From the NCBI GenBank assembly GCA_016875395.1, contig VGRF01000028.1, forward strand, positions 1 to 59,973: a DNA stretch of 59,973 nucleotides, given 5' to 3'. The translations under genes and the position numbers were made by a program. Shown in pieces: positions 1 through 59,973 of the stretch (positions are counted from its first letter, which is position 1; each line of letters opens with the position of its first letter). The DNA is from Deltaproteobacteria bacterium (GTDB lineage: Bacteria > Myxococcota_A > UBA9160 > UBA6930). The notes beneath the pieces were generated by a model. The model made no database searches. It saw only the letters and a list, made by a program, of their open reading frames with translations, and was not told the origin of the DNA.

Positions 1-151
1 CTAATGACCTTCGTTTGGCTCCGCCTCGCTGCGCGCTCCACTTGCTGGCGCCCCGCGCGTCGCCTCCGCGCGCAGAGAAGCGCGGCGCTGGCCGCGAGCG
101 GTGTCGCGACGCGGGGCGCGGCCTGCGCGCCCGTCCCGATCGCGAGCGCGG

Positions 152-835
152 CTACAGCGACCGCCCGCGCCGACATCGCCCAGCACGCACTGCGAGGGCC
201 AGCAGCGGTGCGAGCAAGAGGGCTGCCGCACTCGGCTCCGCGACGGGCTGCGGAATGTTGAAGAAGAAGCTCTGCAGCGGTCCCGAGATCGTCGAGCCCG
301 CGGCGAGGCCGACCGCGCCGATCGAGCAGGCGGTCGGGCTTCCCGTGCAGGTCGCGCTCGTGCCGAGGAAGGCGTTCCAACCGATCGAGTTCGAGAATGG
401 CGTCGCGGGGAAAACCCCCAGGATTGAGCCGCCCGAGCTCGGGAACAACTCGAGCTCGAAGCGGCCTGCGCCGAGGCTGAAGAGCTGCAGGCTGTGGTCG
501 CCAGGGGCGATGGAGCGCGCCACGATCGGATTCGTCATGCCGGGATAGATCGTGCGGAACGCGAACGTGCCGGTAGCCCCGGGGTTTTGGCTCCCAGCGT
601 CCTCGACGTAGCTCCCGGTCAGCGTGCATGTCGTGACGCCCGACGCGAACGCGCATGGGCCCAGGCTGTAGAGACCCGTCCCACGTCCATCGGCGACGCC
701 GTCACCGAGATCGCCGAGCCCCTGGTAGAGAAAGTCGCCGCTTGACGAAGTGGCGTGCCCCACGATCGGCGTGGCCGAGGCGGCGCCGGGGACGAGGAGC
801 AGCAAGGGAAGGAGGAACGCGCCCAGCGGGAGCAT
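152..835 (-). CDS. Secreted protein with PEP-CTERM-like sorting tail
   Basis: 227 residues from the ATG at 835, chosen because AAGGAG lies eight bases upstream; a longer in-frame extension to 913 has no such site. A hydrophobic signal peptide (about residues 4-20, ending in ASA) is followed by a Gly/Ser/Thr-rich, lysine-free extracellular region containing four cysteines. The final 30 residues read VAEP, a hydrophobic helix, then an arginine-rich end (RCRRGR). That three-part tail is the layout of PEP-CTERM signals, which exosortases cleave during export and surface attachment. VAEP instead of VPEP makes this match weaker than that of the protein at 4248-5129. The mature function is unknown. 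It is divergent from moeA. Confidence 0.7.
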   Translation of the reverse strand: MLPLGAFLLPLLLLVPGAASATPIVGHATSSSGDFLYQGLGDLGDGVADGRGTGLYSLGPCAFASGVTTCTLTGSYVEDAGSQNPGATGTFAFRTIYPGMTNPIVARSIAPGDHSLQLFSLGAGRFELELFPSSGGSILGVFPATPFSNSIGWNAFLGTSATCTGSPTACSIGAVGLAAGSTISGPLQSFFFNIPQPVAEPSAAALLLAPLLALAVRAGRCRRGRSL

Positions 836-993
836 CAGTGCCTCTCCTTGGAGTGCACCCCTTCCCACAAGCGAGAGGCGCGATCGGCTCGAAAACGGGA
901 CACCCGCGGACACGCAGGAAGTGGGCAGGCAGCTTCTAAAGTGTCACGCGAAAGCTCGAATGCGAGCGATCTCCGACCCGCACTGCGGAAGGC

Positions 994-2346
994 GTGCGCA
1001 GCGTGGGGATCTTGGGCACGGTTCCTCCCCGCGTGACGCCGCCCCCCGACCAGAACCGCCGCTCCCTTCGCGACGTGCGCCTGCGCGGCTTCGCGGCGCG
1101 GGCGGACGTAGAGGAGGTGGAGCGCTTCCTCGCCGCGAAGAGCGCGGCGCTGCCAGCGGAGCCGGTCGCGCTGCTCGCGTGCGCGGGCCGCGTGCTCGCC
1201 GAGGACGTGCGCGCCGCGGTCTCGGTGCCGAGCTTCGCGCGCTCCGCGATGGACGGCTTCGCGGTGCGCGGCGAGGACACGTTCGGCGCCTCGGACTACG
1301 ACCCAGTCACGCTGAAGGTGCTCGGGCAGACGCTGCCGGGTCGCCCGTTCGCAGGGCGTGTCGGCGTGGGCGAGGCGGTGCGCATCATGACCGGCGCGCC
1401 GATTCCGGACGGCGCGGACGCGGTCGTGATGGCCGAGGTGTGCGAGGAGCGCGGCGACGTCGTCTCCGTCAGCGAGCCGGTGACGCCGCAGAAGAACGTC
1501 GGCGCGATCGGCGAGGACATTCGCGCGGGCGAGGTCGTGCTGCGCGCGGGCCGGCGCCTGCGCGCCCAGGATGCGGGGCTACTCGCATCGATCGGCGTCG
1601 CGCGCGTGCTGTGCCACCGCCGCCCGCGCGTGCAGCTCGTGATCACGGGCGACGAGCTGCTGCCGCCGGGTGCGAAGCCGGCCGGCGCGCGCATCGTCGA
1701 CAGCAACTCGGTCGTGCTGCGCGCGCTCGCCCTGCGCGACGGCGGCGCCGCGCTCGAGTGCTCGCCGCTGCCCGACCGCCGCGACGTGATTCGGCTCGCG
1801 CTGCAGGCGAGCGACGCCGACGTGATCCTCGTCTCCGGCGGCAGCTCGGTCGGCATCGAGGACCACGCGCCCGGGCTGGTTGCGGAGCTCGGCACGCTCG
1901 ACTTCCACGGCGTCGCGATGCGGCCCTCGAGCCCAGCCGGAGTCGGGCGCATCCCGCGCAGGGCGAAGGAGTACGCCGCCGCGAGCGAGCCCGCGCCGGG
2001 TGAAGCCTTCGTGTTCTTGCTGCCTGGCAACCCCGTGAGCTGCCTGTGCGCCTACGAGTTCTTCGCAGGGCCCGTGATCCGCGCGCTCGGCGGTCGCCCG
2101 CGCGCATGGCCGCATCGCCGCGTGCGCCTGCCCCTCGCGCGCAAGCTGGCGTCGCAGATCGGGCGCGTGGACTACGTGCGCGTCGCGATCGAGGACGGCC
2201 GCGTGACTCCGCTCGCGACTTCCGGCGCGAGCATCCTCTCCTCCACCGTGCGCGCTGCGGGCTGCGTGATCGTGCCGCGTGGGCGCGAGGGCATGGCGGA
2301 AGGTGAGGAAGTCGAGGTGCTGCTCTACGACGAGGAGCTGTCGTGA
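994..2346 (+). CDS. moeA: Molybdopterin molybdenumtransferase MoeA
   Basis: About 450 residues. MoeA inserts molybdate into adenylylated molybdopterin, the last step of molybdenum cofactor synthesis, in the cytoplasm. Family marks are visible: SAMDGFAVR near residue 90, the MTGAPIPDGADAVV region, the VITGDELL stretch, the SGGSSVG loop and LLPGNPVS near the end of the central domain. The loop that is normally M-K-P-G-K-P reads MRPSSP, and about 15 extra residues rich in Ala/Pro lie before LLPGNPVS, so this copy is somewhat divergent. The GTG at 994 is the longest start; further GTG codons at 1003 and 1034 are possible. The stop overlaps the next moeA start by four bases (GTGA), indicating translational coupling. 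Confidence 0.93.
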   Translation: MRSVGILGTVPPRVTPPPDQNRRSLRDVRLRGFAARADVEEVERFLAAKSAALPAEPVALLACAGRVLAEDVRAAVSVPSFARSAMDGFAVRGEDTFGASDYDPVTLKVLGQTLPGRPFAGRVGVGEAVRIMTGAPIPDGADAVVMAEVCEERGDVVSVSEPVTPQKNVGAIGEDIRAGEVVLRAGRRLRAQDAGLLASIGVARVLCHRRPRVQLVITGDELLPPGAKPAGARIVDSNSVVLRALALRDGGAALECSPLPDRRDVIRLALQASDADVILVSGGSSVGIEDHAPGLVAELGTLDFHGVAMRPSSPAGVGRIPRRAKEYAAASEPAPGEAFVFLLPGNPVSCLCAYEFFAGPVIRALGGRPRAWPHRRVRLPLARKLASQIGRVDYVRVAIEDGRVTPLATSGASILSSTVRAAGCVIVPRGREGMAEGEEVEVLLYDEELS

Positions 2347-4238
2347 AACAGCGCCAGTTCCTCGAAGTGCTCGATCGCGACGAAGCCGAAGCGCGCTGGC
2401 GCGCGGCGATTCACGTCGCGCACGCGGGCATCGAAGAGGTCGCGCTCGCCGAGGCGCTCGGGCGCGTGCTCGCCGAAGACGTGCGTGCCGACGTCGACGT
2501 GCCCGCGTTCGATCGCAGCAACATGGACGGCTTCGCCGTGCGCGCGGCCGACACCTACGGCGCGAGCGAAGAGGAGCCGCGGCGCCTGACGCTTCTCGCG
2601 GAGACGATTCCGACCGGCGTCGCGCCGAGCGGCGAAGTCGCGCCGGGCGCCGCGATGACGATCGCGACGGGCGGCATGCTGCCGCGCGGCGCGGACGCGG
2701 TGGTGCCGGTCGAGAACACCGATGTCGACGGCGGCGCGCTGATCGTGCGGCGCGCCGTGGTGCCCGGCGGCAGCGTCTCGTTCGCGGGCACCGACATCGG
2801 CCAGGGCGAGACGGTGCTCTTCGCCGGCACGCGCCTCACCTCGCGCGAGACCGGCGTGCTCGCGGCGATCGGGCGAGCGCGCGTCGCGGTCGTGAAGAAG
2901 CCCGTCGTCGCGATCCTCTCGACCGGCGACGAGATCGTGCAGCCAGGCGAAGCGCTCATGCCGGGCGGCGTCTACGACAGCAACGCGCGCATCCTGAGCG
3001 ACGCCGTGCGCGAGCTCGGCGCCGAGCCGCGCTTCCACGGTGCGTTCCGCGACGACGAGCCTGCGCTGCGCCGCGCGCTCGCGAGCGCGCTCGAGGGCGC
3101 CGACCTCGTGCTGCTCTCGGGCGGCACCTCGAAGGGCGAGGGTGATCTCAACGCGCGCGTGGTGGGCGACCTGACACCTGGGATCGTCGTCCACGGGGTC
3201 GCGCTGAAGCCCGGCAAGCCGATCTGTCTCGCTGCGCACGGCGCGCTGCCCGTCGTGATCCTGCCGGGCTTCCCCACCTCCGCGATCTTCACCTTCCACG
3301 AGTTCGTCGCGCCGGTGCTGCGCGAGATGAGCGGGCTCAGCGCGGCAAAGCGCGAGACGGTGCGCGCGCGCATGGCGCTGCGCACGAACTCCGAGCGCGG
3401 GCGGCTCGAGTACTTGCTCGTCGGCCTCGTGACGCGGAGCGACGGGCAGCTCGCCGCGTACCCGATGGGCAAGGGCAGCGGCTCGGTCACGACGTTCTCG
3501 CGCGCCGACGGCTTCGTGCGCATCGAGCGCAACGTCGAGATCGTCGACGCGGACGACGCGGTGGACGTGACGTTGTTAGGGAGGGAGATCGAGCCCGCGG
3601 ACCTGGTGGTGGTCGGCAGCCACTGCGCGGGCCTCGACCTGATCGCCGGCGCGCTCGTGCGCGAAGGCTTCAGCGTGAAGGTGCTCGCGGTCGGTAGTCA
3701 GGGTGGCCTCGCCGCCGCCGAGCGCGGCGAGTGCGACGCAGCGCCGATTCACCTGCTCGATCCGAGGACGAACCTCTACAACGCGCCGTTCCTGAACGCA
3801 GACCTGAAGTTGTTACGGGGCTACACGCGCATGCAAGGAGTCGTCACGCGCCCCGACGAGCTGCGCGACACCGAAGAGCTGCTCGCCGACGCGAGTCTGC
3901 GCATGGTGAATCGCAATCGCGGCGCCGGGACGCGCGTGCTGATCGATCGGCTGCTCGCAGGGAGGAAGCCGCCGGGCTTCGCCTACGAGCCGCGCTCGCA
4001 CTACGCGGTGGCGGCGGCGGTCGCGCAGAAGCGCGCGGACTGGGGCGTCACGATCGAGACCGTGGCGCGCGAGAAGGGGCTGCGCTTCCGCGCGCTCGCG
4101 AACGAGAGCTACGACTTCGCGATTCCCGCCGCGCGCTGGGATCGCCCCGCCGTCGCGGCGCTGCGAAGACTGCTCGAGCCGGGCTCGCTGCTGCGAGCGC
4201 GCCTCGAGGCCGCGGGCTTCGGCACGCCGCGCGACTAA
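2343..4238 (+). CDS. MoeA fused to a C-terminal periplasmic-binding-protein-like domain
   Basis: 631 residues starting at the GTG inside the GTGA overlap with the upstream moeA. Residues 1 to about 410 are a complete MoeA (SNMDGFAVR, ATGGMLPRGADAVV, ILSTGDEIV, LSGGTSKGEGD, VALKPGKP, ILPGFPTSA). Residues about 420-625 form a PBP-like domain (family PF12727) of the kind fused to MoeA in many archaea and deltaproteobacteria; NRGAGTRVLIDRLL and the SHYAVAAAV stretch are typical. The binding domain may sense or deliver molybdate, tungstate or the pterin, but this is not established. Unlike its neighbour it keeps the canonical KPGKP loop. The pair suggests a cell using more than one molybdo- or tungsto-enzyme type. 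Confidence 0.92.
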   Translation: MKQRQFLEVLDRDEAEARWRAAIHVAHAGIEEVALAEALGRVLAEDVRADVDVPAFDRSNMDGFAVRAADTYGASEEEPRRLTLLAETIPTGVAPSGEVAPGAAMTIATGGMLPRGADAVVPVENTDVDGGALIVRRAVVPGGSVSFAGTDIGQGETVLFAGTRLTSRETGVLAAIGRARVAVVKKPVVAILSTGDEIVQPGEALMPGGVYDSNARILSDAVRELGAEPRFHGAFRDDEPALRRALASALEGADLVLLSGGTSKGEGDLNARVVGDLTPGIVVHGVALKPGKPICLAAHGALPVVILPGFPTSAIFTFHEFVAPVLREMSGLSAAKRETVRARMALRTNSERGRLEYLLVGLVTRSDGQLAAYPMGKGSGSVTTFSRADGFVRIERNVEIVDADDAVDVTLLGREIEPADLVVVGSHCAGLDLIAGALVREGFSVKVLAVGSQGGLAAAERGECDAAPIHLLDPRTNLYNAPFLNADLKLLRGYTRMQGVVTRPDELRDTEELLADASLRMVNRNRGAGTRVLIDRLLAGRKPPGFAYEPRSHYAVAAAVAQKRADWGVTIETVAREKGLRFRALANESYDFAIPAARWDRPAVAALRRLLEPGSLLRARLEAAGFGTPRD

Positions 4239-4247
4239 AGCGCGGCG

Positions 4248-5129
4248 TCAGCCTCTGCGAGCGCGCCGACGCCACACCCAGAGCGCGATCGCGCCAGTGA
4301 GCGCGAGCAGTAGGGTCACCGCCGGCTCCGGCACCGGGGTTCCGAACGCGATGCTGGAGCCACTGCCTGCCAGGTCGAAGGGATCGCCGATGCGCGCGTA
4401 GCCGCCCGTCTCGAAGCCCGGCCCGCTGACTTGGACTTCCATCGTGTAGGTCACGACGTCTGTGGGCGCGAGAATCCCGAGGTCGATCGTCGTGATGAGC
4501 GAGTTGAACGTGTACCCCGCGACGTTGTTCGACTCCGAGAACCCCGTGCTGCCGAGATCGACGCCGCTCTTGGTGAGCGTGATGCCACTCGCGCCGCCGC
4601 GAAGCTCGGCCGCGGAGAAGAACACGACGCTGCCGTTCACCGCGAGCTCGATCCGGTAGCGAGCCATCGTGTCGTTGCCGAACTGGACACTCGCGTAGTC
4701 GAGCAGCGTGAGCTCTCCGGGCTTGATGATGAGCGTGATCGAGTTCGGTCCGGCCGTAGCCGGACTGTCGGTCCAGGTCGTGCGCGAGAGCAAGCTGAGC
4801 GGTCCCGGGTCGCCGTTGAAGAAGGTGCCGTCCGCTTGCAGCGCGGAGAAGATGCCGAGCGCCGTCTCGTTCTGCGCGGCGAAGGCGAAGGCGTCGCTCG
4901 GCTGTCCCGTCGAGCAGCCGCTGCCGGCGATGTTGCAGCGCGAAGCGCCGTCGCTCGTCGTGACCTGCGAGCTGAGCGCGCCGCCGGCTTGCGGTCCATC
5001 GCTGTCGGTCACGGGTCCGCTCGAATACAGCGCAAATGTCGTGATGATCGGCGCCGCGGCGGCCGCGCCCGCGAGCGACAGCGTGATGAGCATGGCGAGC
5101 AGCGGGCGGATCGAGCGGCAGCCGAGCAT
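4248..5129 (-). CDS. PEP-CTERM sorting domain protein
   Basis: 293 residues from the ATG at 5129, which has AGGAGA six bases upstream; the open frame runs on to 5261 without a better start. A signal peptide (LLAMLITLSLAGAAAAA) is followed by a beta-rich, Ser/Thr/Gly-rich extracellular domain with one CNIAGSGC cysteine pair. The C-terminus is textbook PEP-CTERM: VPEP, a hydrophobic helix, then RRRARRG. Such proteins are exported, cleaved by an exosortase and associated with extracellular polysaccharide. No exosortase gene is in this window. The gene ends nine bases from moeA (convergent) and is divergent from the response regulator. The surface role of the mature domain cannot be told. Confidence 0.88.
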   Translation of the reverse strand: MLGCRSIRPLLAMLITLSLAGAAAAAPIITTFALYSSGPVTDSDGPQAGGALSSQVTTSDGASRCNIAGSGCSTGQPSDAFAFAAQNETALGIFSALQADGTFFNGDPGPLSLLSRTTWTDSPATAGPNSITLIIKPGELTLLDYASVQFGNDTMARYRIELAVNGSVVFFSAAELRGGASGITLTKSGVDLGSTGFSESNNVAGYTFNSLITTIDLGILAPTDVVTYTMEVQVSGPGFETGGYARIGDPFDLAGSGSSIAFGTPVPEPAVTLLLALTGAIALWVWRRRARRG

Positions 5130-5325
5130 TGCGTTCTCCTGGGTGGAAGGCGGGCGCGTCGCGCCTACCCAACAAGTGGCGCGTTTCGCGGCGCTGTGAC
5201 GAATGCGAGCTGTCGTAGAAACACACGACACGCCGGGCGGCGGGCCCGCTCGGCTCGCCACGGGCGCCGAGTCGTGGATTCACACGACGCGCTCGCGGTG
5301 TTCCTCGCGTGCGACACTCGCTCGC

Positions 5326-6012
5326 GTGACCGACTCGCTCGCCACGCCGGCTCGCATCGTGATCGTCGAGGACGACGCGCATTGCGTAGAACGCATGCTG
5401 CGCGCGTTCGCAGAAGAACCGAGTGTGCGCGTGGTGGCCATCGAGGCCTCGGTCGCTGGAGGATGTGCGGCGCTCTTGCGCGAGCGCCCCGAGCTGCTGA
5501 TCACGGATCTCGGCTTGCCCGACGGCAGCGGCAGCGAGCTGGTACGCGCGGTCAGCGAGCACCAGCTGACGACGCTGCCGCTCGTGATCACGATGTTCAA
5601 CGACGACAAGAACGTCTTCGATGCGATCGCCGCGGGCGCGCTCGGCTACCTCGTGAAGGACGCCGACGCGCGCGAGCTCGTGCGCGGCACGCTCGAGCTG
5701 CTCGCTGGCGGCTCGCCCATGAGCCCCGCGATCGCGCGGCGCGTGCTCGCGAGCTTTCGAGGGGCGCAGCCGAAGCCGAGCGAGCCGGCGGCGGAGGACC
5801 CGGACAAGCCGCAGCTCTCCGCGCGCGAGCGCGAAGTGCTCAGCTTGATCGTGAAGGGCTTTCGCTTCGACGAGATCGCCGCGCTGCTCGGCGTCTCGGG
5901 CACGACCATCTCCACGTACGTACAGCGCATCTACAAGAAGCTCGCGGTGCACTCGCGCGCCGAAGCGGTCTACGAGGCGACGCAGCTCGGGCTGGTCAAG
6001 CTCGCGGAGTGA
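5326..6012 (+). CDS. LuxR/NarL-family response regulator
   Basis: 228 residues if read from the GTG at 5326; the frame is open back to an ATG at 5203, but those 41 extra residues look non-coding and the receiver fold begins directly after 5326. The receiver domain has the acidic pair VEDD, the phospho-acceptor Asp61 in TDLGLPDG, and the YLVKDA switch lysine. The C-terminal LuxR helix-turn-helix starts LSAREREVLSLI and continues FDEIAALLGVSGTTIS. It should bind DNA when phosphorylated. Its cognate kinase is almost certainly the convergent gene at 5996-7771, whose 3' end overlaps it by 17 bases. Confidence 0.92.
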   Translation: MTDSLATPARIVIVEDDAHCVERMLRAFAEEPSVRVVAIEASVAGGCAALLRERPELLITDLGLPDGSGSELVRAVSEHQLTTLPLVITMFNDDKNVFDAIAAGALGYLVKDADARELVRGTLELLAGGSPMSPAIARRVLASFRGAQPKPSEPAAEDPDKPQLSAREREVLSLIVKGFRFDEIAALLGVSGTTISTYVQRIYKKLAVHSRAEAVYEATQLGLVKLAE

Positions 6013-7771
6013 ACCAGAGCTGACCGCGAGTGCCCGCGGCCGAAGACTCGATCGCGAGCTCGGCGCCGAGCTGCGCGGCGCGCGTACGCATGTTCCCGAG
6101 GCCGCGTCCGGGTGGTGAGCTCCCGATGCCGCGTCCATCGTCACGAAGCTCGACGAACGCGGCGTTGCGACCGTCTCGCTCCGCGACGCCCGCGCTGAGC
6201 GTGAGCTCGCGCGCACTCGCATGCTTCACCACGTTCGCGACGGCCTCCTGGAGAACACGCTGCAGGTGCACCACCTGCTCGGGCGAAAGTCGAGGCGCGC
6301 CATCGACATCCCCCACGCGCCAAGTCAGCGCGAACCCGGCGCCGCGCGCGAGCAGGTCGAGGCGACTGCGCAGCTCGCCGAGCGCCTCGTCGATGCTGCG
6401 ATCGCTCGAGCCGAGCGAGTCCACGGCGGCGCGCAGCTCGGCCATCGCCAGGCGCACGGAGTGCGCGAGTGCGACGTGGTCGTGAGGGGTGCGCTCTGCG
6501 AGCGCGAGCGTTGCGACGAGCTGCGCGCCGAGGCCGTCGTGCAGGTCGCGTTGCATGCGCTCGCGCTCCGCACGCGCGGCCCGTTCGCCTTCGAGCGCGA
6601 CGAGGCGGGCTTGGCTCTCCGCGCGCGACCGGTTCAGCTCGTTTGTGCGCCCCAAAGCGCCGCCGAAGAAGTCGACGATCTGCACGAAGCTCGCGACGAG
6701 CAGCGGCAGGTGTGCGATCGGCAGCAGCGGGAGTCCGACGACTGGCGTCGATCCCCAGGCGAGCGGCACGTCGTTGAGGCCCCAGATCAGCGACACGGTG
6801 AGCCCCACCTGCAGGCTCTGCGAGCCGTCGAGCCATCGCATGGCGGGTGGGACGCGCAGGATGTGGAACAGATACAAGCCCCCGCCGAGCGCGAGCGCAG
6901 AGGCGCAGAGCGCGAGCGGGAAGAGCCAGCGCGCGGGCGCCATCAGGCTTGCGAGCACGAGCGCAGCGAGTACCGCGAGTGCGGCTCGTCCGAGTCGCGG
7001 GCGCCCGAGCTGAGCGCCGCGATGCACTGCCACGATTGCGCAGATCGCGCCCGCCGAGAGCGCGAGCGGCCAGGCGAGGAAATCGGCAGTGCGAAGCGGG
7101 AGCCCGCCGAGAGCGAGCACGGCGCAGGCTGCCGCGAGCCACGCCCACTCGCCGCCGCGCATCCGCCGAAACACCCCGAGATGTACGAGCGCGAGCGTGG
7201 CCGACACGACGACGAGCACGTCGGCAATTCCGCCGCTCAACGCGGCTCGCGCCCGTTGCGCGCCTTGGAGTGAGGGTGCGGGGCCTACGAAGAGCGGCGT
7301 GAGGTAGGCCGCGAAGCTCTCGCGCACGCGCAGTCGCAACACGATCTCGTTCATGCCGGGGTTCAGCTGTGCGGCGGGGATCGAGAGCCACACGACCTCC
7401 CGCCTGCCCCAGTGAGCGTTCGGTCCTCGCCCCACGCTTCCAAGCGCGCGCCCGTTGACGCGGACGTCAGCGCCGAATGCGACCTGTGCGATCAGCAGCT
7501 GAAGCGGCGCATGCGGCGCACCGTCGAGCTGGAACTCGGCGCGACACCAGACGTCGCGCCCGTCTCCGTGCGGTCGCCACCCCCATGGCAAGCGTGTCTC
7601 GCGCCACTCGGGTGAGCCCGCGAGCGGCGGCGTCTCGCTCTCGGCGGGCGCGAGCCACACCCGATCGACCCGCGTCACGCCAGCGCGGGGCTCGAGGTCC
7701 GCGCGCGCGACCATCCACAGCGCAAAGACGGCGGCGACGAGGAGGGCGACGAGCCAAGGCCGAGCGCGCAT
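5996..7771 (-). CDS. Membrane sensor histidine kinase, NarX/DesK-type (HisKA_3)
   Basis: 591 residues from the ATG at 7771; no clear ribosome site is visible. Order: an N-terminal membrane anchor; an extracytoplasmic beta-rich domain (about 30-190) resembling the sugar-binding-like sensor of 7TM-DISM receptors; about seven membrane helices (about 205-385); a short coiled coil; then a HisKA_3 dimerisation domain with RDLHDGLGAQL (phospho-His about 411) and an HATPase with N-box EAVANVVKHA and G-box DDGRGIG. It autophosphorylates and passes phosphate to a NarL-type regulator, presumably the convergent one next door. The ligand is unknown; 7TM-DISM sensors often bind carbohydrates or other small molecules. 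Confidence 0.9.
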   Translation of the reverse strand: MRARPWLVALLVAAVFALWMVARADLEPRAGVTRVDRVWLAPAESETPPLAGSPEWRETRLPWGWRPHGDGRDVWCRAEFQLDGAPHAPLQLLIAQVAFGADVRVNGRALGSVGRGPNAHWGRREVVWLSIPAAQLNPGMNEIVLRLRVRESFAAYLTPLFVGPAPSLQGAQRARAALSGGIADVLVVVSATLALVHLGVFRRMRGGEWAWLAAACAVLALGGLPLRTADFLAWPLALSAGAICAIVAVHRGAQLGRPRLGRAALAVLAALVLASLMAPARWLFPLALCASALALGGGLYLFHILRVPPAMRWLDGSQSLQVGLTVSLIWGLNDVPLAWGSTPVVGLPLLPIAHLPLLVASFVQIVDFFGGALGRTNELNRSRAESQARLVALEGERAARAERERMQRDLHDGLGAQLVATLALAERTPHDHVALAHSVRLAMAELRAAVDSLGSSDRSIDEALGELRSRLDLLARGAGFALTWRVGDVDGAPRLSPEQVVHLQRVLQEAVANVVKHASARELTLSAGVAERDGRNAAFVELRDDGRGIGSSPPGRGLGNMRTRAAQLGAELAIESSAAGTRGQLWFTPRA

Positions 7772-7829
7772 CGCCGCAGCATATGCCGCGCGCGTTTTCG
7801 TTCTGTCAAGCTGCGCGACTTCGCGAGGT

Positions 7830-9014
7830 GTGGCGGTGAGCGGAGAGAGCGCGAGCGAGCTCGTCGAGATCACGTCGCTCGCTGCGGGCGGCGAGGGCGT
7901 TGCGCGCGAAGCGTCCGGTCGCGTGCTGTTCGTCCGCGGCGCCGTGCCCGGCGACCTCGCGCGCGCGCGGGTGACCGAGCCGCACAAGCGTTTCGCGCGC
8001 GCGGAAATCGCGGAGCTGGTGCGCGCGAGCGCGCAGCGCACACAGCCGCGCTGTGCGGTGCACGGCGCGTGCGGCGGCTGCGGCTGGCAGCACGTCGCGT
8101 ACGAGACGCAGCTCGCGGCGAAGCGCGCGATCCTGCGCGATGCACTCGCGCGCACCGCGGGCGTAGACCTCGCGTCGATCGCGCCGGTCGAGATCGCGCC
8201 ATCACCCGAGCCCTACGGAACCCGCAGCCGCGCGCGCTTGTTATGGCGCGACGGCGCGCTCGGCTACCGGCGCGGGCGTTCGCACGAGCTCGTCGCCACG
8301 AGCGAGTGCCCCATCCTCGCGCCTCCGCTCGCCGCGGCGCTGCGCACACTCGCGGCGAGCGCGCCGCGCGGCAGCGGCGAGCTCGCGCTCGCGTGCGGCG
8401 ACGCGGGCGAAGTCAGCGTGTCTGGCGCGCGCGTCGCCGGCTTCGACGAGCGCGCGATCTCGCTGCACACGCGCGGCGGTGAAGTCGCGATCTCGCCCGG
8501 CGGCTTCTTCCAGGCGCACGCGACGCTGCGCGGCGCGCTCGCGGACGCGGTGCTCGCCGCGGTCGGGAGCGGTGCGCGCGCGCTCGAGCTGCACGCCGGC
8601 GCGGGCTTCTTCACGCTCGCGCTCGCCGCGCAGTTCGCGGAGCTGATCGCGGTCGAGTCCGAGCCGCGCGCCGTCGCCGACCTGCGTGCGAACCTCGCGC
8701 GCGCAGGTCGCGCGAACGTGCGCGTGCTTCCACAGCGCGCCTCGCGTGCGCTCGCCGATCGCGACGTCGCGCGCTTTGCACCCGAGGCAGTCGTGCTCGA
8801 TCCGCCGCGCATCGGCATCGGCGAGAGTGAGGCGAGCGCGCTCGCACGCCTCGGCGCCGCGCGCATCGCCTACGTCTCGTGCGATCCCGCAACCCTTGCA
8901 CGCGACCTGCGCGTGCTGCTCGCGAACGGCCTCCGCCTCGCGACGTGCGCGGGCTTCGACCTCTTCCCGCAAACGCCCCACCTCGAAGCGCTCGCGGTGC
9001 TCGAACGCGCGTGA
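7830..9014 (+). CDS. TrmA/RlmD-family rRNA (uracil-C5)-methyltransferase with Fe-S cluster
   Basis: 394 residues. An N-terminal TRAM-like RNA-binding domain (about 8-65) is followed by the four cluster cysteines of the RlmD/RumA type (C75, C81, C84 and C160) and a Rossmann methyltransferase domain with LELHAGAGFFTLALA, the LDPPR motif and the catalytic cysteine in YVSCDPATLARD (about C351). It should transfer methyl from S-adenosylmethionine to C5 of a uridine in 23S rRNA. The Fe-S cysteines favour RlmD/RlmC over TrmA. The start is GTG at 7830 or, equally possible, GTG at 7836. It stands between the kinase (divergent) and a DUF4435 gene. Confidence 0.9.
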   Translation: MAVSGESASELVEITSLAAGGEGVAREASGRVLFVRGAVPGDLARARVTEPHKRFARAEIAELVRASAQRTQPRCAVHGACGGCGWQHVAYETQLAAKRAILRDALARTAGVDLASIAPVEIAPSPEPYGTRSRARLLWRDGALGYRRGRSHELVATSECPILAPPLAAALRTLAASAPRGSGELALACGDAGEVSVSGARVAGFDERAISLHTRGGEVAISPGGFFQAHATLRGALADAVLAAVGSGARALELHAGAGFFTLALAAQFAELIAVESEPRAVADLRANLARAGRANVRVLPQRASRALADRDVARFAPEAVVLDPPRIGIGESEASALARLGAARIAYVSCDPATLARDLRVLLANGLRLATCAGFDLFPQTPHLEALAVLERA

Positions 9015-9087
9015 CCGGCTTCCCTCCGGCTCGCGCAGTTCGCTGCTAGGGTCGCGTCGTCCTCGCTGCCCCTCCTCGAGTGCCAAC

Positions 9088-9708
9088 GTGTCCCGCCGCA
9101 ACGCCAGTGCGAGAGCGCCGCGCCCCGCCGGTTTCCCACCGCGCGCGTTCCTCTACGTCGAGGGGCCGCGCGATCGCGAGATCATCGAGGGCTGGGTGCA
9201 GCGCGCCCCGCGGCTCGCGGAGCGCGTGCGCGAGGCGACGGTGATCCTCGGCGGCCGTCAGCCAGCGCGCGCGCACGAGCATCTCGCCGAGGTGCGCGCC
9301 GAGCTCGGCGAAGCGCGCGGCCTGTGCGTGCTCGATCGCGACCAGGAGCACGCGCTTCCGGCCGGCGAGGAGAACGGCCTCGAGCTGTTCGTGTGGGGCC
9401 GCCGTCACATCGAGAGCTACCTGCTCGTGCCCGCGGCGCTGCGCCGCGCCATTCGCGGCGTGGACCCGCGCCTCGTGCGCGCGCTCGACAGCGAGCTGCC
9501 CGAACCCGGCGACGAGGCCGCGTGGCGGACCCTCGATGCCAAGCGCCGGCTCGAGACGAACGGCGCGCGCTTTCCGTGGGGGCGCCTCGCGCGCACGCTG
9601 CGTCACGACGAGCTGCATGCCGACGTGCACGCTTTCCTCGGCCGTCTCGCCGCGCTCTTCGAGGCGCCGCTCGCCCCGACGGTTACGAGCCGCAGCGGCC
9701 CGCTCTGA
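9088..9708 (+). CDS. DUF4435-like protein with TOPRIM-type features
   Basis: 206 residues from the GTG at 9088; the same frame is open upstream through the methyltransferase gene but only this part looks like protein. The FLYVEGPRDREII start, the CVLDRDQEH segment and the GRRHIESYLL motif match the DUF4435 family, whose fold is related to the TOPRIM nuclease domains of OLD proteins (acidic Glu early, Asp-x-Asp later). DUF4435 proteins usually neighbour or are fused to an ABC-type ATPase; none is adjacent here, so a nuclease or defence function is not supported by context. A weak hairpin plus T-run follows the stop. Confidence 0.7.
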   Translation: MSRRNASARAPRPAGFPPRAFLYVEGPRDREIIEGWVQRAPRLAERVREATVILGGRQPARAHEHLAEVRAELGEARGLCVLDRDQEHALPAGEENGLELFVWGRRHIESYLLVPAALRRAIRGVDPRLVRALDSELPEPGDEAAWRTLDAKRRLETNGARFPWGRLARTLRHDELHADVHAFLGRLAALFEAPLAPTVTSRSGPL

Positions 9709-9714
9709 CTTTTT
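9687..9714 (+). terminator. Weak candidate rho-independent terminator
   Basis: A short GC hairpin (GCCG-cag-CGGC inside GAGC...GCTC) overlaps the end of the DUF4435 gene and is followed five bases later by TTTTT. The stem is small and the T-run is displaced, so this is only a candidate. The next gene starts 78 bases further on with its own ribosome site. Confidence 0.25.
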
Positions 9715-9791
9715 CGCGGTGTACGGAACACCGCACACATCGCAGCCGAGCTCCGGGTGTAGGCTGGAGTCTTCGCACGAGGAGGCTCGCG

Positions 9792-10337
9792 ATGGAAAAC
9801 GAGCGCGACGCATACGATCCGCTCGTCGAGCACGACGAGGCGTACTTCGATCCCGAGCGCCCGCGCAGCTTCGACGCCACGCTGCTCGAAGCGCCGGCGG
9901 GCGTGCTGCAGGCGCGCCGCGCGCACGTGCTCTCGCGCGAGGACTCGGTCACCGACGCGGTGCGAGCGATGCAGAAGGAGCATCGCGGCGTCGTCGTGAT
10001 CACCGAAGACGGCACCGATGCGACGCCGGTGATCGGCATCTTCACCGAGCGCGACGTGCTGTTCCGCATCATCGACGGCGGGCGCAACCCCGCGACGCTG
10101 CCGCTCGAGCAGGTGATGACGAGCGAGCCCGACTGCCTCGGCGAAGACGGCACCGTGGCCGACGTGCTGCGCATGATGAGCGTCGGCGGCTTCCGCCACG
10201 TGCCGCTCGTCGATGAGCAGCGCCGGCCGGTCGGTGTCGTCTCGGTGCGCGACGTCGTCGACTTGCTCGTGGAGGCTTTCCCGACCGAGATCGTCGGCCG
10301 CGGCGCAGAGCGCCAAAGCGAACGCGACGGCGGCTGA
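9792..10337 (+). CDS. CBS-domain-pair protein
   Basis: 181 residues, ATG at 9792 with AGGAGG seven bases upstream. After about 45 acidic residues come two CBS motifs: the first around VTDAVRAMQKEHRGVVVI to GIFTERDVLFRII, the second around DGTVADVLRMM to GVVSVRDVVDLL. CBS pairs bind adenosine nucleotides and regulate other proteins or act as stand-alone sensors of cell energy state. No catalytic domain is attached, so its partner is unknown. It may be cotranscribed with the alcohol dehydrogenase that begins 32 bases downstream. Confidence 0.9.
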   Translation: MENERDAYDPLVEHDEAYFDPERPRSFDATLLEAPAGVLQARRAHVLSREDSVTDAVRAMQKEHRGVVVITEDGTDATPVIGIFTERDVLFRIIDGGRNPATLPLEQVMTSEPDCLGEDGTVADVLRMMSVGGFRHVPLVDEQRRPVGVVSVRDVVDLLVEAFPTEIVGRGAERQSERDGG

Positions 10338-10369
10338 AGCGCGCAATCCTCTCCGCGAGGGGAGGCGCG

Positions 10370-11380
10370 ATGCGCGCGTGGCAGGTTGTTAGGCCCGGTC
10401 CGATCGAACTCGACGGAGTGCTCGAGCTCGCGGAGCGCCCAGCGCCGCGGCCGGGCGCGGGCGAAGTGCTCGTCGCGGTCGAAGCCTGCGGGGTGTGCCG
10501 CACGGACCTGCACGTTGCCGAGGGCGATCTCGCGCCGAAGCGCACGCACGTCGTGCCTGGCCACGAGGTGGTGGGGCGCGTCGCGGCGCTCGGCGCCGGC
10601 GTAACGGCTTGGCGCGAGGGCGACCGCGTCGGCGTCGCGTGGCTGCAGCGTGCGTGCGGCGCGTGCCGCTTCTGCGCGCGCGGGGCTGAGAATCTGTGTC
10701 TCGCGCCGAGCTTCACCGGCTGGGACGTGGATGGTGGCTACGCGCCCTTCGTCGTCGCGCAGGCCGAGTTCGTGTACGCGCTCCCGGAGCAGCGCGATGC
10801 CGCCGAGCTCGCGCCGCTGCTGTGCGCCGGCATCATCGGCTACCGCGCCTTCGCGCAGTGCGGGGTCGCGCGCGCGGGCGCGCGGCTCGGCATCTACGGC
10901 TTCGGCGGCTCCGCGCACATCGCGATTCAGGTCGCGCGCTACTTCCGCAACGAGGTGTTCGTGGTGAGCCGCGGCCAGCGACACCAGAGCCTCGCGCGCG
11001 AGTTCGGCGCGCACTGGGTCGGCGGGCCCGGCGAACGCCCGCCCGAGCTGCTCGATGCCGCGATTCTGTTCGCCCCGGCCGGCGACATCGTGCCCGACGC
11101 GCTCGCCGCGCTCGATCGCGGCGGCGTTCTCGCGGTCGCGGGCATTCACCTGAGCGCGATCCCGCCGCTCGATTATCAGGCGCATCTGTTTCAGGAGAAG
11201 ACGCTGCGCAGCGTCACCGCGAACACGCGCGCCGACGGCCGGGCGCTTCTCCGACTCGCGGTGGAGATCCCCATTCGTACGCAAGTCATGCGCTACCCGC
11301 TCGGTTCAGCGGTTGAAGCGCTGCGCGACCTGAAGGCCGACCGAGTGCGCGGCGCGGCGGTGCTGATGCCCGAAAGCTGA
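10370..11380 (+). CDS. Zinc-binding alcohol dehydrogenase
   Basis: 336 residues, ATG at 10370 preceded by GGGGAGG. The medium-chain dehydrogenase fold is clear: catalytic zinc ligands in CGVCRTDLH and GHEVVG, the four-cysteine structural zinc lobe (CGACRFCARGAENLC), and a nucleotide-binding turn YGFGGSAH that replaces the usual GxGxxG with a form typical of AdhP-like enzymes. It should oxidise an alcohol or reduce an aldehyde with NAD(P). The substrate cannot be told. It follows the CBS gene closely and may share its transcript. Confidence 0.9.
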   Translation: MRAWQVVRPGPIELDGVLELAERPAPRPGAGEVLVAVEACGVCRTDLHVAEGDLAPKRTHVVPGHEVVGRVAALGAGVTAWREGDRVGVAWLQRACGACRFCARGAENLCLAPSFTGWDVDGGYAPFVVAQAEFVYALPEQRDAAELAPLLCAGIIGYRAFAQCGVARAGARLGIYGFGGSAHIAIQVARYFRNEVFVVSRGQRHQSLAREFGAHWVGGPGERPPELLDAAILFAPAGDIVPDALAALDRGGVLAVAGIHLSAIPPLDYQAHLFQEKTLRSVTANTRADGRALLRLAVEIPIRTQVMRYPLGSAVEALRDLKADRVRGAAVLMPES

Positions 11381-11507
11381 GCGCCTGCGCAGGTCATCGC
11401 CCTTCAGCTGCTCTCTGCGCGAACCGAAAACGCTGCTGGCCTGGTGTCGGCCAGGAGGCGGTGGAGTCTTGCGAGCGCGGTCGCAGAGAGCGGCGAGGGA
11501 GCACGAG

Positions 11508-13626
11508 GTGCGCGAGCGCTCTGGCGCGCCGCGCGCGCTCGTGGTCGATTCGGACCCCGTCGTCCGCGAAGTCGCTGCCAGCGCCCTGCGCGACGCCGAC
11601 TTCGACGTGAGCGAAGCGGCCGACGCGAGCAGCGCGCTCGCTCAGCTCCCACGCGTGCGTCCGATGCTCGTGCTGGTGGACAGCGATCTACCCGGCCGCG
11701 ACGGCGTCTCGCTGTGCGAGGCGATTCGGCATCTCCCGTCCGGCGCTCGCGCAGCGATCGTGATGACGACCTGGCTCGATCGCCCGGGCTGGGTGGAGCG
11801 CGCGTTCGCTGCGGGCGCGAGTGACGTGGTGCGCAAGCCCATCGACGCGCAGCTTCTCGCCTACCGCGCGCGCTTTCTGGTGCGCACGAACGAGGTGCAA
11901 CGCAAGCTGCGCGAGACGCTCGATGAGCTGGAGCAGAACCGCGCTCTGCTCGCGGACGCGCACCGCATCGCGCGGATCGGCAGCTGGCAGTGGGAACCGG
12001 AGACGGGCGAGCTGTTGTGGAGCGAGCACGCTGCACGCGTGGTGAAGCTTGCGCCCGAGGACGCCTCGCTGCGCGGGTTCGCCCGCTACCTCGCGAGCGT
12101 TCACCCCGACGACGCACCCGCGTTGGAGAAAGCGTTCGCGACGACCGTCGCGGAGGGCGTTCCGCTCGACGTCGAACATCGCGTGCAGGCCGAGACCGAG
12201 AGCGAGCGCATCGTGCACCTGCGAGGTGAGCTGCAGTGGGACATCGCCGGCCGCGCGCTCCTGCACGGGACCGTGCAGGACATGACGCAGCGCCGGGAGA
12301 GCGAGGCGCGCATCCATCAGCTCGCAAACTTCGACGCGCTCACGTCCCTGCCCAATCGCGCGCTCCTGGCGGATCGCCTGGAAGCGTCGATCCGCGACGC
12401 CGCCGCGAAGCGCGAGCGCGTGGCGTTGGTTGCGCTCGGTCTGGATCGCTTCCGGCGCATGAACGACGCCTACGGGCGCACGTTCGCGGACGAGCTGCTG
12501 CGACGCAGCGCGCGGCGCATCGCGTCGTGCGCGCGCAGCGCGGAGGAGCTCGCCGATGCCGGCGAGCCGGTGGTCGCGCGCCTCGCTGGCGACGAGTTCG
12601 TCGTCGTGGTGGGAGGCATCACCAGCGCGAGCCAGGTCGAGGGCTTTGCTGCGCGCCTGCTGCGCGCGACGAGCCGCCCGATCGCTTTCGGCGACGAGCG
12701 CGTCGAGCTCACCACCACCGCTGGCGTCGCGCTCTACCCGGACGACGGCGGCGACGGCGGCACGCTGCTGCAGAACGCGGTCACTGCGATGCAGCAAGCC
12801 AAGCGCACGCAGCGCGGCGAGTACCGCTTCTACAGCGCGCAGCTCTCGAACGAGGCGGCGCGCGGCCTCGAGCTCGAGCGGCTGTTGCGGCGCGCGCTCG
12901 CGAGCGGTGAGGGGCTCGAGCTGGCGTACCAGCCGCAGCTCGCGATCGACGGCGAGCGCTGGAACGGCGTCGAGGCGCTGCTGCGGCTGCGCGGCGCCGA
13001 CGGCGCGCAGATCTCGCCGCTCGAGTTCATTCCGATCGCCGAAGACACCGGCCTGATTCTGCCGCTCGGAGAGTGGGTGCTGAACGCGGCGTGCCGCGCC
13101 GCGCTCCACTGGAGCACGCAGGCGCAGCCGCTGCGCATCGCGGTCAACGTGTCGAGCCACCAGCTTCGCCACGGCGACTTCGTTTCGAGCGTGCGCGCGG
13201 CGCTCGCGAGCAGTGGGCTTGCTCCTCAGCGACTCGAGCTCGAGATCACCGAGAGCGCATTCGTCGAGGACCTCGGCGGCGCCGCGCAGACGCTCGGCGC
13301 GCTGCGCCGCATGGGCGTGCGCATCGCGCTCGACGATTTCGGCACGGGCTTCTCCACGCTCGCGAACCTGATGCGCCTGCCGATCGACGTGCTCAAGATC
13401 GACCGCGCCTTCGTGCGCGGCATCGAGACCGAGGAGCACGCGCGCGCTGATCGCCGCCGTGATCGGCATCGCGCACCGGCTCGGTCTCAGCGTGGTGGCC
13501 GAAGGTGTCGAGACGAGCGCGCAGGCCGAGTTCCTGCGCGCCGAACGCTGCCACTTGTTACAGGGCTACCTGGTCGGGAAGCCGATGCCGAGGGACGCGA
13601 TCGAGGAGCGGCTCGCTTCAGCCTGA
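11508..13626 (+). pseudogene. Response regulator-PAS-GGDEF-EAL protein, frameshifted near the end of EAL
   Basis: A cyclic-di-GMP turnover protein of about 700 residues: receiver domain (ALVVDSDP; phospho-Asp in VDSDLPGRDG), a PAS fold (IGSWQWEPETG), a GGDEF domain whose signature reads AGDEF with no RxxD inhibitory site, and an EAL domain (EALLR, NVSSHQL, ITESAFVED, ALDDFGTGFS). At about 13438-13450, in a CGCGCGCG run, the frame changes: the rest of EAL (VVAEGVET, QGYLVGKPMP) is readable only in the next frame, ending at 13626. Removing one base would restore it. Without the correction the frame runs on to 13787 as nonsense. The start is GTG 11508 (GAGGGAG upstream); TTG 11469 is an alternative. 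A real mutation cannot be told from a sequence error here. Confidence 0.85.
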
Positions 13627-14589
13627 GCGCGCCGCCTCCGCCATCGCCTCGAGCTCGCGCGCGATGTTCGGGCCCGCGGGCTGGTAGGCGAGCTCGGTCA
13701 CGCCCTGCGCTTCGAGCGCGGCGAGCTTCGCGCGCCAGCCCGCGCGATCGAGCGCGAGGCCCGTCTTCGCGAGCAGCTCGCCCGTAACAAATGCTCTGTC
13801 GCGCGGGTTGATCGCGATCAGGTGTTGGTCGTGGATCGCGAGATGGCGCGTGCGCTCGGGCTCGCGCTCGTAGACCGCGGCCCACTCGGCGCCGTTCGGA
13901 AGCATGCCGAGTTGGCCGTGCTCGATCGCCCAGTGGAGCTGCACCGAGGCCGCGTGGCCCGCGGCGGCGAGCGCGCGCGCGGAGCCCGCGCTCTCGCCAG
14001 GATCGAGCACGGTGCCCATCGCGAGCAGCACGCTCCACGCGAAGCCGCCGATCGGCGCCGATGCGAACACGCCCTCGCCGAGCTCGCGCGCCGCGGCGAC
14101 GCCCTTCGGGCCCGCGGCGGCGATCACGAACGGCACGTCGAGAGGGCGCGCGGTGGCGTACCCGTCGGGATGCATCATCTGGATCGCGCGGCCCTCCCAC
14201 AGGACCGTGTCGCCCCGTAACAACCCGCGCACGGCGCGCACGTAGTCGCCCACGAACTTCCACGCGAGGGGGCGCTGGCCCAGCGTGAGGCGGCCCGTGA
14301 AGCCCGATCCGATCGCGACGGCGACGCGCTCCGCGCCGGCGATGTGCGCGAGCGTCGCGATCGCCGCCGCGTTGGTCATCGGGTGGCGCAGGCTCGGCAC
14401 GAGCACCGCGGGTCCGAGGCCGATCCGCTGCGTGCGCTCGGCCGCGCGGCAAAGCTGCACCCACACGTCGGGATACAGCGCGGGCGAGTCGTAGAACCAC
14501 GCGCGCCGGTAGCCGAGCTGCTCCGCGATGCGCGCGTGCTCGTGGCTGTCGTTCGAGGTGGCGAAGGCGCAAGAGAGCGTGAGGGACAT
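13618..14589 (-). CDS. LLM-class (F420- or flavin-dependent) oxidoreductase
   Basis: 323 residues from the ATG at 14589 with GGAG six bases upstream. It has the luciferase-like TIM-barrel pattern of F420-dependent oxidoreductases: early EHARIAEQLGYRRAWFYDSP, the GLGPAVLVP strand, and VAIGSGFTGR near residue 100. These enzymes use coenzyme F420 (or FMN) to reduce or oxidise small organic substrates. No F420 biosynthesis gene is in view, so cofactor choice is inferred from the family. It overlaps the corrected end of the GGDEF-EAL gene by nine bases and is divergent from the NFU-type gene. Confidence 0.85.
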   Translation of the reverse strand: MSLTLSCAFATSNDSHEHARIAEQLGYRRAWFYDSPALYPDVWVQLCRAAERTQRIGLGPAVLVPSLRHPMTNAAAIATLAHIAGAERVAVAIGSGFTGRLTLGQRPLAWKFVGDYVRAVRGLLRGDTVLWEGRAIQMMHPDGYATARPLDVPFVIAAAGPKGVAAARELGEGVFASAPIGGFAWSVLLAMGTVLDPGESAGSARALAAAGHAASVQLHWAIEHGQLGMLPNGAEWAAVYEREPERTRHLAIHDQHLIAINPRDRAFVTGELLAKTGLALDRAGWRAKLAALEAQGVTELAYQPAGPNIARELEAMAEAARSG

Positions 14590-14703
14590 GGCAGCTCCGA
14601 GGTGAGGAGCGGACACGGTATCGCGGGCTGCGCGGGCTCCGAGCATTGAGCGCGGCCTCCGCCTTGCGCGGGTCTCGCATCGATTCGCGGTTACTCTGAG
14701 CCC

Positions 14704-15267
14704 ATGTCCTCCCTCCTCGACTTCCGCTTTCACGCCGAGCGCACGCCGAACCCGCAGTCGCTGAAGTGGGTGGTCTCGAAAGACCTCACGCCGCCGGGCG
14801 TCACCGCGAACTTTCAGGCGCCCGTCGGCGCCGATGTGTCGCCACTCGCGGCGCGACTGTTCGCGATCGCAGATGTCACCGGCGTGTTCGTCGCGCCCGG
14901 CTTCGTCACGGTCACGAAGCGCGAGGGGCGCGAGTGGACGGAGCTCGCGCAGCCGATCGTCGACGCGCTGAAGGCGTTCGCGGCGAGCGACGAGAGCGCG
15001 CTCGGCCCGGCGTTCTCTCCGGCGGATCGCAGCGAGGAGAGCGGCGTCGTCGCGCGCATCAAGGAGATCCTCGAGAACGAGGTGCGGCCCGCGGTTGCTC
15101 GCGACGGCGGAGACGTCGTGTTCGCGGGCTTCCACGACGGCGTCGTGGAAGTCGTGTTGCAGGGCTCGTGCGTGGGCTGTCCCAGCTCGACAGCCACTTT
15201 GCGCTTCGGTATCGAGGGCCGCCTTCGCGAAGAAATTCCCGAAGTGATCAAGGTCATTCAGGTCTAG
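14704..15267 (+). CDS. NFU-type iron-sulfur cluster scaffold
   Basis: 187 residues with the two-domain NFU1 layout: an N-terminal Nfu_N domain (RTPNPQSLKWVVS to about residue 90) and a C-terminal NifU-like domain with the cluster-binding pair in GSCVGCPSS. Such proteins assemble or carry a [4Fe-4S] cluster and hand it to target enzymes in the cytoplasm. Full length for the family. ATG at 14704; no strong ribosome site. Alone in its direction between the LLM gene (divergent) and the transpeptidase (downstream, same strand). Confidence 0.92.
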   Translation: MSSLLDFRFHAERTPNPQSLKWVVSKDLTPPGVTANFQAPVGADVSPLAARLFAIADVTGVFVAPGFVTVTKREGREWTELAQPIVDALKAFAASDESALGPAFSPADRSEESGVVARIKEILENEVRPAVARDGGDVVFAGFHDGVVEVVLQGSCVGCPSSTATLRFGIEGRLREEIPEVIKVIQV

Positions 15268-15370
15268 GACGAAAGCGCCGTCACGGTCGTTCGTTCGCTG
15301 CGCGCATCCCCCATCCGCGCAGCGCGGAAGCACGAGCTCGGAAGACTCGCCGCAGCGGTGGAGAGACGGA

Positions 15371-16786
15371 GTGGCGAACGGAATGGGGGAGCGACACGCC
15401 TCGCGCAGGCGCATGCGACTGCGCGGGCAGCTCACGATCGCAGCTCTCTGCGCGGCACTGCCGCTCGCGCTCGTCGCGCTGCTCACGCCGAGTGGGCCGC
15501 CGGCGCCCGCGGCCCCGCGCCTGCCCGCGATCGAAGTGCCGCCGCCGCGCGCACTCGCGCCGCCCGCAGCGGCTGCGCCAGCGGGGTCGCCTGCGCCCAG
15601 TCCGGTGGCGGTAGCTGAAGAGAAGCCGCGCCCGCGGCGCGCCGTGCTTTCACCGGACGCGCTCGCGGCGCCCACGAGCCGCAAGGCCCTCCGCGCGCTG
15701 GAAGAGAACGTGGGCGCGTACGAGCGCAACATCGCGCTCGACTCCGGGGACATTCGGCTGCGTTACACGCTGAATCCGGAGCTGACGCGGGCGATCTGGC
15801 GCATCGTCGACCAGGGCCGCGTCGAGCGTGCGCACATCGTGGTGATGGACCTCGAGACGGGCGCACTCGCGGCGTACGTGTCCACCGACCCGAGCACGTT
15901 CCCGCCCGACCGCGCGTACCCCGCTGCGTCGCTCGTGAAGGTTGTTACGGCGGCGGCGGCGCTCGATGCCGCGCCGTCGCTCGCCGGCGCCACTTGCCGC
16001 TACGCGGGCAGCCCATACGTGCTCACGCCCGCGCGTCTGAATCCGCCCAAGCGCGGCAACGAGATCACGATGGGGAAGGCGCTCGCCACGTCCAACAATC
16101 AGTGCTTCGCGCAGTGGGCGGTGCATCGCGTCGGCGCGCGCGGGATGCTCGACGCGATCGATCGCTTCGGCCTGCTCTCTCCGCCGGCGCCCGATCATCC
16201 GCCGGGCGACGTCGAGGACCCGGGCCATAACAGCTTCGCGCTCGGCAAGCTCGGCTCAGGGCTCGACGGCCTGATGATCACTCCCCTCCACGCCGCGCAG
16301 CTCGCGGGCACGCTCTCGCACGGCCGCCTCGTCGAGCCGCGCTGGATCGACTCGGCGCTCGGCGCGCACGGTGAGCCGCTCGCAGTCACGGGTGCGTCGG
16401 CGGACCGCGCCGTCCTCTCGGAGCGCCTCGCCGGGCAGCTGCGCGAGCTGCTCACGGAGACCACCGAGCGCGGTACCGCGCGGCGCGCCTTCCACCCGCG
16501 CGGGAGAGCGCTGCTGCCGGGGATCGAGGTCGCAGGGAAGACGGGCAGCCTCACGGGCAAGAATCCGCCCGGCCGCTACGAGTGGTTTGCGGGTGTGGCG
16601 CCGGCGAACGCGCCGCGAATCGCAGTCGCGACCGTATCGGTGCAGGGGCCGCGCTGGTGGACGAGCGGCAGTCAGCTCGCTGCCGAGGTGTTTCGCGCGA
16701 CGTTCTGCCCGAACGGGAAGTGCTCGGCGGATGCGGCCAATCGGCTCGCCCCGCAGCAGCTTCAGCGGACCGTCGCGCGGGAGTAG
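15371..16786 (+). CDS. Penicillin-binding transpeptidase domain protein
   Basis: 471 residues. An Arg-rich N-terminus and one membrane helix (about 19-39) lead into a long Pro/Ala linker, then a transpeptidase domain with all three active-site motifs: SLVK (Ser187, Lys190), SNN (241-243) and KTG (390-392). It should sit in the inner membrane with its catalytic domain in the periplasm, acting on peptidoglycan stem peptides. There is no glycosyltransferase domain, and the domain is short compared with class B PBPs, so a D,D-carboxypeptidase or specialised transpeptidase is possible. Start GTG 15371; ATG 15383 is an alternative. Confidence 0.88.
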   Translation: MANGMGERHASRRRMRLRGQLTIAALCAALPLALVALLTPSGPPAPAAPRLPAIEVPPPRALAPPAAAAPAGSPAPSPVAVAEEKPRPRRAVLSPDALAAPTSRKALRALEENVGAYERNIALDSGDIRLRYTLNPELTRAIWRIVDQGRVERAHIVVMDLETGALAAYVSTDPSTFPPDRAYPAASLVKVVTAAAALDAAPSLAGATCRYAGSPYVLTPARLNPPKRGNEITMGKALATSNNQCFAQWAVHRVGARGMLDAIDRFGLLSPPAPDHPPGDVEDPGHNSFALGKLGSGLDGLMITPLHAAQLAGTLSHGRLVEPRWIDSALGAHGEPLAVTGASADRAVLSERLAGQLRELLTETTERGTARRAFHPRGRALLPGIEVAGKTGSLTGKNPPGRYEWFAGVAPANAPRIAVATVSVQGPRWWTSGSQLAAEVFRATFCPNGKCSADAANRLAPQQLQRTVARE

Positions 16787-16821
16787 GTTCGCCGCGCGGT
16801 CCTCGCAGCGCGGGGCGCGCG

Positions 16822-18042
16822 TTACTCGTGCCGGAAGTTCGAGAGCACCTTCGAGACGACGCTGCCGAGCCCGGCGGTTTCGCCGCCCTGCAGCGACTCG
16901 ATACTCGGGAGACGCGCCACGAGGCGTTCGAGGCGAGATGAATCGCTGCGATCGATGCCCTCGAAGGAGAGGCCGAGGCCGTCGCCGGCGTCGTGCGTGA
17001 CACGCGCCTTGACCGCGAAGGGCTCCTCGCGCGGCGACGCGTAGATGGCGAGCTCGAGGAGGTCGCCGACCTGGAGGCTCTCGTTGTACTCGACGCGCAT
17101 GCCGCCGACCGAGAGGTCGCGGCCCAACAACACGGACTCCGCTTCTGCGTCGAGCCGCGCCACTTGCTTGGAGAACGCCCCCCGCGCGTGCTGGCGACGC
17201 TCCTGCTTTGTCGCGGAGTCCTTCACCGGGGCGGGCGGCTTCGCTGGAAGTTTCGGCAACGACTTCGCCTTCGGCATGACGGCGGGTTTGCTCGCGGGCT
17301 TCGCGGCGGCGGGCGCTGCGGCCGGCGCGGCGGCGCGGGCAGGCGCCTTCGCCCCGAACACGCGTGGGTCGTCCATGCCTGCGGCCTCGCTCACGCGCTT
17401 CATCAACTCGCGCACTTCGGCGAGCTTTTCCTTCGAGAGGTCTTCGTAGGCGAGGCCCATCTCGTAGCGGCCCTGGGCGTCGGGCCGCGCCGAGACGCGC
17501 ACGACCTTGCATGGCAGTGCGAGGCCGTTGGGCGCGAGCTCCTTCGGCACCGGCAGCGTGAAGCGCGAGCCGGCCGTCAGCGGATCGCCGAGCAGGCGGC
17601 AGCCGCGCTGCGAGATGTCCGCGAGCAGAGCGGTCTTGCGGCGGAACAGCGAGCGGAACGAGATCTCGAGCCCGATCGCCACGCGCTCTTCGCGGCGCTT
17701 TTCCTCACCGGCGTAGAGCGCGCGGAGGAGCACGAGCCGCAGTGCGACGTCGTGGATCGGGCGGCGCAATAACAAGTCGAAGCCGACGCGCCGGAGCATC
17801 GCGCGCAGCGTGTTCGAGTCTTCGGTCACGACTGCGATGCGATAAGGGCTCGAGCGCGGCCAGTCCTTCGTGAGCATCGCGCGGCGCGCGGTCGTGACGA
17901 TCACGCGCCCCGGCGGCGCGACTTGCTGCGGGATCGCGGCGCCACGCAGATGCGCGAACTCGACGCCCATCTGGTCGAGCAAGGCGACGATGTCGTTCAG
18001 CTCACCGTCGTCGACCACGAGCATTGCCGGTGCCTGGGGCAT
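16822..18042 (-). CDS. Double PilZ-domain cyclic-di-GMP receptor
   Basis: 406 residues from the ATG at 18042 (AGGG upstream). About 120 N-terminal residues resemble a degenerate receiver (MLVVDDGELND). Two PilZ domains follow, separated by an Ala/Pro/Lys-rich linker (about 240-290). Each carries the cyclic-di-GMP binding pattern: RREER with DISQRG in the first, and RRQHAR with DLSVGG in the second. Such proteins couple cyclic-di-GMP to motility, polysaccharide export or gene control. It lies between the two GGDEF genes of this window, both of which are interrupted. Confidence 0.9.
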   Translation of the reverse strand: MPQAPAMLVVDDGELNDIVALLDQMGVEFAHLRGAAIPQQVAPPGRVIVTTARRAMLTKDWPRSSPYRIAVVTEDSNTLRAMLRRVGFDLLLRRPIHDVALRLVLLRALYAGEEKRREERVAIGLEISFRSLFRRKTALLADISQRGCRLLGDPLTAGSRFTLPVPKELAPNGLALPCKVVRVSARPDAQGRYEMGLAYEDLSKEKLAEVRELMKRVSEAAGMDDPRVFGAKAPARAAAPAAAPAAAKPASKPAVMPKAKSLPKLPAKPPAPVKDSATKQERRQHARGAFSKQVARLDAEAESVLLGRDLSVGGMRVEYNESLQVGDLLELAIYASPREEPFAVKARVTHDAGDGLGLSFEGIDRSDSSRLERLVARLPSIESLQGGETAGLGSVVSKVLSNFRHE

Positions 18043-18082
18043 GCATCCCTCTTCGCCTCGGCACGTTTCGGATGCGCGATTG

Positions 18083-18856
18083 TCAGGCTGAAGGGGCGAA
18101 ACCGCTGCGCAGCGGCTTTCTCGCGGCAAGCCAAAGCAGCGCGAGGGCGAGCAGCAACCAGAGTGCGGCCTCGCTCACAGAATCGGGACGCGGCAGCGCA
18201 CGGGCAGCGGGCGAGATCTCGGCGAGAGTCGCGGCGAGGTTGTTCGCGACGTGGCACGCCACCGCGGCCCACGTGCTTTGGGCGAGCCAGGCGACCGCTC
18301 CGAGGTAACAGCCGAGCAGGAACGCGGCGGGCGTGTGGACCCAATCTCCGTGGAGGGCCCCGAACACGACCGCGGCGGCCGGAATGCTCCAGGCGCCGAT
18401 GCCGCGCGCGAGTCCGCGCTGCAGCCCGCCGCGCAGCAAGAGCTCCTCGCCGATGCCCGTGGCGATGCCGAACGCGAGCAGCACGAGCCACGCCGCGCGC
18501 TCTGCGCCGGCGCGCGCCGCGGCGTCGAGCTGCGCAAGGGAGCCCGTCTCGCGCAGGCCGAGTGCCTCGACCGCGAAGCCGAGGGCGCCCGAGAGCGCGA
18601 GCGTGCCGAGCAGGCACGCGAGCAGCGAGGATGCGCCGAGCCGGCTGCGCACGAGGCCGAGGCCTTCGCGGATCGTGCGCTGCTGCGAGAGGGCGACGAG
18701 CCCCGCGAGCCCGCACCAGCACACCTGCAGCGCGAGCGTCTGCCACAGCACGAAGTGCTCGGCGCGCATCGCCGCGCGCAGCGCGACCGGCAGCGCGGGC
18801 GCCGCCACTGCGGCGAGCAGCGCGAGCAGCGTGAGGTCGACGCGGCGCGAGTGCAT
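18083..18856 (-). CDS. CPBP-family intramembrane metalloprotease
   Basis: 257 residues from the ATG at 18856, about seven membrane helices. The three conserved motifs of the CPBP (Abi, CAAX-protease-like) family are present in order: GIGEELLLRGGL (EExxxR), VFGALHGDWVH (FxxxH) and CHVANNLAA (HxxxN). These are glutamate/histidine intramembrane proteases with diverse substrates. The N-terminus begins with a basic stretch then hydrophobic residues. No good ribosome site is seen. It is divergent from the AlgH-family gene across an intergenic gap carrying a long inverted repeat. Confidence 0.9.
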   Translation of the reverse strand: MHSRRVDLTLLALLAAVAAPALPVALRAAMRAEHFVLWQTLALQVCWCGLAGLVALSQQRTIREGLGLVRSRLGASSLLACLLGTLALSGALGFAVEALGLRETGSLAQLDAAARAGAERAAWLVLLAFGIATGIGEELLLRGGLQRGLARGIGAWSIPAAAVVFGALHGDWVHTPAAFLLGCYLGAVAWLAQSTWAAVACHVANNLAATLAEISPAARALPRPDSVSEAALWLLLALALLWLAARKPLRSGFAPSA

Positions 18857-18893
18857 GCCGCGAAGTTCGCACGCCCGAAGGCTCACGCGACTG

Positions 18894-19000
18894 GAACCCA
18901 TCTCAGTATTCCTACCGTCGCCGGGCGCTTCGTCTTTCTCCGTCTGGCCAGCCGGCCAGATCCGCGCGCCGGGCTCGGTCCAGAATTCTGAGATGGGTTC
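18894..19000. repeat. Intergenic 18-bp inverted repeat with inner hairpin
   Basis: The arm GAACCCATCTCAGTATTC (18894-18911) is repeated in inverse orientation at 18983-19000 with one mismatch. Between them lies a small perfect hairpin, TCTGGCC-agcc-GGCCAGA (18943-18960). The left arm starts 38 bases upstream of the CPBP start and the right arm ends 12 bases upstream of the AlgH-family start. The pair could therefore be two copies of one protein-binding site serving divergent promoters, or the ends of a small non-autonomous element. Confidence 0.75.
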
Positions 19001-19012
19001 TAAGCTGCGCGC

Positions 19013-19573
19013 ATGGCTGCCACCCCGCTCGCGCCGGCGTTCTTGATCGCGCTCGACGTGCTCGTGGACTCGAACTTTCGGCGCACGGTCGTGCTGATGC
19101 TCGAGCACGATCCCGAGCAGGGTGCGATCGGAGTCGTGATCAACCGGCCGAGCGACGTTCCGCTCGCGCAGCTGTGCAAGACACAGAGCATGCGCTGGCT
19201 CGGATCGCCGACGACGCGCGTCGACTGGGGTGGCCCGGTCGGCGAGGACCAGGGCTTCGTGCTGCTCGACGACGCGGCGGCCGAGGGTGTCGATGGCGCG
19301 ATCTCCCTAATGCCTGGGCTGCAGTGGGCGCGCTCGCGCGCTGCGCTGAAGCGGCTCGCCGACGACCCGGAGGTGAAGGCGCGCGCGGTGCTCGGCTATG
19401 CGGGCTGGGCGGCGGGGCAGCTCGAGGCCGAGATCGCCGCCGGCGCGTGGCTCGTGGTGCCTGCGCTTCCGCGCATCGTGTTCGACACGGAGCCGGGTGC
19501 GCGCTGGGAAGCTGCCGTGAGGAGCATCGGCGTCGAACCCGCGAGCCTCGTGGCATCGACGAGCGTCAACTAA
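19013..19573 (+). CDS. YqgE/AlgH family (UPF0301) protein
   Basis: 186 residues, ATG at 19013. It shows the UPF0301 pattern: early FLIALDVLVDSNFRRTVVLM, then GAIGVVINRPSD, GGPVGEDQGFVLL and GYAGWAAGQLEAEI. The family is named for AlgH, implicated in alginate regulation in Pseudomonas, but its biochemical role is not known. It is a cytoplasmic protein of normal length. It is divergent from the CPBP protease and convergent with the FHA-GGDEF gene. Confidence 0.92.
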   Translation: MAATPLAPAFLIALDVLVDSNFRRTVVLMLEHDPEQGAIGVVINRPSDVPLAQLCKTQSMRWLGSPTTRVDWGGPVGEDQGFVLLDDAAAEGVDGAISLMPGLQWARSRAALKRLADDPEVKARAVLGYAGWAAGQLEAEIAAGAWLVVPALPRIVFDTEPGARWEAAVRSIGVEPASLVASTSVN

Positions 19574-19652
19574 CGCGAACGGCCGCAAGCGAAGCGCGCA
19601 GCATGGGGCGAGTCCGCGACCCCGGGACCCTCGATGCCCTGAGAGAGCAGGT

Positions 19653-20486
19653 TCACTGCGAAGACTCGGCCCTCGATCTGCCCCCGCGCTTGGCGGAGTA
19701 GAGGGCGCGGTCGGCGGCGTCGAGCAGCGTGGGAGAGTCGGCGACGGTCGGTTGCCAGGCGGAGACGCCGGCAGAAATCGTTACGGGCAGGCGCGCGTGT
19801 TCGTGCATGAACGGCGCGCTCCCGACGCGCGCGCACAGCCGGTGCGCGAAGAGCTGGGCGCCGCCGAGGTGCGTCTAGGGCAGCAGCACGAGGAACTCGT
19901 CGCCGCCGAGGCGACCGACACAGTCTTCGCGGCGCGTCGCGCGCGCGAGCAGGTCGCCGAGTTGACGCAGCACGCGGTCGCCGGCGAGGTGACCGAAGCC
20001 GTCGTTCAGCTGCTTGAAGTGGTCGACATCGAGCAGCACGACCGAGAGCGGACGCTCGTGACGCCCGGCGCGAGCGATCTCTCGGTCGAGCTGCTCGAGA
20101 ATGAAGCGGCGGTTGCGCAGCTCGGTGAGCGCGTCGACTCCGATCAGGCGAAACACGGCCTCGTGGTACTGCGCCTCGACGTCGCGCCGGTCGAGGTACT
20201 TCAGCGCGGCCTCACCGACGCGGATCAGGTCGCCGCTCTGCAGCTCCTTGACCTCGCCGGGGTGCAGCCGCTCGTCGTTGAGCACGGTGCCGTTGGTCGA
20301 GCCGAGATCCTCGAGCAGCGCGGTCGTGCCGTGGCGCCGCACCGCGCAGTGACGGCGCGAGACGCCGGTCGCCGTGAGCGTGACGTCGCAGCCGGGCGCG
20401 CGGCCGAGCACGACATCGCCGCGATCGAGAGGCACCGGGCGCGCGATCTCGGGGCCCGTGAGGCAAACGAGAAAGCGCGAAGGCAT
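19653..20486 (-). pseudogene. FHA-GGDEF diguanylate cyclase interrupted by an in-frame TAG
   Basis: Reading from the ATG at 20486 (an ATG at 20555 is also in frame), an FHA domain comes first (VLGRAPGCDV, SRRHC, LGSTNG), binding phosphothreonine peptides. A GGDEF domain follows with an RRED inhibitory site five residues before GGDEF (about 194-198). Directly after LVLLP the frame meets TAG (19875-19877), then continues open in the same frame for 73 more codons with clear GGDEF sequence (VTISAGVSAW, LLDAADRALYSAKR) to TGA at 19653. The usual family sequence at that point is LLPET, so TAG looks like a GAG-to-TAG change. As it stands, the 203-residue product lacks the last third of the catalytic domain. 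Confidence 0.88.
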
Positions 20487-20648
20487 GGCAGCTGCGTCGC
20501 CATCCACCCAGCGATCGAGCCTCTGCGTATCCGTATTTCTGCGTACGGCTTCCATCCGCCCTTTCTTCGGACACGCTGTCTCGGAGCTGACGCGAAATCT
20601 TCGCCTGCTCGGTTCGGCCCGCTCGGCTCGGTTTGGTCGGTGATTCTC

Positions 20649-20695
20649 AAAAGAACCTGTTGACTTCTAAAAAAGAACCACGCTAAAACAGCCGA
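20649..20695 (+). promoter_or_regulatory. Promoter with 22-bp-spaced direct repeat before the HxlR gene
   Basis: An AT-rich patch in otherwise GC-rich DNA. TTGACT (20660-20665) and TAAAAC (20684-20689) are spaced 18 bases and form a good sigma-70 promoter. The -10 box ends six bases before the GTG start, so the transcript is probably leaderless. The word AAAAGAACC occurs at 20649-20657 and again at 20671-20679, exactly 22 bases apart, bracketing the -35 box. Two copies on the same helix face suggest a dimeric regulator, most simply autoregulation by the HxlR protein. Confidence 0.6.
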
Positions 20696-21391
20696 GTGAC
20701 GGCTGCCTTCCGCTACGACCAGTTCTGCCCGCTCGCGCGCGCCGCCGAGGTGCTCGGTCACCGCTGGAGCTTGCTCGTGCTGCGCGAGCTGCTGCTCGGT
20801 CCGCAGCGCTTCGCCGACCTGAAACGCCGCCTCGCGGGCGTGAGCACCTCGGTGCTCGCGGCGCGCCTCGCCGAGCTCGAGGCGCACGGCGTGATCGAGC
20901 GGCGTCAGCTCCCGCCTCCCGCGGCGCGCGAGGTCTACGCGCTCAGCGCGCTCGGCGTAGAGCTGCGGCCGGTACTCATGTCGCTCGCGCGCTGGGGGCT
21001 GCACTTCCTGACGACGCCGAGGCGCGGCGACCACATCGAGCCCGAGTGGGTGCGGCTGGCCGCCGAGATGTTCGCTGCGCAAGGGCCCACGCCCGCTCGC
21101 GTGTTCGAGCTACACGCGCGCGCGCGGGGCAGCTCGCCGGAGGCCCGCTTCCGCGTCGCGGGCGGCGCCGCCGGCACGCGCATCGCGGACGACGCGGCGC
21201 GCGTCGACGCGAGCGTGTCCGCTCCCGCGGCGACGTTGTTGGGGCTGATGAGCGGCGCCGTGCGCGCGAGCGATCTCGCGAGCGCGAGGCACGCCTCGCT
21301 GAGCGGCGATCTCGCCGCGCTCGCCGAGTTGCCCGCTTTGTTTTCGATGTCCCCCGCGCCCAACCCGTCGAGCCTCGGCTCGACTCCATGA
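20696..21391 (+). CDS. HxlR-family winged-helix transcriptional regulator
   Basis: 231 residues, GTG at 20696. The N-terminal 100 residues are a clear HxlR winged helix (CPLARAAEVLGHRWSLLVLR, FADLKRRLAGVSTSVLAARL, LEAHGVIERR). The longer C-terminal part resembles the SCP2-like extension seen in some members and may bind a lipid-like ligand. HxlR regulators often control detoxification genes, and here the next gene, 13 bases downstream, is a glutathione S-transferase. The promoter just upstream carries a direct repeat that could be its own operator. Confidence 0.9.
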   Translation: MTAAFRYDQFCPLARAAEVLGHRWSLLVLRELLLGPQRFADLKRRLAGVSTSVLAARLAELEAHGVIERRQLPPPAAREVYALSALGVELRPVLMSLARWGLHFLTTPRRGDHIEPEWVRLAAEMFAAQGPTPARVFELHARARGSSPEARFRVAGGAAGTRIADDAARVDASVSAPAATLLGLMSGAVRASDLASARHASLSGDLAALAELPALFSMSPAPNPSSLGSTP

Positions 21392-21404
21392 AAGGAAACT
21401 CGAC

Positions 21405-22246
21405 ATGGCACTCAAACTGATCGGCGCCGGCCTCTCCCCGTTCGTGCGCAAGGTGCGCGTCGTTCTCGCGGAGAAGGGCCTCGCCTACGAGCACGAGCCG
21501 CTCACGCCCTTCGGCCCCAACCCGGAGTACCGCAAGCTGCATCCCCTCGGAAGGATCCCGACGCTGACCGACGGCGACAAAGTGATCCCGGACTCGTCGG
21601 CGATCGTCGTCTACCTGGAGAAGATCGCGCCGAATCCGCCGCTGATTTCGGCCGACGCTTATCAGGCCGCGCGGACGACGTGGTACGAGGAGTACGGCGA
21701 CAGCGCGCTGGTGGCGGCCGCAGCCGTGTTCTTCCAGCAACGCATCCTGTTCCCGCTCTTCATGAAGAAGCCGGGCGACGAGGCGGTCGTGGCGATCCGG
21801 TCGTCGCAGCGCATCAGCGGCAGCTCGAGGATTGGGCCGACGAGGCGCTCTACTGGTACGTGATGGCGTTCCGCTGGCAGCCGAAGAACGGGGCGGCGAG
21901 CGCCGACGCGATTCTGCGCGGACTCACGCTGCCGAAGCTGCTCCACCCGCTGATCGCGCGCGTGATTCAGAGCAACGTGCGCAAGCAGGTGCAGGCGCAG
22001 GGCACGGGGCGGCTGCCGGACTCGGTGCTCGCGCGCGAGTTCGGCGAGAAGCTCGACGACGTGGTGCGCATGCTCGGCGACCGCGAGTACCTGTTCGCGG
22101 ATGCGCCGAGCGTGGCCGACCTCGCGGTGTTCTCGCAGCTGAAGTTCGCGGATGCGGATGCTTCGCCCGAGACGCGCGCAGCGATTCGGAAGCGGCCGAG
22201 GCTCGTCGAGTACATGAAGCGGGTGGAACAGGCGACCGGGGGCTGA
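21405..22246 (+). pseudogene. Glutathione S-transferase, frameshifted mid-gene
   Basis: The ATG at 21405 has AAAGGAAA upstream. The first part is a thioredoxin-fold GST domain (GAGLSPFVRKVRVVLAEKGL, HPLGRIPTL, PDSSAIVVYLE) and the start of the helical domain up to PGDEAVVA. Between about 21783 and 21813 the frame changes by one missing base: the remaining helical domain (QLEDWADEALYWY, then SVADLAVFSQLKFAD) is readable only in another frame, ending with TGA at 22246. The uninterrupted protein would be about 280 residues. It sits in an apparent operon with the HxlR gene and a DUF4440-like gene (three-base gap). Confidence 0.85.
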
Positions 22247-22249
22247 GCG

Positions 22250-22681
22250 ATGCGCGCGTCGGAGGCAGTCTTATTAGGCATCGTGGCGTGCGCGGCGCCT
22301 TCACACGCAGACGAGGCGTTCTTCCGCGCCTGCGAAATCGAGCGCCGCGCGGCGCTCGTGAACGCCGACGGCGCGGCCCTCGCGCGGCTCATGCAGGACG
22401 GCGCGCAGTACGTCCACTCGAACGGCGACGTCGACGACAAGGCCGAGCTGATCGCGCGCATCGCGAGCGGCGAGCTTCGCTACCGCAACATCTTCGCGGA
22501 GGAAGAGCGCTACGCGTGCAGCGCGAGTGCGTGCGAAGTCAGCGGTACACAGAAGCTCGACGTGAGCGCGGGCGGGCGCGACGTGACGCTGCGCAACCAG
22601 TTCAGCGTGTCGTGGCTGAACGCCGGCGGCGCGTGCCGGTTCGTCGCGTATCAGTCGCGGCCGCTCGCGGCGCCGAAGTAG
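22250..22681 (+). CDS. Secreted DUF4440/NTF2-like protein
   Basis: 143 residues with an N-terminal signal peptide (to about residue 20, ending SHADE). The rest fits the SnoaL/DUF4440 cone fold: an early helix ERRAALVNADGAALARLM, then VHSNGDVDDKAELIARI and later beta strands ending in SRPL. Such folds are scaffolds for varied enzymes and binding proteins, so no reaction is assigned. It follows the GST by three bases and probably shares its transcript. Its 3' end overlaps the convergent permease gene by 31 bases. Confidence 0.75.
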   Translation: MRASEAVLLGIVACAAPSHADEAFFRACEIERRAALVNADGAALARLMQDGAQYVHSNGDVDDKAELIARIASGELRYRNIFAEEERYACSASACEVSGTQKLDVSAGGRDVTLRNQFSVSWLNAGGACRFVAYQSRPLAAPK

Positions 22682-23436
22682 CTCCACGCCGCGCCGATCA
22701 CGAGCTGCGCCGCGAGCAGCGTGAGCACGCTCTTGTAGAGGCGCGTGAACGCGCGCTCCGAGATGCGGTCGAGCAGGCGGCTCCCGACCCAGGTCCCCGC
22801 GATCGCGCACGTGCCGCAGAGGGCGAGCAGCGCGAAATGCTCGCGGAAGGCGAAGCCGAAGCCCGCGTAGAGCACGAGCTTCGCGACGTGGCCGAGCGCC
22901 TGGACGCCCGCCTGCGTGCCGATGACGGCTTGGCGCGAGAGACCGAGGTTCAGGAAGAACGGTGCGACGAGCGGGCCGGTCGCGCCGATCGTCACGTTGA
23001 GGAAGCCCGCAGCGAAGCCGAGCGCGGTGAAGCGCGCGTTCGTGTCGGTGCCGAGCTTCGCCCCGAGCGCGAGCCAGCCCGGCCGCCACGTCGCGACCAG
23101 CACGAACGCGCCGATCACGGCCTCGAGCGCGCGCTCGGGAATCTCGTTCGCGAGGAGCAGGCCGAGCGCGCCCATCGGCAACAGCGGCCAGCCGTAGCGC
23201 CACAGCAAGTCGTAACGCGCGTGCTCGCGCTGAATCACGGTGCGCGAGAAGTTCGAAGCGAGCTGGATCGCGCCGTGCAGCGGAATCGCGGCGAGCGGCG
23301 GGAGGAACACGAGCATGATCGCGAGCAGCGTCATCCCGCCCGCCATGCCGACGACGGCCGACAGGATCGCGGTGAAGAACGCGGCGACGCCGAGCAGGGC
23401 AATCGTCGCAGCGTCGAGCGCCGCGGCGTTCAGCAC
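22651..23436 (-). CDS. TauE/SafE-family (TSUP) membrane permease
   Basis: 261 residues from the GTG at 23436, with about seven to eight hydrophobic segments. The family pattern is visible: an early GVAAFFTAILSAVVGMAGG, then in the second half FTALGFAAGFLNVTIGATGP. TSUP proteins are inner-membrane carriers for sulfite, sulfonates or other organic anions; the substrate cannot be read from sequence. An intergenic palindromic element lies between this start and the upstream citrate synthase stop. Confidence 0.88.
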   Translation of the reverse strand: MLNAAALDAATIALLGVAAFFTAILSAVVGMAGGMTLLAIMLVFLPPLAAIPLHGAIQLASNFSRTVIQREHARYDLLWRYGWPLLPMGALGLLLANEIPERALEAVIGAFVLVATWRPGWLALGAKLGTDTNARFTALGFAAGFLNVTIGATGPLVAPFFLNLGLSRQAVIGTQAGVQALGHVAKLVLYAGFGFAFREHFALLALCGTCAIAGTWVGSRLLDRISERAFTRLYKSVLTLLAAQLVIGAAWSYFGAASGRD

Positions 23437-23462
23437 GGCGCGCGCGTGGCCCTGGGGCGAAC

Positions 23463-23512
23463 ATTCCGGCCGGGCCGAAATGATCGGGCGATCAAAACGG
23501 CCCGGCCAGAAT
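23463..23512. repeat. Nested palindrome between citrate synthase and TauE/SafE genes
   Basis: The outer arms ATTCCGGCCGGGCCG (23463-23477) and CGGCCCGGCCAGAAT (23498-23512) pair with one mismatch. Inside, AAA on each side flanks an inner hairpin, TGATCG-gg-CGATCA (23481-23494). The whole 50 bases form one nearly symmetric cruciform or RNA stem interrupted by an A-rich internal loop. There is no T-run, so it is not a standard terminator. It could be a REP-like repeat or a regulator site. Confidence 0.75.
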
Positions 23513-23543
23513 GATCGCCGCGCGTCGCTGCGGCGCGGCCCAA

Positions 23544-24658
23544 CTACGCCGCCTCGGCCGGAATCGCGCCGACGTAACGCACGTCGGGGCGGATCAGGCG
23601 CCCGCGCTCGCGCTCTTCGTCGACGTGCGCGAGCCAGCCGGCGACGCGTCCCACGGCGAAGATCGGCGAGAACGCCGCGCGCGCGAAGCCGAGCGCGTCG
23701 AGCAGCACCGCGGTGTAGAACTCGACGTTCACGTCGAGGCTGCGCCTCGGGTAGCGCTCGCGCAGCACGCGCACCGCGACACGCTCCACCGCGCGGGCGC
23801 GCGCGAGGTACGCGCTCGCGGTACGCTCGCTTCGAGCGCGCCGACTGCGCGCTCCAGCACCGCCGCGCGCGGATCGCGCACGCGATACACGCGGTGGCCG
23901 AGGCCCATCAGCCGCTTGCCCGCGTCGAGCTCCGCGCGCAGCCACGCCTCGGCGTTCTCGGGCGCGCCGATGCCGTCGAGCATGTCGAGCACTGGGCCCG
24001 GCGCGCCGCCGTGCAGCGGACCCTTGAGCGCACCGATCGCCGCGACGATCGCCGAGATCGCGTCCGAACCCGTGGACGCGACGACGCGCGCCGTGAACGT
24101 CGAAGCGTTCATGCCGTGCTCCGCGACCGTCACGAGATACGCGTCGAGCGCGGCGATCTCCGCCGCACTCGCGGGCGCGCCGCGCACGCAGCGCAAGAAG
24201 TCCGCGGCGTGCCCGAGCGCCGCGTCCGGCGCGATCGGCTCCTTGCCCGTGCGCAGCCGCGACCACGCCGCGGCGAACACCGCGAGCGCCGCGCTCAGAC
24301 GCACGCGCAATGCATGCACGCTCTCGCTCGGTTCCTCGCGCAAGCTCGCCGCCGCAGCGCGCAGCGCCTCCATGCCGTCGCCTCCGCCGAGCGCCTCGCG
24401 CAGCGCCGCGACGCGCGCGGACGCCGCGACGCGCGCGGCGCCGAGCTCGCGGGCGAGCGCCTCGCTCTCGCTCGCACTCGGCAGCGCGCCGTTCCAGAGC
24501 AGCGCCGCGACGTCTTCGAAGCGCCGCGTCTTCGCGAGCGCCTCCACGTCGTGGCCTCGCACGACGAGCCGCCCGCGCTCGCCGTCCACGAGCGAGAGCC
24601 GCGTCTCCGCCACGATCACGCCGTCGAGCCCGACCAGAACTTCCGTCGCGTTCGCCAT
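23544..24658 (-). pseudogene. Citrate synthase, frameshifted in the last third
   Basis: The ATG at 24658 has AAGGAG eight bases upstream. The protein is a citrate/2-methylcitrate synthase: GHDVEALAKTRRFEDVAALLW early, the catalytic His regions in AEHGMNASTF and GPLHGGAP, and GLGHRVYRVRDPRAAVLERA. At about 23815-23840 the frame is lost; the remainder (AYLARARAVERVAV, NVEFYTAVLLDALG, FAVGRVAGWLAH) continues one frame away to the TGA at 23544, as if one base were missing. The intact product would be about 370 residues. It is divergent from a second citrate synthase that carries a DNA-binding domain. Confidence 0.87.
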
Positions 24659-24701
24659 CGCCGTTTCTCCTTCGCTCGCCGCCGGGCGCAGGCGCGAGCC
24701 G

Positions 24702-24776
24702 TTGACGACATGCGCAGCATCGACCTAATCAATACGTCTGTAAATCTTGATCAATCAGTCAACGTGGAGATCTCCG
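24702..24776 (+). promoter_or_regulatory. Divergent control region of the two citrate synthase genes
   Basis: AT-rich for this window. On the + strand TTGACG (24702-24707) and TAATCA (24726-24731), 18 bases apart, could be the promoter for the HTH-citrate synthase. The word ATCAAT occurs at 24728-24733 and 24750-24755, 22 bases apart, and the second copy lies in a TTGATCAATCA patch. The spacing suggests two sites on one helix face. GGAG then sits eight bases before the ATG at 24777. No confident promoter is seen for the divergent gene. Confidence 0.45.
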
Positions 24777-26048
24777 ATGAGTCCCGAACGGCGCACACGC
24801 GACGAGATGAGCGCGAGCGAGGCGGCGAAGTACCTGAACGTGAAGCTGCCGACGCTCTACGCCTACGTGAGCCGTGGCCTACTGCGCTCGCTCGCGCCCG
24901 AGAGCGGCAGCCGCGCGCGCCGCTACCTGCGCAGCGACGTCGAGGGTCTGCGCGCGCGGCAGCGCGGCGCCGCGGCTGCGCGCGCGCTGGCGTGGGGCGA
25001 GCCCGTGCTCGATTCCGCGATCACCGCGATGACGCCGCGCGGTCCCGCCTACCGCGGGCGCATCGCGCTCGATCTCGCGCGCCAGGGCGTCTCGTTCGAG
25101 GCGGCGAGCGAGCTGTTGTGGACGGGCGTGCTGCCAGCGGCCGACCTGCGCTGGGAGGTGCCGCGCGAGACGCCGGACTTTCGCGCGGTGGCAAGACTTC
25201 TCCCCAAGGACGCGAGCCGCACGAGCGCCGCGATCGCGCTCGTCGCGACCGCCGGCGTTCGCGACCGGCATCGCTACGACAAGCGGCTCGAGGCCGTGCT
25301 GCCGCGCGCGCGCCGGCTCGCGCGTCTGCTCGCGTGCTCACTCGCCCTCCCGACTTCGGCGACGCGCGCCGGCGAGGCGTGGCGCGAGCGCAGCATCGCG
25401 CGCGCCGTGCTGCGCGCCTGCGGTGTGCGCCAGACGCCGCGCGCCGAGCTCGCGGTCGACCGCTGGCTCCTGCTCTGCGCGGATCACGAGCTGAATGCGT
25501 CGACGTTCGCCGCGCGCGTCGCCGCGTCCACCGACGCGGATCTCTACGCCGCCGCGCTCGCTGGCCTCGCCGCGTTCTCGGGCCCGCTGCACGGCTCCGC
25601 ATCGGATCGCGCCGAGGCGCTCGTCGCCGAGATTCCGCGGCCCGAGGATGCGGAGCGCGTCGTGCGCGAACGCTCGCGGCGCGGCGAGCGCACGCCGGGC
25701 TTCGGCCACGCCTTCTATCGCGAACACGGCGACCCGCGCGCGGTCGTGCTGCTCGAAGAGGCGTGGGAGATCGCGCCTCGCAGCCGCGAGGTGAAGACGG
25801 TGAGCGCGATCATCCGCGCGATGGAGCTCGCGCAGCGGCCGAAGCCGAACGTGGACATCGGCATCGTGGCCCTGCGCGCAGCGCTCGGCCTGCCGGTCGG
25901 CGCCGCATCGGGGGTCTTCGCCGTCGGCCGCAGCGCGGGCTGGAGCGCGCACGTGCTCGAGCAGTACGCGACCGAGCAGCTGCTGCGCCCGCGCGCGCGC
26001 TACATGGGCGCGCCGCCCGAGGATGCCGCGCCGCTCGCGGGCGAGTGA
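24777..26048 (+). CDS. Citrate synthase with N-terminal MerR/excisionase-type HTH domain
   Basis: 423 residues from the ATG at 24777 (GGAG eight bases upstream; a TTG at 24747 is less likely). Residues about 8-58 are a MerR/excisionase-type helix-turn-helix (MSASEAAKYLNVKLPTLYAY, then the SRARRYLRSDVEGL wing). The rest is citrate synthase: the DHELNAST and GPLHGSASD histidine regions, GFGHAFYREHGDPRAV and NVDIGIVALRAALG with the Asp usual for catalysis, and FAVGRSAGWSAH. Family members with this fusion exist, but whether they bind DNA is, to my knowledge, not established. Its position opposite another citrate synthase, with repeated sites between, suggests feedback control. Confidence 0.88.
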   Translation: MSPERRTRDEMSASEAAKYLNVKLPTLYAYVSRGLLRSLAPESGSRARRYLRSDVEGLRARQRGAAAARALAWGEPVLDSAITAMTPRGPAYRGRIALDLARQGVSFEAASELLWTGVLPAADLRWEVPRETPDFRAVARLLPKDASRTSAAIALVATAGVRDRHRYDKRLEAVLPRARRLARLLACSLALPTSATRAGEAWRERSIARAVLRACGVRQTPRAELAVDRWLLLCADHELNASTFAARVAASTDADLYAAALAGLAAFSGPLHGSASDRAEALVAEIPRPEDAERVVRERSRRGERTPGFGHAFYREHGDPRAVVLLEEAWEIAPRSREVKTVSAIIRAMELAQRPKPNVDIGIVALRAALGLPVGAASGVFAVGRSAGWSAHVLEQYATEQLLRPRARYMGAPPEDAAPLAGE

Positions 26049-26087
26049 CGCCCACGCGCGTCATGATGCGCGCCGCGGAGGGTGCGC

Positions 26088-26765
26088 GTGAACGCAGAGT
26101 GGCTCGTGAACGGGCTCGTGCAGTACGTCGTGTTGATCTTCTCGATGACGGTGCACGAGGCGGCGCACGCCTGGTGGGCGATGCGCAACGGCGACCTAAC
26201 AGCTTATTTGGGCGGGCAGGTCTCGTTCGATCCGATTCCGCACATTCGCCGTGAGCCGATGGGCATGATCTTCATCCCGCTGCTCACCTACGCGCTGAAC
26301 GGCTGGATGATGGGCTGGGCGAGCGCGCCGCTTTCCGTCCAGTGGATCCTGAACAACCCGCGCAAGGCCGCGGCCGTCTCGCTCGCGGGTCCGCTCTCGA
26401 ACCTCGCGGTCGCGATCACCGTCGCGGTCTTGATCCGCGTACTCGTCGGCACCGGCACGATCACGCCGGGCAGCGTGTACGGCTTCGATGGCAGCGGCGT
26501 CGCTCTCGGCTTCGGCTACGTGCTGTGGTCGTTCTTCTTCCTCAACACCGTGCTGTTCGTCTTCAACATGCTGCCGATCCCGCCGCTCGACGGCTCGAGC
26601 GCGATCGGCCTGCTACTCGACGAAGACACGGCCTATCGGCTGCAAACCACGATCCGCCAGCCCATGGTCGCGATGATGGGCCTCGTGTTCTTCTTCGTGA
26701 TCGGCGGCAAGCTCGCTTCGCCGGTGATCGGCGCTTTGGTCTCGCTGCTCTTCATCGGGATGTGA
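26088..26765 (+). CDS. Site-2-protease-type (M50) membrane metalloprotease
   Basis: 225 residues from the GTG at 26088, preferred over GTG 26082 because GGAGGG then lies five bases upstream. About five to six membrane helices. The zinc motif HEAAH sits in the first helix, and the third ligand region reads NMLPIPPLDGSS, both diagnostic of site-2 proteases. Members cut membrane-bound substrates within the bilayer, for example anti-sigma factors. No PDZ domain is present. The substrate is unknown, and no sigma factor is adjacent. Confidence 0.92.
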   Translation: MNAEWLVNGLVQYVVLIFSMTVHEAAHAWWAMRNGDLTAYLGGQVSFDPIPHIRREPMGMIFIPLLTYALNGWMMGWASAPLSVQWILNNPRKAAAVSLAGPLSNLAVAITVAVLIRVLVGTGTITPGSVYGFDGSGVALGFGYVLWSFFFLNTVLFVFNMLPIPPLDGSSAIGLLLDEDTAYRLQTTIRQPMVAMMGLVFFFVIGGKLASPVIGALVSLLFIGM

Positions 26766-26772
26766 CGCGCAC

Positions 26773-27666
26773 TCAGAGCGCGAGCTCCATCCCGTCGCTC
26801 GCGATCTCGGCGCCGCCGGCGCGCACGTGCGCGGCTTCGGGCGAGCGGGCGTCGAGCATCGGGTTCGTGCAGTTCAGGTGCGTGTAGAGCGTTCGCCCGC
26901 GCATTCCGCCCAACAAGCGCAGGCTGCCGTCGGCGCCGCCCACCGGCGTGTGTCCCAGCGCGTGCGCGTCGGGCGCGCCCGGGCGCAGCGTGCGCAGCTC
27001 GCCGGCGCTGAAGAACGTGCCGTCGACGACGCGCACGTCGGCTTCGGCGAGCTCGGCGAGCGTCGCGCTGTCGAGGCGCTGGAGGTACGGCGCGTAGACG
27101 ACGCGCTTGCCCGAGCGCTTGTCGACGACGCGCATCCCGAGCGTCGACTCGGCGCTCGCGCTCGCGATCGGCTGCGTCCAAGCCGGAGCTTTCCCGGGAA
27201 TCGGGAACAGCTTCGCCTCGAGTTGCTCGCCGCGATCGAGGAAGAACGGCTCGTCGATCTTCACCGTGCCGAACGCCGGCGCGAGCAGCTGGAACATCGC
27301 GTTGTGCTCGAGCAGCGCGTCGCGGATCCACGGCGTCGTGATCACGCGGTACGAGAGCGAGTCCGTGAGCGAGAGCAGCCCGAGGGTGTGCGCGAGGCTC
27401 GCATCGGTGAGCACGATTGTGTCGAGCGGGACGCTGCGCGTGCCGGGCTTCGGGTGGAGGCCGGGGAAGCGCGCGAGCTGCTCGCGCAGGTCGGGCGTCG
27501 CGTTCACGAGCGACCAGCGCGCATCGCCCGCAGAGATCGCGAGCGAGGCGTGGAGGCGCGCGGGTACTGCGGGGTCGCCGCGGCGCGCATTCACCGAGTT
27601 CGCGCCGCCGCAGTTCCACTGCGGGAGCGCGCCGCCGCAGGTCGTGCCGAGGACGCGCAGGCGCAC
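26773..27666 (-). CDS. pqqB: PqqB-like metallo-beta-lactamase-fold protein
   Basis: 297 residues, GTG at 27666, six bases after the IleRS stop. It matches PqqB along its length: RVLGTTCGGALPQWNC at the start, NATPDLREQL, HTLGLLSLTDSL, VVDGTFFSAGEL, GHTPVGGADGSL and NCTNPMLDARSPE near the end. PqqB takes part in pyrroloquinoline quinone synthesis as an oxidoreductase. Two details differ from characterised PqqB as I recall it: the zinc triad after WNC (normally CxCxxC) reads WNCGGANS, and the aspartate of the D-H motif is alanine (SLAHTLG). No other pqq gene is in the window. It may be a repurposed paralogue. Confidence 0.8.
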   Translation of the reverse strand: MRLRVLGTTCGGALPQWNCGGANSVNARRGDPAVPARLHASLAISAGDARWSLVNATPDLREQLARFPGLHPKPGTRSVPLDTIVLTDASLAHTLGLLSLTDSLSYRVITTPWIRDALLEHNAMFQLLAPAFGTVKIDEPFFLDRGEQLEAKLFPIPGKAPAWTQPIASASAESTLGMRVVDKRSGKRVVYAPYLQRLDSATLAELAEADVRVVDGTFFSAGELRTLRPGAPDAHALGHTPVGGADGSLRLLGGMRGRTLYTHLNCTNPMLDARSPEAAHVRAGGAEIASDGMELAL

Positions 27667-27672
27667 GAGTCG

Positions 27673-30600
27673 TTACGCCCGGATCAGCGAGAGTCGCACC
27701 GCGCCGTCGTCGAGCGCGGCCTCGCTCACGTGCATCCCTGTCACGTCGAGCCGGCCGTCGAGGTCGATCTCCACCGCGAGCACGTTCTCCGCGATGTACG
27801 CCGAGAACGCGCGCGCGGCTTCGCGCTGCGCGTCGGGAAGCCCGAGCGCGAGGCGGATGCGGTCCGACACCGCGAGGCCGGCGTCGCGGCGCGCTTGCTG
27901 GATCGCGCGCACGAGATCGCGCGCGACGCCCTCTTGCTCCAGCTCTCTCGTGAGCGCGAAGTCGAGCACGACGATCATCTCGCCGGACGCGAGCGCCTGG
28001 CACGCGACGCCCGGCTTCGGCACGAGCCGCAGCGTGAACTCGTCGCCTGTGAGGCGCTGCCCCCCGACCGTGACGCTGCCATCCGCGCTGCGCTCCCACT
28101 TCCCCGCCTTCGCGGCGGCGAGCACCGTCTTCATCTCCTGGCCGAGGCGCGGCCCGAGCGCGCGCGCGTTCACCGCGAGCTGGAAGCTCGCGAACGCCTC
28201 GATCGCGGGCTCCGCGATCACACGCTTCACGTTCACCTCGTCCTCGATCAGCGAGGTGAACGCCGCGAGCCGCGCGGCGTTCGGGCCGGCGATCGTGAGC
28301 GAGGCGAGCGGCTGGCGCACGCGCACGTTCTGCGCGCGCCGCATCGCGAGCGCGGTGGAGCAGGCGTCGCGCACGCGGTCCATGTCGGCGACGAGCGCGG
28401 CGTCCGCTGGGAGCGCGTTCGCATCCGGCCAGTCTGCGAGGTGAACGCTCTTGCCGGTGAGCCCGCGGTAGATCTCGTCGCTGAGGAACGGCACGAGCGG
28501 GCTCGCGACGCGCATCAACGCACACAGGCAGGTGAAGAGCGTGTCGTACGCGGCCTGCTTGTCGGCGCTCGCCTCGCTCGCCCAGAAGCGCGGGCGACTG
28601 CGGCGGATGTACCAGTTGTTGAGCGCGTCGAGGTAGGCGAGCACGCTCTGGCACGCACCCGCGATGTCGTACGCGTCGAGAGCGCGCTGCATCTCTTCCA
28701 CGAGCGCGCGCGTCTTCGCGAGCGCGTAGCGATCGAGCACGTTCGTCGCGCTCGCGACCTCACGCGCGGTGACGGCGTCGGCGTTCGCGTAGAGCGCGAA
28801 GAAGTGCCACGCGTTCCACATCGGCAGCAGCACCGCGCGCACCGCGTCGGCGATCGGCTTGCCGTCCTTCTCCACGCGCAGATCGCCGCCGCGAAGAATC
28901 GGGGAGCTCATCAGGTACCAGCGCAGCGCGTCGGAGCCGTGCTTGTCGAACACTTCCTCGGGCTCGGGGTAGTTGCGCAGGCGCTTGCTCAGCTTCTGGC
29001 CCTGCTCGTCGACCGTGACGCCGTGGCAGATCACGTTCTTGAACGCGGGGCGATCGAACAGCGCCGTCGCGAGCACGTGCAGCGTGTAGAACCAGCCGCG
29101 CGTCTGCGCGACGTACTCGACGATGAAGTCGGCCGGGAAGTGATGCTCGAACCAGTCCTTCCTCTCGAACGGGTAGTGCACCTGCGCATACGGCATCGAG
29201 CCCGACTCGAACCAGCAGTCGAGCACGTCGGGGATGCGCCGCATCATCGACTTGCCCGTGGGATCGTCCGGGTTCGGGCGCACGAGCTGATCGATCGCAG
29301 GGCGATGCAGATCGATTACGGGCACGCCGAAGTCGCGCTCGAGCTCGGCGATCGATCCGTACACGTCGACGCGCGGGTACTTCGGGTCGTCGCTGCGCCA
29401 CACCGGGATCGGCGCGCCCCAGAAACGGTTGCGCGAGATCGACCAGTCGCGCGCGTTCTCGAGCCAGTTGCCGAACAGGCCGTCGCGGATGTGGCCGGGG
29501 ATCCAGTTGATCTCGCGATTCGTCGCGACGAGCCGATCCTTGAACTCGGACACGCGCACGAACCACGACGACATCGCGCGGTAGATGAGCGGCTGGTCGG
29601 TGCGCCAGCAGTGCGGGTAGTTGTGCACGATCGTCTCGTGGCGAATCAGGTCGCCGCGCTCGCGCAGCACGCGCGTGATCTTCGGGTTCGCCTCGAAGAC
29701 GTGCTCGCCCGCCCAGTCCGCGACTTCGCTGGTGAACTTGCCCGCGTCGTCCACCGGCACGACCACGCCGATGCCATTCGCCGCGCAGATCGTGAGGTCG
29801 TCCTCGCCGAAGCCCGGCGCCATGTGCACGACGCCGGTGCCTTCTGCGACGTCCACGAACTCCGCTGTTAGAAAGCGGAACGCGTTCGCCTGCGATGCAA
29901 AGAATGGGAACAGCGGCGTGTACTTGCGCCCACCGAGCTCCGCGCCCTTCACGCTCGCGACTTGCTCGTAGCCCGCGAGCTCCTTCTCGTACTTCGCCGC
30001 GCACGCAGCGCCTAACACCACGCGCTTGCCGTCCTTCGCGAACACCGCGTAGTCGAGCGCGGGCCCGACCGCGAGCGCGAGGTTCGAGGGCAGCGTCCAC
30101 GGTGTCGTCGTCCACGCCCAGAGCTCAGTGGGAGTCGAGTCGCTCGCGGTGGGCTCGAGCGCGAAGCGCACCGTGATCGCCGGGTCCTGTTTCTCGCGCG
30201 TGGCGTTGTCCATGCGTGTCTCGAAGTTCGAGACCGGCGTCTGCGCGGCCCACGAGTACGGCAGCACGCGCACGCCTTCGTAGATCAGGCCCTTGTCCCA
30301 GAGTCGCTTGAACGCCCAGATCACGCTCTCCATGTAGGAGGCGTCCATCGTCTTGTAGTCGTTCGCGAAGTCGACCCAGCGGCCTGCGCGGCAGATCGTG
30401 TGCTCCCACTGCTCCGTGTATCGCATCACGGAGCTCTCGCAGTGGCGGTTGAAGCGCTCGATGCCGTACTCGAGGATCGCCGCGCGCCCCGAAACCCCTA
30501 ATTCCTTCTCCGCTTCCATCTCGGCGGGGAGGCCGTGGCAGTCCCAGCCGAAGCGGCGCTCGACGCGGCGACCGCGCAGCGTCTGGTAGCGCGGGATCAC

Positions 30601-30834
30601 GTCCTTCACGTAGCTCGTGAGCAGGTGCCCGAAGTGTGGAAGACCGTTCGCGAAGGGCGGGCCGTCGTAGAACACGAACTCGTTCGCGCCGTTCACGCCC
30701 GCCGCGCGGTCCTCGACGCTGCGCTCGAACGTGCGCTCTTTGCGCCAACGCTCGGCCACGCGCTTCTCGATCTCGGGAAACGAGACCTGCGCGGGAACTT
30801 CGGGATACGGCGGGGACGCGCTGCGGGCGTTCAT
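27673..30834 (-). CDS. ileS: Isoleucyl-tRNA synthetase, eukaryote-like type 2
   Basis: 1053 residues from the ATG at 30834. It charges tRNA-Ile. The HIGH motif appears as PPFANGLPHFGH (59-70) and the KMSKS motif as KLSKR (about 613). RRFGWDCHGLPAE downstream of HIGH and the overall length mark the type-2 form, shared with eukaryotic cytosolic enzymes and often insensitive to mupirocin. The editing domain and the C-terminal anticodon and tail regions are complete. No zinc-finger C-terminus typical of type 1 is seen. The PqqB-like gene follows closely on the same strand. Confidence 0.95.
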   Translation of the reverse strand: MNARSASPPYPEVPAQVSFPEIEKRVAERWRKERTFERSVEDRAAGVNGANEFVFYDGPPFANGLPHFGHLLTSYVKDVIPRYQTLRGRRVERRFGWDCHGLPAEMEAEKELGVSGRAAILEYGIERFNRHCESSVMRYTEQWEHTICRAGRWVDFANDYKTMDASYMESVIWAFKRLWDKGLIYEGVRVLPYSWAAQTPVSNFETRMDNATREKQDPAITVRFALEPTASDSTPTELWAWTTTPWTLPSNLALAVGPALDYAVFAKDGKRVVLGAACAAKYEKELAGYEQVASVKGAELGGRKYTPLFPFFASQANAFRFLTAEFVDVAEGTGVVHMAPGFGEDDLTICAANGIGVVVPVDDAGKFTSEVADWAGEHVFEANPKITRVLRERGDLIRHETIVHNYPHCWRTDQPLIYRAMSSWFVRVSEFKDRLVATNREINWIPGHIRDGLFGNWLENARDWSISRNRFWGAPIPVWRSDDPKYPRVDVYGSIAELERDFGVPVIDLHRPAIDQLVRPNPDDPTGKSMMRRIPDVLDCWFESGSMPYAQVHYPFERKDWFEHHFPADFIVEYVAQTRGWFYTLHVLATALFDRPAFKNVICHGVTVDEQGQKLSKRLRNYPEPEEVFDKHGSDALRWYLMSSPILRGGDLRVEKDGKPIADAVRAVLLPMWNAWHFFALYANADAVTAREVASATNVLDRYALAKTRALVEEMQRALDAYDIAGACQSVLAYLDALNNWYIRRSRPRFWASEASADKQAAYDTLFTCLCALMRVASPLVPFLSDEIYRGLTGKSVHLADWPDANALPADAALVADMDRVRDACSTALAMRRAQNVRVRQPLASLTIAGPNAARLAAFTSLIEDEVNVKRVIAEPAIEAFASFQLAVNARALGPRLGQEMKTVLAAAKAGKWERSADGSVTVGGQRLTGDEFTLRLVPKPGVACQALASGEMIVVLDFALTRELEQEGVARDLVRAIQQARRDAGLAVSDRIRLALGLPDAQREAARAFSAYIAENVLAVEIDLDGRLDVTGMHVSEAALDDGAVRLSLIRA

Positions 30835-31046
30835 GAGGGCGCCGAAACTACTGATATCACCGGGGCTTTGCTGCCGTGAGATCGGTCGAGCCGGGCGGGC
30901 ACGTCGCATGCAGAACCATCGGGACGCGCGCAACGTTCGGGAGCCGCGAGGGTTTCCCGATTGCGCGCGCCCTCGGTTCAGACGCTCCGGGCCCCTCCGC
31001 GCTCCGCCGAAGCCCCGGAGAGCCTGAAAACTCCTGGAGACGCAGC

Positions 31047-32489
31047 ATGTTTCAGCGCTTCATGCTCCTCGGTCTCGCTCTGCTGTGCAGCCTCCTCTCG
31101 ACGTGGACTCACGCGCAGGGCGCAAACATCGCGAACGTGAGGGTCGAGGTGACGATCGCTCGAACGTCGCTCGGCCCGGACGATCTCGACTTCGAGCTTC
31201 GCGTCACGGGGAGCGGTCTCGTCGACGGCACGCTGACGCCACCAAATGCGGCCGCTGTCGCGCTGACCCGTTCGGGAGCGGACCTGGTGCTGACGGACAG
31301 CTTCGCGAACGAAGCTGAGTTGAGCTCGCTTCTGCCGAACGGCACGTACCAGCTCAGAGTCAACGGCGGCGCGCTGACCGCGTCGCTCGTGTACACGCGC
31401 CCCAGCGTGCCGTCGCCCGCGATCGCCGAGCCGGGCGTGGGAGCCGTCGTGGCGCCGGGCTCGGTTCAGATCGTGTTCAGCGCTTGCGCCGCCTGCAACT
31501 TGGTCGGCGACTCGGTCGTGGCCGAGATCGAAGACGGCCAAGGTGCTTTGCTCGACGACGAGACGCTCACGGCGAGCAGCACGACCTGGACGCCACAGGG
31601 CGCGTCGGGCCCGCTGCTTCTTCCCGAGCGAGCCGAATTCGTCGCGCGCGTGACGCACACCGCCATTCGACAAGCGAACGTCACCACGAACGACGCCGAC
31701 GGCACGCTGCTGTTCTCGCACGAGTTCGTGCAGTCGGACGAGGTGGACTTCGAGACGGGCTTCGAGCGGCCGCAGGGGCACGTTTGCCTCGCGGCGAACT
31801 ACACGGCGCCTCCGGCGGGCTGCACGATTCTCACGAACGCGGAGCTTCAGGTGCTCGATTCGAGCGGCGTGTTCACGGCGCAGGTCGCAGGCCACGACCT
31901 CGAGTACACGCTCGCGGTTGCTGCGAGCGGCGCGCTCTCCGGAAACGCGGCCGCGGATCTCGACGACGACGGCTCGCTGGAAACGAGCGCCGCGCTCCGT
32001 GGTCGCTTGCGGGGCACGCGAGGCGATGTGCGCTCGCGGATCGCCTTCGCGCTCGAGAACGCGGCGCTGTCCGCGAAGCTGAAAGTGAAGCAGGTGGAGA
32101 GGCTCTCGATCGTCGGAGGCACCGTCACTGGCACGCGCCGCGCCAAGGGCGCGATCGGAGCGACGAAGATCAACGAGGAGACTCCCACGAATGGGCCGCT
32201 GCCCTTCGCGCCGCTCGGTTGGCTGCTCGAGCTCGACATCGACGGGGGCGAGCCGGTGCAAAACGCGCTGCTGACGCTCGAGGGCGGGCGCAGCTTCGCG
32301 CTCACGGGCAAGCACGGCTTCCGCGTCGCATCCGGCGCGTCCAGCTTCAAGCTGCGCTCAGCGGGCAAGGGGATTCGGCTCGCGCTCTCGAAGGTCGCGC
32401 TCGACGACTCGACGGCGCCGCTGACAATGACCGGAGGTGCGCTGCGAACGCGAGTGCTCGGGCAATCGGCGCGCGCGTCGGTTCCGTAG
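31047..32489 (+). CDS. Large secreted protein of unknown function
   Basis: 480 residues, ATG at 31047 with GGAG upstream. A signal peptide (MLLGLALLCSLLSTWTHAQG) is followed by beta-rich sequence with several repeat-like modules and few aromatic residues: an early VRVEVTIARTSLGPDDLDF domain, a CAACNL cysteine pair near residue 150, and a C-terminal half rich in LKV/RLS/GGT strands. It may be a periplasmic or surface beta-sandwich protein. I do not recognise a family. It is divergent from IleRS and convergent with a GST gene. Confidence 0.8.
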   Translation: MFQRFMLLGLALLCSLLSTWTHAQGANIANVRVEVTIARTSLGPDDLDFELRVTGSGLVDGTLTPPNAAAVALTRSGADLVLTDSFANEAELSSLLPNGTYQLRVNGGALTASLVYTRPSVPSPAIAEPGVGAVVAPGSVQIVFSACAACNLVGDSVVAEIEDGQGALLDDETLTASSTTWTPQGASGPLLLPERAEFVARVTHTAIRQANVTTNDADGTLLFSHEFVQSDEVDFETGFERPQGHVCLAANYTAPPAGCTILTNAELQVLDSSGVFTAQVAGHDLEYTLAVAASGALSGNAAADLDDDGSLETSAALRGRLRGTRGDVRSRIAFALENAALSAKLKVKQVERLSIVGGTVTGTRRAKGAIGATKINEETPTNGPLPFAPLGWLLELDIDGGEPVQNALLTLEGGRSFALTGKHGFRVASGASSFKLRSAGKGIRLALSKVALDDSTAPLTMTGGALRTRVLGQSARASVP

Positions 32490-32508
32490 GGGCCGCGTCG
32501 CGGCCTGC

Positions 32509-33123
32509 TCAGCTCTTCGGCACCGCCGCCATCTCCGCTGCGATTGCGGCCTGTACTGCCGGGCGCTTCTGAATGCCTTCGAGGTACGCCGCTGCAGTGG
32601 GCGCCAGCGTCGCGCCGACGCGCTGCGCGAGCATCAGCGACCACGCGAGGTACGCGTCCGCGATCGTGAAGTGGTCGCCCACTGCGAACGCGCGGCCTTC
32701 GAGCTGCTTCGCTACGTACGCGAGCTTCTTGTCGAGCGCGCCGCGCGCCCACGCCTTCGCTTCCTGCGGCGAGTCGGGCGTGAACATCGTGGCGTAACAA
32801 GCCTTGTGGATCTCGGTGCCGACATAGTTCAGCCATTCGAGCACGCGGTAGCGATCGCGCGATCCCGGCGCAGGCAGAAGACCCGCGTTCGGCGCGGCGT
32901 CGGCGAGGTACTGAAGCACCGCGGCGTTCTCGGTGAGGATGCTGCCGTCGTCGAGGCGCAGCGTCGGCACCTGGCCCTTGGGCGAGACGGCGAGGAAGTC
33001 TTCCCCCGCCGCGGTGCGCTTGGTCGAGAGCGTGACGGCGGTGAGCTCGAGCGGGATGCCGGCCTCGCGCGCGGTGATGTGGCTCGCGAGCGAACATGCA
33101 AAGGGCGAGAAGTAGAGCTTCAT
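32509..33123 (-). CDS. Glutathione S-transferase, beta class
   Basis: 204 residues from the ATG at 33123 with GGAGG five bases upstream. The N-terminal thioredoxin fold begins MKLYFSPFACSLASHI, with the Cys10 characteristic of bacterial beta-class GSTs; VSPKGQVPTL and ENAAVLQYLAD complete the glutathione site. The helical domain includes FTIADAYLAWSLML. It conjugates glutathione to electrophiles. The divergent TetR gene and the palindrome between them indicate that it is probably that regulator's target. Confidence 0.93.
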   Translation of the reverse strand: MKLYFSPFACSLASHITAREAGIPLELTAVTLSTKRTAAGEDFLAVSPKGQVPTLRLDDGSILTENAAVLQYLADAAPNAGLLPAPGSRDRYRVLEWLNYVGTEIHKACYATMFTPDSPQEAKAWARGALDKKLAYVAKQLEGRAFAVGDHFTIADAYLAWSLMLAQRVGATLAPTAAAYLEGIQKRPAVQAAIAAEMAAVPKS

Positions 33124-33141
33124 GGTTGCCTCCGGATCGTG

Positions 33142-33168
33142 AGTACCTATTCTGTACCTAACGGTACA
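33142..33168. promoter_or_regulatory. TetR-type operator between GST and tetR
   Basis: TGTACC-taac-GGTACA (33153-33168) is a perfect inverted repeat ending two bases before the TetR start codon. A further half site, GTACC, lies at 33143-33147, exactly 11 bases (one helical turn) before the matching bases of the left arm. TetR-family regulators commonly bind palindromes of this size in the gap between themselves and a divergent target, here the GST. Confidence 0.7.
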
Positions 33169-33170
33169 TT

Positions 33171-33797
33171 ATGAAGCGCACAGCGTCGAGCACGAAATCG
33201 GCCCCACGAAAGCGCGGCAGGCCCGCGGAGTTCCAGCGCGGCGCCGCGCTCGATGCCGCGCTCGCGACGTTCTGGCAGCGCGGCTACGGCGGCGCGTCGC
33301 TCGACGACCTGACGACCGCGATGGATCTCAACAAGCCGAGCCTCTACGCCGCGTTCGGGAACAAGCAGCAGCTGTACGAGGCCGCCGTCGACCACTACGT
33401 CGCGAACATCGGCGCCTCGTACCTCGCGCCGCTCGCGGCCGCGAAGCTGCGCGCCGCGCTCGATGGCTTCTTCGACGCGATGATCGAGGGTGTGTCCGGC
33501 AAGCACGGCCCGCGCGGCTGCATCGTCGCGTGCACACTGCCTGCGGAGGCGGGCGCCTCGAACGCCGCGCAGGCGAAGCTCGCCGCGGTGCTCGCGCAGC
33601 TCGACAGCGCGCTGGTTGCGCGCATCCACGCCGCGCAGCTGGCGGGCGAGATCGCGAAGCGTCGCGACGCGCGCGTGCTCGGCCAGCTCGTCACGAGCGG
33701 GATGCTGGCGCTCTCGATCCGCGCGCGCGCGGGCGCGAGCAAGCGCACGCTGCGCGCGATCGCGGACGAGATCGTGGCGGCGGTGCTGGCGCCCTGA
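33171..33797 (+). CDS. TetR-family transcriptional regulator
   Basis: 208 residues, ATG at 33171. After a basic N-terminus (KSAPRKRGRPAEF), the TetR helix-turn-helix is clear (FWQRGYGGASLDDLTTAMDL, NKPSLYAAFGNKQQLY). The C-terminal ligand domain resembles the TetR_C group of oxidative or electrophile sensors and has one cysteine pair (RGCIVACTLP). It probably represses itself and the divergent GST through the palindrome that ends just before its start codon. Confidence 0.93.
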   Translation: MKRTASSTKSAPRKRGRPAEFQRGAALDAALATFWQRGYGGASLDDLTTAMDLNKPSLYAAFGNKQQLYEAAVDHYVANIGASYLAPLAAAKLRAALDGFFDAMIEGVSGKHGPRGCIVACTLPAEAGASNAAQAKLAAVLAQLDSALVARIHAAQLAGEIAKRRDARVLGQLVTSGMLALSIRARAGASKRTLRAIADEIVAAVLAP

Positions 33798-33806
33798 CAG
33801 CGCGCG

Positions 33807-34244
33807 TCAGCGCGCCGCTTCTCCCGCGCCGAGCGAATCGAGCGCTCTCCGCGCGTCCTCACGCACGCGCGCATCGGTGTCAGCGAGCGCACCGCGCAGC
33901 GCGTCCTCGATCTGCACCGCGAGCCGGGCGCGCGTCGGCTTGCACGGCGCGCACGTGAGCGCGTGGATCGCGTGGCGCCGCACCTTCGCGACAGGATCGG
34001 AGAGCTTGCGCAGGATCGGCTCCAGGTACGACTCGTCCGCGAGGTGATCCATCAGCTGGAGGCACCACCAGCGCACCTTCGCGTTGGGATGCTCGAGCCC
34101 GGCGATCAACGCAGCCTTCGCTTCGTCGCACACGCGCACGCGGCGCAGATCACCCGCGTTGATTGCGCCCACGAGCGCGACGATCGCTGCGTTGCGGCGC
34201 GACTTGTCGGCGAAAGCGGCGACGAGGTCGGCTGCAGAAGTCAT
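33807..34244 (-). CDS. HEAT-repeat protein
   Basis: 145 residues from the ATG at 34244. At least three HEAT-type helical repeats are visible, each with the Pro/Asp...Val-Arg pattern (HPNAKVRWWCLQLMDHL, DPVAKVRRHAIHALT, DTDARVREDARRALD). HEAT proteins serve as protein-binding scaffolds or, in the PBS-lyase-like branch, in bilin attachment; nothing points to a specific partner. It lies eight bases downstream of the S51 peptidase gene and is probably cotranscribed with it and the acetyltransferase. Confidence 0.85.
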   Translation of the reverse strand: MTSAADLVAAFADKSRRNAAIVALVGAINAGDLRRVRVCDEAKAALIAGLEHPNAKVRWWCLQLMDHLADESYLEPILRKLSDPVAKVRRHAIHALTCAPCKPTRARLAVQIEDALRGALADTDARVREDARRALDSLGAGEAAR

Positions 34245-34252
34245 GCGCGTCT

Positions 34253-34891
34253 CTACGTCCCGGGCGGGAAGAGTCTCGCGTCGCCGAAGATGCGCTCGCC
34301 TTCGCTCGACAGCGACCAAGCCGCGCCATCCGCCAACGCGACGACCTCCGCGGCGGCGGCCTCGGCATAGCGACTCACGGCCTCCAGAAAATCCGCGCCG
34401 CAGCGATTCAGATGCGGGAGCAGCTCGCTGCGCGCGGCGCCGATCGCGGTGAACTCTTCGCGCCGAGCGAGCACGTCGTCGAGCGGCGCGGCGGTCAATC
34501 GAAACAGTGAGATGTTCGGTGTCAGCTGCATTGCGCCTCCACTGGCCGCGACGACGCAACCCCCACTCGCGATCTTGCGCTCCACGGGCGCGCGAAGCTC
34601 GGGCCGGAGGAGCCGATTGCGAAAGGCGATCGGATCGCCGCCCGAGAGATAGAGGACGTCACACGAAGCGAGGAGCGCCGCGGCGTCCGCCGGATGCGTC
34701 ACGTCGGCGATCGGCTCGAGCTTCGAGAAGCCAATCTGAGCGAAGGCTCTCTGCGCAGTCGCGAAGTGGGTGCGCAGCGACGCCACGCTCGGCGCAAGCC
34801 ACGCGATTCGAGGATCGGAGCTGCCTCGCATCGCGTTCGACACCGCCTCGTTCGCGCTCGCGGGAAAGTCACTCGTGAGCCAGAGGTTCAC
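34253..34891 (-). CDS. Peptidase S51 (PepE/cyanophycinase-like) family protein
   Basis: 212 residues, starting at a GTG that overlaps the stop of the upstream GNAT gene (GTGA). The class I glutamine-amidotransferase-like fold of family S51 is indicated by DVLYLSGGDPIAFRNRL and the nucleophile turn VVAASGGAMQL (Ser in the strand-turn). Relatives include alpha-aspartyl dipeptidase PepE and cyanophycinase. The catalytic His and Glu cannot be placed with certainty by eye. Coupling with the acetyltransferase may indicate a joint role, but its substrate is unknown. Confidence 0.78.
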   Translation of the reverse strand: MNLWLTSDFPASANEAVSNAMRGSSDPRIAWLAPSVASLRTHFATAQRAFAQIGFSKLEPIADVTHPADAAALLASCDVLYLSGGDPIAFRNRLLRPELRAPVERKIASGGCVVAASGGAMQLTPNISLFRLTAAPLDDVLARREEFTAIGAARSELLPHLNRCGADFLEAVSRYAEAAAAEVVALADGAAWSLSSEGERIFGDARLFPPGT

Positions 34892-35418
34892 GGCGCCGAC
34901 TCGCCCAAGCTTCGCCCCATCGTGCGAACACGCGGCGCAGCGCCCGGTCGCAGCGCCGCGGTCTTCTCCGTGCGGGCGAATCCAGCACGCGCGTAGAGCC
35001 GCTCCGCGCGCCCATTGCCTTCGGTGACCTGAAGCTCGACTCGCTTCGCATTGCGCGCTCGCGCCCAATCAAGCACGGCGTCGACGACCAATCGGCCCAC
35101 GCCCGCACGTCGCGCGTCCGGGTCGATCCACATCGCGCCGAGGTGCGCGATCTCGGGGCGCTCGCTTTCCAGACGCGCGTACACGACGCCGATCGCGCGG
35201 CCCGCCCGCTCGGCGATGAAGAGCGCGTGCGTCGGCGAAGCCGCGACGCCCGCGACGAGCTCCTCCCACTGCGCATCCGGCCATGCGCTCGCCCCTGCGA
35301 GGGTCTGCTGAAACGCGTCGGGTGACTCCGCAAGCGCGCGCAGGCGGATCTCGCGAAACGCGCGCCAGTCGGTCGCGCGCAGCTCGCGGATCGTTGCGCG
35401 TGTCTCGCCGGCTTCCAT
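34888..35418 (-). CDS. GNAT-family N-acetyltransferase
   Basis: 176 residues from the ATG at 35418. A standard GNAT fold: IRELRATDWRAFREIRLRAL at the start, the AIGVVYARL and AHLGAMWIDPDARRAGVGR region with the acetyl-CoA pyrophosphate loop (RRAGVG), and AERLYARAGF near the end. It transfers acetyl from acetyl-CoA to an amine; the substrate is unknown. Translationally coupled to the S51 peptidase gene. Confidence 0.92.
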   Translation of the reverse strand: MEAGETRATIRELRATDWRAFREIRLRALAESPDAFQQTLAGASAWPDAQWEELVAGVAASPTHALFIAERAGRAIGVVYARLESERPEIAHLGAMWIDPDARRAGVGRLVVDAVLDWARARNAKRVELQVTEGNGRAERLYARAGFARTEKTAALRPGAAPRVRTMGRSLGESAP

Positions 35419-35485
35419 CGCCCGAGCCTAACGCCACGGTGCGCTTCGCCTCGCGCTATAGAGTCGCGCGCTCGGGAGGTCTCTC

Positions 35486-36532
35486 ATGCGCGCAGCCGTC
35501 ATGCGCTCGGGCCGAATCGTCACCGCCGACGTCGCGGAGCCGACGCCTGGGCCCGGACAGGTGCTCGTGAAGACGCTCGCGTGCGGCATCTGCGGCTCGG
35601 ACCTGCACGCGCTGAAGCACGGCGAGCAGATGGCGCGCGTGTCGCGCGAAGTCGATGCCTGGGCGTTCGTGATGGACCTCTCGCGCGACGTCGTGATGGG
35701 CCACGAGTTCTGCGCCGAAGTCCTCGACTTCGGCCCCGGCTGCGAGCGCAAGCTGAAGCGCGGCGATCGCGTGTGCTCGATGCCGATGGTGCCCGTCGGC
35801 GATCGCATCGCGGGCGTGGGCTACTCGAACGAGTTTCCTGGCGGATACGGCGAGCGCATGGTGCTCGGCGAGCAGTGGTTGTTACGCGTGCCCGACTCGC
35901 TGCCGACCGAGGCGGCCGCGCTGACCGAGCCGCTCGCGGTCGCGGAGCACGCGGTCGCGAAGGCCGCGCTCGGCAACGGCGAGGCGCCGGTCGTGATCGG
36001 CTGCGGGCCGGTCGGGCTCGCGGTGATCGCCTCGCTCGCGCGCCGGCGCATCGCGCCGATCGTCGCCTCGGATTTTTCGCCCATTCGCCGCGCGCAGGCG
36101 GCGAAGGTGGGCGCGCACGTCGTCGTCGACCCCCGCAGCGAGGCGCCGATGGAGCGCTTCACGGCGAACGCGGGTGCGAAACAGGCCGTGATCTTCGAGT
36201 GCGTCGGCGTTCCCGGCATGCTCGCGCAGCTGATGAAGCAGGCGCCGCGCGGCGGGCGGATCATCGTCGTGGGCGTCTGCCTCGAAGAGGACCGCATCCA
36301 GCCGCTCGTGCCGATCTCGAAGGAGCTGAACCTGCAGTTCGTGCTCGCCTACACGCGCGAGGAGTTCACCGCGACGCTGCATGCGCTCGCGGACGGCGAG
36401 CTCGACGCGAGCGCGTTCGTGACGGGCAAGGTCGGCGTCGACGGCGTCGCGGGCGCGTTCGAGACGCTCGGCACGCCCGATCGCCACGTGAAGATCCTGG
36501 TCGAGCCGTGGCGCAGCGGCGGGCTCCAGTAA
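35486..36532 (+). CDS. Zinc-binding medium-chain dehydrogenase without structural zinc lobe
   Basis: 348 residues, ATG at 35486 with GGGAGG upstream. Catalytic-zinc residues are present in CGICGSDLH and GHEFCAEV, and the nucleotide-binding turn reads IGCGPVGLAVI. The usual four-cysteine structural zinc loop is missing; that region reads CSMPMVPVGDR and contains a single cysteine. The N-terminal domain also has an insertion of about 15 residues between the two zinc motifs. Oxidises or reduces an alcohol/aldehyde pair with NAD(P); substrate unknown. Three bases separate it from mutM. Confidence 0.9.
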   Translation: MRAAVMRSGRIVTADVAEPTPGPGQVLVKTLACGICGSDLHALKHGEQMARVSREVDAWAFVMDLSRDVVMGHEFCAEVLDFGPGCERKLKRGDRVCSMPMVPVGDRIAGVGYSNEFPGGYGERMVLGEQWLLRVPDSLPTEAAALTEPLAVAEHAVAKAALGNGEAPVVIGCGPVGLAVIASLARRRIAPIVASDFSPIRRAQAAKVGAHVVVDPRSEAPMERFTANAGAKQAVIFECVGVPGMLAQLMKQAPRGGRIIVVGVCLEEDRIQPLVPISKELNLQFVLAYTREEFTATLHALADGELDASAFVTGKVGVDGVAGAFETLGTPDRHVKILVEPWRSGGLQ

Positions 36533-36535
36533 CGA

Positions 36536-37411
36536 ATGCCGGAGCTTCCCGAAGTCGAGGTGACGCGGCGCCGCATCGCGCCGGTGTTGGTGGGCCGAAC
36601 GTTCGCGCGCGTCCGCACCACGAAGCCCTCGTACTTCTTCATCACGCCGCCCGAGAAGCTCCGGCGCGGGCTCGAAGGCCACACGGTGAAGGCGCTCGCG
36701 CGGCGCGGGAAGTATCTGCTCGCGGAGATCGACGGCGGCTCGCAGCTGTTGTTACACCTCGGCATGACGGGCCAGCTCTTCTCGAGCAACGTCGCCAGCG
36801 TGCGCCTGCTCTCCGCGACCGTGCGCGCCTCGCTCGCACCCGAGGCGCAGCTCCGCTTCGAGCCCGACGCGCACACGCATCTTCAGCTCGCGTTCGCCGA
36901 CGACGGCCCGCAGGTCTTCTTCCGCGACGTGCGCAAGTTCGGAAAGGTGCAGCTGCTCGCGCCCGGCGAGGCGAGCGAGCGCCTCGCAAAGCTCGGGCCG
37001 GATGCGCTCGATCTCACGGGCGAAGCCCTGTTCGCTGCGACGCGTGGGCGGGTCGTCGCGATCAAGAGCCTGCTGCTCGATCAAGCCGTGATCGCAGGCG
37101 CGGGCAACATCTACGCCGACGAAGCGCTGTTCCTCGCGGGCGTGCGCCCGACGCGGCGCGCCCAAAAGGTGAAGCGCGACGAGTGCGAGCGCATCGCCGA
37201 CGCGTTGAAGCGCGTGCTGCTGCGTTCGATCGAGACGGGCGGCAGCTCGATCAGCGACTACGTGGCGCCCGACGGGAGCGACGGCGCCTATCAGGACGAG
37301 CGCCGCGTCTACGCGCGCGAAGGCGAAGCTTGCGCGCAGTGCGGCACGAAGATCAAGCGCATCGTGATCGGGCAGCGCAGCGCGCACTACTGCCCGAGCT
37401 GCCAGCCGTGA
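36536..37411 (+). CDS. mutM: Formamidopyrimidine-DNA glycosylase (Fpg/MutM)
   Basis: 291 residues beginning MPELPEVEV, which supplies the catalytic Pro2 and Glu3. Lys59 in RRGKYLL, the GAGNIYADEALF helix-two-turn-helix segment and the C-terminal zinc finger (C266, C269, C286, C289) are all in place. It excises oxidised purines such as 8-oxoguanine and nicks the strand. It lies in a tight row with the dehydrogenase (three bases upstream) and the NFACT gene (ten bases downstream). Confidence 0.96.
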   Translation: MPELPEVEVTRRRIAPVLVGRTFARVRTTKPSYFFITPPEKLRRGLEGHTVKALARRGKYLLAEIDGGSQLLLHLGMTGQLFSSNVASVRLLSATVRASLAPEAQLRFEPDAHTHLQLAFADDGPQVFFRDVRKFGKVQLLAPGEASERLAKLGPDALDLTGEALFAATRGRVVAIKSLLLDQAVIAGAGNIYADEALFLAGVRPTRRAQKVKRDECERIADALKRVLLRSIETGGSSISDYVAPDGSDGAYQDERRVYAREGEACAQCGTKIKRIVIGQRSAHYCPSCQP

Positions 37412-37421
37412 GCTGCGCGCT

Positions 37422-38933
37422 GTGCTGACGCTCACCGAGCTGCGCCGTGTCGCCGCGCTACTCGATCGCACGCGGCGCGGCGCGCGCGTCGACAAGATCG
37501 TGCAGACCGAGGATGCCTCGCTCGCGCTGCTGTTCGCCGGGTCGGACTCGTTGCCGCCGCAGGATCGGCTCGTGCTCGCGCTGTGCGCGAAGCCTGGCGT
37601 CGCGCGAGTCTCCAAGTTGCGCGCGCTGCCCGCTGCGCCCGCGACACCGCCGCAGCTCGCGCAGTACCTGCGCGCGCACCTCGACGGCGCGCGGCTGCGC
37701 AGCGTGCAGATCGAAGGCGCGGACCGGCAGCTGCGGCTGCGCTTCGACACGCGCGAAGAGAAGCTGTCGCTGCTGTTCTCGATCCTCGGGCCGCGCAGCA
37801 ACGTGTACGCGCTCGATGCGGACGATCGCGTCGTCGCGAGCGCGCGCCCGCTGGCGGAGACGCGGCGCGACTTGGTGTTAGGCGAGCCGTGGCGCTCGCC
37901 CGAGGGCGGCCCGCGCAGCGAGGGCGAGGACCGCTTCGCGAGCGCAAGCGACGAAGACTTGCTCGGGGCGATCGAGGCGCACTACGCGGAAAAGGAAGCG
38001 AGCGCGGATGAGGCCTCGCTCGCTCGCCGCGTCGCGCAGGCGCTTCGCAAGCAGCGCGCCGCGATCGAGAAGAAGCTGCGCCTCGCGCAGGAGGATGCGG
38101 AGCGCGCGGGCAACGCGGAGCAGCTGAAGCGCTGGGGCGAGCTCGTCGCGGCGCACATCACCGCGCTGAAGCTCGGGGACGTCACGCTGCGCGCGAACGA
38201 CTTCGCGAGCGGCGCGCCCGTAGAGGTTCCGCTCGATCCCAAGCTCACGCCCGCCCAGAACAAGGACGAGTACTTCCGCCGCGCGAAGAAGGCGGAACGC
38301 ACTGCACTGAAGGCTGCGCAGGAAGTGGCGGAAGCGCAGGACCGCCTAACAAGCCACGGCGCGCTCGAAGCGCGCGCAACGGGGTGCGCGGACGACGCCG
38401 CTGCGTTGGCGACGTTTGCGCAGGAGCCCGAGCTCGCGCGCTTGCTGGAGCGCTTCGCGCCGCAGCCCGCGCCCGCGACGAAGCCTGAGAAGAAGGCGCG
38501 CGAGTGGCGCGTGGGGAAGACGGTGCTCCCGACGCGCCTCGCGCCCAAGGTCTACAAGACGGGCGACGGCCTCGAGATCTGGGTGGGCAAGAACGACGAG
38601 GGCAACGACGTCCTGACGACACGCCTTGCGCGCGGCACCGATCTCTTCTTTCACCTCGAGGGCAACCACGGCAGCCACGTCGTCCTGTGCACCGAGGGCA
38701 AGGGCGAGGACGCGCCGCCCGAGTCGGTGCTCGAAGCGGCCGAGCTGTCCGTGCATTTCTCGAAGGCGAAGGGCGCGACGCGCGCCTCGGTGCACGTCGC
38801 GCCCATCAAGCACGTGAGCAAGCCGAGCGGCGCGAAGCCGGGCCTCGTCTACGTCACGCGCGGCAAGACGATCCAGCTGCGCCGAGATCCGGCGCGCCTC
38901 GCGAAGGTGTTAGGGGCGCGGGTGGAGGAGTGA
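37422..38933 (+). CDS. NFACT-family protein (RqcH/Rqc2-like)
   Basis: 503 residues, GTG at 37422. It shows the NFACT order: an N-terminal NFACT-N domain (LTLTELRRVAALLDRTRRG, later SILGPRSNVYALDADDRV), a long charged coiled coil (about 195-310) and a C-terminal NFACT-R domain (VYKTGDGLEIWVGKNDEGND, FFHLEGNHGSHVVL). Bacterial RqcH recruits alanyl-tRNA to stalled large ribosomal subunits and adds alanine tails in ribosome-associated quality control. Some members were instead described as fibronectin-binding proteins. Normal length for the family. Confidence 0.88.
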   Translation: MLTLTELRRVAALLDRTRRGARVDKIVQTEDASLALLFAGSDSLPPQDRLVLALCAKPGVARVSKLRALPAAPATPPQLAQYLRAHLDGARLRSVQIEGADRQLRLRFDTREEKLSLLFSILGPRSNVYALDADDRVVASARPLAETRRDLVLGEPWRSPEGGPRSEGEDRFASASDEDLLGAIEAHYAEKEASADEASLARRVAQALRKQRAAIEKKLRLAQEDAERAGNAEQLKRWGELVAAHITALKLGDVTLRANDFASGAPVEVPLDPKLTPAQNKDEYFRRAKKAERTALKAAQEVAEAQDRLTSHGALEARATGCADDAAALATFAQEPELARLLERFAPQPAPATKPEKKAREWRVGKTVLPTRLAPKVYKTGDGLEIWVGKNDEGNDVLTTRLARGTDLFFHLEGNHGSHVVLCTEGKGEDAPPESVLEAAELSVHFSKAKGATRASVHVAPIKHVSKPSGAKPGLVYVTRGKTIQLRRDPARLAKVLGARVEE

Positions 38934-38942
38934 GCGCGGCGC

Positions 38943-39317
38943 TCAGTGAAGCTGTTCCGGCCGCCAGCGCCTCTCGATGCCCGCGCGAAGCGCGCGTTCG
39001 AGCCAGTCGGCGGGAATCCAGAACAAGCCAAGGTCCTCCATCGCGTCGCCGATTCCGATGACGACGTCCTCCGCGATCGCTCGCTGCATCAGCAGCATCA
39101 AGTCGTCGAGCGGAATCTCGGTCAGCCGCAAGTGAGGCCATGACTTCCGCCGCGCGCGCCGTGCGGTGGACCTCGACGACCAGAGCGGGAAGATCGTTTC
39201 GCCTTGGTCATGCAAGACGCGCAGGTCGCCATCGAGGGAGAGAGTGAAGGCTCGCTTTGCGCCAACCACTTCGAGCAGGAAGAGGGACAGAAAGAACTGC
39301 ACGGGCGTGAGCCGCAT
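38943..39317 (-). CDS. DUF2750-like protein
   Basis: 124 residues from the ATG at 39317. The pattern LDGDLRVLHDQGETIFPLWSS, then EIPLDDLMLLM and DVVIGIGDAMEDLGL, resembles the DUF2750 family, small cytoplasmic proteins of unknown function. No signal peptide despite a hydrophobic stretch near the start. Its stop is nine bases from the NFACT stop (convergent), and it is divergent from the AAA+ ATPase across 172 bases in which I see no gene. Confidence 0.6.
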   Translation of the reverse strand: MRLTPVQFFLSLFLLEVVGAKRAFTLSLDGDLRVLHDQGETIFPLWSSRSTARRARRKSWPHLRLTEIPLDDLMLLMQRAIAEDVVIGIGDAMEDLGLFWIPADWLERALRAGIERRWRPEQLH

Positions 39318-39489
39318 GGGAATCCCGGGCGGGACCGCGGGACGAGAAGCGAGAGCGTGCGCGGCGACGGCGAGCGAGTCAACGCGAACGTGTGTTCACG
39401 CCTCGGAAGCGCGCGCACTTTGATTGCGCGCGCACCTCGACGGCAATCGGCGAGTCAAGGGAGGCGTCGAATCGGCCGATGCTCACCGC

Positions 39490-40980
39490 GTGAAGCCGTC
39501 CACCACCGTTCACGACCTAAAGGCGCTCGTGCAGTCTTTCCATCCCGTGATCGCGTTCGACACGGAGGAGGAAGAGCGCGTCGAGAAGCTCGCGGACACG
39601 GTCGCTGCCGAGCTCGGCATGCCCGTGTTCGTGTGGACGCTGACGAGCGGCTTGTTCCGCAAGCCCGGCGCAAACGGGACGATCAACACCACGGTCCCGA
39701 ACGAGCTGTTCGCGCACATGCAGACCCTCTCGCTCGAAGCGGTCTTTCTGCTCAAGGACGTGGCGAAGCACCTCGCCGATCCTGCGGTGTGCCGCTCGTT
39801 CCGCGAGGCGGCCCAGCAGTTCTCGGGCACGCGCTCGACGATGTGGATCGTGGGCACCCAGCTCGAGTTTCCGAGCGACGTGAAGCACCACGTCCTGCAC
39901 TTTCCGCTCGATCTCCCGACCAAGCGCGAGCTCGCCGAGATCGTGACCGCGGTGGCGCGGGGGCTGAAGGAGCGCACGGGCGCGAGGATCGAGCTCGCGA
40001 AGCCCGACCTCGAACGCCTCCTCGACGCACTCAGCGGCCTCACCTCGCACCAAGCGAAGCAGGCGGTCGCCGCGGTGATCATGGAAGACGGGAAGCTGCA
40101 CGCCGAGGACGTGCGCCGCATCGTCGATCGCAAGGCGAAGCTGTTAGGGCAGGACGGGCTGCTCGAGTACTACCCGGCCGAAGACAACACGTACGAGCTC
40201 GGCGGCTTCGCGCGCCTCAAGCAGTGGCTCGGTCGTGCGCGCATCGCCTTCAGCCCCGAGGCCGCGGAGCTCGGGCTGCCCGCGCCGCGCGGCATTTTGC
40301 TGGCGGGTGTGCAGGGCTGCGGGAAGTCGCTCGCGGCGAAGGCGATCGCTCGCGAGTGGACGATGCCGCTGCTGAAGCTCGACGCCGGGCGTCTCTACGA
40401 CAAGTACATCGGCGAGAGCGAGAAGAACCTCCGGCGCGCGATTCAGCTCGCGGAGGCGATGTCGCCGTGCGTGCTGTGGATCGACGAGCTCGAGAAGAGC
40501 TTCGCCTCGTTCAGCGAGGGCGGCATGGACGGCGGCGTGTCGCAGCGCATCTTCGCGACGCTGCTGACGTGGCTGCAGGAGAAGAAGAAGCCCGTGTTCG
40601 TGGTGGCGACCGCGAACGACGTGTTCCGCCTCCCACCCGAGCTGATGCGCAAGGGCCGCTTCGACGAGCTGTTCTTCGTCGACTTGCCCGCGCCCGCCGA
40701 GCGCAAGTCCATCTTCGAGATTCATCTGCGCCGCAAGAAGCAAGACCCAGCGCGCTTCGATCTCGCCCAGCTCGTCGCGGCGAGCGACGGCATGAGCGGC
40801 GCCGAGATCGAGCAGGCCGTGATCTCGGCGCTGCTGCGCGCGCTGCACGAGAAGCGCGCGCTCGACACCGCGCTGCTCGCCGACGAGCTCGCGAGCACCG
40901 TGCCGCTCTCGCGCACGCGCGCGGAGGACGTTGCGCGGCTGCGCGAGCTCGCGAAGGGCAGGTTCGTGCCGGTGGCCTAG
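39490..40980 (+). CDS. AAA+ ATPase of the Ycf46 type
   Basis: 496 residues from the GTG at 39490 (the frame is open to a TTG at 39424). An N-terminal domain of about 230 residues resembles that of chloroplast/cyanobacterial Ycf46. The AAA+ core follows: Walker A GVQGCGKS (about 272-279), Walker B VLWIDELE (about 328), sensor region VVATANDV, and arginine-finger region LMRKGRFDELFF. The alpha-helical lid contains GMSGAEIEQAVI. Ycf46 has been linked to photosynthesis and carbon uptake in cyanobacteria, but its role in heterotrophs is unclear. It overlaps the convergent NUDIX gene by four bases. Confidence 0.88.
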   Translation: MKPSTTVHDLKALVQSFHPVIAFDTEEEERVEKLADTVAAELGMPVFVWTLTSGLFRKPGANGTINTTVPNELFAHMQTLSLEAVFLLKDVAKHLADPAVCRSFREAAQQFSGTRSTMWIVGTQLEFPSDVKHHVLHFPLDLPTKRELAEIVTAVARGLKERTGARIELAKPDLERLLDALSGLTSHQAKQAVAAVIMEDGKLHAEDVRRIVDRKAKLLGQDGLLEYYPAEDNTYELGGFARLKQWLGRARIAFSPEAAELGLPAPRGILLAGVQGCGKSLAAKAIAREWTMPLLKLDAGRLYDKYIGESEKNLRRAIQLAEAMSPCVLWIDELEKSFASFSEGGMDGGVSQRIFATLLTWLQEKKKPVFVVATANDVFRLPPELMRKGRFDELFFVDLPAPAERKSIFEIHLRRKKQDPARFDLAQLVAASDGMSGAEIEQAVISALLRALHEKRALDTALLADELASTVPLSRTRAEDVARLRELAKGRFVPVA

Positions 40981-41453
40981 CGGCCGCTTCGCGCGCGCCA
41001 CGCAGCGAGCGGCGGCCACAGTTTCAGCGAAGCGATCTCGCCTTCACGCACCCACCTCAGCTCCGCGATCTCCGCGCCGTCGCAGCGCACGATGGGCTCG
41101 AGCTCGCAGCGCAGCTCGAAGAACGTCACGTGATCGCGGATGTGGTTGTGCTCGAGATGCAGATCGCCGAGATCCGTCAGCGCACCCGGATCGACCGCGA
41201 GCGCCGTCTCCTCGCGCAGCTCGCGCGCGGCGGCGACGCGCGGTGTCTCGCCGCGATCGATGCGGCCGCCGGGAAGTCCCCACCAGCTCTGATACGTGGA
41301 GCGCACCAACAACAAGTGGTCCGCGTGGCGGACGAAGACGCCGACGCCGCGCACGTGCGGATGGAACGCGCGGTTGTAGAGCGCGATTGCTCTCGCGCCG
41401 GCGCGCACGACGACGCGTGCGAGCGGCTGCGGGAGGAGATGCAGGGCGCGCAC
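40977..41453 (-). CDS. NUDIX hydrolase
   Basis: 158 residues, GTG at 41453, two bases after the ApbE stop. The Nudix box is intact: GGRIDRGETPRVAAARELRE followed by Glu. These enzymes hydrolyse nucleoside diphosphates linked to another group. Placed last in a flavin-related operon, it may act on FAD or a related dinucleotide, but that is only suggested by position. A stretch of about 25 hydrophobic residues precedes the Nudix fold. Confidence 0.9.
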   Translation of the reverse strand: MRALHLLPQPLARVVVRAGARAIALYNRAFHPHVRGVGVFVRHADHLLLVRSTYQSWWGLPGGRIDRGETPRVAAARELREETALAVDPGALTDLGDLHLEHNHIRDHVTFFELRCELEPIVRCDGAEIAELRWVREGEIASLKLWPPLAAWRARSGR

Positions 41454-41455
41454 GC

Positions 41456-42439
41456 TCAGCCGCCGTCGGCGTCGAGCTGGAAGCCGGGAGTCTCTGCGAG
41501 CACGCGCGCGCCCGCGTCGACGCGCGCTTCGATGCCGCCGCGCGCGTGAGCGGCGGTGATGCCGGCTTCGGGCTCGAGCACGATGAGCGCGGTGCTCCAG
41601 GCTTCCGCGATCGCGCCGCTCTCGGCGAACACGATCGCGCGCTGCTCGCGCGAGATGTTCTCCGACGTGCGCGGATCGACGATGTGGCCGTAGCGCACGC
41701 CCGCGATCTCGAACGTTTGGCCGAGGCTCTCCGAGATCGAGACGTTCGCATCGCGCAGGCTCAGCACCGATCCGTCACCGAGACGAATCCGCCAATTCGG
41801 CGCATCGAGGGGTGCGCCGAGCGCGAGCAGGCTGCTGCCACCGAAGTTGAGGAGTGCGCGGCCAAAGCCTTCCGCGCGGAGCAGCTCGCCGAGTCGGTCG
41901 AGAGCCCAGCCCTTGGCGATGCCGCCGAGATCGAGCGCGGCGCCCGCTGGCAGCGCGATCGTCCCGCGCAGCGCATCGAGCTCGACGCGCTCGATGCCGA
42001 CCGACGCGCGCGCCGACGCGATCTCCGCAGGGCTCGGCGCAGCGCCGTGCTCCTCCGCCCAGCGCCAGAGCCGCATCACCGGACCCACCGTGATGTCGAA
42101 GGCGCCCTCGGTTTCCCGCGCGAAGCCGCGCGCGTCGATCAAGATTCGCACGAGCTCCGGCGACGCCGCTTGCGGCCCCGTGCCTGCTCTCGCATTCAGG
42201 CGCGCGAGCTCTCCGTCAGCGCGCCAGGTCGTGAAGATCGATTCGAGGCGCTCGACTTCTGCGAAGCAGCGCTCGATGGTGGCGTGCGCGCGCTCGCGAT
42301 CGTCCGCCACGAGCGTGATTTCGAGGACGGTGCCCATCGCGGGACGCCCAGCGCTCACGTGCGCGGGCTCGAGTCGCTGCGATTCTGGCGTCGCACACGC
42401 CGCCAGCGCTGCGCCGAGGAGCAGCGCGGCGCACCTCAT
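41456..42439 (-). CDS. apbE: FAD:protein FMN transferase ApbE (lipoprotein)
   Basis: 327 residues, ATG at 42439 overlapping the upstream stop (ATGA). The N-terminus is a lipoprotein signal with lipobox LAAC (Cys15). The ApbE core is clear: RPAMGTVLEITL, FTTWRADGELARLNARAG, AFDITVGPVMRLW, ALDLGGIAKGWALDR, and the metal-binding region AEAWSTAL. ApbE attaches FMN through a phosphoester to a threonine of target proteins in the periplasm. The obvious target is the FMN-binding protein two genes upstream in the same operon. Confidence 0.94.
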   Translation of the reverse strand: MRCAALLLGAALAACATPESQRLEPAHVSAGRPAMGTVLEITLVADDRERAHATIERCFAEVERLESIFTTWRADGELARLNARAGTGPQAASPELVRILIDARGFARETEGAFDITVGPVMRLWRWAEEHGAAPSPAEIASARASVGIERVELDALRGTIALPAGAALDLGGIAKGWALDRLGELLRAEGFGRALLNFGGSSLLALGAPLDAPNWRIRLGDGSVLSLRDANVSISESLGQTFEIAGVRYGHIVDPRTSENISREQRAIVFAESGAIAEAWSTALIVLEPEAGITAAHARGGIEARVDAGARVLAETPGFQLDADGG

Positions 42440-42945
42440 TCGAGCTGCGCGCCCTGCGTGTAGTTGCGCCCGGAGCCGCGGAACACGGCCCACAGCGAGA
42501 GCAGAATCAGCGCGGCGAGGCTCGTCTGCAGCGCGAGGAAGCCCGCGATCTTCAGCCAGGCGAACGCAGGATGGACGAAGCGCACGAGCCACCCGCCGCC
42601 TTCGTCGAGCGCCGCGCTGAGGAACGGGAAGGCGATCATCGCGACCTTCGTGCGCACGCTCACGGGCACGAACAGCACGAGGTGCGTGAGCACGAGCAGC
42701 AGCATGCCCATCGCGAACATGTGGAAGTGCGCGATCTCGAGCATTCCCTGATAAGTGCGCGGCGGACGGAACTCGCGCTCGTCGCCGAGGTAGTAGGAGA
42801 CCACCGAGTCGGGCGTGAGCGACATCTTGTCGAAGTAGAGCAGCGCGTTCGTCAGCCAGAGCACCGCCACGTAGAGCGCGTAGCACGCGATGATCGTCTG
42901 CAGGAGACGATTGCGGCTCCACTCGCCCGTGATGACGAAGCGCAA
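42436..42945 (-). CDS. Four-helix membrane protein with conserved-looking histidines
   Basis: 169 residues, TTG start directly after the FMN-binding stop. About four membrane helices (14-38, 68-92, 100-122, 127-155). Histidines fall within or at the edge of helices (EIAHFHMFAMG, LTHLVLF, RFVHPAF), as in b-type cytochromes, so haem binding is possible but unproven. An acidic-basic periplasmic loop lies between helices 1 and 2. I do not recognise the family. Its place between a flavinylated protein and ApbE suggests that it passes electrons between the inner membrane and the periplasmic flavin. Confidence 0.7.
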   Translation of the reverse strand: MRFVITGEWSRNRLLQTIIACYALYVAVLWLTNALLYFDKMSLTPDSVVSYYLGDEREFRPPRTYQGMLEIAHFHMFAMGMLLLVLTHLVLFVPVSVRTKVAMIAFPFLSAALDEGGGWLVRFVHPAFAWLKIAGFLALQTSLAALILLSLWAVFRGSGRNYTQGAQLE

Positions 42946-43506
42946 TCAGCCGCCTTCCGCGTGCGCCACGCTCGCCGCCGGCGCGGGCACGAGCAGGGAG
43001 AACAGCGCGAGCGAGCGGCGCACGCTGTTGGTCACGGCGCGCGTCGAGAGCGTCGCGCCCGCGATGCCGTGCACGCTGCCGCCCACTCTCAGGTCGGGCG
43101 TGAGCGTTCGCTGATCGAACTGCTCCAGCCAGCGCTGCGGCGGCAGGTAGTCCTGCGGCTCGTGGAACGCGAGCATGCGCGTCTGCGCGACGGCGCCGTC
43201 GGGCGAGATCACCACCAGCAGCGCCTCCGGCATCGACCGCACGTTGTGCACATCGACGAACGCGTAGCCGACGACGCGCCCGCCGCGCCACGCGGTGTGC
43301 AGCGTGACGATGCGGCTCTCGAGTGGCGCGCGCGAGCGCTCCTCGACCGCGCGCTTCTCCCGGTCGTCGAGCAGCACCGAGCGCTTCTCGATGCGCGCGC
43401 CGGGGAAGGCGGCCGCGAGCGCCTCGGCCTGCGATGCGAACACCTCGCCGAGCGCGCTGGTCGCGAGGAGCAGCACGGTGACGAGCAGCGCGAGCCTAAT
43501 AAGCAA
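42946..43506 (-). CDS. Periplasmic FMN-binding domain protein (flavinylation target)
   Basis: 186 residues, TTG start at 43506 overlapping the porin stop by 11 bases. A signal peptide (residues 1-20) leads to an FMN-binding domain; the attachment motif appears as GIAGATLST (Thr152), where the consensus has Ser/Thr-Gly-Ala-Thr, so the residue before the Gly is Ala instead. The flanking GGSVHG and RAVTNSVRR fit the family. FMN is probably attached by the ApbE encoded downstream. It would act as a periplasmic one- or two-electron carrier. Confidence 0.85.
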   Translation of the reverse strand: MLIRLALLVTVLLLATSALGEVFASQAEALAAAFPGARIEKRSVLLDDREKRAVEERSRAPLESRIVTLHTAWRGGRVVGYAFVDVHNVRSMPEALLVVISPDGAVAQTRMLAFHEPQDYLPPQRWLEQFDQRTLTPDLRVGGSVHGIAGATLSTRAVTNSVRRSLALFSLLVPAPAASVAHAEGG

Positions 43507-44791
43507 AGCCGACCCCCAGCGCGATCTGATCCGGGCGCAGGCCGGACTCCGCGTGCTCGTTCCGGTACTCGGCCTTCAGCACCACGTTCGGGTGCGGGAA
43601 GTACGAGAGCCCGGTCGAGAGCACCCAATAGTCCTGGTTCAGGTTGCGCACGAAGCCGTTCGGAACGTCGTGCTGCGTGTCGATGAACTCGATGCGTGCG
43701 TACGGCTCGAGCGCCTGCTCCTCGCTCTCGCCGAACAGCAGCGGCCACACGTCGTAACCGAGCTCGAAGTAACCGCCGAGCATGTTCTGCGCGATGCCCG
43801 CGGTCGGCGCCTTGCCGAGCGCGGTCGAGAGCGCGCCCGCGTTCGAGAGGCCGGTGTAGGCGAAGAGCGCGCGCGAGCTGAAGCCGCCGCGCCGGTACTG
43901 CGCGTGGAACTCGCCGATCCACAGGTTTGCGTCGGGCCGGCCGGCTTGCTCCTGATCCGCGCCTCCGTAGTAGAACGCGCCGCCGAGCTCGAGACCGGGC
44001 AGCCGATCGGGCGACCAGTCCGCGCGCGCCACGAACGCAGCGTCTTCCGCGAACGCGCGATTTCCGTTCTGCCGACCGCTGCGAAAGCCATCGGAGCCGA
44101 AGCCCGCGGCGTTGAAGCCGGTCGTCACGTACGCGCGGTACTCGAACGTCTCGCCGAGCTGCCCGTAGATGCCCGCGCCGAGCTCGCGCCAAGTCGACGG
44201 CAGCAGCCGCACCTCGGTCTCGGGGCGGAGCACACCGTAGAAATAGGGCGGCTCGTGGATCTCGTTCACGAAGCCCATCGGCATCAGCAGCATCCCCGCG
44301 CGGAAGTTCAGCTCGGGCTTCCAGTGGAAGTCGAGGTTCGCGAACTCGACCGAGACTTCACCGGTGCCCGCGGAGATGGAGCCCGGCCCGGTGCGCCCGT
44401 GCTCGAACTCGATCTCGGAGTTGAACACGATGCGGTCGTTGAACTTGTATCCGAGGTAAGTGATGAGCCGCAGCGCGTCCGCGCGCGCGAAGTTCGTGCC
44501 CTCGTCGTCGATCGGGTTCGTGTAGTTCAGCTCGCCGTAGCCGCCGATCGAGGCGCCGCGATTGCGCGCGTACACCTTCGAGGCCGCGGGGCCGAGGCCG
44601 TGCTCGCTCGCGAGCGGCTGCTCGTCGGGAACCGCGCTCTCGGTGCGGAGCTTCGCGATCTCCTCGGTGAGCACCTGGACTTGGCGCTCGAGTGCAGCGA
44701 TGCGGTCGTCGCGGGCGGCGTCCTGGGCGAACGCTGCGGTCGCGACGAACGCGGTCAGAGCGAGGCAAGGAACGAAACGAGCGAGCGTCAT
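43496..44791 (-). CDS. Outer-membrane porin-like beta-barrel
   Basis: 431 residues, ATG at 44791 with GGAGG 11 bases upstream. A signal peptide ending FAQ is followed by a coiled-coil segment (DRIAALERQVQVLTEEIAKL) and then a long run of amphipathic beta strands ending in GVGFAY with the C-terminal aromatic residue expected of barrels. The coiled coil resembles that of trimeric porins. It is the first gene of the operon, so it may admit the substrate or metal handled by the flavin system. A strong palindrome overlaps its promoter. Confidence 0.88.
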   Translation of the reverse strand: MTLARFVPCLALTAFVATAAFAQDAARDDRIAALERQVQVLTEEIAKLRTESAVPDEQPLASEHGLGPAASKVYARNRGASIGGYGELNYTNPIDDEGTNFARADALRLITYLGYKFNDRIVFNSEIEFEHGRTGPGSISAGTGEVSVEFANLDFHWKPELNFRAGMLLMPMGFVNEIHEPPYFYGVLRPETEVRLLPSTWRELGAGIYGQLGETFEYRAYVTTGFNAAGFGSDGFRSGRQNGNRAFAEDAAFVARADWSPDRLPGLELGGAFYYGGADQEQAGRPDANLWIGEFHAQYRRGGFSSRALFAYTGLSNAGALSTALGKAPTAGIAQNMLGGYFELGYDVWPLLFGESEEQALEPYARIEFIDTQHDVPNGFVRNLNQDYWVLSTGLSYFPHPNVVLKAEYRNEHAESGLRPDQIALGVGFAY

Positions 44792-44816
44792 AGAGCGGGG
44801 ACCTCCGGTGCGATTG

Positions 44817-44880
44817 ATTGAAATTGAAAACCGATTTCAATTTCAATGGCACGCTATCGAGGTCCTCGGACTCCTGTCAA
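44817..44880 (-). promoter_or_regulatory. Promoter and 13-bp palindromic operator of the porin-ApbE operon
   Basis: On the minus strand TTGACA (44880-44875), an 18-base spacer and TAGCGT (44856-44851) form a promoter. ATTGAAATTGAAA (44817-44829) and its exact complement (44835-44847) form a perfect inverted repeat around ACCGA. The palindrome covers the expected start of transcription and the first bases of the leader, 25 bases from the ATG, a classic repressor position. The AT-rich GAAA/TTTC arms recall Fur boxes, so an iron-responsive repressor is a reasonable guess, not a demonstrated one. Confidence 0.8.
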
Positions 44881-44971
44881 CGGCCTGGCGCGAATTTCGA
44901 AGGCGCGTTCGCAGAGTCGCTCGCAGGCCGGAGAAGCCACGTAACTCGCTGCCGTAGCTCGGGTTTCTGCT

Positions 44972-46216
44972 TCACGCCTCGGGTGTGTACTTCACCGGCA
45001 TGCGCTTGATGCCCGCGATGAAGTTGCTGCGCTGGAACTCGGGGCGACCGATCGGCCGCATGTCCGGCAGGCGCGTTGCGATCTCTCGCAGGATGGAGCG
45101 CAGCTGCATGCGGGCGAGGTTCGCGCCGAGGCAGTAGTGCTCGCCGATGCCGAACGCGATGTGGTCGTTGTCCTTGCGCGTGATGTCGAAGCGCATCGCG
45201 CTCTCGCCGAACACCTCCTCGTCGCGATTCGCGGAGGGGTAGGAGAGGTAGAGCTTGTCGCCCTTCGCGATGCGCTGGCCGCGAATCTCGGTGTCTGCCA
45301 TCGCGGTGCGCCGGAACATCATCACGGGCGGCGAGAAGCGCAGCACCTCCTCGATCGCGCCTTCGAGGTAGCGGTCGACGTCGCTCGTGAGCAGCTTCCA
45401 CTGCTCCGGGTGCTCGAACATGAGGCGCATGAACTGCGAAGTCGCGTTGCGAGTCGTCTCGTTGCCCGCGACGCAAAGCAACACGAAGAAGTTGTTGAGC
45501 TCGAGCTCCGTCAGCGCCTCGCCTTCGACCGAGCCGTTCGCGAGCGCGCTCAGCAGCGTGTCGTCGGGCTTCGCCTTCTTCTGCGCCACGAGCTGGTTGC
45601 AGTAGAGCCACATCTGCATCGCGGTCGTCTTCGGGTCGACGGCGCGCATGTCGGCGTCGTCGGCGCCGATCATCTGGTTCGACCATTCGAAGATCTGTTT
45701 GCGCATCTCGAGGGGGATCCCGACCAGCTCGCAGATCAGCGTGAGCGGCAGCTCGCACGCGAGGTGCTCCACGAACTCGCACTCGCCCTTCTCCGCGATC
45801 GCGTCGACGGCCGCGCGGGCGTGACTGCGAATCGTCGGCTCGAGCTTCTCCACCATGCGCGGCGTGAAGCCGCGCTGCACGAGGCGGCGGTACTTCACGT
45901 GCTGCGGCGGATCCATCACGAGCATCGTCATGCGCTGGCCCGCGAGATCCTCGTCGTTCATCTCCCAGACGTAGGGGCCGCGCTCCGCGGAAGAGAACAG
46001 CTTCGGATTGCGCGAGACGTGAATCACGTCCGCGTGCTTGGAGAGCACCCAGAAGCCCTGCGTGACGTGCGAGATCGTCTTCTGCACCGCAGGCACCGGG
46101 CTCCAGTGGACGGGCGCCTCGCGCCGCAGCACGCGCAGGTACTCGTGCGGCGGGCCGCCGTGCGCCACGAACAGGTCGGGATCCGCGAGGTCGAGATCGC
46201 CGGGGCGGAGTGGCAT
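44972..46216 (-). CDS. Cytochrome P450
   Basis: 414 residues from the ATG at 46216 with AGGAGA six bases upstream. The haem-binding loop FGIGEHYCLGANLAR (axial Cys near 362), the oxygen-activation I-helix AGNETTRN and the ExxR motif in EEVLR are all present. The sequence resembles the soluble bacterial CYP125/CYP142-type group that hydroxylates steroid or terpenoid side chains, but the substrate is not fixed by sequence alone. A redox partner is not adjacent. It is divergent from a TetR regulator and near CoA-ester genes, suggesting a catabolic role. Confidence 0.93.
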   Translation of the reverse strand: MPLRPGDLDLADPDLFVAHGGPPHEYLRVLRREAPVHWSPVPAVQKTISHVTQGFWVLSKHADVIHVSRNPKLFSSAERGPYVWEMNDEDLAGQRMTMLVMDPPQHVKYRRLVQRGFTPRMVEKLEPTIRSHARAAVDAIAEKGECEFVEHLACELPLTLICELVGIPLEMRKQIFEWSNQMIGADDADMRAVDPKTTAMQMWLYCNQLVAQKKAKPDDTLLSALANGSVEGEALTELELNNFFVLLCVAGNETTRNATSQFMRLMFEHPEQWKLLTSDVDRYLEGAIEEVLRFSPPVMMFRRTAMADTEIRGQRIAKGDKLYLSYPSANRDEEVFGESAMRFDITRKDNDHIAFGIGEHYCLGANLARMQLRSILREIATRLPDMRPIGRPEFQRSNFIAGIKRMPVKYTPEA

Positions 46217-46302
46217 GGGTTTCTCCTAGATTGGGCGCGTGCCCTCGGTGTGATCGGGTCGCAAGGACCCCGAGTTGAGCCGGGGGGACAGCATGTTCAA
46301 GG

Positions 46303-46313
46303 TATAAGACACC
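46303..46313 (+). promoter_or_regulatory. -10 box of a likely leaderless tetR transcript
   Basis: TATAAG at 46303-46308 is a good -10 element and lies only five bases before the ATG at 46314, so transcription would begin at or next to the start codon. No convincing -35 box is seen at the usual distance (TTGAGC lies 22 bases upstream of it). The rest of the 97-base gap to the P450 gene contains a GC-rich imperfect hairpin. Confidence 0.5.
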
Positions 46314-46967
46314 ATGTCCGATGCCAAAGGCCAGCCCAAGGGCCCACGCGCGAAGTCGCGAGCAGACGTGCTGCGCGACTTCCGCGCCGACCAGATCCTC
46401 GAAGCCGCGACCGTCGTGTTCGGAAAGCTCGGCTACGCGGAAGCCTCGATCGAGCGCATCGCGGAAGAGGCCGGCGTCGCGCGCAGCACGGTCTACGTCT
46501 ACTTCCCGAACAAGGACCTGCTGCTGAACCAGTGCCTCGCGCGGCACCGCGTCGTTCTCGGCGAGCGCGTTCGCACGGCGGTCGAGGCCGCGACGGGCTT
46601 CGAGGCGCGGCTCGCGGCGTTCTTCACCGCCGTGCTCGGCTACGTCGGCAACGTGAGTGAGTTCTTCCGCGCGCTGATGGGCGTGCGCGGCGTCGACCCG
46701 TTCTTCGGCGTCGGCAGCGGAGACGTGCCCACACCCGAGCTCGAGGCGCTGCGCGCCGAGTTCACCGCGCTGCTCGAGCGCGTGTTCGCCGACGCGATCG
46801 CCGCCGGCGAGCTCGCTCCCGAGTCGGTGCCGAGCGCGTTCGAAGCGCTCGCGCTGCTGCTCTACGGCGCGCTGATGCGCCGCACGATCGCGCCGGGCCC
46901 CGCCGACGCCTCGGCCGAAGCGGCGCAGCTCGCCCGCATCTACCTTCACGGCGTCGCGTGTCGATGA
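46314..46967 (+). CDS. TetR-family transcriptional regulator
   Basis: 217 residues, ATG at 46314. The helix-turn-helix is typical: FRADQILEAATVVFGKLGYA, SIERIAEEAGVARSTVYVYF, PNKDLLL. The C-terminal domain is long and hydrophobic, suitable for a lipophilic ligand such as a CoA thioester or steroid. Divergent from the P450 and 172 bases upstream of the amidohydrolase gene, it probably controls this catabolic cluster. Confidence 0.93.
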   Translation: MSDAKGQPKGPRAKSRADVLRDFRADQILEAATVVFGKLGYAEASIERIAEEAGVARSTVYVYFPNKDLLLNQCLARHRVVLGERVRTAVEAATGFEARLAAFFTAVLGYVGNVSEFFRALMGVRGVDPFFGVGSGDVPTPELEALRAEFTALLERVFADAIAAGELAPESVPSAFEALALLLYGALMRRTIAPGPADASAEAAQLARIYLHGVACR

Positions 46968-47139
46968 CCTCGATCGCCACAGCTCAGCTTGACCCAAGCC
47001 ACACGCCGAAGGATCAGCTGCGGCGCGAAGCGCCGTCGGCTGCATCCGCACTGCAACACGCGCGCGATCATCGGGATCGATCCCCTCAGCTGCGCGCACG
47101 AGCGAGCCAACACGGCGTCACGCACTGAGGAGTCCCTCC

Positions 47140-48297
47140 ATGCTCTTTGACCGTTATCGCGTCATCGACATCGACACGCACATCACCGAGCCGGCCGGCG
47201 TGTGGACCGATCGCGTCTCCAAGAAGTGGGGCGATCGCGTGCCGCACATCAAGAACGTCGGCGGCGTCGATCTCTGGTTCATCGGCGATCAGACCGTGGG
47301 CATGCCGGGCGCGTACTCGGCGGCGGGCCACACCGGGACGTTTCCGGACATGCGCAAGAGTTATCAGGACATTCCGGCCGCGATGTACGACGCGAAGGCC
47401 CGCCTCGCGTGGCTCGACGAAGAGAAGCTCTGGGCGAACGTGATCTATCCCAACGTCGGCGGCTTCGGCGCGGGCGGCTTCCTGCGGCTCGGCGACCGCG
47501 CGCTCATGCTCGAGTGCGTGCAGGCCTACAACGACTTCTTGCTCGAGTGGTGCAGCGCGGACCCGCGCCGCCTCGTGCCGGTGATGGCGACGCCGTTCTG
47601 GGACGTCGCCGAGTCGGTGCGCGAGATCCAGCGCTGCGCCGGCAAGGGCTACAAGGCCGTGATCTTCTGCAACGACCCGAAGGACCACGGCCAGCCCGTC
47701 CTGCGCGACAAGCACTGGGATCCGATCTGGGCGACTGCGCAAGAAGCCGGTCTCTCGATCAGCTTCCACATCGGCGGCGGCAGCCTCGCCGAGCAGTTCA
47801 ACGACCCGGCGAACATCGGCCAGAAGGCGAACTTCGCTCGCGTCTCGACGATGGCGACGCTCGACAACGCGAGGTGCATCTCGGACCTCATTCTCTCCGG
47901 CATTCCGCACCGCTTCCCGCGCCTTCCGCTCGTGTCGGTCGAGAGCGGCGTCGGCTGGGTGCCGTACCTGCTCGAGTCGCTCGACTGGCAGTGGCAGAAC
48001 AACGGCGTCCGCGGCGAGCACCCCGAGTACGACCTGCTGCCGAGCGATTACTTCCGCCGCCAGATCTACACGAGCTTCTGGTTCGAAGAGGCGGGCCTCG
48101 AGAAGGCGATCGAGCTGTACCCCGACAACATCATGTTCGAGACGGACTACCCGCATCCGACCTGTCAGGCGCCCGGCCCGGCGAGCGCGGGCACGCATCC
48201 GCGCATCTATGCCGAGAAGGCGCTCGCGGGAGTGCCGGAGAGCTCGCTCGCGAAGGTGCTGCAGACGACGGCGCAGAAGTTGTACGGGCTTCACTAG
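47140..48297 (+). CDS. Amidohydrolase family protein (Amidohydro_2)
   Basis: 385 residues, ATG at 47140 with GGAG nine bases upstream. The metal-binding start DIDTHITEP and the late FETDYPHPTC segment with the conserved Asp mark the PF04909 branch, which includes ACMSD-type decarboxylases and hydrolases of aromatic or CoA-linked intermediates. SISFHIGGGS supplies a central histidine. In many soil and marine bacteria such genes cluster with CoA transferases and P450s for degradation of steroids or aromatics; the substrate here is unknown. Confidence 0.9.
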   Translation: MLFDRYRVIDIDTHITEPAGVWTDRVSKKWGDRVPHIKNVGGVDLWFIGDQTVGMPGAYSAAGHTGTFPDMRKSYQDIPAAMYDAKARLAWLDEEKLWANVIYPNVGGFGAGGFLRLGDRALMLECVQAYNDFLLEWCSADPRRLVPVMATPFWDVAESVREIQRCAGKGYKAVIFCNDPKDHGQPVLRDKHWDPIWATAQEAGLSISFHIGGGSLAEQFNDPANIGQKANFARVSTMATLDNARCISDLILSGIPHRFPRLPLVSVESGVGWVPYLLESLDWQWQNNGVRGEHPEYDLLPSDYFRRQIYTSFWFEEAGLEKAIELYPDNIMFETDYPHPTCQAPGPASAGTHPRIYAEKALAGVPESSLAKVLQTTAQKLYGLH

Positions 48298-48318
48298 CAA
48301 CTCCGCGCGGAGTCGAGC

Positions 48319-49707
48319 ATGCACGGTCTGCGCGGGGTTCGCGTCGTCGACTTCACCACGGGCATCGCAGGCCCGTACTGCACGAAGCTCTTCGCCGACG
48401 CCGGCGCCGAGGTCGTGCTGGTGGAGCCGCGCGGCGCGGCGAGCGAGCGCACGCCGCTGTTTCGCTTCCTCCACGCGAGCAAGCGCGCCGTCACCGGCGC
48501 GCCGGGCGGCGCGCACGTCGCCGATCTCGTCGCGAGCGCCGATCTCGTCGTCGAAGACTTCGCCGCGAGCGCGCCGCTCGATCGCGCCGCGCTGCTCGCG
48601 CGCCACCCGAGCCTCGTGCTCTGCTCGATCTCGCCGTACGGCCTGACAGGTCCGTACGCCTCGCGGCCCGCGACCGAGTTCACGATTCAGGCCGAGTGCG
48701 GATCGATCGCGGTGCGCGGGCGGCCGGGGCTGGAGCCGTATCAGGCGGGCGGGCGCGTCACGTACTGGTTCGGCGGCGTGATGGCGGCGGTCGCTGCGGC
48801 GGGCGCGGTGCATCGCGCCCGCACGACGGGACACGGCGAGCACGTCGATGTCTCGCTGCAGGAAGCGATGGCGCTCGCGACGACCACGTACGCCGATCTC
48901 TCGTCGTGGCTGATGGGGCGCGCGAAGCCGCCGTTCGCGGGGCATAGCATCGAGACGCCATCGATCGAGCCGACGGCGGACGGCTTCGTCGGCTTCAACA
49001 CGAACACGGCGCAGCAGTTCAGCGACATCCTGCTCATGATCGAGCGGCCCGACCTGCGCGAGTCGCACGAGTTCGACACGGTCGTGCAGCGCCTCACGCG
49101 CCTCGCCGAGTGGGAAGCGATCGTGCACGCCTTCACGCGGCGGCACACGACGGCGGAGATCATCGAGCAGGCCGCGTTGTTACGGATTCCCGTCTCGCCC
49201 GTGTGCAGCGGCGAGACCGTGCTCGAGCATCTCGCGCTCTCGATCGAGACCGACGCGCAGTGGCGCGCGTTGTTGGGCGCGCTCGCTGCGCCCGCGTGGG
49301 CGACCGGCTTCCATGACGCCTCGCTCGCCGAGCGACGCGCGGCGCACGCCAAGCTCGACGAGGCCCTGCGTGCGCACTTCGCGGCGCGCGAGCTGGGCGC
49401 GAGCGTCGCGCAGCTCCTCGCGGCGGGTGTGCCCGCGGCGGAGGTGCAGGACGCGCGCTTCCTCAGCGAGCACCCGCAGATCGCGTCGCGCGGCTTCTGT
49501 GAGCGCGTACCGCATCCCGTCGTGGGCGACCTGCCGATCATGACTGTGCCGTTCCGCTACGCATCTGTTTCGCGCTGGCTTCAGCGCGCGGAGCCGACGC
49601 TCGGGCAGCACAACCACGAGTTGTTGGGGGAGCTCGGCTACGGCGACGCGCAGGTGGCGGAGCTCGAAGCGGAACGAGTGATCGGCACGCGGCCGATCGG
49701 GGTTTGA
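48319..49707 (+). CDS. CaiB/BaiF-type class III CoA transferase
   Basis: 462 residues, ATG at 48319. It shows the family start LRGVRVVDFTTGIAGPYCTKLFADAGAEVV, the SPYGLTGPYASRPATEF region and the catalytic aspartate in HVDVSLQEAMAL. These enzymes move CoA between thioesters and free acids. The gene follows the amidohydrolase by 21 bases and is likely cotranscribed, so it may activate or recycle an acid in the same pathway as the P450. Confidence 0.93.
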   Translation: MHGLRGVRVVDFTTGIAGPYCTKLFADAGAEVVLVEPRGAASERTPLFRFLHASKRAVTGAPGGAHVADLVASADLVVEDFAASAPLDRAALLARHPSLVLCSISPYGLTGPYASRPATEFTIQAECGSIAVRGRPGLEPYQAGGRVTYWFGGVMAAVAAAGAVHRARTTGHGEHVDVSLQEAMALATTTYADLSSWLMGRAKPPFAGHSIETPSIEPTADGFVGFNTNTAQQFSDILLMIERPDLRESHEFDTVVQRLTRLAEWEAIVHAFTRRHTTAEIIEQAALLRIPVSPVCSGETVLEHLALSIETDAQWRALLGALAAPAWATGFHDASLAERRAAHAKLDEALRAHFAARELGASVAQLLAAGVPAAEVQDARFLSEHPQIASRGFCERVPHPVVGDLPIMTVPFRYASVSRWLQRAEPTLGQHNHELLGELGYGDAQVAELEAERVIGTRPIGV

Positions 49708-49846
49708 GAACGGGCAGAGCGCGATCGCCGCGGAGCGAACTCAAAGCCCAGGGCGCGAGGCACCTCAGAGCGTCGGGAAGTCCGCGACCCGCCTCAACCG
49801 CAATCGACCTTGCGTGGATCGTACGTGTCTCATGTGCAACCGTTGG

Positions 49847-49866
49847 ACACGAAACGTGTTGAACAC
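49847..49866. promoter_or_regulatory. Overlapping palindromes upstream of the polysaccharide locus
   Basis: ACACG-aaa-CGTGT (49847-49859) overlaps GTGTT-g-AACAC (49856-49866) in a 218-base gap that is clearly less GC-rich than the genes to its left. A further GTGTC...GACAC pair spans 49825-49850. No convincing promoter boxes could be fixed. The palindromes may be regulator sites for the locus that starts 60 bases downstream. Confidence 0.4.
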
Positions 49867-49925
49867 TCAATCAACTTGAAGATCGCCCGGTTAACTTCTC
49901 CGCGGTGCCGACAAGGGGATTTCGC

Positions 49926-51905
49926 GTGGTGAGAATCAACCTCGTTCCGCTTCAGGCGCGCTTAACCCAACTGCCCAGAACCACGAAGCGGGCGATTGCG
50001 TTGGGCGCAGACCTCGCTGCGACTGCCCTGGCACTGGCTCTCTCGGGTGCCCTCGTGTTGGGCGATCGAGCACGCGACCAGCTTCCGCTCGCCTACTTGG
50101 CGATCGCGCCACTCACCGCGATCCCCGCATTCGTGAAGTTCGGATTGTATCGGGCGGTGATTCGGTACATCGGAACGAAGGCGCTGGCGGCCGTCGTCGC
50201 TGGCGTCTCGATCTCTGTCGTGCTGTTGGGCGTGATCGACGCATTAAGCGATGCGATTCGCCTGCCTGTCGCGGTGTTCGCGATGTACTGGTCCTTCGCG
50301 TTGATCTACGTGGCAGGCAGCCGCTTCATCGCGCGAGTCGCGCTGAATCGCGAGCAGCGCAACGGCGCGCGCGTTGCCGTGTATGGCGCGGGCAAGGCGG
50401 GGGCATTGCTTGCGTCGGCGCTTCGCAACGCGCCTGAGTTCACCCCGGTGGCATTCGTCGATGACGATGAGGGGCTCGTCGGCAGCTTTATCGGCGGTCT
50501 CGAGGTCTCCGCGGTGACGGAGCTTCCGCGCTTGGCGGAGCAACTCGGCGTCTCCGAGGTGCTGCTCGCGATTCCGTCCGCATCCCGCCAGCGTCGACGC
50601 GAGATCCTCGCCGGCCTCGAGGGCCTCGGACTGCGTGTTCGCACGATCCCAGACCTCTCGGAGATCGCTGCGGGCCGAGCGCAGGTCGGTGAGCTGCGCG
50701 AAGTAGAGGCGAGTGATTTATTGGGGCGAGACGCCGTGGTGCCCCACGAGGGGCTCCTCCGCGCGCGTGTGGATGGAAAAGCCGTTCTCGTGACGGGCGC
50801 CGGCGGCTCCATTGGTTCCGAGCTGTGTCGACAGGTCGTCAAGCTGCAACCGCGGCGACTAGTGCTCGTTGATCAGTCGGAGCCAGCGCTGTATCAGGTC
50901 GAGCGGGAGCTCCAGAAGGGCGCCCAGGAATCCGGGTCCCCGCTCGAGATCACGGCACTTCTAGGAAACGCCGCGGACAGATTCCGGATGCGCGAGGTGT
51001 TCGAGACCTTCGCTGTGCAGACCGTCTACCACGCAGCGGCGTACAAGCACGTGCCGATCGTCGAGGAGAATGCAATCGCGGGGATCGCAAACAACGCGAT
51101 GGCGACTTGGCGTATCGCGGACGCCGCGCGTGAGGCTGAGGTGGAGACGTTCGTCTTGATATCGACCGACAAGGCCGTGAACCCGACGAGCGTGATGGGC
51201 GCGACGAAGCGCCTCGCGGAGCTGATCGTTCAAGCGCTCCACGCCGAGAAATGCGCGATGCGGTGCTGCATCGTGCGATTCGGGAATGTGCTGGAGTCCT
51301 CGGGGTCCGTCGTGCCGTTGTTCCGCGAGCAGATCGCCGCAGGCGGGCCCGTTACGGTCACGCATCCGGACATCATCCGTTACTTCATGACGATCGAGGA
51401 AGCGGCCTCGGTCGTGATTCAGGCGAGTGCGCTCGCGACGGGCGGAGAGGTGTTTTTGCTCGACATGGGAGAACCCGTTCGAATCCGCGGCCTCGCTCGC
51501 CGGATGATTCACCTCTCCGGGCTCAGTGTCCGCGACGCGGACAATCCGGATGGCGACATCGAGATCCAGTACACGGGGCTCCGGCCCGCGGAGAAACTCA
51601 AGGAGGAGCTCCTCGTCTCGCCGAACTCCGTGCGCACGCAGCATCCGATGATCATGCGGGCCGTCGAAGCCTTTACACCTTGGGACCAGCTACGCCGAAT
51701 TCTCTTGGAAATCGACGAGGCGTTGCGAGTGTCTAACGTGCGCCGCGCACTCGAGCTGCTCTCGAAGGCCGTTCCTGAGTACGCGCCTAGCCTGTCTGCA
51801 GGCGACGTGGTGGCTCAGGAGCGAGCGGGGACTTCGCGTCTGTCGGTGCGGCCGCGGGCTCGCGACGCCGATCCGCACGGCCCGCGGGTTGGCACTACAA
51901 GCTGA
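49926..51905 (+). CDS. Membrane-bound nucleotide-sugar 4,6-dehydratase, CapD/PglF type
   Basis: 659 residues from the GTG at 49926 (AAGGGG seven bases upstream; GTG 49905 is an alternative). About four membrane helices (25-140) precede a first Rossmann-like domain (VAVYGAGKAGALL) and then an extended SDR domain with VTGAGGSIGSELC, the substitution of the SDR Tyr-x-x-x-Lys by the PglF/WbpM-type region STDKAVNPTSVMGATKR, and GLRPAEKLKEEL. It makes the 4-keto-6-deoxy intermediate of sugars such as bacillosamine or fucosamine for surface glycans. First gene of the polysaccharide locus. Confidence 0.93.
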   Translation: MVRINLVPLQARLTQLPRTTKRAIALGADLAATALALALSGALVLGDRARDQLPLAYLAIAPLTAIPAFVKFGLYRAVIRYIGTKALAAVVAGVSISVVLLGVIDALSDAIRLPVAVFAMYWSFALIYVAGSRFIARVALNREQRNGARVAVYGAGKAGALLASALRNAPEFTPVAFVDDDEGLVGSFIGGLEVSAVTELPRLAEQLGVSEVLLAIPSASRQRRREILAGLEGLGLRVRTIPDLSEIAAGRAQVGELREVEASDLLGRDAVVPHEGLLRARVDGKAVLVTGAGGSIGSELCRQVVKLQPRRLVLVDQSEPALYQVERELQKGAQESGSPLEITALLGNAADRFRMREVFETFAVQTVYHAAAYKHVPIVEENAIAGIANNAMATWRIADAAREAEVETFVLISTDKAVNPTSVMGATKRLAELIVQALHAEKCAMRCCIVRFGNVLESSGSVVPLFREQIAAGGPVTVTHPDIIRYFMTIEEAASVVIQASALATGGEVFLLDMGEPVRIRGLARRMIHLSGLSVRDADNPDGDIEIQYTGLRPAEKLKEELLVSPNSVRTQHPMIMRAVEAFTPWDQLRRILLEIDEALRVSNVRRALELLSKAVPEYAPSLSAGDVVAQERAGTSRLSVRPRARDADPHGPRVGTTS

Positions 51906-51943
51906 CGTGAACAAGGTCGTCGCGGCATCGTGACGTTCTTGGT

Positions 51944-53281
51944 GTGCAAGAGGAGCGCTTGGCTAGCAGAATCCGTCGCGTTGCAATGGGATGGGTCCGT
52001 TCTCTTGGTGCGGGCGCAGTCTTCACCCTGATCACGCTCGCCTTCCTCGAAGCCGCGCTGCGAATCGTCCCCGCGGCGATCCCCACGAGCCTGCTCAAGC
52101 GCTTCGAGCCTGGGATCCGCAGCGGCATCGCCCAGCGTCGGGGATTGCCTCACGAGGGTCAGACTTATCTCGTGGAGCGGAGCGACGGCGGTCCGCCACT
52201 GCGGGTGTTCAAGCCGAACTCCCGCATCCGCTTTGAGTTCGAGGACACCGGCGAGCGCTGTGAGCTGGTCATGGACGCCAGCGGCTTCTGTAACGCCTCG
52301 GGCGACAACGCCCGCGCGCGATCCCCTGCGCTCGTTGCGATCGGTGACTCGTTCACCGCGTGCCATCCACCCGAGCCCGCCGCGACGTGGCCCTCCGTCC
52401 TCGCGCGCCGCCTCGGAACGCGGGCACACAACCTCGGGCGGGGCGGGTACGGCCCGTACGAGTATGTCCAGCTGCTCGAGACCTTCGGCGTCGCGCTCGA
52501 GCCGTCGCTGGTGATCATGCAGATCTACGAGGGAAACGACCTGCGGGATGCGGTGCGCCATCACCGCTACCTGCGTGCCGACATCGAGGAGCGGGAGCGA
52601 TACTCGGAGCGCGCGAGCTTTCGGCGTTATCGCTTCGAGCCTGCTCCGTTTCTCGGGAACGCACTGGGCCGCCGCAGCTACGCCTATAACCTCGCGGTCG
52701 TCGCGATCGCGCGCGGGTCCTCTTCGCTGGCAGAGGCTGCGATCGGGGACGCGCGCGAGCGCGTGAACTTCCGGTACCGGCTGCGCTTTCCGGACGCGGT
52801 CGTCGCGATGAACGTGCGTAACACGGACCAAGACGAGGTGCGAAGCGCGCGTGAGCTCGCCGCCGGCCGGGTCTCGCTAGACGCGCTGGATGGTGCCCTC
52901 GAGGCCTTCGCCGCCGCGGGGCGGCGCCGCGGGTTCCGCGCCGTGATCTCATACGCGCCCTCCGCGCACACGGCTTACGCGGAGTTCGTGGAGTTCGAGG
53001 ATCCAACGCTGGCACGTCTAATGCCGCAGTTTTCGCAAGCGCAGCGCACGCACATCCGTCAGCGTGCGGAGGCGCTCGGCGTCGAGTTCGTCGATCTCAC
53101 ACCAGCGTTTCACGAGGCGGCCCGGCGCGAGCGCGCTGCGCGGCTGCTCTACTTCCCCATCAACGTCCACTTCACTCCGACCGGTCACGCCGTAGCGGCG
53201 GAAGCGGTTGCGCGGGCGCTCGGATCCGCTTCGTCGGCGCCGACGACCGAAAAGACTACGCCGGCCAGCGAGGCGCGATGA
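51944..53281 (+). CDS. Membrane-anchored SGNH-hydrolase-like protein
   Basis: 445 residues, GTG at 51944. One membrane helix near residues 17-45 anchors it, with the rest in the periplasm. The SGNH/GDSL pattern is visible: AIGDSFTAC (Ser), LGRGGYGPYEYVQLL, YEGNDLRDA (Asn) and, near the end, VHFTPTGHAVAAEAV (His). In polysaccharide loci such proteins are usually O-acetyltransferases or esterases of the glycan, like AlgJ/AlgX. The catalytic Asp of the Asp-x-x-His pair is not obvious. It overlaps the convergent gene by 26 bases. Confidence 0.78.
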   Translation: MQEERLASRIRRVAMGWVRSLGAGAVFTLITLAFLEAALRIVPAAIPTSLLKRFEPGIRSGIAQRRGLPHEGQTYLVERSDGGPPLRVFKPNSRIRFEFEDTGERCELVMDASGFCNASGDNARARSPALVAIGDSFTACHPPEPAATWPSVLARRLGTRAHNLGRGGYGPYEYVQLLETFGVALEPSLVIMQIYEGNDLRDAVRHHRYLRADIEERERYSERASFRRYRFEPAPFLGNALGRRSYAYNLAVVAIARGSSSLAEAAIGDARERVNFRYRLRFPDAVVAMNVRNTDQDEVRSARELAAGRVSLDALDGALEAFAAAGRRRGFRAVISYAPSAHTAYAEFVEFEDPTLARLMPQFSQAQRTHIRQRAEALGVEFVDLTPAFHEAARRERAARLLYFPINVHFTPTGHAVAAEAVARALGSASSAPTTEKTTPASEAR

Positions 53282-54509
53282 CGCGTGCGCCCGGATGTCG
53301 TGCGGAGAGGTAGCTCGCCCACTTCGCCTGTTCTGCCTCAACGAACGCGGTGTTCGCGTAGTCCTCCAGGAGCTGCTCGCGATGCCGGCGCAGCGCGGGC
53401 CTCCGCTTCGCGCCAGAACGTGCCGCGGCCTCCTCGCTGGCTCGGTGTTGGCGCAAGAGCCGTTCGGGGGATGGCTGCAGGGAGACGACGGTCGTCTCGT
53501 GTGCGCACTCCATGAAGTCCAGGGCAGAATCGCGCTCGAACGTGTGGGTCGCCGTCTCGATCGGGCGCATCGTGTCGTACTCGAGCACGAGCCCGTCGAG
53601 CCGAGGCACGTCGAGACGTGTGCCGTCGATCGCATGCAGTGCCTCGCTACCGATACTCGCTGCCCGAAGCAGCGGCCAGCGCTCGCAGTCGGGGGGGAGC
53701 TGGGATCGAATCGCCGCAGGAAGCGTTCCCGCGCTCAGCTGTTCGAGGAACGTCGTCTTTCCGGCGGCCGTGGGACCGCTGACGACCAGCAGGCGTGAGA
53801 TCTCGCGTCGCTTCGCAATTGCGATGAAGCGGCCTTTGAAGCCCGACGGCATCACTTCGACCGCCGAAAACAACTTCGTGTGATCGCGCAGCAAGTGCAG
53901 CACCGCGTGGGGCGTGAAGAAGAACTTCTGCGCGTTGGTGCGGACAGCGGTGCTGCCAACGCCCGATGCGAGGTAGAGGATCGGTAAACGAGTCACGACT
54001 CGCCGCGCAAAGAATCCCAGGCCGAGCTTGCGCGCGTCCCGGGGATCGAGGGACGCGACTTCGAGCACCAGCTTCTCGCGCGCAGCCCGCGCGAGGCGCC
54101 GGATGACGCCGATCGGATCGAACAGATGGTGGACGACGTTGAGGCACAACACGACGTCGTAGGTGCCCGGGAGCGCGCACGATTCGATGTCGGCGTGCTG
54201 GAAGCTCACCGCGAGGCCGTTCATCTCGGCGAGAGCGCGTGCTTGGCGCACTTTGTTTGCGTCGACCTCGATGCCGTGCGCCGACACAGCCCCACGCCTG
54301 AGCGCCTCTTGGCAGAAGTATCCGAGGTAGCTGCCGACATCGAGCACCGACTTCCCCGCGACATCTCGGAAGATCACGTCGCACATGCCCGCCCGACTCT
54401 CGCCAGGTGTCGCCAATCCGTGAGGCAGCTCGATCCGCTGGTACGCGAGCCGTTCGCGTTCGAGGAAGCGCTCGATCTCGCCTCTGGTCCAAGCAGGTAC
54501 GGTCGTCAC
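53256..54509 (-). CDS. SAM methyltransferase fused to a P-loop kinase-like domain
   Basis: 417 residues from the GTG at 54509 with GGGAG seven bases upstream. Residues about 1-235 are a class I methyltransferase similar to CmoB-type enzymes (YQRIELPHGLATPG; SVLDVGSYLGYFCQEALRRG; LCLNVVHHLFDP). Residues about 240-417 are a P-loop domain with Walker A VVSGPTAAGKTTFLEQL and a charged, helical end. The fold may be a sugar or nucleoside kinase, or a sulfate-activating APS-kinase-like enzyme; the second motif is not clear enough to say. It probably decorates the surface glycan. Start GTG 54509 is better than the longer frame to 54569. Confidence 0.75.
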   Translation of the reverse strand: MTTVPAWTRGEIERFLERERLAYQRIELPHGLATPGESRAGMCDVIFRDVAGKSVLDVGSYLGYFCQEALRRGAVSAHGIEVDANKVRQARALAEMNGLAVSFQHADIESCALPGTYDVVLCLNVVHHLFDPIGVIRRLARAAREKLVLEVASLDPRDARKLGLGFFARRVVTRLPILYLASGVGSTAVRTNAQKFFFTPHAVLHLLRDHTKLFSAVEVMPSGFKGRFIAIAKRREISRLLVVSGPTAAGKTTFLEQLSAGTLPAAIRSQLPPDCERWPLLRAASIGSEALHAIDGTRLDVPRLDGLVLEYDTMRPIETATHTFERDSALDFMECAHETTVVSLQPSPERLLRQHRASEEAAARSGAKRRPALRRHREQLLEDYANTAFVEAEQAKWASYLSARHPGARVIAPRWPA

Positions 54510-54613
54510 AGGGATTCTCCCGCCGCGTTCGGTCCATCTCGAGGAACAGCGTCTCCGAGTGGCGCACATTTGGGTAGCCGGTCACGCCATGCACTGCTCT
54601 GGGGACCCGGGAG

Positions 54614-55462
54614 TTGTCGGTAAGCCGCTGTTCGACGACGCTCTCGGCGATGAGGCACTGGCTTCGCGTCCAGCGGCTGCGCGCGGTCGCACGGATTCGC
54701 CGCCGTCGTTACCGCGTACTCGCCGGCAGCGGAAACGTGCGGATTGCGCCGCTCATCAGCCCGTTGCGGTACGACATCGTCGTGCGCCGCGACTTCCTTT
54801 CCGGCCTAAAGGAGCGACTCGGCGCGCCGTTGCCCGAGCTGGCTGCTTGGGCAAAGACCACTCCGTACTGGAATTGGTTCCGCGACGTTCGCTGGGTCCG
54901 CTCCTCGCGAAGGCTTCACGCATTGCATGTTGGGATCGACGCTGCGTTCGAAGCGCGTGTGGCGGCGGCTGCTGCGCTTTGCAGGTCTTTTGCCAGGCGT
55001 GGCTTCGACGAGCGTTTCCCGATCAATCTGAAGAGCGCCGACCGCGTGCTCGGCACGCAGACCGGGAAGCGAGCAGAGGCGCAGCTCTTCGCGGGAGGAG
55101 GCTGTCACCGCATTGCTCTGCTCTGGATCGCGGGCGCCCGCGAACTCCAGCCGAGTCAGTACATCGTCCATCACTACCGCGAGTTGGTTCCGCACGACAA
55201 CACGTGGCCGCTACGAGCGCTCTTCGCAGGCCGCGGCTCGGAGTACGTCCGATTCGTGTCGAGCGCGTATATGGGCAGCGAGATGGAGGATGCCGACGCG
55301 TTGCTCTCGTGGGTGGTTGCGAATGCGCCCGAGCGCCTCGTCGGCCTCCGGGAGTTGCTGGAGGTGGATGGGATCGCACAGCCTGTTGCCCTGCATTCGC
55401 CGGCCATCGGAGCCGGAGAACGCGACGGATCGACCCGCGAACGCGTTGCGCCGGTATCGTGA
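54614..55462 (+). CDS. Unknown protein of the polysaccharide locus, ParB-like motif
   Basis: 282 residues if read from 54614; ATG 54650 gives 270 and may be correct, since the extra residues are weak. An Arg-rich N-terminus (RLRAVARIRRRRYRVL) is followed by a globular domain. INLKSADRV and then GGCHRIALLWIAGARELQP resemble the ParB/Srx-like signature (Gly-x-His-Arg) found in some proteins of glycan clusters. No membrane helix. Followed after six bases by the TagB/TagF-like gene. Function unknown. Confidence 0.65.
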   Translation: MSVSRCSTTLSAMRHWLRVQRLRAVARIRRRRYRVLAGSGNVRIAPLISPLRYDIVVRRDFLSGLKERLGAPLPELAAWAKTTPYWNWFRDVRWVRSSRRLHALHVGIDAAFEARVAAAAALCRSFARRGFDERFPINLKSADRVLGTQTGKRAEAQLFAGGGCHRIALLWIAGARELQPSQYIVHHYRELVPHDNTWPLRALFAGRGSEYVRFVSSAYMGSEMEDADALLSWVVANAPERLVGLRELLEVDGIAQPVALHSPAIGAGERDGSTRERVAPVS

Positions 55463-55468
55463 CCTTGC

Positions 55469-56626
55469 ATGCGGGTGTGCTTCCTCTTCAATCACTACGC
55501 AACTCACCAAGTGGCCCACGCCGCACCCTTTGCGTTTGAACTGTCGCGGCGCCACGAAAACGCGGAAGTCACGGTCGCGTGTACGAGTGATGCGCAGTGC
55601 GAGGCTGCGGCGCGGATCGCGACGCTATATGCGGGCCACCGCGTCGAGTTCGTGCGTCTCGAGATTCCGTGGTTCGAGCGGTACGTCGCGTCCGCCGTCG
55701 GGCGTCTGACGTTCTTCGGGAAACGGCGGATCCTCTCGCGCAACCGCGAGTTCTTTCGCGCTTTCGACGCCGTGGTGTCGCCGGAACGCACCGTGTTGCA
55801 GCTGCGGACGCGCTTCGGCCTCGATCGCCTGATCATCATCAACACGCGCCACGGCCAGGGGGATCGCCTCGGGAGCTTCGACGAGCTCGCCCTCGAGGTC
55901 GACTTGACCCTCTTCGCCGGGCGGAAGTATGTCGACCTCTTCGAGGAGCGCGGTCTGCTTCGCAAGGGCGCCTACGCGATCGTCGGCTACCCGAAGTTCG
56001 AGGTTTACGGACCGAGCTCACGGCAAGCTTGGTTTCCGAACCGCAAACCGGTGGTGCTCTACAACCCACACTTCGACGCGACGGAGTCGTCATGGCAAAA
56101 GCAGGGCCGTGCGGCGCTCGATTGGTTCGCGGCGCAGACCGAGTACAACTTGATCCTCGCGCCTCACACTCTTCTCTTCGAGCGCTCGGTGCGGCACGGC
56201 GCTCGGCTTCCTCGCCGTTTCCGCGAGATCGAGCACATTCGGATCGACCTCGGGAGCGAAGCGAGCAACGACATGACCTACACGCGGGGCGCTGACATCT
56301 ACCTCGGCGACGCGAGCAGTCAGGTCTACGAGTTCATCGCGGAGCCGAGACCCTGCGTCTTCATCGACGCGCAGAACGCGCGCAGCCGCAGTCCAGCCCG
56401 CTATCGCCACTGGCACTTCGGTCCGGTGATCACGCGCGCGAGTGAGCTGGGCCCGGCACTGCGCGCCGCCCGCGACGGGTTTGCGGGATACGCGGTCGAA
56501 CAGCGCGAGGCGTTCGAATACACGTTCTCCTTCGACCGCGAGCGCAGCGCGGCGCAGCGGGGGGCCGATGCAATTGCCGAGTTCCTCCAGCGGGGGCGCA
56601 TCGAGTCGGAGTGCTTCTTGCGCTAG
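55469..56626 (+). CDS. TagB/TagF-like glycerophosphotransferase or glycosyltransferase
   Basis: 385 residues, ATG at 55469, six bases after the previous gene. The two-domain GT-B shape is suggested by a first half with repeated FxxxL strands and a second half where GYPKFEVYG, LAPHTLLFE and TYTRGADIYLGDASSQVYEF correspond to the PK...APH...Asp-Ser-Ser motifs of CDP-glycerol glycerophosphotransferases. It likely transfers glycerol-phosphate or a sugar to the surface polymer. Overlaps the convergent sulfotransferase by four bases. Confidence 0.65.
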   Translation: MRVCFLFNHYATHQVAHAAPFAFELSRRHENAEVTVACTSDAQCEAAARIATLYAGHRVEFVRLEIPWFERYVASAVGRLTFFGKRRILSRNREFFRAFDAVVSPERTVLQLRTRFGLDRLIIINTRHGQGDRLGSFDELALEVDLTLFAGRKYVDLFEERGLLRKGAYAIVGYPKFEVYGPSSRQAWFPNRKPVVLYNPHFDATESSWQKQGRAALDWFAAQTEYNLILAPHTLLFERSVRHGARLPRRFREIEHIRIDLGSEASNDMTYTRGADIYLGDASSQVYEFIAEPRPCVFIDAQNARSRSPARYRHWHFGPVITRASELGPALRAARDGFAGYAVEQREAFEYTFSFDRERSAAQRGADAIAEFLQRGRIESECFLR

Positions 56627-57396
56627 TCGCCGGGCGGCTGAGGGGCCTCGCGGCTGCGCCGGCGCCCCTCCAAGTAGGCGTTCGCCCAATTGCTGTTGCC
56701 GACGATGAGCCTGTTGGCATCTGCGAGCAAGCGCTTCGCTACGAGACCGCGGCGGTGCCAGAGCATGCGCGCGAAGCTGCGTCCTCCCGCCGCTTGCGAG
56801 CGCGAGAAGCGTTCCTGCTGGAGCTCACGAACGCCTGACACGCGCAGACCGAAGTAGGTCTCGATTCGAGTGAGCGACTGTTCGGGCGCGGCCACGAGCT
56901 CGGCGGAGTCCAGCACGAGCTTCTCGCCGTCGTGCGCGCGCCACCCGATTGCGAAGTTCGACAGCTCGCGCAGCAGGCCTGTCTCCCGCGCTCGCTCCTG
57001 CCAGCCAGCTTCGCTGAAGCAGTAAGCGAACTCGTAGCTCTTCGTCGGCCAAGCGCCGGACTCTTCGCCGCGCCGGTAAGCGGACACGATCTCCTGAGCG
57101 TCGCGCAACAGGATGACCTTCGGCGTACCGCGCAGCACGGCTTGGTTTCGCGGCGTCGGTGGGAAGTGGAACTTGGCGAGCAGCTCGCGGCTCGCTGTCA
57201 CACGGGCTACGGAGTCATCGAGCTCGACGAAATCGCGGCGATGAAACTGTGCCACGTGCCAGTAGTCGTCGGCGATCGGACGGCGCAGCAGCACTTCGTC
57301 TCGGATCTCGCGCGTGCGGATCGGCAGCGCGTGCGCCTTGCTCAGCGTCGCGACTAGCGCTGTGCTCGCGCTTTTCGGGATCGCGATGATCAGCAC
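56623..57396 (-). CDS. Sulfotransferase
   Basis: 257 residues from the GTG at 57396, the first start that precedes the fold; the frame is open further but without a signal. The 5'-phosphosulfate loop reads IIAIPKSASTALVATL and the 3'-phosphate loop RDAQEIVSAYRRG, as in PAPS-dependent sulfotransferases. It probably sulfates a sugar of the surface polysaccharide, using PAPS made elsewhere. It follows the Wzi gene on the same strand by 29 bases. Confidence 0.82.
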   Translation of the reverse strand: MLIIAIPKSASTALVATLSKAHALPIRTREIRDEVLLRRPIADDYWHVAQFHRRDFVELDDSVARVTASRELLAKFHFPPTPRNQAVLRGTPKVILLRDAQEIVSAYRRGEESGAWPTKSYEFAYCFSEAGWQERARETGLLRELSNFAIGWRAHDGEKLVLDSAELVAAPEQSLTRIETYFGLRVSGVRELQQERFSRSQAAGGRSFARMLWHRRGLVAKRLLADANRLIVGNSNWANAYLEGRRRSREAPQPPGD

Positions 57397-57425
57397 GGTC
57401 TGGCCGCGAGGCGCGCGCTGCGCAT

Positions 57426-59393
57426 CTAGAAGCCTCGGCTGAGGTAAAGCGAGAGACCGACCACCCCGCGGTAAGAGGAGGACCGGTTGCCGATCGGGTC
57501 CTGCGGGAGCAGATCGTCTCGGGCGATGTTGGGCGCGTAGCGAGCGTCGAGCCCCACGTGCCAGCCCGGCAGCAGATCGCGCCACTGGGCTCCAGCCCCG
57601 ACATAGATTCCGTACGCCGGCGTGGCGAGCGCCCAGCGCGCGGCGCCGAAGAAGCCCGACACCGCGAAGTGGCGCCCGATCCGCACGCGGTAGTCGAGGA
57701 TCCGCACACCGACCAGCCAGTCGTCATCGACTTCGTCGAGCTCGAGTCGGACCCCTAGGTCTTGCCGCGCTGAAATCGCCCGCCGCGCACCGACAGCGAC
57801 ATGCAGGCCCGGCGCCCAGCTCGTCTTGCGCAGCGGCAGATTGCGGTCGAGGTCGATCCACACGCGGCTGAGGTTTGCGCCCGCGTCGACGAACAGCTCG
57901 GCGCCGCGTGGCCGCTCCGGCTTCTCCTCCCCTGTGCCTGGTGTGACAGTCGCGGCCGTGGTCGACTCGTGGTTCGGTGAGTACCGCACCAGAGCGAGCA
58001 CGCGAGAGAAGCTCTTGCCGTCGGTGTCTCGCCCCGCTTGGACCTCGGCACCCAGCGAGAGCTCGCGCCACGGGCGCGTATACCGCAGCGAGAAGTCGTG
58101 GCCGCGCTCGTAGGTGATGGATGAGTACGACTCGTTCTCAATCGTGCGATAGCGGAGCTGAAACGCGCCGCCGAACGCGGGTCGCCAACCGACGCGGAGC
58201 ATGTGCGTCTGTGCACCGACTGCGTCGCCCTTGCGACGCTGATCTCCGCCCCAGTGACCGACGATGCGCCCTTCGTTCGAGAGCCCATCTCCATAGAGCG
58301 GGTGCACGTACCAAGCGTTCTGCCACTCGGACACTTCGTAGGTCAGATCGAAGTCTTCGAAGAGAGACGGAAAGTCGATCCCGATTGAGGCCGCTGCGTT
58401 GCCGAGCAGATAGTTCTCTCGGCTCAGCGTGTCCTCGCCGCCATGCTCGACGTACACCGCAAACGGAACGGGGCCAGGGAATACGAAGCGGCTAGTGATC
58501 GAGGCGAGCTGATTTCCGAACTGCTCCGTGATTCCGCCACCGGGAAGCACATTGTCGCGGCCGGCGGGGTCGAAGAACGCCTTGGCCAGCTCTTTGAACG
58601 ACGAAGGGCGAGAGCCGCCGCCGAACTGCATGATGCGACTCGCACCAATCGACCAACCGGGAGTCGGTTCGGCCGAGAGATGAACGCCAGAGATCCCGGG
58701 ATGGCCAGAAGTGCGGCCGTCTGCGTCGAGAATCGAGTCGCTGTGCGACATGCGCGCGGCAAAGACCACGTAGCGAAAGCCGAAGCGCGTCAGCGGCTCG
58801 TAGTTCGAGATCGTGACCGAGGGCATCGTCGGGGCTTCGGTCGAGAGCAGGAGGGCGCTGTCCGTGAACGGAGAGAGCCAATGATCTCGCCAGCCGACGT
58901 CGACCTGGAACTTGCTCCAGCCGACGCTCAGCAGAGACCCGGTGGGTGTCACGTCCCCGTCGAACGCGATTGCTCCCGCGGACACGATCGCGTGGTCGAA
59001 GGGCTGCCACTGGGCCCGCGCGGAGACCTCCCAAGCGCTGTCGCTTCGAAGGCCGTGCCGGTTGGCGATCACGGTGTCGGCGCCGCCCGTCGCCGCCCCC
59101 GCGAGCGCGGCGTGCGTCACCGAGAGCTTGCCCGTGTAGCGAGCGAGGATGCCGCTCACGCGTTGGCACAGGCGGGCGTCGATGCGGCACGCGCGGGGCA
59201 GTGCCTCGAGAACCACGGCAGCCGGTATCGGCCGCGTCAGATGCGCGACCCCCGCGAGGATCAACACGCGCTCGACGTCGAGCTCAGCCTCAGGGTCGAG
59301 GTTCTGAGGCAAGTAGGGGCTCGGCCCGCGCGCCAGTGCGGTCGCTGAAGCCAAGAAGCAGAGCACCGAAACCGCGAGGATGCGACGCAACAT
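57426..59393 (-). CDS. Wzi-like capsule assembly outer-membrane protein
   Basis: 655 residues from the ATG at 59393. A signal peptide (LAVSVLCFLASATALA) precedes a helical domain of about 90 residues, with one Cys pair (CRIDARLC), and a long beta-barrel region ending LSLYLSRGF with a C-terminal aromatic. The pattern fits the Wzi family (PF14052), an outer-membrane lectin that attaches capsule to the cell surface. Longer than E. coli Wzi by roughly 170 residues, which is common in other phyla. Divergent from the SLBB gene that starts 182 bases away. Confidence 0.85.
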   Translation of the reverse strand: MLRRILAVSVLCFLASATALARGPSPYLPQNLDPEAELDVERVLILAGVAHLTRPIPAAVVLEALPRACRIDARLCQRVSGILARYTGKLSVTHAALAGAATGGADTVIANRHGLRSDSAWEVSARAQWQPFDHAIVSAGAIAFDGDVTPTGSLLSVGWSKFQVDVGWRDHWLSPFTDSALLLSTEAPTMPSVTISNYEPLTRFGFRYVVFAARMSHSDSILDADGRTSGHPGISGVHLSAEPTPGWSIGASRIMQFGGGSRPSSFKELAKAFFDPAGRDNVLPGGGITEQFGNQLASITSRFVFPGPVPFAVYVEHGGEDTLSRENYLLGNAAASIGIDFPSLFEDFDLTYEVSEWQNAWYVHPLYGDGLSNEGRIVGHWGGDQRRKGDAVGAQTHMLRVGWRPAFGGAFQLRYRTIENESYSSITYERGHDFSLRYTRPWRELSLGAEVQAGRDTDGKSFSRVLALVRYSPNHESTTAATVTPGTGEEKPERPRGAELFVDAGANLSRVWIDLDRNLPLRKTSWAPGLHVAVGARRAISARQDLGVRLELDEVDDDWLVGVRILDYRVRIGRHFAVSGFFGAARWALATPAYGIYVGAGAQWRDLLPGWHVGLDARYAPNIARDDLLPQDPIGNRSSSYRGVVGLSLYLSRGF

Positions 59394-59575
59394 GATCGGT
59401 CGAGCCTAACTGAATCGAGCTGCGGGAAAGACGCGAAGGCAACTGGCGGGGCGCCACGAAACCCCGTTGCGCCGAGCCGGGTTCATGCGAGGATGCGGGG
59501 CCCTCCGGTCGCGTGTTGAGCGCTGGCGGGTCGCGTTCGACGACGGGAAGCGTTCACGGAGAGGCAGTTTCAGCG

Positions 59576-59973
59576 GTGACGAGACTCGAAGCAGCAGTAA
59601 CCGGGACGGTGCGCAGCGCGACTCGGGTTCTCCAAACACTCGCGCTCCCGCTGCTCTTGATGATCCCCGCGCTCGCTCCCGCCCAAGAGTCAGAGGTCAC
59701 CGAGGAGCAGACGGAGCTCTTCAAGAGCCTGCCGCCGGAGCAGCAGCAGGCCATCCTCGAGGAGTTCCTTCGATCCAGAGCGGCGGGCGAGCCGACTCGC
59801 GAGGAATCACGACAAGGCGACGCGCGCCGCCGCCAAGCTCTCGATGGAGCCGCAGACAAACGCCGACTCTCACCCGAGCGGCAGCCGCAACCAGAGGAGG
59901 AGCGTCGGGAGCCGAAGCTGGAGCGCGGCAGTTCCGTGATCGTCGATCTCGATCTCAAGGGTCGGCCTGAGTC
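59576..59973 (+). CDS. Probable SLBB-type polysaccharide export protein, N-terminal part
   Basis: A frame open from the GTG at 59576 to the right edge (about 132 residues), cut by the window. A hydrophobic signal segment (TRVLQTLALPLLLMIPALAP) is followed by a helical charged stretch, EEQTELFKSLPPEQQQAIL, and then KLERGSSVIVDLDL. That order (signal, LPPEQQQ helix, start of a beta domain) is the usual N-terminus of Wza-like SLBB export proteins. No stop is seen. The ribosome site (GGAGAGG) lies about 13 bases upstream. The family call is a prediction from the visible third only. Confidence 0.6.
   Translation, partial: MTRLEAAVTGTVRSATRVLQTLALPLLLMIPALAPAQESEVTEEQTELFKSLPPEQQQAILEEFLRSRAAGEPTREESRQGDARRRQALDGAADKRRLSPERQPQPEEERREPKLERGSSVIVDLDLKGRPE

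Follow-up and report, generated by a model that had tools for sequence, protein, structure and literature searches.

A methyltransferase joined to a P-loop domain in a bacterial glycan locus: a possible WbdD-like glycan-modifying enzyme

What might a single polypeptide do that joins a methyltransferase to a P-loop domain and is encoded among glycan genes? Such a gene is found towards the end of the window, by which we mean the whole stretch of 59,973 nucleotides analysed here (contig VGRF01000028.1, positions 1 to 59,973, of the Deltaproteobacteria bacterium assembly GCA_016875395.1). The gene and its two parts are as follows.

53256..54509, minus strand (read from 54509 to 53256): fusion gene, 417 aa plus stop, with a GTG start at 54509 and the stop codon at 53258-53256 (from the translation)
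53802..54509, minus strand: class I SAM-dependent methyltransferase domain, residues 1-236 (Pfam PF13847, PF13649, PF13489 and PF08241 over cut-off)
53259..53801, minus strand: P-loop domain, residues 237-417 (about 238-417), with a Walker A motif and a low-confidence kinase-like fold

An earlier note on this DNA had given the span 53256-54509, which is correct, and the gene lies on the minus strand. The GTG codon at 54509 is preceded by GGGAG at a spacing of 7 nt, and an alternative in-frame ATG at 54569 would extend the product to 437 aa. The presence of both domains in one polypeptide, claimed in the same note, was confirmed: the open frame is uninterrupted, and the Walker-A domain directly follows the methyltransferase and runs to the stop codon. 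This fusion in a single ORF is known from one genome.

The N-terminal domain is a class I SAM-dependent methyltransferase. It carries motif I (VLDVGSYLGYF, residues 55-65) and NVVHH (residues 124-128), PF13847 scored 47.5 bits against a cut-off of 27, and the SAM methyltransferase models of Pfam matched with E values of about 1e-12. It had been called CmoB-like; the methyltransferase class stands, while CmoB turned out to be only a loose fit. TIGR04290, the best NCBIfam model, and CmoB are among the best profile matches of this domain, but the scores are far under the curated cut-offs (52.1 vs 300 bits for TIGR04290, and 36.5 vs 275 and 35.8 vs 209 bits for the two CmoB models). The match to the UbiG model was also well below its NCBIfam cut-off, and none of the NCBIfam matches listed for the fusion protein reached the respective cut-off.

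The C-terminal domain has a Walker A motif, GPTAAGKTT (residues 245-253), preceded by a hydrophobic strand (LLVVSGPTAAGKTT), so that this feature of the P-loop NTPase superfamily is present. When residues 237-417 were shuffled 200,000 times, G-x4-GK[ST] occurred in 0.07% of the shuffled sequences, and together with a hydrophobic run before it in 0.01%; thus, the motif is unlikely to be a product of chance. Further along the domain, LVLEYDTMRP (residues 307-316) is a candidate Walker-B or substrate strand, and VVSLQPSPERLLRQHRAS is found at residues 341-358, followed by a basic helical stretch. No clear family had been recognized here by eye, and the family search led to the same result: nothing significant was found for this domain in Pfam, NCBIfam, PHROGs or PDB sequences. 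The weak matches (AAA_16, AAA_22, T2SSE, guanylate kinase, MutS and ComGA) span only the P-loop and the closely following residues, that of the guanylate kinase model (E 0.1) being over the P-loop only, and the best PDB sequence match, a thymidylate kinase (E 0.32), is not significant.

Fold prediction, which the earlier note had suggested as a check, pointed to nucleotide and nucleoside kinases at low confidence. The single-sequence model of residues 230-417 had a pLDDT of 55.3 and a pTM of 0.50, and apart from its initial 50 residues and the C-terminal helices, much of it was below pLDDT 50; for the whole protein, the values were 39.0 and 0.25. In this low-confidence model, a 36-residue helix is placed at about 369-404 inside the P-loop domain, and the last predicted strand is RHPGARVI (404-411), six residues after which the ORF stops. 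Foldseek gave no match to the model at E 0.001 or better; its first rows included APE1195, adenylate kinases, a deoxyadenosine kinase and APS kinases, together with unrelated and designed P-loop proteins. In VIA-align, adenylate, thymidylate and deoxynucleoside kinases made up most of the top rows (for adenylate kinase, Z 7.2 with an rmsd of 3.9, 137 aligned); according to the tool, models that lack a clear match commonly have their best Z at 7 to 8. The predicted fold is consistent with a small-molecule P-loop kinase, and we read no more into it.

Relatives were sought in a phylum sample of 377 genomes including the source genome, the number of candidates scored in each genome being limited to 9 for the P-loop domain and to 4 for the full protein. 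At E 0.01, the P-loop domain matched 8 of the 377 genomes, namely its own and seven others. The seven scored 17.5-22.2 bits against 386 for self and were judged to be chance matches, stop codons lying inside the match in four of them. For four (L002, L003, L005 and L007) the surrounding ORFs were inspected, and the other three (L004, L006 and L008) were judged by a BLAST-based Walker-A check alone; in this check, a Walker A within 90 residues of the matched stretch was found only for L005, which from its sequence we read as the ATPase of an ABC transporter, the matched stretch lying downstream of its P-loop. No relative of the P-loop domain was found in the 376 other genomes of the sample. A search of 90 genomes of the class, most of them already in the phylum sample, gave two matches at E 0.003 (self and one repeated chance match), and the source genome contained one further match, at E 0.203 and 36% over 39 residues.

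With the full fusion protein as query, matches were obtained in 2 of 79 genomes from the order (E 1e-12) and in 15 of the 377 phylum genomes (E 1e-8), self included in both counts. All 17 non-self matches in the phylum cover the methyltransferase part only, and G-x4-GK[ST] was found in none of the 17 within 350 residues downstream in frame, stops being read through. Among plasmid records, 42 matched the whole protein, none over at least 80% of its length, and the 30 listed of these 42 all lie within residues 35-136; the P-loop domain had no match in plasmid and phage records. Single-sequence patterns picked up 15 stretches in genome_contigs, a collection of 84,980 species with a single genome each, and degenerate patterns picked up 594 there and 138 in viral_contigs; no relative was among any of these. 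Since such scans need short conserved stretches and the patterns rest on guessed variability, a remote family could be missed by them. The earlier note had held that a fusion occurring only here would count against its reading, and as far as the phylum, order, class, plasmid, phage and pattern searches reach, it does occur only here. Because no relative was found, the active sites are without support from conservation.

The neighbouring genes are the following.

49905..51905, plus strand: nucleotide-sugar dehydratase, presumably of the CapD/WbpM type (PF02719, Polysacc_synt_2, E 3.1e-111)
51944..53281, plus strand: SGNH/GDSL hydrolase or AlgX-like protein (PF13472, E 4.8e-12; PF16822, E 2.4e-7)
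54614..55462, plus strand: orphan gene of 282 aa, divergent from the fusion gene, no family
55469..56626, plus strand: possible CDP-glycerol glycerophosphotransferase-like enzyme (relatives in the genomes G019, 49%, and G056, 37%)
56623..57585, minus strand: sulfotransferase-like protein (PF00685, E 0.0013, 18.6 bits, below the cut-off of 22)
57426..59393, minus strand: capsule assembly protein Wzi (PF14052, E 5.3e-31)

The view that this is a glycan locus held, with the Polysacc_synt_2 dehydratase, the SGNH/AlgX-like protein and Wzi all over the Pfam cut-offs. The nearby sulfotransferase fared less well: PF00685 does match, but at 18.6 bits vs the 22 of its cut-off. This protein contains PKSASTAL, which we take to resemble the PAPS-site motif. 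As listed, its ORF overlaps the Wzi gene by 160 bases, and its true start is probably inside the listed ORF. The SGNH/AlgX-like gene and the fusion gene overlap by 26 bp at their 3' ends. For the 282-aa gene, no Pfam, NCBIfam or plasmid match was found. At the far end, on the plus strand, 59513-59971 holds a protein start cut by the contig end; the visible stretch has no Pfam match at E 0.01, and by eye the product may be a polysaccharide export protein. As the contig stops at 59973, the remainder of the locus is not visible.

The earlier note knew of no such fusion in a described polysaccharide system. Methyltransferase-kinase fusions have, however, been described in O-antigen systems with other kinase types, namely WbdD (PMC3482155) and ORF6 (PMC11231755). 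WbdD of E. coli O9a is a bifunctional kinase/methyltransferase that acts as the terminator of the O-antigen chain: the terminal mannose is phosphorylated first, and the phosphate is then methylated (PMC3482155). Of its 708 aa, residues 1-210 form a methyltransferase, 211-459 a eukaryotic-kinase-like domain and 460-708 a coiled-coil region; H132 and H133 are both needed in vitro for phosphate methylation, and in NodS and RebM this site is occupied by two His or by two Tyr (PMC3482155). ORF6 of K. pneumoniae O7, also a terminator, combines a methyltransferase with a formerly unannotated kinase and gives a methyl-phosphate product; this kinase is AmiN-like and has a catalytic Asp, and C-terminal to it come a carbohydrate-binding domain, a coiled coil and modules of the glycosyltransferase type (PMC11231755). 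The kinase part of such enzymes can thus differ, as ORF6 uses a different kinase from WbdD. The word "P-loop" has 0 occurrences in the text of PMC11231755, and the searches of open-licence papers brought up none that names a methyltransferase joined to a P-loop kinase. Fusions of a methyltransferase and a kinase are therefore already known, and what is possibly new here is a P-loop domain as the ATP-using part.

For a direct comparison, we used a 708-aa protein encoded in the O9-type locus of E. coli HS. Its annotation says no more than class I SAM-dependent methyltransferase, and it was taken as WbdD on account of its length and the agreement of nine residues (Y16, N34, Q35, R36, D82, H132, H133, H197 and R203). 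In this single comparison, the methyltransferase of the fusion protein matched at 34% over 108 residues (E 1e-7), and its His-His 127-128 aligned with H132-H133. His-His is common at that site in class I methyltransferases. Among the 17 phylum methyltransferase relatives, 16 align there, and none of the 16 has His-His at the aligned place (Tyr-His in 8). The pairwise alignment gave no confidently placed counterpart of R203 or Y16.

The fusion protein and WbdD are alike in having an N-terminal class I methyltransferase directly before an ATP-using domain, in belonging to a polysaccharide locus, and in the His-His at the same alignment place. They differ in the kinase: that of WbdD is eukaryotic-kinase-like, PF01636 and PF00069 both matching the protein from E. 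coli HS, whereas a P-loop domain is present here; with the same Pfam library that matches WbdD, the fusion protein gave neither an APH nor a Pkinase match up to E 1. They also differ in length and ending: WbdD has 708 aa with a coiled-coil region after the kinase, whereas the fusion protein has 417 aa and ends with the P-loop domain. With ORF6, the fusion protein shares the joining of a methyltransferase to a kinase in the same domain order, and differs in having the P-loop domain in place of the AmiN-like kinase with its catalytic Asp and the carbohydrate-binding, coiled-coil and glycosyltransferase modules. Wzt_C (PF14524) gave 0 matches at E 0.01 in the source genome (96.26% complete), and 3 of 14 control genomes match. 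Since neither a WbdD-like coiled-coil region after the domain nor a Wzt_C protein in the genome was found, a function as a chain-length terminator is unlikely. Since three defining features of the WbdD terminators (a protein-kinase- or APH-like kinase, a long coiled coil and a Wzt_C exporter) were not found here, we treat the fusion protein as an analogue of WbdD and not as a member of its family.

On this basis, we tentatively propose that the fusion protein may be a bifunctional WbdD-like glycan-modifying enzyme with a different ATP-using part, in a version that yields a methyl-phosphate. What is directly seen is one open frame, a SAM-methyltransferase profile match, a Walker A motif and a glycan neighbourhood. 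A phosphate-plus-methyl decoration of the glycan appears most likely to us, because of the domain order shared with WbdD and ORF6, the aligned His-His and the presence of an ATP-using part of another kind; methyl-phosphate itself we hold to be less likely than not. With ATP, the P-loop domain would phosphorylate a sugar or polyol hydroxyl of a glycan precursor, and the N-terminal domain would transfer a methyl group from SAM onto that phosphate or, less likely, onto a sugar hydroxyl of the same molecule; the product would be a methyl-phosphate or methyl-plus-phosphate decoration. A sugar-kinase-type role of the P-loop domain is possible. An O-methyl phosphoramidate pathway like that of Campylobacter (PMC8743553) was also considered. 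A more specific form of the proposal, which we hold to be unlikely, would be that methyl-phosphate decoration has taken up a third type of kinase, from a different fold: a P-loop kinase with a phosphate methyltransferase, without a coiled coil or a CBM-bearing ABC exporter, that would act on the precursor or repeat unit and not on the chain end. If the proposal is true, a phosphate-plus-methyl glycan decoration is built with a third kind of kinase, of a fold unlike the two described; such decoration also occurs beyond the ABC-transporter O-antigen systems in which it was discovered; and a candidate enzyme for the surface glycans of this lineage can be named. If it is wrong, there is one orphan fusion carrying a divergent P-loop domain.

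The two domains may instead perform two independent steps of one pathway, the methyltransferase O-methylating a sugar hydroxyl and the P-loop kinase phosphorylating a free monosaccharide, polyol or nucleotide for activation. This is in line with the NCBIfam matches, in which UbiG, a quinone O-methyltransferase, and CmoB are the best ones after TIGR04290, and with the fold neighbours found for the C-terminal domain, which are small-molecule kinases. Zeta toxins belong to the P-loop kinases. Kinases of sugar nucleotides do exist, for example zeta/PezT acting on UDP-GlcNAc (PMC4179160). However, two separate steps leave the reason for the fusion unexplained, and the dehydratase is the only recognisable sugar-precursor enzyme among the scanned neighbours; we regard this explanation as possible and rather doubtful. 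A role as nucleotide or nucleoside kinase that has nothing to do with glycan decoration, for which the adenylate, thymidylate and deoxynucleoside kinases at the top of the structural neighbours and the non-significant thymidylate kinase match (E 0.32) would speak, seems improbable, as no nucleotide-kinase model matched significantly in Pfam or NCBIfam and the gene sits among glycan genes. The P-loop domain may also be a non-kinase, nucleotide-binding regulatory part or a degenerating domain: neither a family match nor a relative was found and, as noted above, large parts of the model have a pLDDT below 50. Such a reading is made distinctly unlikely by the intact Walker A after a hydrophobic strand, by the codon pattern of a maintained gene, and by the kinase-like order of elements in the model.

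It had further been suggested that the C-terminal domain is APS-kinase-like and may thereby supply PAPS to the neighbouring sulfotransferase. The sulfotransferase-like gene nearby fits this idea, as does the first Foldseek match, 2yvu (APE1195, E 2.4e-3), which we take to be an APS kinase, other APS kinases recurring lower in the list; at low confidence, the predicted fold of the domain resembles the P-loop kinase fold of APS kinase (CysC, PF01583). Nevertheless, PF01583 is not among the matches of the fusion protein and gave nothing at E 0.01 on its contig, no APS-kinase model appears among the NCBIfam matches listed (25 for the whole protein and two for the domain alone), and no Foldseek match reached E 0.001. 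The genome encodes an APS-kinase domain elsewhere: the PF01583 search detected a 231.6-bit domain on contig C40, besides two weak matches on C18 and C13, so that PAPS supply does not need the P-loop domain. We find the APS-kinase role scarcely credible. Finally, the fusion might have been created by an error that joined a methyltransferase gene to a separate gene in the draft genome. The assembly consists of 96 contigs, the fusion was seen once and no relative of it was found, and in all 17 methyltransferase relatives a stop occurs 42-194 residues past the matched stretch. On the other hand, both parts share the same frame and the same codon-position bias, the third-position GC being 0.81 before residue 236 and 0.80 after it. 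Moreover, a codon scan found no ATG, GTG or TTG in codons 223-262, so that the second domain could not start alone there via a common start codon. We regard an assembly artefact as very improbable.

Two further observations concern the neighbourhood. The enzyme encoded at 55469-56626 and its two aligned counterparts (L015, 7835-8992; L016, 5830-6960) are divergent and retain conserved RHGxGD and GDxSSQVYEF; PF04464 was matched (E 0.0025) in one of these three members, which is not the source copy, and the source enzyme had no PDB match at E 0.1 or better. It was found in 4 of the 377 phylum genomes at E 1e-6, self included, the fourth (G124) weakly at 9.6e-7, and of the seven window genes compared with the contigs of G019 and G056 (11.5 and 9.0 kb), no further one had a matching ORF at E 0.01 or better. 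Before the glycan genes, the region 44972-49707 encodes a cytochrome P450 and a CoA-transferase III, both recognized by Pfam, and, by eye, a TetR-like and an amidohydrolase-like protein.
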